A stretch of DNA of 64,000 bases, from the NCBI GenBank assembly GCA_963693315.1, contig OY856186.1:302566586-302630585 (forward strand), in the 5' to 3' direction. Within the stretch, counting starts at the first letter, position 1; each line of letters begins with the position of its first letter. The notes beneath the pieces are model-generated. The model made no database searches. It was given only the letters and a program-made list of their open reading frames with translations, and was not told where the DNA came from. This stretch comes from Diogma glabrata (taxonomy: Eukaryota > Arthropoda > Insecta > Diptera > Cylindrotomidae). The position numbers and the translations under genes were made by a program. Positions 1 through 64,000 of the stretch are shown here, one piece after another.

Positions 1-83
1 AAATATGTACCGATATCGATTGATGCAAATATATTTATTGAAAGCACAGTTAAAATTACAATACTTTTTAAAAAATCTCAAAC

Positions 84-446
84 TTAATGCGATCCATGAG
101 CTTGACGATCTTTACAGATCTCAGCGATATCGGGGTGAATAAATGATAACGCCACACGCATTTCTTCTTCTAAATTCCCTAGTCTCTCACGTTTGTTTGT
201 CTTTATATTGATCATAGTTGAAAATCCTGCTTCGCAAAGTTATGTCGTGAAAAATAACAATAATATGTTCAAGGATTTTTTGCTTATACTCGGGTATTCA
301 TCTTTAACAGAGATCCAAAAATTTTCAGGAGTGTTTTCATGGAACTGTAATTTTAATCTACGATCTGAAGAAAGCGACGTCAATTCTTGTTCTTCATTTA
401 AAGTAAAACTAGAAAATTCGGAAGAAGTAAACGGGTTTCTTATCCA
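84..446 (-). pseudogene. hAT transposase C-terminal fragment (SCAND3/ZBED5-like)
   Basis: The minus strand reads about 120 codons that resemble the C-terminal dimerisation region of hAT transposases of the SCAND3/ZBED5/FAM200 type. Visible motifs in order are WIRNPF, LNEEQELTSL, ENFWISVKDEYPSISKKSL, CEAGFSTM, NKRERLGNLEEEMRVALS and a natural stop at 84-86. One in-frame TAA sits where the family has the Tyr of TTYLCEAGFS, so the copy is dead. A stop also lies just upstream of the Trp-Ile-Arg. The N-terminal BED finger and the catalytic core are absent, because a hAT terminus lies only 300 bp upstream at 701-756. That indicates an internally deleted element whose other end is outside the window. 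Family assignment is by motif recognition only. Confidence 0.75.
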
Positions 447-700
447 ATCATTTGTTCATATCGTGTGAAACAAAAACTTTATACATTTTTTATTTATTTA
501 TGTGTAAAAGGAGAATTTTAATAACTGCAATAATATTTTATGTTTTCAAGAAGTAATTTTAACCCGAAAGATATTTTTATTCATACAAAGCCGAGAAACG
601 TGTAAATTTTACGTACGTGTAAATTTTACATTGAATTGATTTTTATTTACAAACAATTTTTAATTGAATTGATTGTACATTTTATTTTTTCGCGGATCAG

Positions 701-756
701 TGGAAAGTGCATTGCGGAACACCAGTGTTCCGCGGAACACGCTTTGGGAACCACTG
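701..756 (-). repeat. hAT-type terminal inverted repeat
   Basis: Read on the minus strand, this end starts CAGTGGTTCCCAAAGC and continues with an internal GTGTTCCGCGGAACAC palindrome and GCAATGCACTTTCC. This is the layout of hAT ends of the kind associated with the transposase fragment at 84-446. The adjoining 8 bases (757-764) would be one target-site copy, but the partner is outside the window. Confidence 0.6.
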
Positions 757-3305
757 GGATAAATAACCGTAGAACCGGACTTCTATTATACCTTCGGGCG
801 TATAAAATCAATTATTTATCGTAATTTGCGTGATAAATTTTGCTACAACTCGGTGACATTAACTTTGTGTTATGGTAAAGAAGATAAATGAAAACAGAAT
901 TGTGTGTGGTAACTCATTAAAAGAAACAGAAAAAAATTAAAAAAGGAAATTTGTCTTAAGACACACAGTTTAACTGCACAATAAAACGTGGTGACGTAAT
1001 TACGAAGTAAAATTCAGAATACATTTAGATTATGGGATTTTTACGACACCTACAATATTTTCTTCAGTTTTTTAATTGAAGAAATATTTCGTGGTTATTC
1101 AGTTTTTTTAATACTTTTTGTTGTTGTTTTCTTCTTTTTTTATTTGTTTCGGTTTTCTGTTGGTGATTGTCGTATCATTTTTTTTAAGAAAGAATGAATT
1201 TACTGTTTCTCAATATGTATTTTTTGTTGTTTTAGATTTTGGAGTGAAAATAAATGAAAAAAGAAAGAAAATAATTGAACGTCTGTTTCTTCAGTTTTTG
1301 ACACAATATTTCGTAAAAAACAAAACTTCAATTATATTGTACGATCTAACTGTAGGTCTGTAGCATACTTTAGTGCTAACTCCGGTTACGGATTATATTT
1401 AAAACAAAAAAAAGATATTAAATTTTTTAATATTAGAAATATTAGAAATAATTATAAATTCCAATCACTTTTGCAATCAAAATCATAACATAGGATAGGA
1501 TAGCAAATACAACTTTTTGTTACTATCGATACATTTTTATATCATTTCGGTTGTGTGCGTGAGATGTCGTTGTTGTGTGTAGGTTGAACAGACCCAGGGT
1601 CATACAATAATTAGCAATACGACCAACTGCATATTTTGCGCAATGATTGAGTTGTTTTTATTATTATTTTTCAACAATCGCGCGGACCAGAGGTGCAACA
1701 TTACTAGCGAAAACTTGTAATACTATTGGTTTTATTATTAATGTGCAAAGGTTATTGTGGGAATTAGATCTAATCTTTATTAAGTATGATCAGTTTAATC
1801 AACGTGGACATGAAGAGTTGAACCGAAGCAGCCTTGGGGTGAGTAAAAGCTTTATTTAACTTTTTTAAATGTAATAATTGTAGTTATAGTTTTGCGTGTG
1901 GTAATCTCGGTTTCTTCAGCCGCCGAAGTCGTCAGTGTCCCTTCTCTTTGGTTTCGCTTATTTAATTCCGTTTACACATTCTCATTTGCGTGCATCTCGG
2001 ATTATTTGTACTGAACTGTGGAAGATTGCTTCTCGGACACACATGGCTAAAGCACGCTGCAACAAAATATCGCTTGGCACGCAGAAAGTTGGTACAAAGA
2101 AATATTGGAAACAGTGGGTACTGAAATCTAATACATCAAGTTTCAATAATATTGAAAGTCAGGATTAGAAGTAATTTAAGATTCAAATAGACAAACGTTC
2201 GGGAGACTCCCCTCCCCCCATTTTGTCCAATTTTGAAACGAATCTAGATCTTCCATTTTCAAGTGAGCCTGGGTCATATACCAAAGTTTCATCAAGATTC
2301 CATGCGTGTGCTGCGAACATTTATCAAACAAACATGATCTGTTTTGTTCCCTTTATGTTCCAAAGGGACGTAGTTTGTCAAAAATTTCACAATTTAGTGT
2401 TCTTTAAGTGTTAATTCACTCAGTTATTTTTTATTAGCCCAAGTAAAACCAATTAGTCTTTGAACGACCACAAAACAACATGTGCTTTTCAAATTAATCA
2501 GCAATATTGGCTAATTGATAATGAATTGATTAAAACCATGGGGACTGGGGTGTTGAGAGTTGGTAAAGTTTCGATTAAAATCACTTTGAGCTGCATGGAA
2601 GTCCAACCCAGGTATTGCGAGTTGAAGTATAACATGCCAACTACCAGACCAAACTCGATCTTAGTAAACCTAAAAATTTTTAAAAAAGTAGTTCGTCCCA
2701 ACTGGTTCAATCCCACCATTGCAGTAAAATCTTTAAAGTCTAAACTGTATAATTAAAAAACAAATTAAACAACAAAATTTGTCTAAAACTTTTTTAGTCT
2801 AAAACTTTTTCTTAAAACTAAAACAAAATTTATAAACTCACGAAATTAAAATGGATATATTTGTGTCTTAACAGTAAATTTTTTTATTCTTTTAATAAAT
2901 TTGTCTGATGAATTTGTTGAAAAGATTTCAAAGAATAAGACAAAATAAAATAAAAAAAATATGAAAAGATAACAACAAAGGCTAATAAACAAAACGATTT
3001 TTTTATTGTTTTTTTTTTAATTATACTTTAGCAATAGCAAAATTGAAAAAAAAACATCAAAAAATTGGCATTGAAATGAAATAAGCGAATAAGAAATGAA
3101 ATTTACACAAAAAAAGAAGAAAAGTAAAATAAAAATAAAACTAAGCTAAATTAAATAAAAAACTATATAAAAAAAGTTAATCGATCAAATATAATCAAAA
3201 ATTTTAATTTTCTTAAAAAATATAGAGAAAAGAAGCAGCTCAAAACGATGAACGAATTGAGGAAGTTGAAGGCTTAAACTGTTTTGAATCAATACTTGAC
3301 TCAAG
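757..3305. other. AT-rich intergenic stretch, no gene recognised
   Basis: Short open frames of 60-100 codons occur (for example 1118-1363, 1935-2168, 2460-2756), but their composition is that of random AT-rich DNA and none resembles a known family. Positions 1351-1372 match the outer end of the palindromic MITE at 57662-57790, so a fragment of that family lies near 1280-1372. Confidence 0.5.
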
Positions 3306-3511
3306 CAACAGCTTGCTTACAATAGCTTGCTACTTACAGACATTAAAACTAGAATCGGTGAAGGTAACCGCACTTTCTACTCAATTAAACCTTTATTTGG
3401 ATCACCGTATGTATCACCTAACACCAAACTCAAGTTATACAAGACATTGATTAGACCGGTGATGAGGTATGGGTCACAAACATGGACCCTTACACAAAAT
3501 CACGAATAAAA
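3306..3511 (+). pseudogene. LINE reverse-transcriptase fragment (RTE-like, thumb region)
   Basis: About 65 codons carry the region after the RT palm that is typical of the RTE-like lineage: a basic IKTRIGEGNRTFYSIKPL block, then TKLKLYKTLIRPVMRYGSQTW, then a stop shortly after. In intact relatives this lies C-terminal to the YADD motif and is followed by another 150 or so residues, so only a scrap is present. It abuts the left arm of the foldback at 3543. Lineage is inferred from the KTLIRPV-YGS-TW signature. Confidence 0.65.
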
Positions 3512-3542
3512 TTTATCTGGATTTAAGTGTAAAATCGAGCGC

Positions 3543-6213
3543 CACATTTTTGGTCCATTTAACTATCGTTTTTTTAAGAATCGGGTAGAAAACGGGGTTT
3601 TTGGAAATTTTTTTGACTCGGTTTTGTGATTTTGGTATCAATCGATCGGGCTTGGCCGTCTCCCGAAAACTTTATGAGATTGGGTTGGTAGGATCCACCC
3701 CCACCCCTTTACGCCATCTTTAAGTTTTAGCATATAAGAATCTATATAAAATAAATGGGAAGAGATAAAAAAAATTTAATGGCACCATTATCTTTTATTC
3801 AGACCTGCGCAACTTTTGAGTCCAAAAGCTGGTTTGCACCCCCACCTCCAATCAACCCCGTGGGTGCGCTTGAGTCATTAAATGAGTAAAATATGTCATG
3901 TGGGGTATCGTTAGAATCAGAATTTCATAACAAATACAATCTCCTATATTCCCCCCTGATCGGTGAAATAACCATTTTTTACTTCCAAGGGGGTACCCTT
4001 ATCGTAGAAAAAAATATTTATAGGTGGGGGTTGGGGGGTCGGCTACACACCACGTTTCGAAATTATTGTCATTATTATCGATTTTTACTTGATCGAGGAG
4101 GCTGAGTTCAATGGTGATGGTAAAAATGTTGACCGGACTCAGGGTAGTTCAATAAGGGGTGAAGATTGGGGGTCTGGTCATGAATAGTACCAAAATTATC
4201 GTAATTATTTCGATTTTAACATAATCAAAGATGCTGAGTTCAATGGTGATGATAAAAATGATGACCGGATTCAGGGTAGTGCAATAAGGGGTGGAGTTGG
4301 GGGTCTGGTCATGAATAGTATCAAAATTATCGTCATTAGTGTTGATTTCAACATGCTTGAGGACGCTGAATCCAACAGTGATGTTTAAATTGTGATAAAA
4401 AATATAAGGGTGTCACTGAAGGGTGGGAGTTGGGGGCTGAAAGCCGAAAATTGTTTACATATATATTATGATTATTGATTTTGGATAGATCAAGGGCACT
4501 GAATTCAACAATAGTGATGCTAAAATTAGTATTTGGGCTCTAGGGAAGAAACTAGATAATAAGGGTTTGGGTCTAAAATTGGGGTAATGTTCAAATATAC
4601 ATAATAAATATTGGTTTTTCTATGAATCGAGAATGCTGAATCCAATTCAATTCGCAGCACTGATTCTGAAAAATTGTTTTGAATATTTTGTGTGTTTATT
4701 TACAAATGTGAAGTTTATAAAATATGACATTAAATATTTTATAAACAGATTTTTTTCCGTTTAGTTTACTCAATATGGTTTAAAGACGAAGTTCAATTAC
4801 TTATACAAGAAAATGATGAGCACTCAAATTGTCTTATTTTTGTGGCATTTGTTTGTATATTTCAATAATAAAAATATACGAAATATAAAGAATTTGCTAT
4901 TTTAGTTTATTGTTTTTCTTATTTAATAATTCTAAAATGTTTTTCTGCCATGTTTCGACGATACATCAATTTGACGATATAATTCAACTAACAATTAAGA
5001 ATAACCCACTTTTAAGGGGCTCCTTTGCTAAGTAACTCTAGCCTTGGTGTATAATGTATATTTGAACATTTTTTTATTCTCCACCCCATCTTCCAGCTTC
5101 TGATTTTGCTCCTGTGGTTGCTTGATTGTATATTCCAAGACCACCATTGGATTCAATATCCTCGATTCATAGAAAACCCAATATTTATCATGTACATTTG
5201 AACATTTCCCTAATTTTAGACCCAAACTCTTATCCTCTAGTTTCTTGCCTGGAGCCCAAATACTAATTTCAGCATTAGCATTGCATTCAGTACCCTCAAT
5301 ATATCCAAAATCGGTACCCATAATATATTTTTGGCTTTCAGCCCAAACTCCCACCCTCCCACTCTACACCCTTATATTTTTGATCCCAATTTAAACATCA
5401 CTGTTGGATTCAGCGTCCTAAAGTATGTTGAAATCAATAATAATGACGATAATTTTGATACTATTCATGACCAGACCTCCAACCCTCACCCCTTATTGAA
5501 CTACCCTGAGTCCGGTCAACATTTTTACCATCACCATTGAACTCAGCATCCTTGATTATATTAAAATCGATAATAATGACAATAATTTCGATATTTTTTA
5601 TAACCGACCCCCCAACCTCCACCCCTTTTTGGACTACTCCGAGTCCGGCCCCTATTTTTATCATAATCATTGAACTCAGCATCCCCGATTATATTGAAAT
5701 CGACACCAAACATGGCATGCACAAAAAATATTTTTTTCTACGATAAGGGTGAGTAAAAACTGGTTATGTCACCGATCAGGCAATATAGGTAATATAATCG
5801 TAATATATAGGTAATGATCAGGTAATATAAGAGATTGTGTTTGTTATAAAATTCTGATTTTAACGATACCCCATATGACATATTTTACTCATATAATGTG
5901 TCAACCCCACCCACGGGGTTGGTTGGGGGTGGGGGTGCAAACCAACTTTTGGACTCAAAAGTTGCGCCGGTCTGAATAAAAGATAATGGTGCCATTAAAT
6001 TTTTTTTATCTCTTCCCATTTATTTTATATAGATTCTAATATGCTAAAACTTAAAGAGGGTAAGGGTGGGGGTGGGTCCTACCACCCCAATCTCATAAAG
6101 TTTTCGGGAGACGGCCAAGCCCGATCGATTGATACCAAATTTGTAAAAAATTTTGAAAATTTCCGCGACTGCCCGATTCTTAAGAAAAACGATAGTTAAA
6201 AGATAAACGTTGG
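3543..6213. mobile_element. Long-inverted-repeat foldback element
   Basis: Arms at about 3543-4650 and 5138-6213 are inverted, diverged copies of each other around a spacer of roughly 490 bp. Shared landmarks include AACTATCG near both outer ends, CGATCGGGCTTGGCCGTCTC (3645-3664, inverse near 6105-6124) and a GC-rich CACCCCCACCC patch. Within each arm a degenerate unit of about 130 bp recurs, marked by CTGAGTTCAATGGTGATG at 4102, 4234 and, diverged, near 4375, 4499 and 4636. No coding region is seen. ORF-like stretches at 5331-5746 are the conserved repeat read in arbitrary frames. No clear target duplication was found. Confidence 0.75.
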
Positions 6214-7562
6214 CTCCATTAGGATTGCTTGGCTTCAATATGTTCTACGAGCTAGATCGCAGTCTGTAATCTAGACCACGACTACGACTCCGCGAGGTGG
6301 ACCACGACTGCGACTACCTTAATATTTATATTGTTTTATTTCAAAACTTTTATATGTTATGTTATGTGCCAGGTTTGTTTCTGTTTATAATAAAACAAAA
6401 AATTACAAAACATTTGCATTAAAAGTAACAATTTATTCTTTGAACAAACTGAATGTCCTATTCGAGATGAAAATATTTTACAGTTTGACAAAAAACGCGT
6501 TTTCAGCCCCTCCGCGAAATAAACTATATTTTATTTTATACATATTCAGAATATGTATAACGGAAAGCAGAATTTAAAATATTCATAAAACAAAACACGT
6601 AAATAATGAAATAAAAATGTCGCGACTTTTAATTTTTATTAACAAATAAAAAAAATCTTTTATGTTTTTTGATTCAACAAAGAGAAACAGAAAAATTTGA
6701 CTGTCAAGAAAAGTAGAACAGCAAAAAAATAACAAAATACACACAAGGCGAAACAACGGATGCTGAGTTGTTTAAGTTTTAATTTATCTTATTTTAATTG
6801 TTGGTATATTTTGGTTAATAATATGGAAAATAAGATTTTTTAACCTATAAAAATAAATGATTTAGCATTGTGTTGACAAGAAAGGTGATTTTGAGTACAT
6901 ATTACAAACAAATCGTAAGCAAGAAGCAATACAATCATATTTCCGATTAACTTTGATTTTGTTAGCTTTTATTTCGTTTTGTTTTCTTTTCTATTCTCAA
7001 GCACATCTAAAACCAAGAAAGGCAGGAAGCAAATATTGCAGAAAGCAAAGTTTTTTTCTAATAACTTCTCATCACCATGTCGTTAATGTTGTTGGCTGGC
7101 ACTCGTCAGCTTTCTAAACAATCTCAAATTCTAATTTCCCATGTACATAAGTAAATTTTTATTGCATATCCATAAAACTTTCAATAACTTTAGATTTTTA
7201 GTTATAGTTCAATAGAACCATAATCGTGTGTTAGTATAATATTTCAATTGGTTAAAGAAAAAAAAATTATTAAAAAGAATAAGATTAAGAAAAAGTAGTA
7301 ATAATTTATAGAAATAGAAATAAAAGAAGAAAAAATAATTTGTACTTCATTTGAATTACGTTATTTCGAATAATTTATTTATAATTTTTTTATTTTATGA
7401 ATTCTTAAGAAGAGACGATCGATCTTGATGATGATACATATATATATAAAAAATAAATTATACTCGGTATGTAAAGTTATAAAAATATTTTAAGTTTAGG
7501 TTAAAAAAAATGAAATATAATCAAATTGGGGTTAATTGATTTATAAAAAATTATACTCTTAT
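6214..7562. other. AT-rich stretch, no gene recognised
   Basis: Nothing coding is seen. Positions 6250-6325 are less AT-rich and hold a near-duplicate ACCACGACTACGACT / ACCACGACTGCGACT. Confidence 0.4.
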
Positions 7563-8095
7563 AAGAAATGAGTTTTTCGGCTAACGGCTGTAAAGTTTAA
7601 CTTTACTGCCGCTGGGGAGTAGCTAAAGTCTTACTTTTTAGCCGGCGGCTGCAAAAGTGACGTCATTTTTACTTTTTCTGCCGGCGGCTGTAAAGTAACT
7701 TCCATATTTTTACGGCGGCTGTAAAGTAATTTTAAAATTTTTACGGCGGCTGTAAAGTAATTTTCATATTTTTACGGCGGCAGTAAAGTAAAATAAAATG
7801 ATATTATTAATTTGTTCAAAACAGAATGCATTTCAGTTCATTTTAATGAATAAAAATAAAAAAAAATTAATTTCAGAAAATTTATTACCTAAAACATATT
7901 TTTAAAAAATTTGATGCATTAATTTCATATTTTTAAACAAATTTAAACGTTTGCCGAAAAAATAGTGTATTGAATTCGGAGCTAAAGTGACTTTTTGTGT
8001 TTCGTCTATAATTGTCGGCCTCCCTACGGTCGGCCGCCAAACTATAGACTCAACACAAAAAGTACGACTTTAGCTCCTAATTCAATAATATACTA
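7563..8095. mobile_element. MITE-like repeat with 31-bp subrepeats and terminal hairpin
   Basis: Three and a half tandem 31-bp units, each beginning GGCGGCTGTAAAGTAA, lie at 7684-7800. A near-palindrome follows at 7971-8095, with arms GGAGCTAAAGT...CTTTTTGTGTT around a GGCCTCCCTACGGTCGGCC centre. The same two modules recur in the opposite orientation at 26310-26590, so this is a dispersed repeat family. No ORF is present. Confidence 0.6.
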
Positions 8096-8564
8096 TTATG
8101 ATATTTTGCACATTATTAATGCGATATAAATCGTGATCAAGATTTTGAACAGTAAAATGAGAATAAACGAATATTTACATTTGTAAGTGTAAATAGATCG
8201 GTTGGCTTTGTTTTTACTGTTAAACTTTGACACGTAGCTTAAGTCTGTTTGTCTTTGGTGGCGCGCAGTTTTAGACGGCTTCTGATCCATTGTGATGAAT
8301 TCTTCATCTTTGCTGGTTAAATAACTCGAGATTCCAAGTCGCTCTTCAAGCTCACACCAAATTATCTGGTTGTGTTAACCATTATTATTGAAATTCAATT
8401 TACTTCTTCACACCGTTGTCATAACTCTTTTCGTAAGACACCAGTTATAATAGTGTCTTTGTAATCAACGTTCTCGGTCTTTGATACACTATTTTTTAAT
8501 ATTTTGACACTAAGTTCGACACTAATATCACTAGTTTTCAAATTTTGAACTTTTTTGTCTCCCA

Positions 8565-9025
8565 GAAAAAAACCCAACTTTTCTTATGGATTTGGACCTC
8601 CTGAACTAGAATATCATATTCATTTTTTTGGGTTAGCTCTTGTTTTTGAGATATTTACGAAAAACCAATTTTTCGGTGATCAAAAATGTTGTTTCGGTTT
8701 TTGGGTCTCATATTTTACAAAACAAACAATTTAAATGTATTAATGGAACATGTGCCTAGTAAATATACAAATAAACATTTTGAGCTATATTTTGTAGAAA
8801 TCCATTAAGGATTCTGGAAGTTACAGTCGAAAAAAGTTGAAAAATACGAAAAATTCACGTTTTTTTTAATTTTTCCATTTTCAACACCATAAATTTTGAA
8901 CAAATAAAGACACTGATTTGTTTAAAGATAAGCTAAGAGATACGAATATTGGCGCAGTTTGCACCAAGTTATTCAAGTTTTCCCAAATAATATCTAAACT
9001 CAAAATTTGGAAAAAAAATTTAACT
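8565..9025. repeat. Left inverted arm of the 8.6-14.0 kb structure
   Basis: About 450 bp that reappear inverted, at very roughly 85-90% identity by eye, at 13538-14015. Shared landmarks are AACCCAACTTTTCTTATGGA, CAAAAATGTTGTTTCGGTTT, GATTCTGGAAGTTACAGTCG and CAGTTTGCACCAAG. Confidence 0.8.
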
Positions 9026-9054
9026 ATAAGAATAATTTAAATTCTGCAACATAA

Positions 9055-10037
9055 TTTTTTTTTTTATTAATTAGTTAGACAAGTTTAGCACACTAAATAT
9101 GAAATATTCATTATTTAGACTCTTTGAATATCCGAAGATACCATGTCAACTAGAAAGGAAGAAGGTTGGGAAAATAGAAGGAATAACTATATTAATTGGG
9201 GGGGGTAAATTCATCGGGAAAGACGTAGGCGGGCATAGAGTTCCATAATTTGGCCACTCTATTAAAATAATCGTTTTGGAAGGACATAGTTCTACAACGA
9301 GGTATTTGGACAGCAAATGGATGGGATAACTCTGAAGTTCTTGTTCGTCGATTGAACTTCCCACAAGGGAAGGATATTTTAAATTTACTTAGAGGAGAAG
9401 TCACTAAAGTTGTATTTATAGTAGATTGACAATTCAGCCACATTTCTTCGGTGCTGGAGTGAATCAAGCTGATTAGTTAATTCGGTATTATCAATCAACC
9501 ATTTTGCTTTCCTCTGTACAGAGTCTAGACATTTTATTGTTTATTGACAAGCACCTCCCCAAACATGACAGCAGTACTCCATACATGGACGAATAAAGGA
9601 CTTATAGATCAGCAAAATTTGATCGGGATTGAAAAATTTCTTACATCGGCTCAAGAATTCTAATTTTTGCATTGCAGATTTTGCGAGATTGAACACATGT
9701 TTATTCCATTTCAGGTTATTTTCTATATCCACTCCAAGAAGTCTAATTGATTCAAGCTCATGCAATCCCTCTTAATAGGAAAGTTTTTATGTCGTTCTAT
9801 TCGTGAAAGACGACAAAGTTTAGTTTTGATTGGGTTAAATGCAACAAGATTACGACCACCTCATTCCATTATACGGGCCAAGTCCTCGTTGATAGAATCA
9901 ATTAACAGCTCTCTGTCAGTGGTGACTGCAGTTTGAGATTGAAATTTAGAAGATGCATGTGATACATGCAATGTGCTGTCATCAGCAAAACTATGGATTG
10001 GGTGCACTGTAGAATTAAGTAAATCATTTAAGTATCA
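9055..10037 (-). pseudogene. 5'-truncated LINE copy, RT C-terminal half (FADDST lineage)
   Basis: The minus strand encodes the end of the reverse transcriptase of the same lineage as the intact gene at 32996-35863. It begins at the palm motif (NDLLNSTVHPIHSFADDSTL near 9965-10036) and continues through SIRLLGVDIENNLKWN and IRPCMEYCCHVWGG to RCRTMSFQNDYFNRVAKLWN and VFPDEF. Frameshifts break it near 9540 and 9770. The 3' UTR retains a block matching the intact copy (GGTATCTTCGGATATTC) and ends in an A-run, seen as T at 9055-9065. This is a typical 5'-truncated LINE insertion. No target duplication was recognised. Confidence 0.85.
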
Positions 10038-10083
10038 GTTCTCAGTTATGTAATCGATTCATGTATAAGTCGTTTTCGTAGTA

Positions 10084-10287
10084 GATCTAGCTCCTCCCAC
10101 CTCGGACTTATTTTAGGAGTTGGAAAATATCAGTTAGTTGATTATGAAATGTCTTTTTTGACAAAAGTTGTATTTTATTTGTATATGATTTTTCTCGAAA
10201 TTGAGATTTTTTTTGTGAAGTTTTTTGACATGATCTAGCTCCTTTCACCTCGGACTTATTTTAGGAGTTGGAAAATATCAGTTAGTT
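10084..10287. repeat. Pair of 56-bp direct repeats beside the satellite
   Basis: A 56-bp block (GATCTAGCTCCT ... ATATCAGTTAGTT) occurs at 10084-10139 and again at 10232-10287, 148 bp apart. The second copy runs directly into the first satellite unit. Confidence 0.75.
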
Positions 10288-10425
10288 ACAATTAATTCAA
10301 TGAATTATTTGTGATATTACATCACTCCGATGGAAATAATCCCATCATGAATAATAAGACTGAATCTAACAAAATATGGTGTGCAATTTATGAAATTTTT
10401 TTGCTATCCACAAAATTGTCGATCG

Positions 10426-10504
10426 ATCTAGTTTCGAACCGATAAGAACTTTTTATTACACTTTAAAAAAGTATATCATTCTCATCAGGGCTAGCCGACT
10501 AGAT
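10426..10504 (-). ncRNA. Hammerhead ribozyme, satellite unit 1
   Basis: Read on the minus strand from 10504 to 10426. Stem III strand AUCUAGU is followed by C17 (cleavage after GUC), a tiny stem-I hairpin GGCUAGCC, and the core CUGAUGA. Stem II pairs GAAUGAUA with UAUC-G-GUUC (8 bp, one bulged G) and is probably extended by ACUUUUU/AAAAAGU. The core GAA and the return strand ACUAGAU close the fold. All invariant bases (C3 U4 G5 A6 G8 A9, G12 A13 A14, A15.1-U16.1, C17) are present. Stem III is the open helix, so this is topologically type III. Confidence 0.85.
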
Positions 10505-10865
10505 ACACTACCAAAAAAATTTTTCGCTATATAAACCTAAAATAGGTCACTTCTCTAGCGAAGTATAAGAAACCAAAAAACGTGATATTAGATTCAGGTT
10601 TAGTCAATTTGTTTCTCTAATTGATCACTATTGTTGTTATACTCTAACCAAGTTAGAATTGGATAACAAACTTGTATCGGTAAGAAGAAGATGACCATCT
10701 TCACTTGTGTCTATCGACACATTACCTACAATTAATTCAATGAATTATTTGTGATATTACATCACTCCGATGGAAATAATCCCATCATGAATAATAAGAC
10801 TGAATCTAACAAAATATGGTGTGCAATTTATGAAATTTTTTTGCTATCCACAAAATTGTCGATCG

Positions 10866-10944
10866 ATCTAGTTTCGAACCGATAAGAACTTTTTATTACA
10901 CTTTAAAAAAGTATATCATTCTCATCAGGGCTAGCCGACTAGAT
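10866..10944 (-). ncRNA. Hammerhead ribozyme, satellite unit 2
   Basis: Same 79-nt fold as unit 1 with the core and all three stems unchanged. Predicted cleavage falls between plus-strand positions 10937 and 10936. The unit's 6-bp deletion lies outside the ribozyme. Confidence 0.85.
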
Positions 10945-11311
10945 ACACTACCAAAAAAATTTTTATAAACCTAAAATAGGTCACTTCTCTAGCGAAGTAT
11001 AAGAAACCAAAAAACTTTCATAAACATATGATATTAGATTCAGGTTTAGTCAATTTGTTTCTCTAATTGATCACTATTGTTGTTATACTCTAACCAAGTT
11101 AGAATTGGATAACAAACTTGTATCGGTAAGAAGAAGATGACCATCTTCACTTGTGTCTATCGACACATTATCTACAATTAATTCAATGAATTATTTGTGA
11201 TATTACATCACTCCGATGGAAATAATCCCATCATGAATAATAAGACTGAATCTAACAAAATATGGTATGCAATTTATGAAATTTTTTTGCTATCCACAAA
11301 ATTGTCGATCG

Positions 11312-11390
11312 ATCTAGTTTCGAACCGATAAGAACTTTTTATTACACTTTAAAAAAGTATATCATTCTCATCAGGGCTAGCCGACTAGAT
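11312..11390 (-). ncRNA. Hammerhead ribozyme, satellite unit 3
   Basis: Identical to unit 2 over the whole fold. It starts 139 bp into the unit, the same offset as in every other unit. Confidence 0.85.
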
Positions 11391-11763
11391 ACACTACCAA
11401 AAAAATTTTTCGCTATATAAACCTAAAATAGGTCACTTCTCTAGCGAAGTATAAGAAACCAAAAAACTTTCATAAACATATGATATTAGATTCAGGTTTA
11501 GTCAATTTGTTTCTCTAATTGATCACTATTGTTGTTATACTCTAACCAAGTTAGAATTGGATAACAAACTTGTATCGGTAAGAAGAAGATGACCATCTTC
11601 ACTTGTGTCTATCGACACATTATCTACAATTAATTCAATGAATTATTTGTGATATTACATCACTCCGATGGAAATAATCCCATCATGAATAATAAGCCTG
11701 AATCTAACAAAATATGGTGTGCAATTTATGAAATTTTTTTGCTATCCACAAAATTGTCGATCG

Positions 11764-11842
11764 ATCTAGTTTCGAACCGATAAGAACTTTTTATTACACT
11801 TTAAAAAAGTATATCATTCTCATCAGGGCTAGCCGACTAGAT
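11764..11842 (-). ncRNA. Hammerhead ribozyme, satellite unit 4
   Basis: Same fold and offset. The unit's A-to-C change (AATAAGCCTG) lies outside the motif. Confidence 0.85.
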
Positions 11843-12215
11843 ACACTACCAAAAAAATTTTTCGCTATATAAACCTAAAATAGGTCACTTCTCTAGCGAA
11901 GTATAAGAAACCAAAAAGCTTTCATAAACATATGATATTAGATTCAGGTTTAGTCAATTTGTTTCTCTAATTGATCACTATTGTTGTTATACTCTAACCA
12001 AGTTAGAATTGGATAACAAACTTGTATCGGTAAGAAGAAGATGACCATCTTCACTTGTGTCTATCGACACATTATCTACAATTAATTCAATGAATTATTT
12101 GTGATATTACATCACTCCGATGGAAATAATCCCATCATGAATAATAAGACTGAATCTAACAAAATATGGTGTGCAATTTATGAAATTTTTTTGCTATCCA
12201 CAAAATTGTCGATCG

Positions 12216-12294
12216 ATCTAGTTTCGAACCGATAAGAACTTTTTATTACACTTTAAAAAAGTATATCATTCTCATCAGGGCTAGCCGACTAGAT
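12216..12294 (-). ncRNA. Hammerhead ribozyme, satellite unit 5
   Basis: Same fold and offset, no change in the core. Confidence 0.85.
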
Positions 12295-12667
12295 ACACTA
12301 CCAAAAAAATTTTTCGCTATATAAACCTAAAATAGGTCACTTCTCTAGCGAAGTATAAGAAACCAAAAAACTTTCATAAACATATGATATTAGATTCAGG
12401 TTTAGTCAATTTGTTTCTCTAATTGATCACTATTGTTGTTATACTCTAACCAAGTTAGAATTGGATAACAAACTTGTATCGGTAAGAAGAAGATGACCAT
12501 CTTCACTTGTGTCTATCGACACATTATCTACAATTAATTCAATGAATTATTTGTGATATTACATCACTCCGATGGAAATAATCCCATCATGAATAATAAG
12601 ACTGAATCTAACAAAATATGGTGTGCAATTTATGAAATTTTTTTGCTATCCACAAAATTGTCGATCG

Positions 12668-12746
12668 ATCTAGTTTCGAACCGATAAGAACTTTTTATTA
12701 CACTTTAAAAAAGTATATCATTCTCATCAGGGCTAGCCGACTAGAT
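12668..12746 (-). ncRNA. Hammerhead ribozyme, satellite unit 6 (partial unit)
   Basis: The last unit is cut at about 12828, yet the ribozyme is complete. A minus-strand transcript of the array would therefore be cut six times, giving five monomers of 440-452 nt. Confidence 0.85.
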
Positions 12747-12828
12747 ACACTACCAAAAAAATTTTTCGCTATATAAACCTAAAATAGGTCACTTCTCTAG
12801 CGAAGTATAAGAAACCAAAAAACTTTCG

Positions 12829-13537
12829 GACCTCTGTCTGAAAAACTTTTTGACGACGCCATTTAAATAAACTTGACTTTATACTTTACTAACAATTTAT
12901 GTTGCTTACAAGGCAGCTATCACTATTGATTTATTGATTTTTAAAAACAATACACTTAAAATTTATATTTGTAATATTTTTTCTTTTTTAGTTAATATTT
13001 TCACTTGAATGTTTGGAATTAAATTTATCCTCAGAGAGATTATATTTGCAACTAATCATACGACAATTATCTACTTAAAAAGAAACCTCATCAAACTAAT
13101 TAAACAAAAGTTGTGAAAACTGAAAAAAATATTAAAAAGGAGAAGTAATTGCTTTCTTAAATTAAACTTTAAATGATCATAAACGTAAGGAGTAACAGAA
13201 GGTGGGCGGTGATAGAAAAAAATTTACATTATCAAAAAACAAAAAAAAGAGAAAAAAGAAAAGAAACAAACCTTACAGGTATATTAATAGACATAAATAG
13301 GGGCTTAACTTTATGGTGCTTGAACTAACTTAAATAGTTCTGATGTTATGATGTTTTGTCTCTCCTCACAATTTATAACCTTTTGTTTATATTTTTCTAT
13401 ATACGTCTCATATCAATCCAATTCCCAACTTTGAAAACAAAAATGGAAATTATACTTTACTATTTTAAAATAATTATTTACTGATGTTTGAGAACGACTG
13501 AACTTTTAAAATTATTATTTAAGGCACAATAAATTAA
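12829..13537. other. AT-rich spacer, nothing recognised
   Basis: It separates the satellite from the right inverted arm. No ORF, repeat or RNA gene is seen. Confidence 0.4.
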
Positions 13538-14015
13538 GTAAAAAATTATTTTTTCCAAATTTTGAGTTTTGACTTTTTTTGGGAAAACTTGACTAGCTTG
13601 GTGCAAACTGCTTAAAAGAAAGAGAATTGAAGCTATTATAGGCTCCAAGAAATTAAAAAAAATTAGTGTCTTCATTTGTTTAAAATTTATGGTGTTGAAA
13701 ATGGAAAAATTTTAAAAAACGTGAATTTGTCGTATTTTTCAACTTTTTTCGACTGTAACTTCCAGAATCCTTAATGGATTTTTACAAAATATAGCTCAAA
13801 ATGCTTGTTAGCATATTTACTATGCACTTGTTTCATTAATATTCTTAATTTGTTTGTTTTGTAAAATATGAGACCCAAAAACCGAAACAACATTTTTGAT
13901 CACCAAAAAAATTGGTTTTTCGTGAATATCTCAAAAACAAGAGCTAACCCAAAAAAATGAATATGATATTCGTGTTCGGCGGTCCAAATCCATAAGAAAA
14001 GTTGGGTTTTATTTC
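13538..14015. repeat. Right inverted arm of the 8.6-14.0 kb structure
   Basis: Inverse of 8565-9025 (see that entry). The two arms face each other across 4.5 kb holding the LINE fragment and the hammerhead satellite. Confidence 0.8.
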
Positions 14016-14082
14016 GCGAGATTTTTTTTGTAATCTAGTTTATTTAATATGCATTCTGCTAATTTGAGTGTAACACAAAATA

Positions 14083-14852
14083 TTTTATTTTATTTATTTT
14101 ATTTATTTTATTTATTTTATTAATTTTATTTATTTTATTTATTTTATTTATTTTATTTATTTTATTTATTTCATTTATTTTATTTATTTTATTTATTTTA
14201 TTTATTTTATTTATTTTATTTATTTTATTTATTTTATTTATTTTATTTATTTTATTTATTTTATTTATTTTATTTATTTTATTTATTTTATTTATTTTAT
14301 TTATTTTATTTATTTTATTTATTTTATTTATTTTATTTATTTTATTTATTTTATTTATTTTATTTATTTTATTTATTTTATTTATTTTATTTATTTTATT
14401 TATTTTATTTATTTTATTTATTTTATTTATTTTATTTATTTTATTTATTTTATTTATTTTATTTATTTTATTTATTTTATTTATTTTATTTATTTTATTT
14501 ATTTTATTTATTTTATTTATTTTATTTATTTTATTTATTTTATTTATTTTATTTATTTTATTTATTTTATTTATTTTATTTATTTTATTTATTTTATTTA
14601 TTTTATTTATTTTATTTATTTTATTTATTTTATTTATTTTATTTATTTTATTTATTTTATTTATTTTATTTATTTTATTTATTTTATTTATTTTATTTAT
14701 TTTATTTATTTTATTTATTTTATTTATTTTATTTATTTTATTTATTTTATTTATTTTATTTATTTTATTTATTTTATTTATTTTATTTATTTTATTTATT
14801 TTATTTATTTTATTTATTTTATTTATTTTATTTATTTTATTTTATTTATTTA
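14083..14852. repeat. (ATTTATTTT)n simple repeat, about 85 copies
   Basis: A 9-bp unit repeated for about 770 bp with only a few changes near the left edge (ATTAATTTT, ATTTCATTT). It begins about 70 bp beyond the right arm and ends at a short GC patch (CCAGCCGGACTGGACTGG). Assembled length may differ from true length. Confidence 0.95.
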
Positions 14853-16894
14853 TAAGCCAGCCGGACTGGACTGGACTGCTTTCTTCTTGTCATTAATTTC
14901 GACCTTTATTGGGAAAATATGTTTTCTAATGCTTATTTTGTTGTTAAATTATTTATTTAAATCGTACCTTCAACTTGAAAGCTTAATTGGATTTGTTTTT
15001 TACAATTTACAAATTTTCAAGCAGTCATGATTACGATATCGCGTTTTCATCTCATATTGCAATACTATAGTTTAAAGACTAGATTAAGTTGCAAGCTTTT
15101 TCAATAATTATGATAGTAAAAAATGTCATTAATTTTCTTACATTTTCTTATTATAAGCAAAGCTGTTGAGCTTTTGTTGTCTAAGCAGCAATGAGACAAT
15201 GTTATTCTCAGAGGTTGATCACCGCTACCGTTAATGATTCGCTTAATATATTTTCAAAATTAGAGTACCGCAAAAGAGAAGCGCAAAGTGTTGACTTTTT
15301 ACGTTCCGTTTGCAAACAATAAAATATAACCATTCGAATTTTTTATGTATAATTTAAATCAAATTTTTTTCCCATTTTACATATTTACTTGTAATACGAC
15401 AGACATAATTACGAGTATGTGTATATACACATACACATCTTCAAATTCAATGGGCTTGTGCTGGAAGAAAATATGTTAAAACAAAAAGAAAAATCTATTT
15501 ATTTTTCTTTTTTTGTTCTTTTTCATTTTTATGTTTTTTTTTATATATTTTTATAAATGTTTAGTATTCTTATATCGTAATCATCTTTATCTTTATACAT
15601 AAGAAAAGCAAAAAAAAAAATATAATAACATCACAAAACAACATAAAACAAAATAAATTGTTGGAGATGAGATATAAAAAAATCGTTTCGGATGAGTTCG
15701 ATTTTATATTTTAATTTTGTTTGTTTGTGATATAGGGTATCGCGTTATCGCGTTAAATCCATATTTTTTAGAGGTTAATCTAATTACCAATGGAAAATCT
15801 CAAAGACGTATCTTAATTCTCAGTAAATATAAAAAAATAATTTAAAATCGTAAATAAAATTTCCTTCGAAGTTATAATTTCGAAGGTATTATCGGAAGTA
15901 CAATGAATAAATATTATTTTAAAGTTTTTATAATATTTAAACATCACATACTCCTAAGTAATTCCAACAACAGTTCAAACAGGTAAAAATACTGATTCAC
16001 CAAAATATAATTTTCTTTTTATAATTTTTTCTAATCTTAATGTTTTCCCTCAATTTCGTATTGTTCCTTTATTCTGCTATATATAAACTTTTAATTATAA
16101 TCTTCCCCGGTTCTGAATTACTCATACTGTGTAATATTTGTTACGTTAAGAGGAGGGTTGATTGAATTATATTTATTAATTCTAGAAAATTATATTAAGA
16201 ATAAAAATTGTCTCAGAATCACCCTATTAATCGAAACAGGAAAAAAAACTAAAAATAAAATTACAGAACCATTTCATCTTTTCTTTTTAAGAAAAATAAA
16301 ATTACAGAAAACGTAAAAGAAAATGAAATAATTTTTTTTTAAATTACTGTAAGTGCTGTTGTTGTTTGGAATTTGTAGGTTATTCTTATTCATTTAAATT
16401 TGTCACATCGCGTAATGGTGTTTATGATAATTTTGGTCTTTTTCGTGCAATAGAGCTTGGTATGCAAACGACTGAAAGGATTAAACATAAAAAGGCACTA
16501 TTTGGAATTGTTTCAAACAATCCAAACAATTTCCAGCGTGCCTGGCACCAGGCAGTATTTGGAATTGTTTCTTACTTTAATCTTTGACTATCCCAATATC
16601 AATTGTAGGTTGACGGACTAAGAAAAACCAAGCTGTTTATTAAAATATGATAAGAATAACTAAAGGTCAGTTCTATTGTTTGGAAAGATATAAGCTCACT
16701 CCTATGGTGCAAAGTATGAAAGTGATTTGTTTTTAACAAAAGGGGCATTTGGTTTGACTGAAGTAACTGGAAAAAATTGTCTTAAGAGACAAACTCCAAA
16801 TCCTTGTTACACGACAGCAATAAATGTTTAACTGTCCATTCTTCAAATAGGTTTTTTTAAAGGTTTAGGTTTATTCGTTAAAAAGTATAATCTT
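14853..16894. other. AT-rich stretch, no gene recognised
   Basis: A 73-codon frame at 16366-16587 has no recognisable homology and holds a small internal duplication (TTTGGAATTGTTTC twice). Nothing else stands out. Confidence 0.4.
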
Positions 16895-17835
16895 TAACTC
16901 GGCTATCAAATTCCTGTGATCACAGTGGTAGAGGATTTATATATTCTACCTTAAATTTTCTAAAACATGTTTATGATAGTATGGAAACTAGAAATAAGAT
17001 TGGTCTTCTATTCATTGATTTAATGAAAGCCTTCGACTGCGTAGACTTCGATATTTTATTCCTCAAACTTAAAAAACTTGGCGTATGTGGTTTACCGCGC
17101 TTAAATTACTAAAAAGCTATCTAGCCAATCGTAAACAATTTGTGCAAATAAATAGATAATGTAAAATCGGACATGCTAGAAATAAAATATGGCGTAATTC
17201 AAGGATCCATTCTAGGACCGATATTATTCTTGATATACATTAATGACATCTTTGAACTGTCATTGTAAGGTCAACTATAACTATTTGCCGATGATACTGT
17301 AGAAACATACAATGCATTATCGTTTGAGGACCTCAGGTATAAAATGGAAAAAGACCTCCAAACTCTTCAAACGTATTTTATAAATAATAAACTGAAATTT
17401 AATTTTAAAAATTCTAGCTTTATAGTCCTCTTTGAGGTATGTGGCTTTCATAATATTAATGTCAATATCGAAAAAATTGCCAAAGTTGAGAAAGCAATGT
17501 ACTTGGGTCTCAGAATAAATTCAAAATTGAGCTGGAACGCTCAAGTAAATCACTTTAAAAGTAAAACAGCCCCATTTATTGAATTACTAAAACAGGTATG
17601 TCGATTTTTAAAAAAAGAAACTGCATTAAAAATATATTTATTGGGGATTTTTGAGATCAATATAACTCGAGTAAGTAAAAAAGTCATTGGAATTTTTTCA
17701 ATTCAAAGGTATGGTTGGAAGTTTCTAAGGAAAAAACTCAACGTCTTATTTTTCGTGTTTCGGATGAATTTGAACCTTCCTCTTCAGTACCTTGTTCGAA
17801 TCCTTAGGCGGAAACGATATCGATTACGCCGTTGA
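16895..17835 (+). pseudogene. LINE reverse-transcriptase remnant (Jockey-like, FADDT lineage)
   Basis: Palm motifs appear in order across changing frames: a GRGFIYSTLNFLKHVYDS block, then GLLFIDLMKAFDCVD (motif A) near 17000-17050, a decayed QGSILGPILFLIYINDI (motif B) near 17195-17250, and LFADDTVE (motif C) near 17283-17306. An open frame at 17344-17835 follows with the thumb (DLQTLQTYFINNKLKFNF, YLGLRINSKLSWNAQV). Stops and frameshifts break the palm. The C-terminal part after residue 90 of that frame has drifted beyond recognition. No 3' tail is seen. The lineage differs from the FADDST elements by its DCVD and FADDT signatures. Confidence 0.8.
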
Positions 17836-17905
17836 GGTGATGACAATTTCGAAGTTGAAACTTCTTCATCACTTATTTATTTTACTTAAGTTGAATTTTT
17901 CCACT
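17836..17905. repeat. Dispersed repeat shared with 36655-36722
   Basis: TTTCGAAGTTGAAACTT, then a TCATTA-like spacer and TTAAGTTGA(G/A)TTTTTC, occur here and next to the tRNA-like element at 36.6 kb in the same orientation. It is probably a fragment of the same SINE-like family. Confidence 0.5.
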
Positions 17906-18263
17906 GTCATTAGACTCCATATTATAGATTCTATAGAAATATTTCTATAATTATCTAAAAACGTATACCACTGTGTTAAGAGGTTGCTGAGCCATCTGCT
18001 TCAACGAAATAGTGTACAATAAAAAACATTTATTTTTTCGCCCATAAATACTTTACTACGTAATAAGAAAAAAGTCATACCACTGCGAACATAATTCGCT
18101 CGCCGAGGATTCGGTGTATATAATATTCTACGAGAATAGTTTTTCTTATAAACAAAATTTTAGATGTAACTCAAAATCGGTGCCTCCGTAAATTACAAAA
18201 AAAATCTTTTTTTGACTGTTGAATTGTTCATACGACAAATATTTTTTTTTTTCAAAATTTCTC

Positions 18264-19000
18264 GTCAAGGTCAAAAATATTTTTTTTTTCAAAATTTCTC
18301 AATCCCCTCCAAATAACATTTTAGATGATGAGCTGACCGCTATAGTTTTCATTCAATCTTTACAACATTTCCTATAACCGTGAATTTTTTCTTTTGTAAT
18401 TCTCAGAGTTAAGACTTAAGGGACAGGAAAACTTTTTCACATTTTTGAAAATTGGCCAAAAACTGTGCGTTTGAAAATTACAGGAAAAAATGCTTTGAAC
18501 CAAAATGACACTCCACTCGTCAAGGTCAAAAATATTTTTTTTTTTTTCAAATTTTCTACCCTCCAAATAACATTTTACATGATAAACCGACCGCCATAGT
18601 TCTTATTCACTCTTTGCAATATTTCCTATAACCAAGAAATTTTAAATTTTTTGTAATCTTTGGTAATGAAGTTAAGAGAGGCAGAAAAAATTTTCACATT
18701 TTGAAAATAAGTCGGAAACTTTGCTTTCGAAAATTACAAATAAATTGTTTTGAACTAGAAAAATGCGCAGCCCCACTCGTCAAGGTCAAAAATAATTTTT
18801 TTCAAAATTTCCGCCCTTAACCCCCTCCAAATAACATTTTAAATGATGAGCCAACCGCTATAGTTTTCATTCACTCTTTACAACATTTCTTACTACTGTA
18901 AAATTTTTCAAATTGTTCCTTTTGTGATGTTTGAAGTAGAGAGGAAGTCAGGAAAAAATTTGCACTTTTTTGAAAATAAGTCGAAAACACAAAAACAAAT
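18264..19000. repeat. About 257-bp tandem repeat, three degenerate units
   Basis: Units begin at GTCAAGGTCAAAAATA at 18264, 18519 and 18779. Shared blocks are CCTCCAAATAACATTTTA, a GACCGC-ATAGTT box, CATTTCCTATAACC and a GAAAATAAGTCG-like tail. The units differ at many positions, so the array is old. Confidence 0.8.
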
Positions 19001-19529
19001 AAATTGTCTTCATTTAATTAACTTTTTTTACAAATAAATTTTACTAAACTCTTAATTTGAACTATAAATTTAACTAACATAAATTCCATGTACATATAAC
19101 AAAAAAAACTATGAATCAACAACATATCAAAATGAGACAGTAATCGATAAAAACAAAATCATTGCAAACAGGATTGAGGCCTCCTACCGTTAACTGAATA
19201 GAGTTCATTCGCCAGCACATATAAGATATGAGGTAGTGATATCTCACTGCTAGTGGAATGTAATATCTCATGCTAACTTGTATGTCAATTGTATTTTGTT
19301 TTAATTTAGCTATCCATTCCTTAAAAACATAAAAAACAAATCAGGTTCATCAACACGTTATAACACATTATTATGAGATCTAGATCACGCACATTTTATT
19401 TAACCAAAAAAAATAGATCGACAAACTCAAACCCAGCTACTTTTGGCTCAGAAGTGATTTGTAAGCATGAGTTGTACGTCAGTTGAATTGGAATTTCAAA
19501 AAAATCTATTTTCTTACAAGGGACTACTA
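19001..19529. other. No feature recognised
   Basis: AT-rich DNA without a convincing ORF. Confidence 0.35.
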
Positions 19530-20880
19530 AACGTCAAACATTATACAAGTATGGTCTACCCATTTCTGCAAAGAGACAAGGCTGTGTACTATCCCCGCTA
19601 ATATTCCTAATAGTATTAGACAGTATCATGTGAAAGCTTGACGATACAAGTTAAAAAGGCATCCAATTGAACACAATAAGACGACTCAATGGTCCAGACT
19701 ACGCAGCTAGCACAAATAAGTGCCGTAATTCTCTACGGAGACCCAAATCTGAGTTCAGCAGTCTTGAATCATAAGTGTCGATCTGAGATCCATTGGCGGA
19801 TTTGAGAATATTGTGTTCATCTTTAATTAAATCCAAGGTAGGTCGACATGGGTTTACTGATACATCAGCTTCCGTCTCGACGAGGAATTGAAGTTAGGTG
19901 CTTTTGCACCGGACGAACAGATCCTGCATAGTGTAAGCCGCATTAAAGTTGGAAATTAATAGTTGCCCGAGCTTGGTGTTTCGGTAAGGTTGGATGTTTT
20001 GTAGGAACACTTCCCTACACACCGTTCAGCGTTGGGTCCAAATTTTCGTTGGCCATACAAGGTTGAACAACTGGTCCAGTAATGGTCCATTACTGGCGAC
20101 TAGTAATGCAAGAATGGGCGAGTACCGACAACCAGCCATTATTATAATTTTACTGGATGATAACTTCGGACAATAAATGGCTGCCATTTATGGGGCAGAA
20201 AAAAATCAGCAATGGCCCATTCAAGGTTGTACAGCTGGCCCAGTAACAAACCAATAATGATGACCAGTATTGCAGCAAATAGCAATGGTCCAATAACAAT
20301 AACCAAGTAATTTTTACTAGTTTCGTCGGAACGACGAGTATCTATAGGGTATTTGGGATCTCTTATCCTGATAGATGGTATTTTCTTAACGATTCAGACG
20401 GGATCGCATTTGAGGAGGAAGTGGGATCGCGTGCTGCTTCCCAGACTCTGACTGCGATAAGCAGTAGTGTAAGGATGTTGTCACTCTCAATTGAGACGAC
20501 AAGAAAAACATGAAAGCATACAGAAGATTAAAAACCAACTACCGGTGTTTGTGAAAAAATGCTTAAGATGACTGATCAGATGCTTCTGGCCTAATTAGTC
20601 CGATTAGTCCTAATGAGTCCGATATAAGAAAGAGGAAACGGAGATGGATAGAACACACACTGAGAAATCCAGCCGAAGATGTTACAAGGATGTCCATGGA
20701 GTGGATTACACAAGGCAAAAGAAGTGTAGAAATACCAACAATGAGTTGGAAAAAACAGTACTAGTAGAAGCGAAACAAATTGGCTAGGCATCGAGAGGGT
20801 TGAAAGTGATTGCACCTAATAGAGCTAGATGATCCAGTCTAGTACATAGACGCCCTATGCTCCTAAAATGGAGAAAAAGA
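19530..20880 (+). pseudogene. LINE reverse-transcriptase remnant (RTE-like, QGC lineage)
   Basis: Two islands of homology remain. At about 19555-19720 the frame reads PISAKRQGCVLSPLIFLIVLDSIM and then a GIQLNTIRRLNG-DYA block, which is RT motif B plus the start of motif C as found in RTE-like LINEs with the QGC-LSPLLF signature. At about 20615-20880 it reads KRRWIEHTLRNPAEDVTRMSME, WITQGKRSVEIPTMSWKKT and APNRAR, the usual C-terminal block of that lineage (RRWRWIGH...R...GRP...TW). Between them the sequence is scrambled and partly replaced by the 165-bp duplication at 20050-20300. It is non-functional. Confidence 0.75.
20050..20300. repeat. Imperfect 165-bp direct duplication
   Basis: CCATACAAGGTTGAACAACTGGTCC at about 20052 (25 bases, first 20: CCATACAAGGTTGAACAACT) recurs as CCATTCAAGGTTGTACAGCT at about 20217. 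Each is followed by a CCAGTAA box and an AATGGTCCA/ATGACCAGTA block. Confidence 0.5.
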
Positions 20881-21303
20881 AACAAAACCGTTGTCATACC
20901 ATATAAGCTATAGTAGAGGATTCATAAACTTTACGCTAATTTTGGTTGAGAAGGTGAGGTGTATAAAGTATGTGGTAACTGATTAAGATCTGATCTCGTC
21001 TATTAATGTTTTCTAACATAACATACCCACACGTAAGTTGTGTCGTTATCTACTTAGTTGGAGAATCTCTGTTATTTACTTAGTTGGAACTTTAAATATT
21101 ATTTTTACTGCTTCAACTACGATATTATACAAAGGTGTCACCATTCACCAACGACCAGCGAGACTGCATGTCCTCCGTTCACCTCACGATAAGTTAGGGT
21201 TGATACGATTTGTCACATTAGAATTTGCAGTTATCCTCAACTAAGTAAAATGCAAAATAGTGTAAATTTTTCACTGAAGATAGATATTTATATCTGAAAC
21301 TGG
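20881..21303. other. No feature recognised
   Basis: Short frames only. This is the flank between the LINE remnant and the palindromic MITE. Confidence 0.35.
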
Positions 21304-21555
21304 TCTGGGGCCCTATTCCAAAACACATAAATGTGAATTTTGACAATATTGTGAAGTTTGTATTTCATCACATTCAACGGTAACGGTAACAATTTTACGA
21401 AAAACGAACGTCACAATATTGTCAAAATTGAATTTAGACAATATTGTGAAATTCGTTTTTCGGAAAATCGTTACCGTTACCGTTTAATGTTATGCAATAC
21501 AAACTTCACAATATTGTCAAAATTCACATTTATGTGTTCGGGAATAGGGCCCCAG
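21304..21555. mobile_element. Palindromic MITE with CTGGGGCCCTATTCC ends
   Basis: 252 bp that fold back nearly end to end. The termini are CTGGGGCCCTATTCC and GGAATAGGGCCCCAG, and the inner arms share GACAATATTGTGAA and GGTAACGGTAAC modules. It is non-coding. No unambiguous target duplication is visible, so the superfamily is not assigned. Confidence 0.85.
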
Positions 21556-21756
21556 ATTTATATTTTTTTAAATAAGTTGTTAGTAAATAAATAAAACATT
21601 TTTATTAAATTTAAATTTGATAATTAATTAAATAGTTTTTTTTTCTTAATTTATTACGAGCACCACTAATGAAAATAAGAATAAATGAAGAACCTATACT
21701 TGTCATCGGTATTTGTGAATTGAATTCGAAAATGTATAATATTTTAATTCAAAAAA

Positions 21757-22560
21757 TATGGAGGGGCTGAAATCTCAAGCTCTGAGATATCAAGACTTCG
21801 GTTTTGGTTAAGAATTTTGATATAGTTTTCGGCATAAAATTTTTATGAGGACATTGCTTTTAGTTTTGGGCAGCAATATATCAAACATAAAACTCTGTAA
21901 AAGTACAAGTATTTTATCTCTGTTTAGAAATTTATTACAAAACTAACAGGTAACATCAATTCGTCGCCGGAAAATCGTAACAGATCATATTATACTAACA
22001 TAATTTAGTGAAAAGATGATACAATCAGCAAACTACTCAAAAACCTCTCCATTTAGCGTTTCGAGAAAATATTACCAAATTAAAAATTCATATTTCTTTC
22101 AAAATTCCAAAAATATTGTAAAAATTAAATAACATCAAACTTTTTTCAAAATTCTAAAAATATTCCAAAAATTATTACAAAATCAAAGATTAAAACTTTT
22201 TTCAAAACTTCTAAAAATATTGCAAAAATTAATTAACAAAATCAAAAATTCAAACTTTTTTCAAAATTTCAAAAATATTTCAAAAACTATAACCAATTCA
22301 AAAATTTCCATGTCCAATTACATTTACGTCCTACGAACAGCTAATTTTTTTTCCCAAAAAATTGGCTAAAAAAATAAAAAGCTCATTTTTTGGACACTCT
22401 TATAATGCAATAAAATCCTCAATAATAATAATATCATATTCATTACATTTCATTTCATACAAATAACTAATTTTATTTTTTTCTAAAAAAATAAATGAAA
22501 ATCATTCTTTTGATAAACTTGACAACAGTTTTTTGACAAACTTATAATGCCATAATTCTC
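21757..22560. repeat. Dispersed repeat, copy A (inverse of 30890-32720)
   Basis: It begins GGAGGGGCTGAAATCTCA and includes ACTCAAAAACCTCTCCATTT near 22040. About five degenerate 55-bp units (TTCAAAATTCTAAAAATATTGC type) follow at 22080-22320, then a TTTTGACAAACTTATAATGCC end. Every block reappears inverted at 30890-32720, where the minisatellite is far longer. Confidence 0.8.
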
Positions 22561-23149
22561 AATAATAATAGGGCTATTATAATAGTTAATAGATCCCATA
22601 AATTTTATGCGATTTACGTATATTTTTGCAACAAAAGACAAAAATGGTTGAATAATCGAAATGTATGAGCTGGAAATTAATAATTGTTCTCTTTTCCGCT
22701 AGGCGGCGCGTTAAACCTTGGTTTACTTCAAAGCTCATATCTCAAAAATCGTCATTTTTTTGTTTTTCACAAATTTTAAAGTAAACACATGCAGCTATGA
22801 AATTAAAAAATAAAATGTGAGAGATTCCATGTGGATTTTTTTCTACGATTTTTTAAATTAGTATATGAAAAATTCACATGTGTTTTTACATCAAATTAAT
22901 TATGCTTTACTAAATGTGAATCTAATATATTGAAAATTTTATATTTTAACATCTGTACTAAATTTGAAACATATTCTGTGCATTACTCATTGAAAAACAG
23001 GTTTTTATTGAGAATAAGGATTGGAGATTCCAACGATCGAAGATTGTGATTTACTTCCAACCTTAACACTGACATAAGAATGAGACTATTATTAATAATT
23101 TTTTTTCTATAAAAATCATAATTTGATGAAACAATAATAATATTACAAA
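22561..23149. other. No feature recognised
   Basis: AT-rich, no ORF of interest. Confidence 0.35.
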
Positions 23150-23154
23150 CATAA

Positions 23155-23205
23155 AAAAACTAGTGGGATGGGGGTGTGACCATAGGGGCCACGCCAAGAA
23201 CTTCC
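23155..23205 (-). repeat. Repeat end shared with 43692-43724
   Basis: On the minus strand the block GGCCCCTATGGTCACACCC then CATCCCACTAGT matches the terminus at 43692-43724, where it is followed by a (TTA)n tail. It looks like the 3' end of a retroposon family. Confidence 0.55.
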
Positions 23206-23399
23206 CGTAAGATTAAAACAAATCAGTTACTAAGGATAAGGTATACTAAAGGATAGGGATAAGATATACTAAAGTACCAAACATAAAAAAAATTGTACAA
23301 TATAATTTAACTGCAATAAATACAAATAAAAAACAAAAAATTACAAAATAAAAATTAAAACAAATTTGAAAAAAAGTCAACCAAAAGTGAATATTAGCT

Positions 23400-24551
23400 C
23401 AATGAGGGTTTTTAAAGCCTAAAATACGCAAAAGTAAGATTTATTTATTATACGACACATCAATTGTAATAATTTTTTAAATAGAATTTGAATGTGTACG
23501 TGCAGTGTGTAATCATATCCAAGCACAACTGTAGCAGTTTTGACGTAAGCTTCTTTAACTTGTTCCCATTTTTCATCAATGCTGGTGGTTTCGTTGTTTG
23601 GTAGATTGAGCTGGAGCGATTCTTTGAAGGTGTTATTTGTGTTTTTGTCGCTCAATCTGTTGATGTTAAATTTCCTCTGACATGACTTGTTGTGTTTTAC
23701 AGCGGCTGGTTTAATTTTGAATGTTGCAATTACCAGTTGATGGTCGCTGTGTATATCTGCTCCTCACTTTGCTCTGACGTCTTGTAGTGAGGATAGAAAC
23801 TTCTTATTCAGAGTGATCAATTTGATTCTTGGTTCTTCCATTTGGTGATGTCCAAGTGTATTTGTGTATGTTCTTGTGTGGGAACTTGCTGCCTCCTATG
23901 AATAGTTGATTTGTGACACAACAATTGATGAGACTATCTCCATTATTGTTACGTGTTGATTCTAGTGCATGTTTGCCCATGACTGATTCCATTTCGGTGT
24001 TGTCGGTTCCAATTTTGGCATTGAAATCACCTTGTATTATTTTTATGTCATTTCGGTGTACACTAGCCAGTGTTGCTTGGAGTTGTTCGTAGAATTCATC
24101 TTTTGTCGCATCATCAGCTTCTTCGGTAGGTGCATAGCACTGTATGATCGTTGTATTTCTAATTTTCGATTGGAATCTTGCTGTTATTATTCTACTACTG
24201 ATTGGTTTTCATTCGAGAAGTGCTTTCTTGTTTATGTGTGTTGGATTTACCAGAGAACATCATGTAATTTCCTTTACTTGTTGTTAGCTCTTCGCTGTTT
24301 TTCCATCTTACTTCACTAAGTCCTAGTTTCTCGATGTTATATTCTTCCATTGTTTTCTCAACTTGTGCTAACCTCGATGTTTCTATCAGAGTTTTGACAT
24401 TCCAGTTTCCTACTCGTGTCCGGGTACGGTAGCCAAGGGTCGATATTTGATTTTTTCCAGTTTGGTTTGTTTTGTTTTTCTTCCTAGTGTACGTTACTTT
24501 AATCATTTGAATTTCGGATTCACCTTTCGGATTAACGGGTGATTGGGCCAT
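23400..24551 (-). pseudogene. LINE endonuclease (EEP) domain remnant, RTE-like lineage
   Basis: From 24551 downward the minus strand reads a start (MAQSPVNPKGES), then VGNWNVKTLIETSRLAQVEKTM and IEKLGLSEVRWKNSEEL (the N and E active-site region of the apurinic-type endonuclease fold). IIQCYAPTEEADDATKDEFYEQL, QGDFNAKIG (D and N), LFIGGSKFPHKNIHKYTW and GRTKNQIDH (the final DH) follow. All four catalytic motifs are recognisable, but frameshifts near 24200 and 24000 and a break near 23800 make it a pseudogene. The frame resumes at 23655 with a KWEQVKEAYVKTATVVLGY block that normally precedes the RT domain. The RT itself is missing. Confidence 0.85.
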
Positions 24552-24662
24552 CGAATCCTGAACAGTTTCCAGGGCTGCTGGATAATGTATGCTGGCATAC
24601 CGTGGGCGAGATATTCCTGCTTCAATGTGCTACAATCATATTTCCATATTTTTTCTGATGAA

Positions 24663-24717
24663 GTTCCCAAGCGGTCACCCGTTTAAGTTGTGATACTTCC
24701 CAATGTTGCTTAGCTTC
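24663..24717 (-). ncRNA. 5S rRNA-like half (pseudogene or promoter of the adjoining LINE)
   Basis: On the minus strand the sequence GAAGCTAAGCAACATTGGG, then a diverged middle, then CGGGTGACCGCTTGGGAAC matches the second half of eukaryotic 5S rRNA, roughly nucleotides 48-105. That span holds the internal control region (A box, intermediate element, C box). The 5' half of 5S is absent. It lies in the same orientation about 110 bp upstream of the LINE start codon at 24551. Confidence 0.7.
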
Positions 24718-26309
24718 CTTGTAAGTGATGTTGTTGACTTATCCACTTCTCCATCTCGCCCACTGCCTTAGTCATTGCATGTTTAGAAACCCAAAGTCGT
24801 GGATGCCCTAGGAAAGTTTGTCTCGGTGTTTAGATTCAACGATCTTTCCTTTTCCAATTTAATAAAAACTGTAGAACAGAACTCGGTAATCCAAGTTTCC
24901 CGAAGATAATCAATGTTAACATTAAAACTAGGTGTAACGTAACATTCATTAAAATATAAAAGAAAATTATTTATCTATATTGATAGCGTGGCTGCCAATG
25001 GATTCGAACATGGCACTAATAAGTAGGGTTCGACGCATCCAAAACGCGTAAAGGAGAAATGGCATTTTTATGAGATAAATCCAACCATACGTTCGAATTA
25101 AAAAAGTACAAATTATTTCCTTACTTTCTTGAGTTCACTTGCAAACAAAAATCCCAAAAAATTATTCATCTATGTTCATTTAGAGTTCATCTATGTACAT
25201 ATAGAGTTTAACGTTTCAAATATCTACCTACATGCATATTAGAGAATTCGATGTATCCACAAAAAAATTTCTCGCGTCAATTTTAAAGTTGTCGACTTTG
25301 AATTCGGATTTATAAAAAGTGGCACAACTTAGTCTTCTACTTCATTTCGTTTTATCACTTAATACACTCTCTTTTGTTCCAAGATTTTCATTTCATTTTG
25401 TTTTAATTTTAGAGAATGTTCTGTGATCTTGCACGACAGAGCGAAGTTACCCTTTTTGTATATCGTGTTATCATTTAAGGTGAATCTCTTGTACCATCCT
25501 GGCGGATTTCTTGCCAATATCACAAACGAGAAGAACACTCCATGACTTTAGTTTTTCAACTTCTCTGAAGACTTCTTATCTTAAACCTGGGAAAACGTTC
25601 AATGCAAATCAAACAACATATTTATTTAGAATATAATAGTTTCTTTACAAACTAAAGTTTAGTCGAACCCTTTCAGACAAATATAACATTACTGTTATAT
25701 ATTAGATTTTTTATATTTTTTAAGTCCTTTTTTATATTAATTCATAAATACAAAAAAAATTTGATTCCGATTGTCCATGACCAAAATGTTTTATTTAAAA
25801 TTTTTGTTTGTTGATATAATTGAATGGCAGATGTTACTTACTATCACGTAACTATAATATTTTTATGTATTTTATTTTAAATTTCTATTCAGTAAAAAAA
25901 TTATGATTGCAAGATTAAAATAATAAAATAAAAGATGTTATAGGTTTGTTGTATTGTACCCATTTTTTGTGTTATTTGGCTCCAAGATTACTAATTTCTG
26001 AAACAATAGTCATAAAGATCGAAGTCTATGTTTGGGGGATTTGTTTTTTAATCACCACAAACTATCCACAAATAATTTTTTTCGTTTAAAATTACATACA
26101 TTACAATTTTAAATACTAAACTCTTTACGTAATCACCCTGTTAATGAACTTCCAAATCACATTAATTTATTTGATTCGCTTTGTTCGTCTGTACACTTAT
26201 TTTGAAAGGGTGTGTAGAATTTATATAAAAAATAGTATATTTTGCTACAGGAAATGGAAATACAGTTTTTTTTCGTGAAATATTTCATGTAAAATATGAA
26301 AGTATATTG
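24718..26309. other. No gene recognised
   Basis: AT-rich; short imperfect duplications such as TTCATCTATGT(T/A)CAT near 25170-25200. Nothing is assigned. Confidence 0.35.
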
Positions 26310-26590
26310 TTTAATTAGGAGCTAAACTGCTACTTTTTGTGTTGAGTCTATAGTTTTGCCGACAATTACTGTTTTGAACAAATTCATAATCTCATGTTAT
26401 GTTACTTTAGTGCCGCCGTAAAAATATGAGAAAACATGGCGACACTATTTCTGCCGCCAAAAAAACAAATGGCACTACTTTACAGCCGCTTTGATTATAT
26501 GTCAAAAAACAAAGACTTTAACCTTCTCCCGAGCGGCAGAGAGAAAAAAGGCACTTTCACAGGGGTTTAAACCTACATGAAAATGGACTT
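26310..26590. mobile_element. Second copy of the 7.6-8.1 kb MITE family (inverted)
   Basis: Contains AGGAGCTAAACTGCTACTTTTTGTG and TGAGTCTATAG near 26315-26355 (compare 8040-8080). TTTACAGCCGC and CCGCCGTAAAAATATGA boxes, the inverse of the 31-bp units at 7684-7800, follow. It is more degenerate than the first copy. Confidence 0.55.
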
Positions 26591-26599
26591 CTCATATAC

Positions 26600-27342
26600 T
26601 ATCGTAGAAAAAGTAATATTTTGACTGTTTTTGTTTTTTCAATGTTAATATATGTTATAATATTAAATAAGACAACAATATTATAATTGCTTTCTTCTTC
26701 TCTTTCATAAGACATACATATTTAGATTTGTTTTATGAATATAATAATTGTCATATATGAAAGTTACTAAACTTAGCTTTTACTTATTTTTGTTTATTAC
26801 CATTACATTTACAGGTAATACTGCAAAATTAAAAAATAATTGTTTCATATTAGAGATCTGTATGGAGAAAATATAGTTCCCCAAAAACTATCAATAATTT
26901 ATTTTTTGTTTACTATTTTCATATATCAGTTAATTGTAGCAACGTTATTTTTAAACTAACAACTGTAACGCTAGGTTAGCAATGGTTCCAAATTAGTAAT
27001 TTATTAGAAATCTATGTCAATTTGATCAATAATTAGAATGTAATAATAACCGTGAGAATGTTTCGTAAGCAAATATTTGTTTTCCACATGGTTTGCTTTT
27101 TCTGAAAACCTAATGATTTTGCAATTTACAATCTTTGATCGTTTGAGTGACGGTTATTGCTTGCGAAACCATTGGTGTGGTGCTCGCACCTCTTAGGAGC
27201 TTGCTTGAAAAATATATTATTTAGAATGATAAAAAATCAATATTGCTATCGCATTTTAAAATAATTTAAAACCGTTGACCAACTCTTTTGCTGAATATTT
27301 AACTACTGGGAGATATTGATATTTAAGGAAAAGTGATTACCA
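26600..27342. other. No feature recognised
   Basis: AT-rich; no ORF or repeat assigned. Confidence 0.35.
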
Positions 27343-27533
27343 CTGAAAGCAAAGAATGGTCAGTACAAACTCTTCTGTGCCAACCGAATCTTTGCTGTCA
27401 CGTTGACATCGCATTCGGTTTTTATGTTTTCACGTTTTATTTTTAAAAATATGACAACTGAATTTGGAGTTATTGTGAGAACATTCGGTTGGCACAAAAG
27501 AGGATAGAGTGACCAAATTTTTCTTTCAGTGTA
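27343..27533. mobile_element. MITE with CACTGAAAG termini
   Basis: About 190 bp with inverted ends of roughly 50 bp. CACTGAAAG and CTTTCAGTG are outermost, with a CTGTGCCAACCGAAT / ATTCGGTTGGCACA pair further in. It is non-coding, and no convincing target duplication was found. Confidence 0.65.
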
Positions 27534-28071
27534 GATCCATTTATTTTCAATCTGGATCTATGTTTAATTTCTCTTAATGGATGAAAGTGATTTATTTAAA
27601 TATGATGCTAGTTGGCACAACGGCGATTGATCAAAAGCAACAACAAAAAGCCGTTAACTATAAATTTTTATTGACAATTCAACTCACTAAATAATGTTTC
27701 GATAAGGTCCAATAAAAACGCTTCATTTACTATTTTTTAACAAATCAAAACGAATTATTTCGATTATTTTTCTCTGGTGGGAAGGAACAGCGAATATTTT
27801 CGAATATTTTCGGCCTACTTAATATATTAATTTAAAACAAAAATTCACATATAAAATTATGTGAAAATTCAATTTGCAAATAGTAAAAATGTCCGTTTTC
27901 ATTCATTAATGATTGCATGTTTATGTTTATTTGTCAAAAATAAATTACAAATTTATAACATTTATGCGCCTACTAAGATGAAATTATATTTTATTATGTA
28001 TGATTATGTTGTATGAAATATGAAATAATGTTATTATTTCTGTTCGTTAAATTGTCTGCTAAATACAACTC

Positions 28072-28181
28072 GTCACCAAATTATTAGTCGATTATTTTTC
28101 AACTTTACCACTCATGCCATTTGACCTCAAATGACATTCGTAATAATGATTATGAAAAATAATCGACTATTATTTGACGAC
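28072..28181. mobile_element. Small palindromic MITE
   Basis: 110 bp with arms TCGTCACCAAATTATTAGTC(GATTATTTTTCA) and its inverse ending GACGA, around a 45-bp centre. It is flanked by AT-rich DNA without genes (27534-28071 and 28182-28597). Confidence 0.65.
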
Positions 28182-28597
28182 TCATGATATTATATATGAA
28201 TATTTATTATTTCAGATAATATTTTAAATAGCAAATGAAATTAACGCATAAACAATAGATACCAATTTTTACCGGTACCGGTAGCTTAGACTGCAATTTT
28301 GAAGTGAGATCATTTTATTTTCAGTTATCAAAAATATCAAATTTAATGAACGCAGAAAGAATTGGGGAGAAATTTTTTTTTCTCAATCGTCCATGTTAAC
28401 CTTCGATTTTTATGAATTATCAAAATCAATACTACGTTTTTCTTTTGCTATGCTTTGTGGTAAAACTAAGCTTTGAAGTTCGAACTATGGTTGTATGTAT
28501 CATCAAATTTAGAGAATCGATATTCCGAAAAATGCACCTATTTCATATAAATAAATTACAATTTTAAATTTTTTTTTATTCTGTTAATAAAACTATT

Positions 28598-29652
28598 GAT
28601 GAAAAACGTGATCTACGCAGGTGAAAAGTCGAAATTTGAGCGTGACCATTTTGATTTTCCTGAAACTTGACATATAAGTAGTATGGACAAAATAAAAAAT
28701 ACAACTTATTTTAAAATTTTTTAAAAGTGCATAGTTTGAGCAGGGCACCCCAACATGCATGAACAAAAACAAAAAATTTTAAAATCTCTCTCTAACCTTA
28801 CTTTAAAATATATCAAATTTACAAAGAGGCGTTAATTCGTGTTCTTGAGATATTTAATTTTAAAGATTTTTAGTCCGATTAAAATTCTAATTGTTCATTA
28901 TTTTCTCGAACTTCAGTGGTTAAAATTTTTTGATGATATAAATTGTTCGAAAAAATAATGAACAAATACAATTTTAGACGGACTAAAAATCTTTAAAATG
29001 AAATATCTCAAGAACACGAATTAACGCCTCTTTGTAAATTTGATATATTTTAAAGTAAGGTTAGAGCTATATTTAAAAAAAAAAAGTTAAAATTTAATTG
29101 ATTTTAAAATTTTTTGTTAATGAAAGTTGTTTGAAAAAATGAAGAAAAATTCGAATTTCAGTCGTACTAAAAATCTTTAAAATTAAATATCTCAAGAACA
29201 AAAATTATTGCCTCTGAGTTAATTTGATATATTTTAGAGTAAAGATAGAACTATTTTCAGAAAACAAATTAATTTAATTCCAATTGATCATCGACCCTAG
29301 CGCCATCTTTAAAAAAGTTTTTTTAATATTTTTATTTAAAATTTAATTATAAAAACAATAAATTAATTTTTTGTCAAAGGCCTAACTAATCATCTATCAA
29401 ACAGTAAAAAGTTTGATGAAATCGGTATAGCCGTTCTTGAGCAATTTAATTTCAAAGTTACATCGGATTGGCAGAATTTTCATTTTTCATGCATGTTGGG
29501 GTGCCCCCTGTGCTCAAACTATGCACTTTAAAAAAATTTTCAAATAAGTTGTATGTTTTATTTTGTCCATACTACTTATATGCCAAGTTTCAGGAAAATC
29601 AAAAATGGTCAAGTTTTCACAACTCTATCTAGAACACGTTTTTCATCTATTT
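28598..29652. mobile_element. Nested foldback element
   Basis: Outer arms at about 28598-28765 and 29479-29652 are inverted copies (TGCATAGTTTGAGC, GGGGTGCCC, GTAGTATGGACAAAAT). Inside, a second pair at about 28790-28885 and 28970-29072 (GAACACGAATTAACGCCTC) is inverted, and a third, diverged copy lies in direct orientation at 29158-29260. No ORF is conserved. Confidence 0.75.
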
Positions 29653-30329
29653 CACTTATTCACAAATTTGTTTCTGTTAATTCAGTACTTTCGTTAAACC
29701 AAATTACTGTACGATTAACTTCACAATATCGCATTTAATGTTCTTGTAATTGATCATTATCGTAATTTTGTTGTTGTTTGCGTTTTTGAATGCTTTTTTT
29801 GTTTTTTTCTCTTGTTTTCATGGTTACTGGTGCTGCCGCTTAATCATATAGTCACTTTTTAATACCTTCATATGTTGTGTTATGTGTACTAGAAGAAGTG
29901 GTTAATGGGCTGAATCATTGAGAATTTTCGTGAGTAGTGCCGAAAAAAATATCGATATATCTAGTAATATCGATTACTTATTTTGCTGATCCATGTTTAT
30001 TAGGAGAAATATGTAGCAAAAATCTCTATTTTGTTCAGTATAAAATATTGTATTACCGTTTGCTGGACATTCTTGCTCCAAAGGAGGACAGTCCTACGAA
30101 AAGGAGGATACGTGGCAACCCTATTGGTTGTTAAATTAGATGAAATCAGCTATGGACTGATCACTATACAAAACTAATCGATTAAGTTAAGCATGAAGTG
30201 AATCTCGACTATAAAATTGAGTGGATTGATGGATTGAGATTAAACCAACAGTTGAGACACTTGAACTTATTTACAGCCTACGTTATGAAACATATACAGC
30301 AATAAAAAAAAAATATTAAAAAAAAAGTA
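29653..30329. other. No gene recognised
   Basis: A 65-codon frame at 29937-30134 is not recognisable. Within it, AAGGAGGACAGTCC and AAGGAGGATACG form a short duplication. Confidence 0.35.
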
Positions 30330-30475
30330 TATAAAAACCTGTCCGTATTCGAATGCAACATTGTGTCCAAATTTCAAAGGAATCGGTCCAGTACTTTAGG
30401 AGATTGCCTATTTTGAACAAACGAACATATACATTTTTATTTATATAGATGAAGATAGATAGATAGAAGATGGAA
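30330..30475 (+). repeat. 3' tail of an RTE-type retroposon with GATA repeat
   Basis: The block CCAAATTTCAAAGGAATCGG, CCAGTACTTTAGGAGATTGCC and ACGAACATATACATTTTTAT, followed by AGATAGATAGATAGAAGA, has the form of the 3' untranslated end and microsatellite tail of RTE-type LINEs and their SINEs. No coding part is attached. Confidence 0.65.
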
Positions 30476-30579
30476 GATAAATTTTATTTTCAATGTTGTG
30501 TAGAATTGCAATTAAACGTTTTCTTCGCTTCTTCCCAATTTTGTGAAAATGTAGTTACACGTAAATGCTTTGGAGCCGA

Positions 30580-32720
30580 AGATATCAAAATATCCTTAAC
30601 CCAGACCGAAGTCTTGATATCTCAGATACCTATGTACTACATTCATAAGCTCAAACTGAAATTCTTACCCCCACTTTTTTTGTCATTTCTCGACGTTTTA
30701 GGACCTACTGATTCTAAAAATGCAAAAAAATATGTTTGTCTGTCTGCCGGCTAACGGCTGAAGGGATTTGAAAAATTTTGAGTTCTAAAAATAGGTACAC
30801 ACAATGGTAAGAGCCAAAAGGACATTCTATAAATAGGTACACTCAATGGTAAGAGCCAAAAGGACCATGTGTTCGATAACTGTACCGGAAGTGTGTCAAA
30901 AAAATCGTCAAGTGTGTCAAAAACGTTCATTTTAAGTGATAATGAGTAGGAACAAATGTGTATGTGAGATCAAAAACTAGACTATTGCATTATAACAAAA
31001 AAATGTTGTCAAGTGTGTCAAAAGAAAGATCTTTATTTATTTTTTTACCCAATTTTTTGGAAAAAAATAAAATTAATTATTTGTTTGTAATGAAATTTTA
31101 TTATTATTATTGAGAATTATGGCATTATAAGTTTGTCAAAAAAATAATGCCAAGTGTGTCAAAAAATGATTTCATTTATTTTTTTAGCCAATTTTTTGGA
31201 AAATAAATGTAGCTGTTTTTATGACGTAAATATAATTGAAAAAATTGGACATGGAAATTTTTGAATTTGTTATAATTTTTGCAATATTTTTGGAATTTTG
31301 AAAAAAGTTTTGATTTTTGATTTTGTAATAATTTTTGCAATATTTTTAGAATTTTGGAAAGTTTTAATTTTTGATTTTGTTATAATTTTGGCAATATTTT
31401 TAGAATTTTGAAATAAAAATAGAATTTTTGAATTTTATATATAGTTTTAGAATTTTGAAAAAAGTTTCAATTTTTGATTTTGTAAGAATTTTTGGAATAT
31501 TTTTAGAATTTTGAAAAATTGTAAATTTTATTATAATTTTATGGAATTTTGAAAAAAATTTCAATTTGTGATTTTGTAATAATTTTTGTAATATTTTTAG
31601 AATTTTGGAAAAAGTTTGGATTTTCAAGAATTTTTGGAATATTATTGGAATTTAGAAAAAGTTGAAATATTTGATTTCATTCTAATTTTTGGAATATTTT
31701 TAGAATTTTGAAAAAAGTTTTAATTTTTGATTTTGTTATACTTCTTGCAATATTTTTAGAATTTTGAAATAAAAAATAGAATTTTTGAATTTTATATATA
31801 TTTTTAGAATTTCGAAAAAAATTCCCAATTTTTGATTTTGTAATAATTTTTGGAATATTTTTAGAATTTTTAAAAATTTTAAATTTTTTAGTTTATTATA
31901 ATTTTTGGAATTTTGAAAAAAGTTTGAATTTTTGATTTTGTAATAATTTTTGGAATATTTTTAGAATTTTTAAAAATTTTAAACTTTTTAGTTTATTATA
32001 ATTTTTGGAATTTTGAAAAAAGTGAATTTTTGATTTTGTAATAATTTTTGCAATACTTTTAGAATTTTGGAAAAAGTTTGAATTTTTAAGAATTTTTAAA
32101 ATATTATTGGAGTTTAGAAAAAGTTTAAATATTTGATTTTAGTCTTTTGGAATATTTTTAGAATTTTGAAAAAAGTTTTAATTTTTGATTTTGTTATAAT
32201 TTTTGCAATATTTTTGGAATTTCGGAAAAATATAGAATTTTTGAATTTTATATATAATTTTAGAATTTTGAAAAAAATTTCAATTTTTGATTTTGTAATA
32301 ATTTTTGGAATATTTTTAGAATTTTTAAAAAAGTTTGATGTTTTTTACAATATTTTTGGTATTTTGAAAGAAATATGAATTTGTGATTTTGTATTATTTT
32401 CTCAAAACGCTAAATGGAGAGGTTTTTGAGTAGTTTGCTGAGTGTATCATCTTTTCACTAAATTATGTTAATTTATGATCTGTTATAATCTTCTGGCAAC
32501 GTATTGATGTTTCGTGTTAGTTTTGTAATAAATTTCTAAACAGAGATAAAAAATACTTGTACTTTAACAAGGAGTTATGTTTGATATACCTCGCTGCCCA
32601 AAACTAAAAACCATGTCCTCATAAAAGTTTTTTGTCGAAAACTATATCAAAATCCTTAACCCAGACCAAAGTCTTGATATCTCAGAGCTGTGAGATTTCA
32701 GTCCCTCCATATTTTTATAT
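30580..32720. repeat. Dispersed repeat, copy B, with an AT-rich 55-bp minisatellite
   Basis: The inverse of 21757-22560, expanded. The right end (32400-32720) carries GGAGAGGTTTTTGAGTAGTT and TTTCAGTCCCTCCATA. At the left, 30890-31200 has four or more AGTGTGTCAAAA boxes, and a duplicated AATGGTAAGAGCCAAAAGGA lies at about 30800 and 30848. The block AACCCAGACC-AAGTCTTGATATC occurs near both 30600 and 32660 in the same orientation. The core minisatellite is given separately. Confidence 0.8.
31240..32395. repeat. About 55-bp minisatellite, roughly 20 units
   Basis: The unit is built from TTTTTGATTTTGTAATAATT, TTTGCAATATTTTTAGAATT and TTGAAAAAAGTTT. Frames such as 31400-31627 (minus) and 32133-32378 (plus) stay open only because the unit lacks stops in some phases, and they are not considered genes. 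Confidence 0.8.
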
Positions 32721-32995
32721 TTAAATTGAATTTTGTTTTTATTTTGAATGCAATTATGGTTTTTCTTTCCTCTCTACTCTAGTAAAATTTTATTATTTAT
32801 CTATTTCATTATTTCATAATTTTAATTGTCGATTTTAACAGTGAACCTAGACTTAGATTCAGGTTGTCCAGCTGTTGAAGTAGTCAATTTCAATTTCAAT
32901 TTGAGTTTGTTCAATTTCAATTTGAGTTTGTTTGTTTTCGCATTACTGTGGTTTTCGTATGTATGTTTTTAATTGATATTTCTCTATGAATTAAA

Positions 32996-35863
32996 ATGGC
33001 AAAATTATCTATCAGCTATGCGAACATAAGAGGATTGAATATAAACCTTAATTCAGTCCATCTTTTTCTTGAAACTATGAAACCTGATATTTTGTTTTTA
33101 ACGGAAACGATTATCAGTGCGCGTGCTGTGACCTTAGATAAAAACAGATACCTTTGTCCCAATTATGAGCTTGAATCCTCTTTCTACATTAAGCATGGAG
33201 TTTGTGCTTATATTAGGGATACTATACCATATGTGAGATTAAATAAATTTGAATTAAATGCAAAATTTCACAATATGGTGTCACTAAAAATTAGTTGCCC
33301 AAGTCAAACGCTGTTTGTCTTTGGACTTTACCGTTCACCTAATTCACCTGAGAACTCTAATTTATTTCATGACTTATCTGAGAAGATAGATAGGTTGGTT
33401 GAGTATCCTAATGCAAAGTTTATAGTTCTTGGAGATTTTAATGTCCACAATAAAGAATGGCTTACACACAGCTCTAAAACTGACGAGGTTGGTAGACAGG
33501 CTGAGTTGTTTGCTCTTTATCACAATTTTACTCAAATAATAGACCTGCCAACCAGAGTTCCTGACATTCCTGGTCAAAGTAGTAATTTACTTGATTTATT
33601 TTTGACAAACGATCCATATCTGGTTCAATTTAAAATATCAGAACCAATGGGTGGTTCAGATCATAATTTGATCTCCACACAACTAAATATACAAATTCCA
33701 AAACAATTTAAAGCGAATCCTCGCAATGTTTGGGATTACAAAGCTGCGGATTGGCAAGGACTAAAAAGTTTTTTTAGATGTTTTCCTTGGAAACGCTATT
33801 GCCTTACCGGCCAAGACCCAGACATAGCTGCATCAAATTTTTCTGAAACTGTAATTGATGGTATGCACAGATTTATTCCTAATAAATTGATCATTTCGAA
33901 AACTGATCTATGGTTTTCTAGTAAATGCAAAAAAGCTATAAAAGTTAAAAAAAAGGCTTTTCGAAAGTTTAATCAAAACAAAACCGATGAAAACCTTAGA
34001 CAGTACCGTAAAGAGAGAAATTTATGTCGTAAGTTAATAGATGAAGAGAAACATCTATTTAATAGGAAAAAAGCATCTAAATTCGCAGAACATCCGACTG
34101 GTTCACGCAATTTCTATAAAGCCGCAAAGGCTGTCCAAAGCAACTTTTGTAAATCTTCCCTACCGCCTCTTGTTAATAGAGATGTCCCTATCATTGATCC
34201 AAAAGAGAAAGCTAATTTGCTTGGGCATTATTTCTCTTTAAATTCTACTTTAAAAGAACCTAATTTCCAACCTAAACCTATTTCTAAAGTTTCTTATAAA
34301 ATGAGGCGGATAATTTTTCGGAAAAACATTGTTCGAAAAATGCTTTTAAAAATCAATACTAACAAGGCAACAGGCCCTGATTTTATTTCTCCGATTATAC
34401 TTAAAACATTTGCTAGGGAGCTAGCACCAATCCTCACAAAAATCTTCTATTTGTCATATAAGAAAGGAATTTTTCCTGAAATTTGGAAAATGGCTAGTGT
34501 ACAGCCAGTTTCAAAAAAGGGCAGTAAGACTGATCCTACGAATTACAGACCCATTTCAATTTTATCGGTAGCTGCTGAAATTTTTGAGAAATATGTCAAT
34601 TTTAATTTAATGAGCTTCTTAGAATCTTCCAAATTAATTAATGAGAGACAATATGGATTTCGAAAAGGAAGAGCGACGGGAGATTTGCTGTCTTTTGTCA
34701 CTCATATCTGGAACAAGTCGCTTGAAAACTTTGGAGAAACATTCGGTGTTGCCCTTGATATTTCCAAGGCATTTGACAAAGTTTGGCATAACAACCTTAT
34801 ATGCAAATTGAGATCCTATGGTTTAGACGAGCAGCTTATATCTTGGACACAGAGCTTTATATCTGATCGAAAATTTCGGGTCAATGTTGACGGTGTATCA
34901 TCGAATACTTTTTCAACTAATGCAGGAGTTCCTCAGGGTTCCGCTTTGTCACCAACTCTTTTTCTTATCTATATTAATGATTTGTTGGACTCAACGGTTC
35001 ATCCTATACATAGTTTTGCTGATGATAGCACGCTTCATGCGTCTCATGAAGCACCTAAACTATATACACCCTTAGCGCTTAGTGAGTGTAGGTCAAAATT
35101 GATAGATTCCCTTAACACTGATCTTAAAACAATTATGGATTGGGGTATTGCTAACAGTGTTGAATTCAATACAAGCAAAACACAGGTTTGTCATTTTTCT
35201 AGGATAACGACACCCAATCCTTTTCCATTAACGTTTGGCCCCAAAAATCTTTTAGAGAATGAGTCTGTCAGACTTCTAGGAGTTGAGATTGAAAATAATA
35301 TGAAGTGGAATTCTCATATTTTTAATCTGGCTAAGAATGCTGTTCAAAAGTTAGGATTTTTGGGGCGATGTCGTAAGTTTTTCGATAGCGAACAACTTCT
35401 TTTAGTTTATAAATCTTTTATACGTCCCTGCATGGAATACTGTTCTCACATATGGGGTGGAGCTTACTTGAGTAGTCTCAACTGCCTTGATTCTGTACAG
35501 CAGCGTAGAGCTATTAAACTCATTGGTAACCCAAGTCTTACTAACGGTCTTGATTCCTTGCAGCACAGAAGAAATGTTGCTGATTTGACTATATTTTATA
35601 AATATATTATGGATGAACGAGCTTCTGAAGAGATCAAATCGATTTTACCTAAATCATCAAACCTTTCGCGTCACACCAGAGCAAACGTAGCAGCGCATCC
35701 CTTTACCGTTCAAATAATTAGGTGTAGAACTGTAGCCTTCCAACGTGACTTTTTCAACAGAGTCTCTCATCTTTGGAATGCCTTACCTTCCTGGGTTTTC
35801 CCTGATGAATTTAATCCTCAAGGCTTTAAAGTTAACGTTCATAAATTTCTCAGAGAATCTTAA
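32996..35863 (+). CDS. LINE ORF2: endonuclease plus reverse transcriptase (FADDST lineage)
   Basis: 955 codons, uninterrupted. Residues about 5-220 are an apurinic-type endonuclease: SYANIRGLN (Asn), LFLTETI (Glu), VLGDFNVHN (Asp, Asn), GGSDHNLI (Asp-His). The reverse transcriptase spans about 450-760: NYRPISILSV, QYGFRKGRATGD, ALDISKAFDKVWH (motif A Asp), NAGVPQGSALSPTLFLIYIN (motif B) and HSFADDSTLH (catalytic Asp pair). The thumb and C-terminus follow (SVRLLGVEIENNMKWN, IRPCMEYCSHIWGGA, VFPDEFNP). No RNase H or gag-like ORF1 is present, and only about 275 bp separate it from the 55-bp minisatellite, so the element is probably 5'-truncated before ORF2. It should act in cis on its own RNA at the target site. 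The clade is Jockey/CR1-like by motif, not proven. Confidence 0.95.
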   Translation: MAKLSISYANIRGLNINLNSVHLFLETMKPDILFLTETIISARAVTLDKNRYLCPNYELESSFYIKHGVCAYIRDTIPYVRLNKFELNAKFHNMVSLKISCPSQTLFVFGLYRSPNSPENSNLFHDLSEKIDRLVEYPNAKFIVLGDFNVHNKEWLTHSSKTDEVGRQAELFALYHNFTQIIDLPTRVPDIPGQSSNLLDLFLTNDPYLVQFKISEPMGGSDHNLISTQLNIQIPKQFKANPRNVWDYKAADWQGLKSFFRCFPWKRYCLTGQDPDIAASNFSETVIDGMHRFIPNKLIISKTDLWFSSKCKKAIKVKKKAFRKFNQNKTDENLRQYRKERNLCRKLIDEEKHLFNRKKASKFAEHPTGSRNFYKAAKAVQSNFCKSSLPPLVNRDVPIIDPKEKANLLGHYFSLNSTLKEPNFQPKPISKVSYKMRRIIFRKNIVRKMLLKINTNKATGPDFISPIILKTFARELAPILTKIFYLSYKKGIFPEIWKMASVQPVSKKGSKTDPTNYRPISILSVAAEIFEKYVNFNLMSFLESSKLINERQYGFRKGRATGDLLSFVTHIWNKSLENFGETFGVALDISKAFDKVWHNNLICKLRSYGLDEQLISWTQSFISDRKFRVNVDGVSSNTFSTNAGVPQGSALSPTLFLIYINDLLDSTVHPIHSFADDSTLHASHEAPKLYTPLALSECRSKLIDSLNTDLKTIMDWGIANSVEFNTSKTQVCHFSRITTPNPFPLTFGPKNLLENESVRLLGVEIENNMKWNSHIFNLAKNAVQKLGFLGRCRKFFDSEQLLLVYKSFIRPCMEYCSHIWGGAYLSSLNCLDSVQQRRAIKLIGNPSLTNGLDSLQHRRNVADLTIFYKYIMDERASEEIKSILPKSSNLSRHTRANVAAHPFTVQIIRCRTVAFQRDFFNRVSHLWNALPSWVFPDEFNPQGFKVNVHKFLRES

Positions 35864-35990
35864 TTTGCATTCCATTCTTATCCCTAGTTGGCATGGTATC
35901 TTCGGATATTCAGAGACGTTAATTTATAATTTATTATAATTAACACTAAACATGCCTAACTTTGAATAAAAAAAAAAAAAAAAAAAAAAA
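35864..35990 (+). repeat. LINE 3' UTR and poly(A) tail
   Basis: The 3' UTR after the ORF2 stop is about 105 bp and includes TTGGCATGGTATCTTCGGAT, also present in the truncated copy at 9.1 kb. It ends TTGAATAAA followed by about 22 A. A matching 5' target duplication was not found. Confidence 0.85.
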
Positions 35991-36535
35991 GAATGATGAT
36001 GATGGTGTAGAGAAAAAATTGTTCACTTTCTTGGAGTTTTGTATCGTTTAATAAGACCTTAATCAGCAATTTTAATTAAAAATTCAGAGAAACACGCAGT
36101 ACATCTAGAAAATCGTGTAACATTTTATGTATCAACTTAAATTCTTTTCTCCATTCCTCGTACTAGAAATTATGGAGGAACATATAGAAATATAAAATGA
36201 TAGTACAGAAATAGAATTAAGTTGACTTCGTTTCTCGAAAAATGTATATCATAGAGCAATGTGACACATTTTAAATTTTAAAATCAGATATTGCAGTATG
36301 AAATTTAATTATCTTTTATTTCCAACGATTTTGGGGTATTTTTCGTACCCCATTACCAAATTTTATATTGGGGTATTACGAAAAATCATGATGGAAAAAG
36401 GAGTATAATACCCCAAAAAGGGGTACGTCTGGCCACCGTATAATATCGCTGAACCCTTTTCGTGAGGAATTAAATTCAAGTTATAAGGAAACAATTTGAA
36501 ATTTTAATTCGAATTAAGCATATTTTGGATTTATC
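35991..36535. other. No gene; small GGGGTA inverted repeat
   Basis: Positions 36330-36430 hold several short inverted blocks (GGGGTATTTTTCGTACCCC and TACCCCAAAAAGGGGTA). No ORF. Confidence 0.4.
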
Positions 36536-36690
36536 TCAGAAGATAATTCTATCTCCATTCCTGTTATACGTGTTTTGGACTGGCTTCGAACCATCCTTAT
36601 CAGTGCGATGATATACTTTGGCAGACACGCTATCCACTACGCTACGCTTCCGAGCCGAGGCGATAATATTTCGAAGTTGAAACTTTGTCA
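36536..36690 (-). repeat. tRNA-like SINE head (Pol III A and B boxes)
   Basis: The minus strand reads GTAGCGTAGTGGATAGCG (A-box-like), TGTCTGCCAAAG, then GGTTCGAAGCC (B box) about 35 bases later, the spacing of a tRNA-type promoter. The cloverleaf is poor, so this is a tRNA-derived retroposon piece rather than a tRNA gene. Neighbouring sequence at 36655-36722 recurs at 17836-17905. Confidence 0.5.
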
Positions 36691-37410
36691 TTATTCGTCT
36701 ATTTAAGTTGAGTTTTTCAAACATCGTTCCTAATTCCTATACAGAAAAAAAAATTGCAAACTCATCTTAACATCATTCATTAATATCGTATAAAATAACT
36801 GAATACAATTTTGTCCATTTAATCTTATTTAATAATTCATTTAATTTATTAAATGAATCGCCCGTGGTGCCCGCACGGCGATTCCCGGGTTATTTAAATA
36901 AGTGGTTAGAAACTGTTTTTTGTTGGAGAATCAATTGGAGAGCAATTCCAGGTCACCGCAACATCGATGTTCCGACCCCCTCTGATTTCGATGAAATTTC
37001 ATACGCAGATAGCCAATGACAAAAAAAAATACTATTTCTTTCGAAAAATGAAATTTCACTCCGGGGATGACACAGGGTGGTGGCAAAGTTTTACGGGTTG
37101 GCGAAACATTAGTATATTTGGCTACCGATTGCTAACGATTGACTAAACCGATTTGTTGGCGGTGTTAAGGGTGGGTACCCTCACTTTTACTACATTTTTT
37201 TTTCAGAAATAAAATGTTCAATTAATTCTTTATCTAAATCGAAAGTTTCCCAATGGCATAATTTCTCGTTTTGAAAATAAAATTCTTACAAAATTTTAAT
37301 TTCCGTTTTTCAAAATTTTTTTTTTTAAACAATGAAGTCTATTTAACTAAAACCACCTGAATTCTTGTTTTATAGAAATTTAATTATTTCAAGGATACAA
37401 GTTAAGTAGA
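36691..37410. other. No gene recognised
   Basis: AT-rich with a GC patch at 36858-36890 (CCCGTGGTGCCCGCACGG). Nothing coding is seen. Confidence 0.35.
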
Positions 37411-37502
37411 TGAGGGTGTGGATGCTTTTCATATAATTTACCTTTTCTCCCATTTCTACCTGTCGGAAATTAATTATAAATGAATGTACCACATGTACCT
37501 GT

Positions 37503-37674
37503 GGCAAGATGTTGTAACATCACTTTTGACGAATCTATTGTATTTTACGCTAATCGGTATGCTGTAACACAAAACGACTGTCGATTATCGTATTTACGAC
37601 AGTCGTTTTGTGTTACAGCATACCGATTAGCGTAAAATACGATAGAATCATCAAAAGTGATGTTACAACATCTT
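37503..37674. mobile_element. 172-bp palindromic MITE
   Basis: The arms GTGGCAAGATGTTGTAACAT ... and the inverse ...ATGTTACAACATCTTGCCAC pair almost without mismatch around a GATTATCGTA-type centre. It sits just inside the left end of the 37.4-42.8 kb transposon. Confidence 0.85.
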
Positions 37675-37869
37675 GCCACTGATATATATATATTAAAACT
37701 CATGCTGAGAAGTAAATAGTGAGAAAAATTATGTGAAATAAAATGCATGTTGTATAGAATTCATATAATAAATAACTTTTTATTTTTATTCTAAGTTGTG
37801 TAATAAAAACAATATAATTTATTAAAAATAAAAAATAATATAAAAAAAATTAAAAATATAAAATAAATT

Positions 37870-38250
37870 TACATTGCACATTAACGTTTTATCTTAAAAA
37901 CCCTATAGTTTTAGCTGAATTAGAATATATTTTTGTGAGCAATGTCTTTTCATCTTTGGGTATAAACGCATGAAATGATTGTGTACCTTTTATAGTTACA
38001 GCCTCTTACTGTATAATAATTTTTACTGGTATATGCAAAATTCATTGTTGATTGCAATTTTGTTGCCCATTCATAAAGATCCATAGGGGTTTGAATAATA
38101 TCCTTGTTAGACAAACTATATCGATGAGCACCTCGTTTCAATGTACCTCCTATTCCATTACACGGTCCTTTTCCATCACTGGTAGCTTAGAAGTGACACT
38201 CTGCATCTATATTTAAATCTGATTTGTGGTAGCATAGATTTATAAAATTA
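37870..38250 (-). pseudogene. Transposase-like gene, partial copy 1 (3' part)
   Basis: On the minus strand the frame reads LCYHKSDLNIDAECHF, a damaged ATSDGKGPCNGIGGT, then LKRGAHRYSLSNKDI, TPMDLYEWATKLQSTMNFAY and a C-terminal tail running towards 37870. It aligns with partial copy 2 (39233-39840), with one stop at the HF-ATS junction. The motif order HGKGPCDGIGGT, then KR-AHRYS, then TP-LFEWA matches an uncharacterised family that I recall from insect and cnidarian proteins but cannot name. Confidence 0.7.
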
Positions 38251-38255
38251 TATAA

Positions 38256-38845
38256 GAGCAATTTCACGAAGATTCAACAACGTTTTGACTTGACCCCTTT
38301 TAATTTTGATTATTTTTTGTTTATAGATTGTCTTTCATAAATAAAAAATACAAGTTCTCTTAGAATTTTTTTTTCGACCAGGGGTCTTCACAGGGTGCCC
38401 CTCAATTTTTTGTTATTTTGTGATGTGAGTGCATTTTGACGAGCGATTGTAGAAAAACTACTGAATCGATTTTCATAAATGATATGTCGTTGAATAGGTA
38501 TTAAAACAAAGTTTTTAAAAATGTACACTGTTAATTTTTTGAAATAATTTTTAACGGTGTAACATAAGAAAAAAACGGTGTAATTGAAAAAAAGATGGCA
38601 TAGCCTCTTTTTTTTTTTTTTTTTTTAAACAAAATTGAAGCTTATTTTATATCTAACAACTTGTGAAAGTTTAGGACTAGCGATATTTTTTGTTTTAAAG
38701 ATAAAATTCGTTGTGCATATGACTGTCGTGAATCAGTTTTTTTTGTTCTGAAGGAAAATTATAAAAATGGCGTTATAAACTAAGAGATTTTTTTTTTATG
38801 TTAAATATCAAATATTTTATTATTAGATGAACTTTTTAAAATATT
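38256..38845. repeat. Left arm of a 590-bp inverted repeat
   Basis: Inverse of 40559-41150 at high identity. It starts GAGCAATTTCACG and contains TGACTTGACCCCTTTT, CAGGGTGCCCCTCAA and GCATATGACTGTCG. The two arms enclose 1.7 kb. Confidence 0.85.
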
Positions 38846-38889
38846 ATCAAAATTATATATGTAGTACAATAAATAAAATAAATACAATT

Positions 38890-39025
38890 GTTAAAAATGA
38901 TTTACTTATTTTACAAACAGAAGTTTCTTTTGAATAGGAAAGCACTTCTGCAATTATTTTCTTTGTATTAGATGGCATAAAAAATGAAATGTTTATTTAT
39001 CACTTTTAGTAATCACTTGTCACTC
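38890..39025 (-). pseudogene. Transposase-like gene, duplicated 3' scrap
   Basis: A short stretch similar to the 3' end of partial copy 2 (compare TTTACTTATTTTACA and AGTTTCTTTTGA at 38897-38935 with 39236-39270). It implies a tandem duplication of the gene's end. The preceding 38790-38890 likewise matches 39120-39232. Confidence 0.6.
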
Positions 39026-39232
39026 TTATAAAAAATAATTTGACAGTCTTGACTGCAAACAAAAATGCCGTAACTTTTGACTGGAGAAGTATTATGTTCG
39101 TATTATGTTATTATGGAATCATAAAGTAAAAGATTGTTTTTCAACATTAAATTACAAATATTTTATTATTGAATAAACTTTTTAAAATATTATACAAATT
39201 ATATATGTGAAAATAAATATAGTTATTAAAAA

Positions 39233-39840
39233 TTATTTACTTATTTTACATTCAAAAGTTTCTTTTGAGTTGGAAAACATTTTTGCATTTATTGTCTTAG
39301 TATCTACTGGTACAAAAGAATGAAATTTTTGAGTTCCACTTATAGTAATCGCATTTTTATATCGATTTTGTAATTTTTCTTTTGTTAATTGATATTCATT
39401 TTTATCGGCGTATCCAAAGTTCATGGTAGATTCCCATTTTAAAGCCCATTCGAAAAGTTTTTTTGGTGTATCAATAATATTATCTTCGCTCGCCATACTA
39501 TAACGGTGTGCATCATGCTTCAGTGTACCACCAATTCCATCACAAGGTCCCTTTCCATGGCTGGTAGCATGAAAATGCTATTCAGCATCAACCTTAAAGT
39601 CTTCTTTATGGTGGCATAAGTTAATTAGGTTATGTTTATTTTTGTATTGAGAAGGTGCACCGTCAGTGTTATAAATTATTTTTGTAATATTAGAATTTAT
39701 ATGCGTTTTGATGAATTCAATAAGTTTTGTAATGAGAAGATGGACTGTAGTACTGTTGTGATCGTTTATATCCGAAATGAGTATAAAACTTCGGTGCTGT
39801 ATATATTCACTTGTGGCACTTTTAAAATAAATGACAAATG
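39233..39840 (-). pseudogene. Transposase-like gene, partial copy 2 (about 200 codons, one stop)
   Basis: The longest surviving copy. Reading downward from 39840 the frame gives TFVIYFKSATSEYIQH, SFILISDINDHNSTTVHLL, IIYNTDGAPSQYKNKHNLIN, LCHHKEDFKVDAE, a TAG, HFHATSHGKGPCDGIGGTLK, HRYSMASEDN, TPKKLFEWALKWESTMNFGY and a lysine-rich end. The Asp in SDIND, the Asp in NTDGA and the Glu before the TAG are spaced like a DDE/RNase-H-fold catalytic triad, which is an inference. A single TAG, probably from a Trp codon, is the only break. Copies 1 and 3 show the same order, so the open frame reflects past selection. Confidence 0.75.
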
Positions 39841-40084
39841 TATGTTAATATGTGTTAATATTATGTTAATATGACAAATGTATGTTAATATTTTCGGATG
39901 AGAATGTCTGAATATTGGCCTACTCAGATTAATCTGCGATGGACAATTTTTTTACTGAAAAATAATCAGTAATTTTCTGTTGTTTAAGGCAAAGTTGAAT
40001 AATATTTTCCACTTTAATTACAATTTGGTCGTCAATTTGCATTTGATTAAATCCGGGCTGCAAAACTGATCAGCAAGCGCGTAG

Positions 40085-40530
40085 CGTACGGATTTAACCC
40101 CGCAGTTGCGTAGTTTATTCAAAACTTTCTCACCGACCAATACATTTCGGTATCCATTGATGGCTTTTCTTCTGCGTCTAAATTAACTAACGCTGATGTA
40201 CCACAAGGTTTAGTTTTGTCACCACTTTATTTTTAATTTTTTACTTTTAAATTAAAATCACCAGCAACCCAATAAATAATTTTTCAGATGATAGTACACT
40301 GTACAAGTCATTTGTTTTTCTATCTTTAAAAGGGAAAAGGCATGAACGAATAAAGCCCGCCCGGAAAGACTCTGTCATAAATGTAAATGATAGCCTGAAA
40401 GTTTCCAATTGGGGTGACTGAAATATGTTCAATTTTAACTCAACCAAAACATGACTATTAATTGTTGCCAGATCAACGACCGAGTTTGCCAAAGATATTT
40501 CGATTAGTGTGTTTCGATTAAAATGTCGCA
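40085..40530 (+). pseudogene. LINE reverse-transcriptase fragment inside the inverted repeat
   Basis: Reads LISKRVAYGFNPAV, FLTDQYISVSIDG, NADVPQGLVLSPLYF (motif B), then after a frameshift INNFSDDSTLYKSF (motif C, with FSDD instead of FADD), NDSLKVSNWG and MFNFNSTKT. The order and the DDSTL signature place it with the FADDST lineage of the intact element at 33 kb, but more diverged. It lies in the spacer between the 590-bp arms. Confidence 0.75.
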
Positions 40531-40558
40531 AAATTTTGCTGAACTTGACTGAAATTGC

Positions 40559-41150
40559 TTTTTAAAAAGTTCATTTAATAATAAAATATTTGATATTTAA
40601 CATAAAAAAAAAACTCTTAGTTTATAACGCCATTTTTATAATTTTCCTTCAGAACAAAAAAAACTGATTCCCGACAGTCATATGCACAACGAATTTTATC
40701 TTTAAAACAAAAAATATCACTAGTCCTAAACTTTCACAAGTTGTTAGATATAAAATAAGCTTCAATTTTGTTTAAAAAAAAAAAAAAAGAGGCTATGCCA
40801 TATTTTTTTCAATTACACCGTTTTTTTCTTATGTTACACCGTTAAAAATTATTTCAAAAAATTAACAGTGTACATTTTTAAAAACTTTGTTTTAATACCT
40901 ATTCAACGACATATCATTTATGAAAATCGATTCAGTAGTTTTTCTACAATCGCTCGTCAAAATGCACTCACATCACAAAATAACAAAAAATTGAGGGGCA
41001 CCCTGTGAAGACCCCTGGTCGAAAAAAAAATTCTAAGAGAACTTGTATTTTTTATTTATGAAAGACTATCTATAAACAAAAAATAATCAAAATAAAAAGG
41101 GGTCAAGTCAAAATTTCCCAAAAATTTGCTGAACTTGCGTGAAATTGCTC
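40559..41150. repeat. Right arm of the 590-bp inverted repeat
   Basis: Inverse of 38256-38845, ending CGTGAAATTGCTC at 41150. ATAA follows this end and also precedes the left arm (38252-38255), a possible 4-bp target duplication. A related end signature, GCTGAACTTGACTGAAATTGC, also occurs at 40538-40558 immediately inside the arm. Confidence 0.85.
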
Positions 41151-41548
41151 ATAAATAATAAAATTTTTTGGGTAAAGCCAATAAATAAAACAATAATTAT
41201 AATTGTTTATCGACAATTGCTTCGGTTTATAAAAAAACCATCTTCAAGGATAATATACTTTTTCAAAAAACAAAATTCTTATACAAAAAAAAAATTACCA
41301 AGTAATATTGTAAATATAAAATAATAATATTAATAGCTTTTCTGTTTTTGATATTTATGTCAATAGCTTTGTTACAATATTACTTGGTAATTTTTTTTTT
41401 GTATAAGAATTTTGTTTTTTGAAAAAGTATATTATCCTTGAAGATGGTTTTTTGAATAAACCGAAACAATTGTCGATAAACAATTATAATTATTGTTTGA
41501 TTTATTGGTTTTACCCAAAAAATTTTATTATTTTTATAATATTTACAA
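41138..41548. mobile_element. Palindrome with hammerhead-like arms, copy 2
   Basis: About 400-bp foldback with a centre near 41330. The arms share TTGGGTAAAGCCAATAAAT, AATTGTTTATCGACAATTG and a CCTTGAAGATGG box. It is the diverged sister of the palindrome at 51189-51548 and lies in TA-rich DNA. Confidence 0.8.
41432..41479 (+). ncRNA. Degenerate hammerhead-like motif (palindrome copy 2, right arm)
   Basis: UUAUC / GAUAA close stem I. The core position C3-U4 reads UU, followed by GAAGA. Stem II is built from GGUUU and AAACC, then GAAA, then ACAAUUGU (stem III) and C17, giving a GUC cleavage triplet. C3 is mutated to U. The left arm (41208-41253, minus) has the same motif with GAAG for GAAA. 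Confidence 0.5.
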
Positions 41549-41581
41549 GCATTTATATATTTATATAATATTATTATATAT

Positions 41582-41945
41582 TTATATAATATTTATATTT
41601 ATAAAATTATATTTATTTTTATACTGAGATCCTGCACCATCAGTCATATAGACTATTTTTTCAATAGGATGTTCTATGTTATCTTTTATAAAATCAATCA
41701 TTTGTGATATGAATAGATGCACTGCCATCCTATCATGTTCATTTATATCAGAGATAATGATAAAACTTAAGTGATCGATACCTGAACTAGTAGGTGAATC
41801 ATAATATATTAAAAACGGGTGTATCGGAGCTTGTGAATTATTCCAATGATAACTCTGCACGGAATCTTGAATGAAAAAGTGTAATTTTTCGAAAAATCGC
41901 CAAGTACTAAGCACTCTCCCACTTTCAAGTTTGATTTTGTGTTTT
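41582..41945 (-). pseudogene. Transposase-like gene, partial copy 3 (middle part)
   Basis: About 120 open codons: GKHKIKLESGR, STWRFFEKLHFFIQDSVQSY, HPFLIYYDSPTSSGIDHLSF, IIISDINEHDRMAVHLFISQ, IEKIVYMTDGAGSQYKNKYN. It is colinear with the first half of partial copy 2 and extends about 45 codons further toward the N-terminus. The frame runs into AT-rich sequence at 41600, beside the palindrome at 41138-41548. Confidence 0.75.
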
Positions 41946-42110
41946 CCAAATACATGAACTGTTGTTGTGCAACAAAATGGTGAGGTATTAATAATTTTAG
42001 CCTGTGTGTTAATATATGTATAAATTTATATATATTTTAATTGCACTTTTATTTCATCAGAGGAATCAAGTCTCACCAATTAAAATATTTTGTATGTTTC
42101 TACCCAGTTG

Positions 42111-42386
42111 CTACGATTTATCCTTGCCATACTCAAAACTGCGACATAACCGCTTTCGATAAATAGGAGAAATTTGATTAGCTACAAATGGCACAATATG
42201 TTCATTTATGCGATTAATTAGCTCATCACGTGCTATATTAACTATCATTGGTGACAAAATAATATCTCGTAAAACACTTGGTCCGCTGCTAGGCCGCTGT
42301 TGCTTTTTCTCCAATATTTCATCACTCGAACTTGATTCTGCATCACCTGTATTGTCAGCTTCAATACCTTCCGTGGAACTGATCAT
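42111..42386 (-). CDS. Unrecognised ORF near the transposon's right end
   Basis: 91 codons with an acidic, serine-rich start (EADNTGDAESSSSDEILE) and a helical end (DELINRINEHIVPFVANQ, YRKRLCRSFEYGKDKS). It lies upstream of partial copy 3 in the same orientation and inside the right terminal repeat, so it may be the N-terminal part of the same gene. I do not recognise it. Confidence 0.4.
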   Translation of the reverse strand: MISSTEGIEADNTGDAESSSSDEILEKKQQRPSSGPSVLRDIILSPMIVNIARDELINRINEHIVPFVANQISPIYRKRLCRSFEYGKDKS

Positions 42387-42867
42387 TAGAAGACGAATTC
42401 TTCAAGACGAAAAAATTCGCATTCGTATATGAATATCAAACACATAATTTATCGAATGTAATTTATTCTGAATTTCAGGTGTAAGATTTCGTAAAGTTTT
42501 TGAACACTTGCCGCCTCCAAATGGTTCTATACAATGATATTTACTCTTGTTTTTAAAAAAAAATAATTTTAACTATAATACGCTTTAAAACTTCTTTGCT
42601 AACACAACACTAATATTTTTTTAACAAAATGAATTTAGTATTGATGTTGTTCGATCAAAATATCTCTAAAGACTATTCTTTTCATTACTGTGCTCTCATC
42701 TTATGACAGATATTATCATTAATAGGTAATTAAATTACGGTACTTGTTTAGTTCATGTATTTAAAATTAATTTCCGACAGGTAGAAATGGGAGAAAAGGT
42801 AAATTATGTAAAAAAGCATCCACACCCTCAAATATTTACCTTGATTAAAATAATTTTATGTAAACGC

Positions 42868-43742
42868 ATGATATCTGGATGAAACTTTGGTATGTAAATG
42901 AGCTGCAAACGCATCCGGGTTTACTTGAATATCAAAAACCTGAGTTATTTTCTAAATTTGACAAAAAGGTCAAAGGTTCGAGAGTAGATTGCTTGGTCAA
43001 CTGTTTATTAACTTTCCGATATGAGAAGTTATTGTTTTTGGGTCGATTTTCAAAATCGAAATTTTTATAATATCTTTCAAGACCTCCTGAAGCTGTTCAG
43101 GCTATTTTTAACTGGCAGTATGTATGTGTGTGCGGCTATGTACGTGTGTATCGTCGTATGTGGGCAAAAATTTGTCCAACGCCTTCTCAACAACGGATAA
43201 TCCGATTTCAACTTCAATAGTCACCTTTTCTAATGAAATCAGTTCATTTATTTTTTAGTGGTTTCCAAAAAACTGAAAATCATCTCTTACAAATATTACG
43301 AGAATAAATAATGCTACCAAGACCATTTGCCTCCCATTTGATTTTTCATCATGTCAGCCATTTATAACGACATTTGTATAAACAATTGCTATCTTACTTT
43401 ATGAGTTTTTTTAGAGAATTTTAAAAATAGGTGTTATTTTCATTACGCCAAAGCATGAGATCTTGATAAAACTTTTGATTTAAAATGAGCTACAAACGCA
43501 TCGGTGTTTATTTGAATATGGAAAATATGCTATTTTGAATGAGCTATTTTCAAAATTTGGCAAAGAAGTCGGGGAGGATGTTTGAACTGTTTTTTTAACT
43601 TCAATAACACTCAGTCCTGACATTTAATTTTGTTGAAACTTAGAGCATAAGGTTTTTGTAATGTTTATAGTAGTTGTGCAACTACCAACGCGAGGCCCCT
43701 ATGGTCACACCCCAATCCCACTAGTTATTATTATTATTATTA
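42868..43742. repeat. Unclassified retroposon-like repeat with (TTA)n tail
   Basis: Two diverged direct copies of a block around GAGCTGCAAACGCATC (42900) and GAGCTACAAACGCATC (43488) lie here. The stretch ends GGCCCCTATGGTCACACCCC, AATCCCACTAG and then (TTA)6-7 at 43724-43742. The same end without the tail is at 23155-23205. Confidence 0.55.
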
Positions 43743-44880
43743 TAGATGAAGATGATTTAAGTTTTTTTAGACATTCAACATATCTTTGAATGTTTTATTG
43801 ATTTCGTGAATAATTTTTTTATGTTTAAATTAAACATATTAGCGTGATGATATACTAAGTGATTAACTCGAACTATATAAAAAAATATAATAAAATAAAA
43901 TATTAATAGTAGAAAAAGAAACAAAAAAAACTTAACTTAAAAGTGTTGAATGTAGTAGGTCAAATCCTCTTATCCAGTAAAAAAATCATCCAACCCGCTT
44001 AGTATAGTAACAGAATTGATGACATTTATCAAAAAAAAAAAAAACAACACACAATCCGGATAATCCTTCAAAAACCCTCAATAAACAACGAATTCCTTAT
44101 TCGCTTTCTGATCACTTATACATTCCAGTAACTTTAGATTTTGCTAAATTACAACCATCAATTTGATACACTTATCGAAAGCGGTTTGAACTGAAGCAAT
44201 CATAAGAAATGTCAGTATTTCTTCCAATTTTTATACCAAAGCTTAATGGTGGTTGATCAAGTTTAAAGGTGTATCTACCAAATTTTTCTCAATTGCTCAA
44301 AAATTATATTTTTCAGAAGAACAACATACACGTTTTAGTAAAGAGTTTAATTTAGCATAAGAATGTTATGATAATTTTAAAATAAATTTTATATAATACA
44401 TCTACTATTTACAAAATTCGTGCTGCATATATTCCAATAAGAAAATTCACAAATTCGCTGTTTCAACATTTTTTTTATGTGGTTAGATTTTCGTTGAGAT
44501 TAATAAGTTTTTTATGTGTTAGAAATTGATTTATCAAAATTTTCATGTTTTTCTAGTCAACAAAAAAACAACAAAAATTTTTTTAAAACAAAAACGATTT
44601 GATAAATTTTCTTTTTATTTTCTAACTTTTGTTTTTTTTACTCAATTTCATCCAAAACTATTATCACAAAACTAAACAAAATAAATTAAAAGCAAAATCG
44701 TTTCGCAGAACGACTTGGTATTTAAAAAACAAGCTTTCTATTTATCTCTTTCGCTGTGGTGTTCTCTTTCAATTAACGACAAAAATGAGCCCATACCTAA
44801 AAAAGATCATTAAATCATAACAATAATGTCATTCAAAATTCAATCAATTATTAATATTGCTAACACATTTTGGTACAATA
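43743..44880. other. AT-rich, no gene recognised
   Basis: A 63-codon frame at 44629-44820 has no recognisable features. The TA at 44879-44880 is the target site of the next element. Confidence 0.35.
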
Positions 44881-46782
44881 GTCCTGGAAAATTAGTCAAA
44901 TAAGGGCAAGTATCTCGGAATGAGAGATAGTCGGCTGTAAACTTGTATAAACCTTTATTTTGGCACCCTAAATCTTGTCTCAAAACCTACTTATCGTAGG
45001 GTGTCCGCGTCTACAGATATTCCAAGGTCAAAGGTAAAAAAATCGATTTTATACACATTTATTGCAAATATCTCGTTTCCTGTGGGCTTTATGCTATTTG
45101 TATGTGTAATAAATATTGTAGAGGATTAAATTCTCTACAACTTTTGTTTAAACATTTTTTTATATATTGAACCATTTCTGAGATAGAGAGCAGAGCGCGC
45201 GCAGTGTTTAACTATTTAGAGTATCATTCGAGGTCAACCTGTAGTCTCGATTTAAAACATGCTGTATAAAGTTTATAAACTATTGATAAATATATGATTC
45301 TAAATAATTTGCATTTTTTATTAACTATTACGTTATAGTTAATATTTTTTTCCATAATTCAGTATCTATTCATTTAATAACACTTACCTACTCGTGTAAT
45401 TATAAAGTTATTAAGGGAAATACTTTAATTATTTTTCAATTCTAATATAATTTATACTATTTACTTCCTAACTAAATAAAAAGAAAAGAATTAAATTTTT
45501 AATTAATGTTTTTATTGAAAAATACCGTTCCATACATATATGAACGTTGAAATTTAAAAGTTGAATAATAATAATAAAACAACTACAAGTTCTAATTTCA
45601 ATTTTCTTCTTCTTCTTCATCATTGTCTTCCAGTCGCTGTAAAATTTCAAATTCCTCTGTGTTCTCGTCTTCAACGTTATTTGTCTGTTCTTCCAGGATT
45701 TCGGGATCAAAAGTACCGTCTTCATTGATATCACTCTGATATGGTGAAGCGTTAAGACAAACTTGCCCATTACACTGCTCGCAAGCTAAAGAGCACTGCA
45801 ACCTTGCTTCCCTGCATCCACATCGCGAACCACAACCATTCTTGCAGTTGCAGAATGTTGTGTTAATCAATTCCTCCGGAGCTGGTGGATTCATTGTCAT
45901 AACAGGTTCCAGGACTTCATCATGCATTATTCAACCCCAATTCTGGGGTTCTAAGTCATGTCCTAACCAAGTCTGAGCTTGATAATAAACACGCTTGAAA
46001 TGGTTCCATTATGTCAATTGTTTTGTTTCTATGCTATCTATGATTTACATATTTTAACATGGTGACAAAAACTTTAGCAGGCAAACTGGAAATTGATCGA
46101 AATATTTTACTGTCGCGGATAAAATAGCATCTTGTATTCGGATGATGGCAATCCTTCACTCGAATGATACCCTCCACTCGCTTCGCTCGTTACGGGAAAT
46201 TTCATCCTCGTGAAGAATTGCTATCATTCTAAGCTCATACAAGAATTTACTATTTCCTTAATAACTTTATAATTACACGAGTAGGTAAGTGTTATTAAAT
46301 GAATAGATACTGAATTATTGAAAAAAATATTAACTATAACGTAATAGTTAATAAAAAATGCAAATTATTTAGAATCATATATTTATCAATAGTTTATAAA
46401 CTTTATACAGCATGTTTTAAATCGAGACTACAGGTTGACCTCGAATGATACTCTAAATAGTTAAACACTGCGCGTGCTCTGCTCTCTATCTCAAAAATGG
46501 TTCAATATATAAAAAAATGTTTAAACAACAGTTGCAGAGAATTTAATCCTCTACAATATTTATTACACATACAAATAGCATTAAGCCCATAGGAAACGAG
46601 ATATTTGCAATAAATGTGTATAAAATCGATTTTTTTACCTTTGACCTTGGAATATCTGTAGACGCGGACACCCTACGATAAGTAGGTTTTGAGACAAGAT
46701 TTAGGGTGCCAAAATAAAGGTTTATACAAGTTTACAGCCGACTATCTCTCATTCCGAGGTGAAACCCCTAATATTCCTGGAC
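44881..46782. mobile_element. 1.9-kb DNA transposon with about 540-bp terminal inverted repeats and TA target site
   Basis: The ends are GTCCTGGAA and TTCCTGGAC, flanked on both sides by TA. The arms, about 44881-45422 and 46253-46782, are nearly identical (for example CTACTTATCGTAGGGTGTCC and GAGGTCAACCTGTAGTCTCG in both). Their low divergence indicates a young insertion or gene conversion. The 830-bp interior carries the CXC ORF and a GC-richer block with ACTCGCTTCGCTCGT near 46180. Confidence 0.85.
45598..45927 (-). CDS. CXC (tesmin/TSO1-like) cysteine-rich protein, probable transposon-borne C-terminal fragment
   Basis: 109 codons. Residues 10-25 read VMTMNPPAPEELINT, then a cysteine cluster FCNCKNGCGSRCGCREARLQ, CSLACEQCNGQVCLN, with spacing like the CXC zinc-binding domain, then an acidic tail rich in Glu ending EEEEEN. 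I recall the lead-in LxPVxTxxPPAPEEL plus CXC as the C-terminus of long uncharacterised insect proteins. An out-of-frame NWG-like stretch just upstream (about 45935-45950) supports a truncated longer protein. It lies wholly between the 540-bp terminal repeats, so it is cargo or a remnant of that element. DNA binding is plausible, other function unknown. Confidence 0.65.
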   Translation of the reverse strand: MHDEVLEPVMTMNPPAPEELINTTFCNCKNGCGSRCGCREARLQCSLACEQCNGQVCLNASPYQSDINEDGTFDPEILEEQTNNVEDENTEEFEILQRLEDNDEEEEEN

Positions 46783-47189
46783 TACAACTAAATGAAGTAT
46801 GAAGTATCCTTCACTAAATGAAGTATTCTATTAAAGATGGGATAGTCTGCGCAGAATCATTATACTCTATTTCGTTATCTGTTCAACGAAAAGAAAAATA
46901 AATTTTTCTCTCATAAAAAAAAAAATAAAACAACAATTGATTATATGTATACCGAAATATAAGATCCGTTAGATGAGTTCGAATAAAAGATATATTAAAA
47001 GATGAATTTATTTACACAGTGAAACGTTGTATATGGTCAGATATTATGTATCAAATGATCGTAGATTGTTTGAGATTACGGAATGAAGGTATGATTAATG
47101 TTAATACTGTTTGTTTTTAAATTTTAAAAGAAAATGTCCACTGATCAGATTTTTGTTGGTTTTTACGAATGTTTTTAGAATATAAAGTC
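46783..47189. other. No feature recognised
   Basis: AT-rich flank between the CXC element and the next foldback. Confidence 0.35.
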
Positions 47190-47515
47190 TGGTTAACGAG
47201 CTAGAGAAGTTTAAAAATTTGACTAAACGGCAGGTATACGTTACTTCGAATTCCATTACCCTTATTTAAAAATTTACAATAAAATAAATAAAGCAGTCGA
47301 GCTTATGCTTCATTTAATAAGCTTTTTAAATACATTTGTAGATTCTGAAAATATTTTCAAATTTCACAAATGTATTTAAAAAGATTACTAAATGAAGTAT
47401 AAGTTCGAATCTTTCTTTATTTTATTGTAACTTTTTAAATGTGGGTAATGTGATTCGAAGTACAACATACTTGCCGGTTAGTCAAACTTTTAAAGCGCTC
47501 TAGCTCGCTAGAGAA
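47190..47515. mobile_element. Imperfect palindromic foldback
   Basis: About 325 bp. GAGCTAGAG, GACTAAACGGCA and AATTTACAATAAAATAAA on the left pair with their inverses (CTCTAGCTC, TGCCGGTTAGTC, TTTATTTTATTGTAA) on the right. The centre is near 47350, with ACATTTGTAGA on one side and CACAAATGTA on the other. It is non-coding. Confidence 0.7.
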
Positions 47516-47629
47516 AACACATAAAACAATCGATTAAATAAAATCTTCAAGTGAAACTCAACCAGAAAGGATTGGGAAAAATATTTGGTTTATTCCAGGA
47601 TAAATGTTAAGAAAGCCAAAGTTGTCTAA

Positions 47630-47875
47630 TTATTTGTTACTGGAACAATGATAAGATTTTTCTTTATATACTTTCTTAGCCATGATATTTTGGGGAATTG
47701 TTCTCGCTGAAAGCAAAGTATTTTTCTGTATAAGCTCTATAACTGCAGCTGCATCTTTGCATTAATTTTGAGTAGGAGAAGATATTCTAGCAGATTTTTT
47801 TTTATTTTCATTTTTCAGTATAGCAGGTATTTCACTAGCGATTTGTTTTTTACGGCGAAATCTTCGTTTTAGTTA
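47630..47875 (-). pseudogene. Possible decayed coding stretch, unrecognised
   Basis: The minus strand reads LKRRFRRKKQIASEIPAILK, NENKKKSARISSPTQN, a TAA, then CKDAAAVIELIQKNTLLSA and RTIPQNIMAKKVYKEK. The amino-acid mix looks coding (basic plus helical) but there is a stop and I recognise no family. Confidence 0.25.
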
Positions 47876-49667
47876 AACTGAGTATCGTTTCGATTCGTTC
47901 ACAGCATAACAACATGTAACGTAACCCCTAAGAATAAAGACCCTCTTCTGTTTGATCACATTTGGCAATAACTATTTTCTAGATTCAGCTACAGTATTAG
48001 GGGTAATTTATTTAGTGCTGAATTCACAAACAAAACGTTCGAAAGACTTGGTCCTCTCAACAACCCACACAACGCATTTATAAAATAAAAGAAAACTTGA
48101 ACGAAATAAATTTATCTAAATTGTAACCTACTTTTTAGTTGTTTATTGGTATTTGTTGATTATTAAAATAGTTTTAATAGCTAATTTTGGAAATACTAAT
48201 TTCCATGGGTAAGTTTTATTTCATTGGTTTTCATCGCTTTTTGCACTAGTTGTGGAGAGACGATCATATATTTGGACATAGAAAACTCATTAAAATGGAT
48301 GATGAAAATGTGCGAAACTCGTCATTCCTTACATTCCTATATTCGCTTCTTCATCATGTATACCTTTGCATTTTTGGATACTGTTAAAAAACAAACCAGC
48401 TACTGGTGACCTCGTTTTTATAAATACCATCACCAATGGTGCTCAGATGAAATTGATGTTTGGATGAAATTTAACTTCAAACTTATTCTCAACTCCGTTT
48501 ACTCGCCAGTTGATTAGTGCAGTCAAAATGTCGAGGTCTAGCGCTAATTCGTCTTTTAAATGCGAAGATAATACAATTTGACTTGCATTGATTTTTATTC
48601 CATTATAAAACCAAAATTACTAACCAGATCAACATATTACAATCCGAATCCTAACTGTGCCACAAATAAGTCAATTAATATAAAAGCTACGACAAGAACT
48701 ACTTATTACTTTTCAATAAACAAATCAACGCAAATTCTGTTTCACAAAAAGTATGTCTATTTGTTTACATCGAAATTCACTATTGCAAAACGGATTCGAC
48801 TGAAGCGAACAAACAAATAGAAAACAAAACTACAGTTGATGTTTGGTTCTTTAACGGATAATTTCCGTTTAATTAATCCCATTTGCATTAACGAGTTTGT
48901 ACTTGATTAAGATTGATAAAAATCAATTAATAGAATTTGAATTTGAATAATTAATCAACTTACCAGGTGAAAGTAAGAGAAGAGTAAAAATAAAAAAAAA
49001 ATAATTAATTAATATATAAAGTTAATGAATTCAGCATTATTACAGTCATGTTTATAATAAAATAAATTGAAATTATTTTATTCTCTTTTTTATAGGTACA
49101 TTACGCTCAGCCCATTGATAAATAAAAATAACAGAATTTGTTAATGTCTCGCTTTCCTATTTGTTGGTTGTCTTTTTTTAAATCTATACTTTGGTTGTAG
49201 GGTGGATACTAAGATAAAAAAACTTATGCAGATGTGGTTATATACCATAGACATACAGGTAGTTTGTTTCAAATCAAATCATTGCATAATTTAATAATGT
49301 AAAATTATAATAAAACATTTAACCAAGTGTTAAGGATCTTGCTATTTATGTACCAAGGGTGTAAAGTTATAAATTGCAGCCCGAGTGAGAATTTGTAGCT
49401 TGCTAAGGCTTGAAACCTCTGGTAGGTACAACATTTTTATACTTCCTCCAAGAGGGTGTAAAGTAATAGGAGTCGGCCAAAATTTATATGATACGCAGAC
49501 TTAAGGAACCGCAGAGTAGTTCGATATGTAAAGAAAGTATAAAAAAGTATGTAAATAATTTGGAATTTGTTAAATTTTACGTTTTATTACTGATAAGTTT
49601 ATTTGTGGATTTCTAAGCAATTTAAAAAAGTGCACAACGATTTTATATTTCCAGTGACGGGTCTAGT
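47876..49667. other. No gene recognised
   Basis: AT-rich with short frames of 60-80 codons (48224-48409, 48578-48820) that look random. Confidence 0.35.
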
Positions 49668-49715
49668 CCAACGTTACTCAACCGGTGGTCCGCGGACCAT
49701 TTACGGTCCGCAGAA
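49668..49715 (+). repeat. Possible solo hAT terminus
   Basis: CAACGTTACTCAACCGGTGG followed by TCCGCGGACCATTTACGGTCCGC has the form of hAT ends with a GGTCCGCGGACC palindrome. No partner end or target duplication was found. Confidence 0.35.
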
Positions 49716-50036
49716 AAAATTAGTAGTCTTTATATTTATTACCAGAGTTCCGTCTTTTTACCCCTCAAAATACTATTCAAAAATTAAAATTTTTATATGT
49801 TTAATATCGTTCTTACTCGTACGAGTAACATTTTTTTATTTCACTCCATATTCCATATGCAGAAAAAGAAAACTAGTACATTTTCGTCATCCTTTTTATA
49901 TTTTTTAGTTAGAAAACTGGCATAGCTGAACAAAACATTCAGAAAAATAATTTATTCTGCAGTTCTTTAAGAGCAAGTAACATAAAAAATATAACATTCA
50001 CAAATACAGGAATGGAAATAAAAAAACATAGTTCTT

Positions 50037-50464
50037 ACTTCTAAATCAGATAATATGCTCAAGATAAAGTTCGATAAATCCAATTTTATAATATTTGATA
50101 AGCCTAATTTACCAGAGGCTCCTGATACCATTAAATTTGGATCTAATTCAATTAAACGCGTGTATACTGTGAAATATTTAGGACTTGATATAGATTCTAA
50201 ACTTAATTGGCATTCACATATTGATACCGTAAAACACAAAATTTTACCCTACACATTTGCAATAAAAAGGTCAAGAGACTTTGTTAACATGGATACATCA
50301 TGGTCTATTTATTTTGCATATGTATATCCAAGACTATTATATTTGAACCCTATTTGGAATTCAGCGGTAATTACCAAACTAAAACAATTACAGAACCTAC
50401 AGAATAAAGTCTTTAAAGTTATTTATAAATTACCCCCCTTGCATCCAACAAAGCTTCTTTACAG
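50037..50464 (+). pseudogene. LINE RT thumb region, first half of a split copy (Jockey-like)
   Basis: Reads SDNMLKIKFDKSNFIIF, VKYLGLDIDSKLNWHSHID, SIYFAYVYPRLLYLNPIW, LQNLQNKVFKVIYKLPPL and HPTKLLYS, the region after the RT palm in Jockey-like LINEs. The frame continues to 50528 only through inserted DNA. The true coding sequence stops at 50464, where a 3.9-kb element interrupts it, and resumes at 54340. The 5' end is truncated near 50035. Confidence 0.8.
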
Positions 50465-50864
50465 CACTCAAAAAAAAAACCAAGTGAAACCAATAAAATT
50501 CTACATACATTTTACAATTTTTTTCTAAATATACAACACACAAAAATTTTTGTAAAATTTACATTTTTACAATTAATATTGTCATTGTGAAAAAAATTAT
50601 TTATAAACACTACAAATTCTCTGATTAACATCCAACAAAAGATTGTAAGGTTTATAAATTAAATTATGAAAATGGTAGAAACATTTTTTGGTTTAATAAA
50701 TATTTGTAAAATGCTCAAATTAAAAATTTTAGTTTATCAGAGATATTGTGAAATTTATACAATTTATTAAATTGTTTCCACAAAAGTTTTAGAAAAAGAA
50801 CAAACCCTTTTATAGCATCTACAAAAAGCATTTCTGGATTTTATAACATGTTTTTGTAATATAT

Positions 50865-51166
<302 letters not shown>

Positions 51167-51247
51167 TATGTGATTTTTGGCTTGTATTATATAAATAATA
51201 AGTTTTTTGGTTAAAGCCAATTACTAAAACAATATTTTTAAAATTGT

Positions 51248-51293
51248 TTATCCAACTATTGTTTCGGTTTTAATAAACCATCTTCGGGGATAA
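51248..51293 (-). ncRNA. Degenerate hammerhead-like motif (palindrome copy 1, left arm)
   Basis: Mirror of the right-arm motif at 51447-51492, with ACAAUAGU in place of ACAAUUGU. Confidence 0.5.
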
Positions 51294-51446
51294 TTTTCTT
51301 TCAAAAAAAAATCTTATACAAAAAATAAACAATAACTAACATAAATATGAAAAACTTATTATGAAAAACTTTTTTCATAATAAGTTTTTCATATTTATGT
51401 TAGTTATTGTTTATTTTTTGTATAAGATTTTTTTTTTGAAAGAAAA

Positions 51447-51492
51447 TTATCCCCGAAGATGGTTTATTAAAACCGAAACAATTGTTGGATAA
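51447..51492 (+). ncRNA. Degenerate hammerhead-like motif (palindrome copy 1, right arm)
   Basis: UUAUCC and GGAUAA make a perfect 6-bp stem I. The core reads CCGAAGA (canonical CUGANGA with U4 changed to C), then an unpaired U, stem II GGUUU-AUUA-AAACC, GAAA, a short stem III ACAAUUGU and U17 before the predicted cut. Copy 2 has the complementary change, so a CUGAAGA ancestor is implied. Type I topology with a very short stem III is the form described for Penelope-like elements. Confidence 0.55.
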
Positions 51493-51541
51493 ACAATTTT
51501 AAAAATATTGTTTTATTAATTGGCTTTAACCAAAAAACTTA

Positions 51542-51684
<143 letters not shown>

Positions 51685-51975
51685 TGCACATATATCATAT
51701 GCGAACTCCGTTAATAAATAAAACACATTTTTTGCATACATTTGTTATATTTTGTAAATAATTTATAGTCAAAATTTTTTACAATATTTTAGAAGCCTAT
51801 TCATTTTGTTGAATGGATCTTCATTTACTTAATTATAATCGCAGTTTCTCCTCTAATTCATCAGCAGTTACTCAAAGAACAAGGAAACGTTTATGGGCAT
51901 CCGACACACTAAATCATATGGATACATGTCTTTACCATTTTCTTTTGTCACTTCATGTGATATTAACGTAGTGTA

Positions 51976-53549
51976 TTACATGAAAGAACATTGCAGATTA
52001 TCCTTTTGCTGTAATATTGAGAAAATTGCAACGTCACTCAATGGTTTTACTTTTTCTTGGAGCATAGGTTTAATTTTTTCTAAAAATCGTGGAAGATTCT
52101 TAGTTTTAATCTTACTTTGCCATTTTAAATCTTTTTCGATCTGTAAACAAATTTAAAAAATAAATAATTATCAACTTTTTTACCAAACTTACATACTGCA
52201 TGTTTATATTTACCAATTTGTATATTTGAGGTTTTAAAAATTACCCCTAGCCTAAAGGAAGAACCACTCGCTATTTTCTTCTATATGAAATGTTGTTTTT
52301 TATTTTCTCTTCCACTGTAAAAAAAAGTTAAAACAAATCAACAAATTTGTGTTAAAGAAACGGAATTTATGGTCAAAACTCGTGATTTTGACCTATGTGT
52401 GGAATGTTCCACGTCACACGGATCAAGGCTGGGCTCAATATTCTATTAGTCGTTGAAAGTTTGTTCATGGCTCAAATTGAAGCTAAGATTAGAGAGTTTC
52501 ATAAACTGTGTTCCATTTTCCTTAAAATTACAATGGCGGACCAATAAGGCGGCTGCAAATCAACCGCCTGAACGTCTGAGAATAGTGATGTTATTTTTTT
52601 GTTGTTGTGTAAAGGAATTACAATATGTGTTATAGCAACACATAGATACGTTTTAAGACCTAGGTTCCACAACAACACACGTTCTGAGGTGTTGATAAAC
52701 GCTGTTTTTAAATCTTTGTGGATTAAACATCCCTGTGACTTGTTAAATCATTAGATCATTTAATTTAAACCTTTTTCTGATGTATCTTTGCTTGCTGAAC
52801 ACGAACATAACCTTACTTTTTATATAATCAGTTAAAAAAATTTCAAATTTCGTTATACCTTTGGTGATCTTGAAACTCAAAATACAGTTTTTAATAGTTT
52901 TCTAGGGTTCAAGATCGAAAAGTGGAATTTTTAGTACAAGGTATGGTTAGGTTCGTACTCAGCAAACCAAAGTGCATCGAAATAAGGTTTCTTTTAAACA
53001 CTTTAACGATAAATGGGGTGTTCGTTATAAAAAGCAAACGCTTTTTGGGAGTTTTTGTATATGTTGGGGTCTAGGGACGACATGTGAAAATTTTAATTTA
53101 GAGATATTTTATATGTGACCGGTTATACGTTTTCAGAAAATAAAATTAACCTTTGTGTGTTCGTTATTACAAAACACAGTTTTTTGGAAAGATATTGGAT
53201 ATTACGGACAAAAAAGTAGCTTTTAACTAAAAAAAAAGATTATATTCGTATATTTAGCAAGCAAATATACATAAAAAAAATGGTTTCTATTAAAAGATGC
53301 AATGAATTTTACAAGTAAAACAATTAAACAGTTTAAGAAACTCCATAATTTTAGCTTATATTTGCACCGTAAACCAATTTTGTACGTTTCATAGAATTTT
53401 GAAGACAGCCTTGATACGTTTGAGGTAAAACATTCCATATATATAAAGATAGCTATGTACACTCTAAGTTAATAATAACTTACCATACATTCAGTAAGGA
53501 ACTGATTTATTATACAGTTCGCCAGTTGTCCTGCTATGCCATTCGCCAT
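51976..53549 (-). CDS. Candidate two-exon small gene within the CACTC element
   Basis: Exon 1, 53549 down to 53484, starts ATG and reads MANGIAGQLANCIINQFLTE plus CM, followed at once by GTAAGT. Exon 2, 52140 down to 51976, is preceded by a pyrimidine-rich TTTGTTTACAG and reads IEKDLKWQSKIKTKNLPRFL, EKIKPMLQEKVKPLSDVAIF and SILQQKDNLQCSFM, then TAA. Both junctions are phase 0, giving a 76-residue basic helical peptide if no exon lies between. I recognise no family. Other exons in the 1.3-kb gap are possible, and it could be part of a lost transposase. Confidence 0.3.
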
Positions 53550-54339
53550 ATTTTGATTAATTTTTATTACTTTATTATTGTCCACCAAAATTGAACGAAG
53601 TCCATAATTCAAACTATTATTTGCATCATAATATTAATTATCATGTATTAACCATCAAAATTGTTATTTAAAACAACGTTGATGTTAATACTGTGTAAAC
53701 TAGGTTAATGTGTGCAAACTGTATCACTACCACTATTTATTATACATAAACCACAAAATTATCACAATTTTAAAAAATTTACTTTTTTACTTAGACATCC
53801 AGATTGAAACTGAAAATGTTTAATACCAATTTTTGTTATGATTTCAATTTATAAAATTTTATAAAAGTGTTTGTAAAAAGAATTCTTTTTTTGTAAAATA
53901 GTTGTTGGTTTTTTAAATTGCATATAAGTTTCTTTGTAAAGTTTAAAAAAAATCTTCAATATTCGTATTAAGTTTTACAACAAAAATTGTAGAATGTCAT
54001 TTTTCTGGTTACAAAATTTTAGAAAATTTTGTGCAATTGATAATTATTTGGTTATGGATACACGATTTATGATTTAAAATTTAAAAAAATCAACATAATC
54101 TGAACAATATTTTTGTTACAACAATAAAAAAAAGTTGTAATTAGAAATATTTATGATTTTGTACTTTTTTAATCCAGATCACAAAAACAATTGGTAAGTT
54201 TACAAATGTTTTTCAAATTTAAAAAAGTATACAAAATTTTGTATAAAGTTTAGGATTTTTTGGTAAATTCACAAAAATATTTTGTTAGCACTTTTACAAA
54301 ACGATTTTGTAAATCTTACCGGCAATATTTTTTTGAGTG

Positions 54340-54900
54340 AGTGAAAAGAAACTTCCAGTAACTGTCATTCATGACTACGAACTTCTTCTGCTAGTGTTTA
54401 AAATTAAATGGGGAATTATTAAACATAATCAACGAATCATTCTTGTCAGTGATATTCATTCATACCCTACTAGAGGAAACATAAACTTTTTTGTCGAAAG
54501 CTACAGAACTAACCGTGGGCTTAATAATATTCTGTGTCGTGGTCTAATATTATTTAATGATCTTAGTCCGGAAACTAAAATGGAACAGAAAATATCTGTT
54601 TTCAAAAGAAAAATTAAAGCCTCTTTGTATGAGAAATTTATGAAATCACCCTAAACGGATTTTGCTATAATTTTTATTTGTCATATTATTCTATTAATTA
54701 TTCTTCATGAATTATAAGTATTGCATTTTCTTATTTCTTAATTGTATATTTATTTATATTTGCTATTTTTATAAATATTACTAACAAACTATTATAATTA
54801 ACTAATTTTTTTTTCTTAGAATAGAAGCGTTTATATTAGAATCTAATACAAATTTTATAATTTATTCTGATTCATTAATTCAATAAAGAAAAAAAAAAAA
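54340..54900 (+). pseudogene. LINE RT C-terminus, second half of the split copy, with 3' tail
   Basis: After the CACTC element the frame resumes EKKLPVTVIHDYELLLLVFK, then SYPTRGNINFFVESYRTNRG, LNNILCRGLILFNDLSPE and a lysine-rich end (FKRKIKASLYEKFMKSP), stop at 54652-54654. This is the usual Jockey-like C-terminus. About 235 bp of 3' UTR follow, ending CAATAAAG and an A-run at 54889-54900. Confidence 0.8.
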
Positions 54901-55594
54901 TCAAAATTAATCTTTTCTTTCAAATACTCACAAATTTAATTTTTGCTTCAAATTTGATGCTTTCTTTCGTATTAAAAATAAAAATATAAAAGTTTTTTGA
55001 ATGTTTTTCTTTCAAAATAACAGAGTGTTAGATTACTATTTTGTTAGATTATTATAAACCAAACTTTTTGAAAATGAAAAAAATACGATAGAACAAATAG
55101 AAATAATGAACGAAACGGTTTAATCAATTAATATAGAAATTTAAAGAAATTACATTGGTTGCTTTGCTATAGAAATTTAGGAAAAAGATAACAAACAAAA
55201 AACTACTTATAATAAACAATTTTCTCAAAAAATATTTTACTAAACATATTTATGTAAATGCATATATGTATGTATTTTTTATCTGCAAACAATACAGAAT
55301 GTTGGTCGTTCAAAAAACTTTGTATGTAATTTTATTTTAAAAATAAATTTTTATACGTAGTAGATTTTATTTTTCTTTGCTCAAAAGAAAAGAGGAATAA
55401 AATCTATTTTTTTTCAACTAGCCATTATACATGTTTGTTTATTTCGCTTTATTTTGGTTAGGTTTTCGGCGTGTGTCGTTTAAAGAGAAAGATTTAAGAA
55501 TTTTATATAATTGATTGAGTCATAATTTTAGATATTAGTTAATAAATTATTGTAAAATAATTCCACAAAACAATTTTTAATAAGTATATAATAT
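54901..55594. other. No feature recognised
   Basis: AT-rich, no ORF. Confidence 0.35.
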
Positions 55595-55634
55595 TTATTC
55601 GACGCGTTTCGAATGTTATACATTCATCTACGGG
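55595..55634 (-). ncRNA. Solo hammerhead-like motif
   Basis: On the minus strand CCGUAGA (for CUGANGA), an unpaired U, stem II GAAUG-UAUAA-CAUUC, GAAA, then CGCGU forming a minimal stem III with A15.1, and C17, a GUC cleavage triplet. Two core bases deviate. The GAAACGCGUC end is shared with known minimal type I hammerheads. The flanks are TA-rich. Confidence 0.45.
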
Positions 55635-57059
55635 TACAAAATATATAAAATTTCTTTTATATATTTTTATAATAAATAAAGGTTTATTTTAAATATATTA
55701 ATTTCATGTTTTTGTAATTATTATTTTTACATAATTTATCAATGAACAATTTAAGTTTGTTGTTAATGAATTTAACTATGAAGTTAAATAAATTATTTAT
55801 TGTCATTATTTAAACTGACCGCATTTATTTAAAATAAAAATATAATAATATAATTTGATTAATTTTTTTCGATTAATATTTTTATTAATTAATTAATTTT
55901 TAATATATTTTATTTCTATAGAGCGCACACATGCAGACTAACGTTTTGTTTTATTATCATATAAAATATTGTGACCTTTTTCACTTATTCTCGAATTGAC
56001 CTAACTCTCAATTCGATAAACGTTATTCCCAAATCTGGATTTGATCACTGTTTAGCAAGCACAACAACAGGGAAAAATGCAGCAAAAAATATTCTTGACT
56101 AGAATACTCATTCTATAGCTTTAGAAAATCCAATGGTTTGATCGTAGAAATTTACAGTATAAACTGTCTTAACTGTGTAAACTGTGTCCTAAATAATGCA
56201 CCAAATATTTATTTTTAATAACAGTTAAAACTTTATTTACAATTTGCAGTTATTTATTTACAACAGTTGAATACAATTGTTTTGGATTTTGTTGTAATTC
56301 TGAAAAATCGTAGCATTAACCTCCACCTAAGCCTGTTCATTTCGAACAGGATTCTAAATCTCCTCTACCCTAGAATTGATCGCCAGAGGTCAATCCCATT
56401 TTTTTCCTCTTTTTCCATTTATTTTGTTGTTAAGCTTTACCTGTTGCACCTTTTTAAGTTCTTGGCCATTACTTTGTTTTTTATCGGCTCACCTTGCTGT
56501 GTAAAGGTCGTTTTCACTTTTAAAATTCTTCTTATATCGTTCCATTTAAGATACGCACAATATCTTCTTCTTTATGCATCTTTTATTTATACGTCAACGC
56601 CGTTAGACTTCTCTCTATTTTATTGGTTTGGATGATGGTTCTGCATAATCCTTTGCACTTGTCCTGTTGTTCATTGCTTACAAATTATGTGTAGCCTCTA
56701 AAATTTCAAAAGCCTGCATATTTCCTATTGCTCAATTTAACTACGCGTGATACATTAGTAACAAATACGTTCTCCAACATCAAAGGAGAACAAAATGAAC
56801 AAGTTCTGCTGCCGATAGAATGTTAACATCTTAACTAATATTTAAGGTTTCTGATTCCAATATGCCGAGCGAATTTTAAGGGATATTCCTGTTAACTAGT
56901 TTTTTTTATGTTGTCCAGTTATTTTATATTTCACTGAATATATGTATAGTCTGATATCATCAGTGTTAAGGTTGTACTTCCATACGTAATGTTTTCAGAT
57001 AGAATGTCCAATTTAAATAAGGAAATCAAATTATACTTATAATAAAAATTATTTAAAAA
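55635..57059. other. No gene recognised
   Basis: A 122-codon frame at 56267-56635 is hydrophobic and compositionally random. The rest is AT-rich. Confidence 0.35.
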
Positions 57060-57350
57060 GAATACTTTTCTTTTTAAAATGTGGCAGTTACCCACGGTGC
57101 TGGTAGGAACTGCCAATATTCCTAATAATCCTGGGCGGACTTGGCCCATGTTTGGCCCCTTAGCCTTATGTATAAACACGTGCAACAGCCTTATGTTTAA
57201 AAATTTTTCACCAAATAAACAAATATTTTTTTTCTGTGGCATCAACTCCACGTTATTTGACACAGTGATTCGCAACAGCGGCATAATTACTATGGAAGCC
57301 AATTTTTCATTACATTCGTCCATTACGTCCGTCTCCCGTTAGCTAACCTA
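57060..57350. other. GC-richer patch with overlapping open frames on both strands
   Basis: A 130-codon minus frame (56931-57323) and an 87-codon plus frame (57079-57342) overlap almost fully. Neither is recognisable. A short self-complementary pair (CAGTTACCCACGGTGCTGGT and GGAACTGCC) lies at the left edge. It may be a repeat fragment. Confidence 0.25.
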
Positions 57351-57359
57351 ACACGAAAG

Positions 57360-57500
57360 TTTTTTTTGCCGGATTTGTCCGCGAACTTGGTCCATCCTAC
57401 AAGAAATCCATATATTAAGGGAGAACAGATCTGTGGATCAAGTCCGCGGCCTTTTTCGTTGGATTTCATCCGTCGGCTCTCTCCACTAACGATCGTACCA
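57360..57500. repeat. GC-rich repeat fragment, inverse similar to 62060-62130
   Basis: CTCTCCACTAACG at the right end and AAGTCCGCGG / GGATTTCATCCGTCGG blocks resemble, inverted, CGTTAGTGGAGAG and AAATCCGTCGG at 62068-62105. They are probably two copies of one short non-coding repeat. Confidence 0.45.
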
Positions 57501-57661
57501 ATCTTAGATTGATAACATATATATCGTCAAGCATCGAAAATTTTATAAAAATTCCCCCTAAGCACATTTCTTCACATTTGGAAAAAAAATATGAATTTTC
57601 ATATTTTTTTTCCAAATATTCATAAATTTTCAAAAATATCAGCCTTTTAAATTTTAATTAC

Positions 57662-57790
57662 CTAAAGTATGCTACAGACCTACAATCAATTTGTTAATCA
57701 ATTCGAAAACGAAAATAAACGAAATAAAATTTCGTTTATTTTTGTTTTCAATTGATTGACAAATTGATTGTAGGTCTGTAGCTTGCTTAG
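57662..57790. mobile_element. Palindromic MITE, GTAGGTCTGTAGC ends
   Basis: About 125 bp. Arms GCTACAGACCTACAATCAAT and inverse, inner AAACGAAATAAAATTTCGTTT centre. The outer 22 bp match 1351-1372. Confidence 0.8.
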
Positions 57791-58397
57791 TAATAATTTA
57801 TTATCCTTATCCTTCCTCTTATCTGATTCTTATATTTTATCCCTTTAGCTATAAGTTTTTGTCCATTTAATTTTTTCTTCTTTTTTTGCAACTAAATAGC
57901 AACTAATAACCCTCACAGCAGCATTCTATTTTCTTTTTTCCGACATTTTAAATTGCGTAGTGTTGTAAAAAACTTTCGTATTCTCCCTCTGAGCATACAC
58001 CGGGTTGACTCGAGTCGGTTGCCGAGTTCCAGCTCATATATTTTCGGGACCAAAAAAAAAAATAAGAAAAATAAGCCAAATGAAGAAGCCAAACTAATAA
58101 TTGCAGCGCGAGATCTGCAATGATATAATTAACTGGGAAATAACTTCACTGTTTCAACTCCTCTATTTACTTCAACCCGACATCACGGTGATGACAAATT
58201 AAATTATAAAAAATTATATTCTAGGAAAAAAAATTATATTTCGATTTACTTTACAAACAAAAAAAAGAAACCCGACATGATGTGTCCAGTAGGGAAGTAG
58301 TTATAAAACATATAATAGTATATACTAGTAGTTGGTGAGTACCTGTGGTCTAACTCTTGATTTTGTATTTGAACTGACCTCTCCGATGACTAGCCAG
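57791..58397. other. No feature recognised
   Basis: AT-rich DNA before the 113-bp minisatellite. Confidence 0.35.
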
Positions 58398-59997
58398 GCT
58401 CCAGAAGTGGTTTTACAATATTGAAAATTTTAGAGTTGAGATTTGTTGGCATTTACAGCGTCGACTGACGTGTAATTGATGATATTAACAACCCGGCTGC
58501 ATTGGTATGGCACCAGAATTGATTTATACAATATTAAAAATCATAGAGTTGACATATGTTGACATTTACAGCGTCGACTGGGGTTTAATTGATGATATTA
58601 ACAATCCAAGTGCATTGGTATGGCATCAGAATTGATTTATGCAATATTAAAACTTTTAGAGTTGAAAAATGTTGACATTTACAGCGTCGACTGGGGTGTA
58701 ATTGATGATATTAACAATCCAAGTGCGTTGGTATGGCACCAGAATTGATTTATACAAAATTAAAAATTTTAAAGTTGAAATATGTTGACATTTACAGTAT
58801 CGGCTGATATGTATCTGATGATATTAACAACCCGGGTGCATTGATATGGCACCAGAATTGATTTATAGAATATTAAAAATTTTAAAGTTGAAATATGCTG
58901 ACATTTACAGTATCGGCTGATGTGTAACTGATGATATTAACCAGGGTTGTGCCGTAAACAAAATAGATTACTTTACATGTATAGATTACGCATAGGTTAC
59001 GTGTAAATTACGCGAGATATTTTCGTGTAATCTATAATGTAAACTATAATGTAATCTATTTAATTGATATGTGAATTCTAAAATTTTTTAGCAATAAATT
59101 AACTTTTTTCAAGATCGCAAGATCTTGTTTTTGACAATATTATTGATCATGTCTATTAAGAAAAATTTTCAGTAGGGATAATACAATATTTCCACATATT
59201 TCTTCATAAATCAAAATTAATAGATTACGCCAAATTTACATAGATGACATAGATTTCATTACATAGATTACATATGTAATGTAATCTATTTTAGATTACG
59301 CGTAAAGGAACAACCCTGATATTAACAACCCGGATGCATTGGTATGGCACCAGAATTTATTTATACAATATTAAAAATTTTAAAGTGGAAATATGTTGAC
59401 ATTTACAGCGTCGACTGATGTGTAATTGATGATATTAACAACCCGGGTGCATTGGTATGGCACCAGAATTGATTTATGAAATATTAAAAATTTTAGAGTT
59501 GAAATATGTTGACATTTACAGCGTCGACTGATGTGTAACTGATGATATTAACTACCCGGGTGCATTGGTATGGCACCAGAATTGATTTATGCAATATTAA
59601 AAATTTTAGAGTTGAAATATGTTGACATTTACAGCGTCGACTGGGATGTAATTGATGATATTAACAATCCAAGTGCATTGGTATGGCACCAGAATTGATT
59701 TATGCAATATTAAAAATCTTAGAGTTGAAAAATGTTGACATTTACAGCGTCGACTGTGGTGTAATTGATGATATTAACAACCCGGGTGCATTGGTATGGC
59801 ACCAGAATTCATTTACGCAATATTAAAAATTTTAGAATTGAAATATGTTGACATTTACAGCGTCGACTGATGTGTAACTGATGATATTAACAACCCGGGT
59901 GCATTGGTATGGCACCAGAATTGATTTATGCAATATTAAAAATTTTTAAGCTGAAATATGCTGACATTTACAGCGTCGACTGTTGTGTAATTGATGG
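58398..59997. repeat. 113-bp minisatellite, 11 units, interrupted once
   Basis: Landmark CACCAGAATTGATTTAT recurs at 58511, 58624, 58737, 58850, 59348, 59461, 59574, 59687, 59800 and 59913, with a diverged first unit at about 58398. Spacing is exactly 113 bp except across the hAT insertion. Units share CATTTACAGCGTCGACTG and AACCCGGGTGCATTGGTATG and differ by a few bases. Confidence 0.95.
58942..59318. mobile_element. hAT-type MITE, 377 bp, with perfect 8-bp target duplication
   Basis: Ends CAGGGTTGTG and CAACCCTG. ATATTAAC directly precedes (58934-58941) and follows (59319-59326). Subtracting 377+8 from the local unit spacing (498) returns exactly 113, so the boundaries are certain. The interior has many TAGATTAC / GTAATCTA boxes and no ORF, so it must have used a transposase made elsewhere. 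Confidence 0.95.
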
Positions 59998-61181
59998 AGG
60001 GACCTTACTTCTTATTCCACAAGTTAGCCTCCGATTGCAGTAAATAATACACGTATTTCTTCTAGAAATTACTTTACAATCTAACAATCGCGGTTTGCCT
60101 TACCATGCTGGCTGGGTGCTCACCCAAATCAAAAATTACAATTTTCTTAACACAAAAGAAATTAACTTAAATCACAAAAAAATAACAATTTTATACCAAT
60201 AAATTAACAAAAATTAATGCAAAAGAACAGGAACAAAAATGTTTAACAAAAAAATAAACAAACGTCCAACCGCTACCACGATCCAAAAGTAAGAGCGAAT
60301 AAATTAATCACACAATAAAGATTTAATACTAACAAATTAATATAAGTTAATACAAAAAAAAGAAATTATAAAAATAAAAAAAAAATACAAAGAACAAAAA
60401 AATTAAATAGCGACTGTTCGCGACGGTGGTCCAAAATGTAAGAGAGCGTGTGTTCTGAAAAACTTTTCCACCACACCTTAAATTACGCAATTCCCCACAC
60501 GTAAAACTTTACTGCCCCTTTTGTTGGTTAAGCGTATCATTAAGTACAATTTATACTCCCTATAGGATCGCGTCCAGGACCAATTCGTTTTCTGACAGCT
60601 ATAAAGCTGTGTTCCATGCTTCAAAATTAGCAGGGGAACGTAAAGAAAAATTCTACTATACATTTAAACGATAACCAAATTAGACCGTTTGAAAATACAT
60701 AACAACCTTAATGTCCAACTATACATTTTCCAATTATATTGAATGTAAATTAATATTCGTTAATATATTGAAGTTGGTCCATTGTTTAGGTTGTTATAAA
60801 ATAGGTATATTTTAGATTAGGGAATTGAGAAAGCGAACAAGCTTAATACAGCGAGCATGATAAGGCAATTACAATAGTATAAGCAGTCCAACCAACATTG
60901 AGCAAAGTAACCGTGTACCGACAACATTACATAATCTTTAATATACTTATGGAAGTTAATAACTTCTATTTCCGGTTAGCTTTACTTAGATCCACTGCCA
61001 AACGGAGGAGTGCAATCGACAGAACAGATGAGTCGGCAACAACCGTGTAGCTCGATAAAAAATCAACGGCATTGATTTACTTTAATGAATAATAAAGAGA
61101 TTATTCGACTCTCACTCCCTTTACTTTTTTTCCTAAACAGTGTAACCATTTGAAGATATACCGATATAAATAGCGAACGTT
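59998..61181. other. No gene recognised
   Basis: AT-rich. A block CCGCTACCACGATCCAAAAG, TAAGAGCG near 60270 recurs imperfectly as GCGACGGTGGTCCAAAATGT, AAGAGAGCG near 60420. No coding region. Confidence 0.4.
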
Positions 61182-61862
61182 ATAGTAGGATTGTTAGGTA
61201 GCGAAATCCGAAATTCGACGTCCACGCCGTGCTGCCTGGGTAATGCTGACAGAATTAGGTTGGTGTATTGGAGACAAGCAGAGTAAAAACTGCTTAGTCA
61301 ATGACGCTACATCACGGCGAATTGGCGCTCTACAACCAATGCGACTCAAGCGTCTGTTCTCCATGTCAGGGGCGGCTTGGAGCGGGCGTCTGTCTTGAAT
61401 CAAGCGGCTCGCTATATAAACGTGTAAAAAGGTTGTTTCTGGTGACCTTAATATGCAGAACGGACCCATTCACGACAATTTGGGTTGGGCCTAAGGTTAA
61501 CACCCTAACCCCGGAAAAAAAACTAATATGTTAAATTTGGTTATCAGAAAGAGAAAAACAGACCCGGAAAAAACAACAGAATTTTACCTGGACGTGAAAA
61601 AAGACCAGACTACCGAATCGGAACGTGGAACGTGCGCAGCCTGAGCGCTCCTGATGCTCTTATAAGTCTAGAAACAGAGGCTGAGAGGTATAGGATGGAT
61701 ATTATTGCTCTACAAGAAATTAGACAGCCGATAATCGGAAAACAAGATTTGGATAGTCACTCTCTATACTGTAGTGGTCATCCTTCTCGAAGAGAATTTG
61801 GAACTGGCTTTCTTGTTGGTGCACGCATACAATAAAAAAAAAAAAAAATAGTAGGATTGTTA
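61182..61862 (+). mobile_element. 3'-truncated, polyadenylated LINE insertion with 15-bp target duplication
   Basis: ATAGTAGGATTGTTA occurs at 61182-61196 and 61848-61862. Between them lie 651 bp that start GGTAGCGAAATCC, are notably less AT-rich than the flanks, and end AATAAA plus about 13 A at 61832-61847. The insert contains a LINE 5' region and the first part of its endonuclease, then stops in the coding sequence. Confidence 0.9.
61575..61835 (+). pseudogene. LINE endonuclease N-terminus within the retrocopy
   Basis: Reads EKRPDYRIGTWNVRSL, SAPDALISLETEAERYRMD, IIALQEIRQPIIG and YCSGHPSRREFGTGFLVGAR, the N-terminal quarter of an apurinic-type LINE endonuclease with its Asn (TWNVR) and Glu (LQEIR). 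It runs into the A tail after about 85 codons, so it cannot encode an enzyme. Its wording (TWNVRSL, LQEIR) differs from the remnant at 24.5 kb, so it is a different element. Confidence 0.8.
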
Positions 61863-62449
61863 TTAAGCAAGAAATTAAAAGAAAATTGTAAACTAAACTT
61901 TTTCGACAGATCCATAATTTATGCCGGACCTGGTTCGCGGCTCTGGTTCGCGGCTGTCGGCTTAAATCTGTCAATTTAAGACGGATTTGATACCACAACC
62001 ACATTAACACAATGATCGGGTCCGACGACGGGCTTAGTCTGCGGATCATTACAGTGAACAATTTTACGTTAGTGGAGAGCGGCGAATCGGACCAAATCCG
62101 TCGGATCGATCCGACGGACCATTTCAGCGGATAAGTCTTATGGTGTATGGCTATTGTAATCGTAGTCTACCTTGCGGCCCTGGGATACTAACGTGCATTT
62201 TTTTATCATTCCAGACTATGAACCGGATCGTAGAACATGCTCTAACCAAGCAACCTTATTGGAAGGGATACTACCTATAATTACATAAGGATCTTCAAGA
62301 AGGTGTCTGAGTTCAAAATTACATATATCGGGTTCTAAACTCTACTTCGTCTGTCTTAAGTGGGCCAAAAATATAGCGTAGGGTTTTACCCTCAAATATA
62401 GATAAATGCAATTAGTCATTTTGTGCAAGGAATTTGCATTTGTACAATT
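61863..62449. other. GC-richer non-coding patch
   Basis: Positions 61920-62130 hold repeated CTGGTTCGCGGCT and CGGATCGATCCGACGG words and the repeat shared with 57360-57500. No ORF is recognised. Confidence 0.35.
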
Positions 62450-63115
62450 GGAAGGAGTAAGGATATAGCAATCTAGTTAGGCTTATGTTTTTTAATGGCG
62501 ATGAACATTTTCTTTAAATGTATGAACGGTAAATTCGTCGAAAAAAACGGAAGGAAGCAATGAATTCCATAACTTCGCCACTTTTTTAAAATAATCGTTT
62601 TGAAAAGAAGCAGCCACGTTTCGTCGGTAATTTAGTGAATGATGCTGAGCAGTTAGCTCAGTATTATCTATTAATCGTATTGCGTTCCCCTGAACATAGT
62701 CTAGTCTAGACATTTATTATTGACTGGCAGGCATCTCAACAAACATGACAACAGAATTCCATACAAAACATGGGCGAATAAATAACTTATTATAAATCAG
62801 CAAAATTTGTTCGTGATAGATAAACTTCTTATATCGCACAGGAAAATCCAATTTTTGGATTGCAGATTTAGCAATGCTTGTTTGATCGTTCCATTCCATA
62901 TTATTTTCGATAACAACTATAGGAAGTTTAGCTGAGTCGCCCTTGTGTAATTCCTCATTATTTATCTTAACATAAAAATCATTAGTTAATGCCATCTAAA
63001 TGCATGAGACAGTACGATCTATAGTAATCCCATGAGATTAGCTACGAGATTTCTATGCCAAACTTTATCAAATGCTTGAGAAATATCAAATGAAATACCG
63101 AATGACTGAAACTGA
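62450..63115 (-). pseudogene. LINE reverse-transcriptase remnant with internal deletion (FADDST lineage)
   Basis: From 63115 downward the minus strand reads FGISFDISQAFDKVWHRNLV (motif A), then jumps directly to ALTNDFYVKINNEELHKG and VIENNMEWN, IAKSAIQKLDF, YNKLFIRPC, then LDYVQGNAIRLIDNTEL, AASFQNDYFKKVAKLWNSL and VFFDEF. Motifs B and C are therefore deleted, and several frameshifts follow. It is clearly related to the intact copy at 33 kb and the fragment at 9-10 kb. Confidence 0.8.
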
Positions 63116-64000
63116 TGCAAATTCCATAAAACACAAATATGAAAAAACCCAATCACAAAAGTTCCCACACAAAAACCTTATCTCTTACTCACCCTGTTTT
63201 TTGTTGTGAAACAAAATTTGAACAAAAACAAAACAATAAAAAAAGATAGATTACTCTTTTACACATTCTTTTTCCTTTTCTTAAACAATCATCATCATCA
63301 ACCATCGTGAATTTGATTTTTATTTTATTTTGATTTTTCTCTATTAGTTTCGTTATTCTGTTTCCCCGTCGTCGGTCGTCACCCCACTTATTCCTTTTCT
63401 AAAAACTAAGCACTTAAACGGGCCAGAGAATTATTTGATTTTTAAAAGAGATGATGACTATTGCGTGTATGCCTTCGCGGTTGTTGTAATTGTTTTTGTT
63501 TTAGTTGTTGAAATTTTCTTTAAATTATCTTAATAAAATATTTGTGATTAATTGGAATTACGAATAATTATTTGTGTTATTTCTATTCAATTATCTAAAC
63601 TGTTGAAATTAACGAAGTGAGTAAGAAACAAAATTAGTGATGTTTTAAGAAATAATAATTAAATTCAAAGAAACCGAAAAAATTAGATGAAAAGTGACCA
63701 TTGATATAATTTATGAATGGATTTTAAAATGTTATAAAGTGTAGATTAATAATTATAATTGAACTGTTAAAATTATATTTTAACGGTAATATTTATAAAT
63801 ATAATATATTATATATAGTGTCATAGTTAAAAAACAAACAATAAAAAATGTAAGGTTATGATTTTAACTTAAAAGAAAACAAAGGAAACTAAACTATAAA
63901 TTTGGATTACAAGAAAGCTATAAAAAAGCAAAAAAATTATACTTAAGAGGCCATTTTGTATTCATGTAAGTTTTTTTGCTTTTTTTAATTAATTGTTTTT
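63116..64000. other. AT-rich end of window, no gene recognised
   Basis: Nothing coding is seen. ATGTAAGT at 63965-63972 fits a splice donor consensus but has no supporting exon. Confidence 0.3.

Follow-up and report, generated by a model that had tools for sequence, protein, structure and literature searches.

An apparent type III non-LTR retrozyme in the dipteran Diogma glabrata whose insertions carry the sequence signature of Penelope-like element mobilisation

The closest described relatives of the repeat analysed here are the non-LTR retrozymes of animals such as coral, mussel and axolotl (PMC7229834; this and all other citations refer to the accessible text of each paper). These are small, low-GC, non-coding repeats, tandem and dispersed, with one hammerhead ribozyme per unit, a circle predicted to be highly paired and target duplications of more than 4 bp, and they coexist with Penelope-like elements (PLEs). 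Their hammerheads are type I, their RNAs measure ~170–400 nt and their palindrome lies in stem III. PLEs are named merely as a strong candidate for moving them (PMC7229834), and retrozyme repeats show no motif from which the mobilising machinery can be deduced (PMC7761336). PLEs themselves carry an open reading frame (ORF) and a minimal type I hammerhead upstream of the starts, and occur as tandem and facing copies (PMC11167929; PMC3846280). Specifically, purified PLE protein cleaves and extends both target strands, and initiates at a pair of neighbouring sites inside the RNA, between which the tail lies (PMC11167929). The genomic copies have facing pseudo-LTRs, duplications of 8–10 bp and the tail at one of the two inverted ends (PMC3846280).

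Three further systems share single features with the repeat. Plant LTR retrozymes (PMC7229834, PMC7761336) have a type III hammerhead and a circular RNA scheme, together with LTRs, a tRNA primer site and 4-bp duplications. The pDo500 satellite of Dolichopoda cave crickets (PMC2837043) is a ~500-bp insect repeat with a hammerhead in each unit, for which a double-hammerhead form has been proposed that keeps stem III within one molecule; its accessible description reports no retro-insertion anatomy. Type III hammerheads with long helices I and II and a loop pseudoknot are known from HDV-like circles and from dipteran and termite genomes (PMC7936874), and are mentioned for insects elsewhere (PMC7761336). 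The rarity of type III among animals, raised in an earlier note on this DNA, thus stands as a general rule (PMC7229834) but not as an absolute one (PMC7936874, PMC7761336).

Here we describe a repeat that resembles the animal non-LTR retrozymes in all the shared features listed above, but has a type III hammerhead, a unit of 452–461 nt and a palindrome in stem I. It was met in the window, by which we mean the whole stretch of 64,000 nucleotides analysed, where Tandem Repeats Finder reported an array at 10287–12827 with a period of 452, 5.7 copies and 98% matches. The units start at 10287, 10727, 11173, 11625, 12077 and 12529 (spacings 440, 446, 452, 452 and 452) and differ from each other by 0.63% on average. 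They are AT-rich and non-coding, with a longest stop-free run of 64 codons in the three units tested, and thus lack the long open frame, encoding reverse transcriptase and GIY-YIG domains, of an autonomous PLE. No match came from a plasmid collection or from viral contigs scanned for an exact 23-base sequence. The array and its ribozyme motifs are as follows.

10287–12827, ribozyme RNA on the minus strand: one-armed array of 5.65 units (440, 446, 452, 452, 452 and ~299 nt)
10426–10504, minus strand: hammerhead motif of unit 1, predicted cut between 10497 and 10496
10866–10944, minus strand: hammerhead motif of unit 2, predicted cut between 10937 and 10936
10929–10936, minus strand: stem I of unit 2, GGCUAGCC, a perfect 8-nt palindrome able to form 2–3 bp within a molecule and 8 bp between two molecules
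11312–11390, minus strand: hammerhead motif of unit 3, predicted cut between 11383 and 11382
11764–11842, minus strand: hammerhead motif of unit 4, predicted cut between 11835 and 11834
12216–12294, minus strand: hammerhead motif of unit 5, predicted cut between 12287 and 12286
12668–12746, minus strand: hammerhead motif of unit 6, predicted cut between 12739 and 12738

An identical 79-nt minus-strand motif, AUCUAGU-C / GGCUAGCC / CUGAUGA / stem II / GAA / ACUAGAU, is present in six of six units, as the earlier note had claimed in describing a full type III core with a GUC triplet in each. Stem III (AUCUAGU/ACUAGAU) has 7 bp, C17 belongs to the GUC triplet and the palindrome forms stem I. The eight pairs previously assigned to stem II exist, but not as an uninterrupted helix: 4 bp, a bulged G and another 4 bp are followed by a long loop able to form a further hairpin. 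The motif contains the type III core CUGANGA...GAA, the pair A15.1–U16.1, H17 and three stems with stem III open, and the C preceding the predicted cut in unit 2 lies at 10937, where it had been placed. A type III descriptor (stem III of at least 7 bp, stem II of at least 4, stem I of at least 3) matched the window at the six motif places only, in agreement with the open-stem-III topology first proposed. The same descriptor gave 11 matches per 2.26e9 single-strand bases of first-order Markov sequence; by our arithmetic this is a chance expectation of ~6e-4 per 64-kb window on both strands, for a null that covers one topology only and for a window that may be one of many scanned initially. Rfam includes type I and type III hammerhead models. 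The covariance-model match that the earlier note called for was absent at three settings, with no match in the whole window at gathering scores, none in 2.7 kb at E≤10, and four weak matches, hammerhead among none of them, in a 111-base slice. The very short stem I combined with the long stem II is a likely reason.

Because GGCUAGCC is a perfect palindrome, stem I can reach 3 bp at most within one molecule. With a monomeric stem I of just 2–3 bp, shorter than the long helix I of the dipteran, termite and HDV-like hammerheads (PMC7936874), a double hammerhead is the likelier active form. A pair of motifs could together form one 8-bp stem I and two stems III of 7 bp, and the predicted energies, which ignore tertiary contacts and folding during transcription, are −39.6 kcal/mol for the double hammerhead versus 2 × −11.2 kcal/mol for the monomeric one, and −56.0 kcal/mol for the free two-strand fold. 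Palindromes that allow dimers also occur in loop III of animal hammerheads (PMC3088659).

Three subfamilies, A (the window), B and D, represented by one genomic unit each, are identical at 373/442 (A–B), 387/449 (A–D) and 361/446 (B–D) positions. In the three reference units, the same base occupies each of the 33 positions of the core, C17, stem I and stem III, versus 282/373 outside and 24/46 in stem II and its loop. The ribozyme's two halves, at 29 and 17 nt, are the longest two stretches without any difference anywhere in the unit. This conservation is partly built in, because the search patterns that led to B and D already specified part of the core, stem I or stem III. At 20 D loci, the A base is the majority at 26/26 ribozyme positions outside the search pattern and at 330/373 outside the ribozyme, a comparison limited by D having first been met through a pattern that held part of stem III and GAA. 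The earlier note had named related units with a broken core as a refuting case: none is seen at subfamily level, while single decayed copies with core changes do exist.

The element could also be what we describe below and yet carry an inactive hammerhead, the motif acting as an alternative hairpin in protein binding or RNA stability. Without constraints, the 79-nt motif is predicted to fold into a hairpin that buries most of the core, which its 5′ strand contains, at −21.0 versus −11.2 kcal/mol for the monomeric hammerhead, and energy favours this hairpin over the hammerhead in A, B and D. In addition, only two stem II/III pairs have two-sided changes, which is no excess, as 482/500 shuffles reach 2. 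Evolution between subfamilies argues the other way: the hairpin strand opposite the core has changed (C to U and U to C) while the core has not, and C3, U4, the CUA of stem I and A14–A15.1, which the predicted hairpin of A leaves unpaired, are invariant in A, B and D. In a 42-row alignment that leans towards intact motifs, 90.0% of cells are paired under the hammerhead structure versus 75.2% under the hairpin structure, or 80.7% when the latter is slid by one column (D has an extra G). Two-sided changes in stem II occupy 22 cells versus 9.8 in shuffles, these 22 falling in two pairs and mostly reflecting one subfamily event; the hairpin has 0. The rows are the window, 16/21 distinct A/B motifs and 25/27 D motifs, after removal of L028 (a duplicate of the window row), of L016, L027, L034 and one L048 motif (changes in or adjoining the core) and of two 82-nt L054 motifs from D. 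Together with the rarity of chance matches to the full descriptor, these observations make an inactive hammerhead unlikely. Viroids have been proposed to switch between one form that cuts and another that is stored; a similar alternation between hammerhead and hairpin would, speculatively and by analogy, fit the energies.

The repeat is not confined to the window. A 30-base motif probe gave 7,807 matches in the 1.33-Gb host genome at up to 3 mismatches, and a pattern of stem I, core and GAAA gave 7,759, a count in which one motif can appear twice; the reversed controls gave 0 in both searches. The COX1 sequence of this host, translated with the invertebrate mitochondrial code, scores best with Pseudolimnophila (94%), matches Dicranomyia at up to 95%, and stands at 91–94% to numerous further Diptera and to some scorpionflies; both named genera are crane flies. 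Another hammerhead-like repeat (TAGTCAGTGGACTGATGAG..., at six of the listed places) was set aside, as no stem II could be seen by eye. We picked 60 stretches from the probe, pattern and D lists, favouring two-armed ones, which with the window make 61 loci. In 49 of these, plus-strand units are followed by minus-strand units; 6 have plus units only, 6 minus units only, and none has the order minus-then-plus. An unselected sample, the 100 listed zero-mismatch probe places in the first 121 Mb of contig 1, forms 41 clusters. Both strands are represented in 13 of them, with the order plus-then-minus in 13/13; all 13 were fetched, and among the 28 single-strand clusters, four of the seven fetched proved two-armed too (L024–L027).

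The outer ends of these copies fall mostly at two sites. Taking the ribozyme strand as template, we define a start end as the outer end of a left plus arm or of a right minus arm, the point at which cDNA synthesis must then have started. Among 110 start ends, 46 fall at a site we call S4 (unit positions 443–12) and 37 at a second site, S66 (unit positions 54–74), so that 83/110 lie in two windows, set after the ends were seen, that span 43/452 positions. The two sites are 62 nt apart within the unit, and map to the array as follows.

11173–11238, minus strand: S4–S66 stretch of unit 3 (unit positions 1–66), with S4 at ~11176 and S66 at ~11238 as placed from the ends of dispersed copies

The 49 two-armed loci comprise 24 with one S4 and one S66 end, 24 with one of the sites and one end elsewhere, and 1 with neither; S4/S4 or S66/S66 pairs number 0. 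By our arithmetic, the chance of finding no same-site pair among 24 under independent choice is ~4e-8. Thus 24/49 loci have the anatomy of a PLE-type insertion, with both strands extended, two fixed internal starts and the tail at one end. Direct repeats of at least 9 bp flank 23/24 of these S4/S66 loci, versus 14/980 null windows and just 6/25 of the other two-armed loci. At least one end lies away from S4 and S66 in 25/49 two-armed loci; these ends may reflect later decay, truncation or another mode of insertion. In the 24 young two-armed loci, arm lengths range from 20 to 4,370 nt and the inner junctions lie anywhere in the unit. An overlap or gap of 0–10 nt is found at 22/24 of these junctions, and the other two hold 23 and 73 extra bases. 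Arm stops near the ribozyme cut (unit positions 210/211) amount to 8/48 within 203–225, with none exactly at the cut. The copy in the window has a left end (unit position 1) at S4, a right end that stops at unit position 299, a single arm and no recognisable target duplication in its flanks. The retrozyme-like scheme of the earlier note is supported by the dispersed copies, whose arms are templated by the ribozyme (minus) strand as repeated units, and its label of satellite does not apply in the usual sense, as these are many dispersed retro-insertions with target repeats and fixed ends. Tandem non-coding units of a few hundred base pairs with one hammerhead each, dispersed with target duplications and lacking LTRs, are the hallmarks of non-LTR retrozymes; the facing tandem arms and longer target repeats set them apart from the plant LTR retrozymes.

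Uniformity within loci bears on the template. We compared 61 complete units from 22 loci, and uniformity is separable from recency in two of them. The two units of L009 show 0.00% divergence versus 1.11% to the nearest other locus, and the three 455-nt units of L028 show 0.15% versus 1.11%. L014, L017 and L029 are also uniform within and between arms (means 0.00–0.15%), but indicate recency only because identical units occur at other loci, and L019 and L030 are too diverged for this reading. Uniform multimers that lack source flanks favour a circular monomer as the putative template.

The same genome contains PLEs with matching anatomy. A GIY-YIG domain search gave 4,129 first-look candidates, of which 150 were scored. 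Scored neighbours within 10 kb of each other include 16 opposite-strand pairs, all (16/16) in the order minus-then-plus, which is the same order as in the retrozyme, whose ribozyme RNA is read from the minus strand of the unit, as well as 6 plus-plus and 3 minus-minus pairs. At the one locus examined, RVT_1 and GIY-YIG domains share a single ORF, covered over 568 residues, as in PLEs, with relatives bearing such domains in other insects and on further contigs. The ends of a facing PLE pair (L081/L072) lie 61 nt apart, giving a tail of 61 nt versus 62 nt in the retrozyme, with a target duplication of 7–12 bp; an unoccupied copy of its target sits in the 64-kb window. The first start lies 127 and 121 nt from the ribozyme core in two copies belonging to one PLE family, 123 nt from it in a second family and 136 nt from it in the retrozyme. 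Because orientation, two starts, tail and duplications all match, the anatomy of a retrozyme insertion is that of a PLE insertion. Among 12 PLE 3′ ends set against units A and B, no tail resembles the S4–S66 stretch, and the weak AT-rich matches (best E 0.002, 63.6% over 99 nt) fall outside the start-site stretch.

We therefore interpret the repeat, with a probability of roughly three in four, as a non-autonomous animal-type retrozyme with a circular RNA that serves as template for the reverse transcriptase of a PLE. The ends, their orientation, the duplications, the uniformity within loci and the parallel with PLEs are read directly from sequence; self-cleavage, circularity and the role of a PLE are inferred. 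Tandem copies would be transcribed through on the minus strand, and the type III hammerheads, probably doubled through their palindromic stem I, would cut the transcript into ~452-nt monomers that a host ligase would presumably close into circles. A PLE protein, probably a dimer, would bind a single circle at two fixed sites spaced by 62 nt and make cuts, a few bases from each other, in the two strands of an AT-rich target, and each target strand would prime reverse transcription at one of the two RNA sites. Each enzyme would then travel around the RNA for anything from a partial round to nearly ten rounds, as the longest arm (4,370 nt) suggests, and the two same-sense cDNAs would be joined at an arbitrary position and with at most slight homology, leaving facing arrays and a short target duplication. 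Somewhat less firmly, we consider it fairly probable that the scars record a PLE copying one circle in exactly this manner, with each of the two starts serving a different DNA strand and used exactly one time, both reverse transcriptases moving in the same direction and the same-sense cDNAs joined.

A LINE-type reverse transcriptase could instead have inserted the copies by twin priming on linear multimeric transcripts, with the hammerhead trimming the RNA or being incidental. LINE twin priming yields facing arms with chance junctions and microhomology, much like the arms seen here; the window also holds a 957-codon frame (32990–35863) resembling that of a non-LTR retrotransposon, and in the one-armed locus L022 a run of ~21 T separates the non-start end from the target repeat. 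Twin priming leaves one fixed end, however, whereas here both outer ends are fixed, one of each per copy, and no poly-A run occurs at the start-site ends inspected. The close joining of 22/24 young junctions indicates that transcripts bearing source flanks are not the usual template; the units of a locus are uniform, and the GIY-YIG elements share the order of the arms and, in the one examined pair, also the spacing and duplication. LINE agency is improbable on this evidence. Far less credible still is a Foldback-type DNA transposon with terminal inverted repeats built of tandem units: two facing arrays, target repeats of ~9–15 bp and a variable number of units per arm would suit it, but the outer ends differ in sequence (unit positions 66 and 4) and hence form no terminal inverted repeat, the inner junctions lie anywhere in the unit, and some copies (among them L022, L028 and the window) have a single arm that ends at S4 or S66. 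We give least credence to ordinary satellite DNA with a chance hammerhead-like motif, a description that the missing Rfam match and the tandem, AT-rich, non-coding units would allow, but that is at odds with the rarity of the descriptor and the conservation among subfamilies, and is contradicted by dispersal with target repeats and fixed ends.

Copying of a retrozyme circle by a PLE enzyme, if correct, would provide direct sequence evidence for the long-suspected mobilisation of animal retrozymes by PLEs, and would show that the two RNA sites are shared out among PLE protomers. The insertion ends would supply the missing motif, namely a PLE-like pair of starts, separated by 62 nt and each used a single time. 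The arrays would also be a natural record of apparent rolling-circle reverse transcription by a telomerase-related enzyme, and the question of mobilisation could be addressed in vitro using a single protein and a single RNA of 452 nt. What is new here, as read from the genome, is an apparent non-LTR retrozyme of type III whose sequences bear the signature of PLE mobilisation, and which adds to an animal genome a type III retrozyme with its palindrome in stem I rather than stem III. In the open-access journal literature searched, mostly at the level of listings, we found no description of facing arms or PLE-type ends in retrozymes; the main text of the coral, mussel and axolotl study (PMC7229834) does not contain the word “inverted”, and no facing arms with two fixed starts are described in its accessible text.

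The predicted circular fold of the unit is highly paired, at −118.6 kcal/mol with a z-score of −6.3 relative to 100 shuffles. A few further stretches of the window likewise scored very low in the circular-fold scan.

Eight of the 48 arm stops, the inner ends of runs of same-strand retrozyme units, fall at unit positions 203-225, close to both the predicted ribozyme cut and a palindrome, and could arise from cut templates or from snap-back joining. The one-armed retrozyme copy L022 starts at S66, the inferred reverse-transcription start near unit position 66, and stops at unit 238; beyond this stop (L022:2582-2605), ~21 T residues are followed by the repeated target sequence TATAAAAGCT.

Two pairs of repeats border the retrozyme array in the window. 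The 56-bp direct repeat at 10084-10139 and 10232-10287 (96% identity, copies 148 bp apart) has a second copy that finishes precisely where the array begins on its left. The inverted repeat of ~480 bp (8558-9021 and 13543-14021, 87%) encloses the array together with a retroelement fragment. This repeat is also the target into which L081/L072, a facing pair of Penelope-like elements (PLEs) on opposite strands, inserted, so the unoccupied site of that insertion is present in the window. PLEs also form a head-to-tail array at G000:C598:2654-17122 (L074, L083), where six tandem GIY-YIG matches, spaced by 2,868-2,869 bp, carry long open frames.

An open frame of 957 codons lies at 32990-35863 and, judged by eye, reads like a non-LTR retrotransposon; DNA akin to it is found at ~9413-10029 and 62528-62956. 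The window contains further tandem arrays, the two with a 113-bp unit lying near each other:

14084-14853, 9-mer array, TTTATTTTA, 770 bp, 98% matches
58397-58941, tandem array, 113-bp unit
59317-59996, tandem array, 113-bp unit

Complete COX1 matches occur in large contigs at G000:C5:20072602 and 20090504 and at C1:340085418 and 340102658. Each pair is separated by about one mitochondrial length (mitochondrial contig C1788, 17.5 kb), representing either whole-mitogenome insertions in tandem or assembly artefacts.
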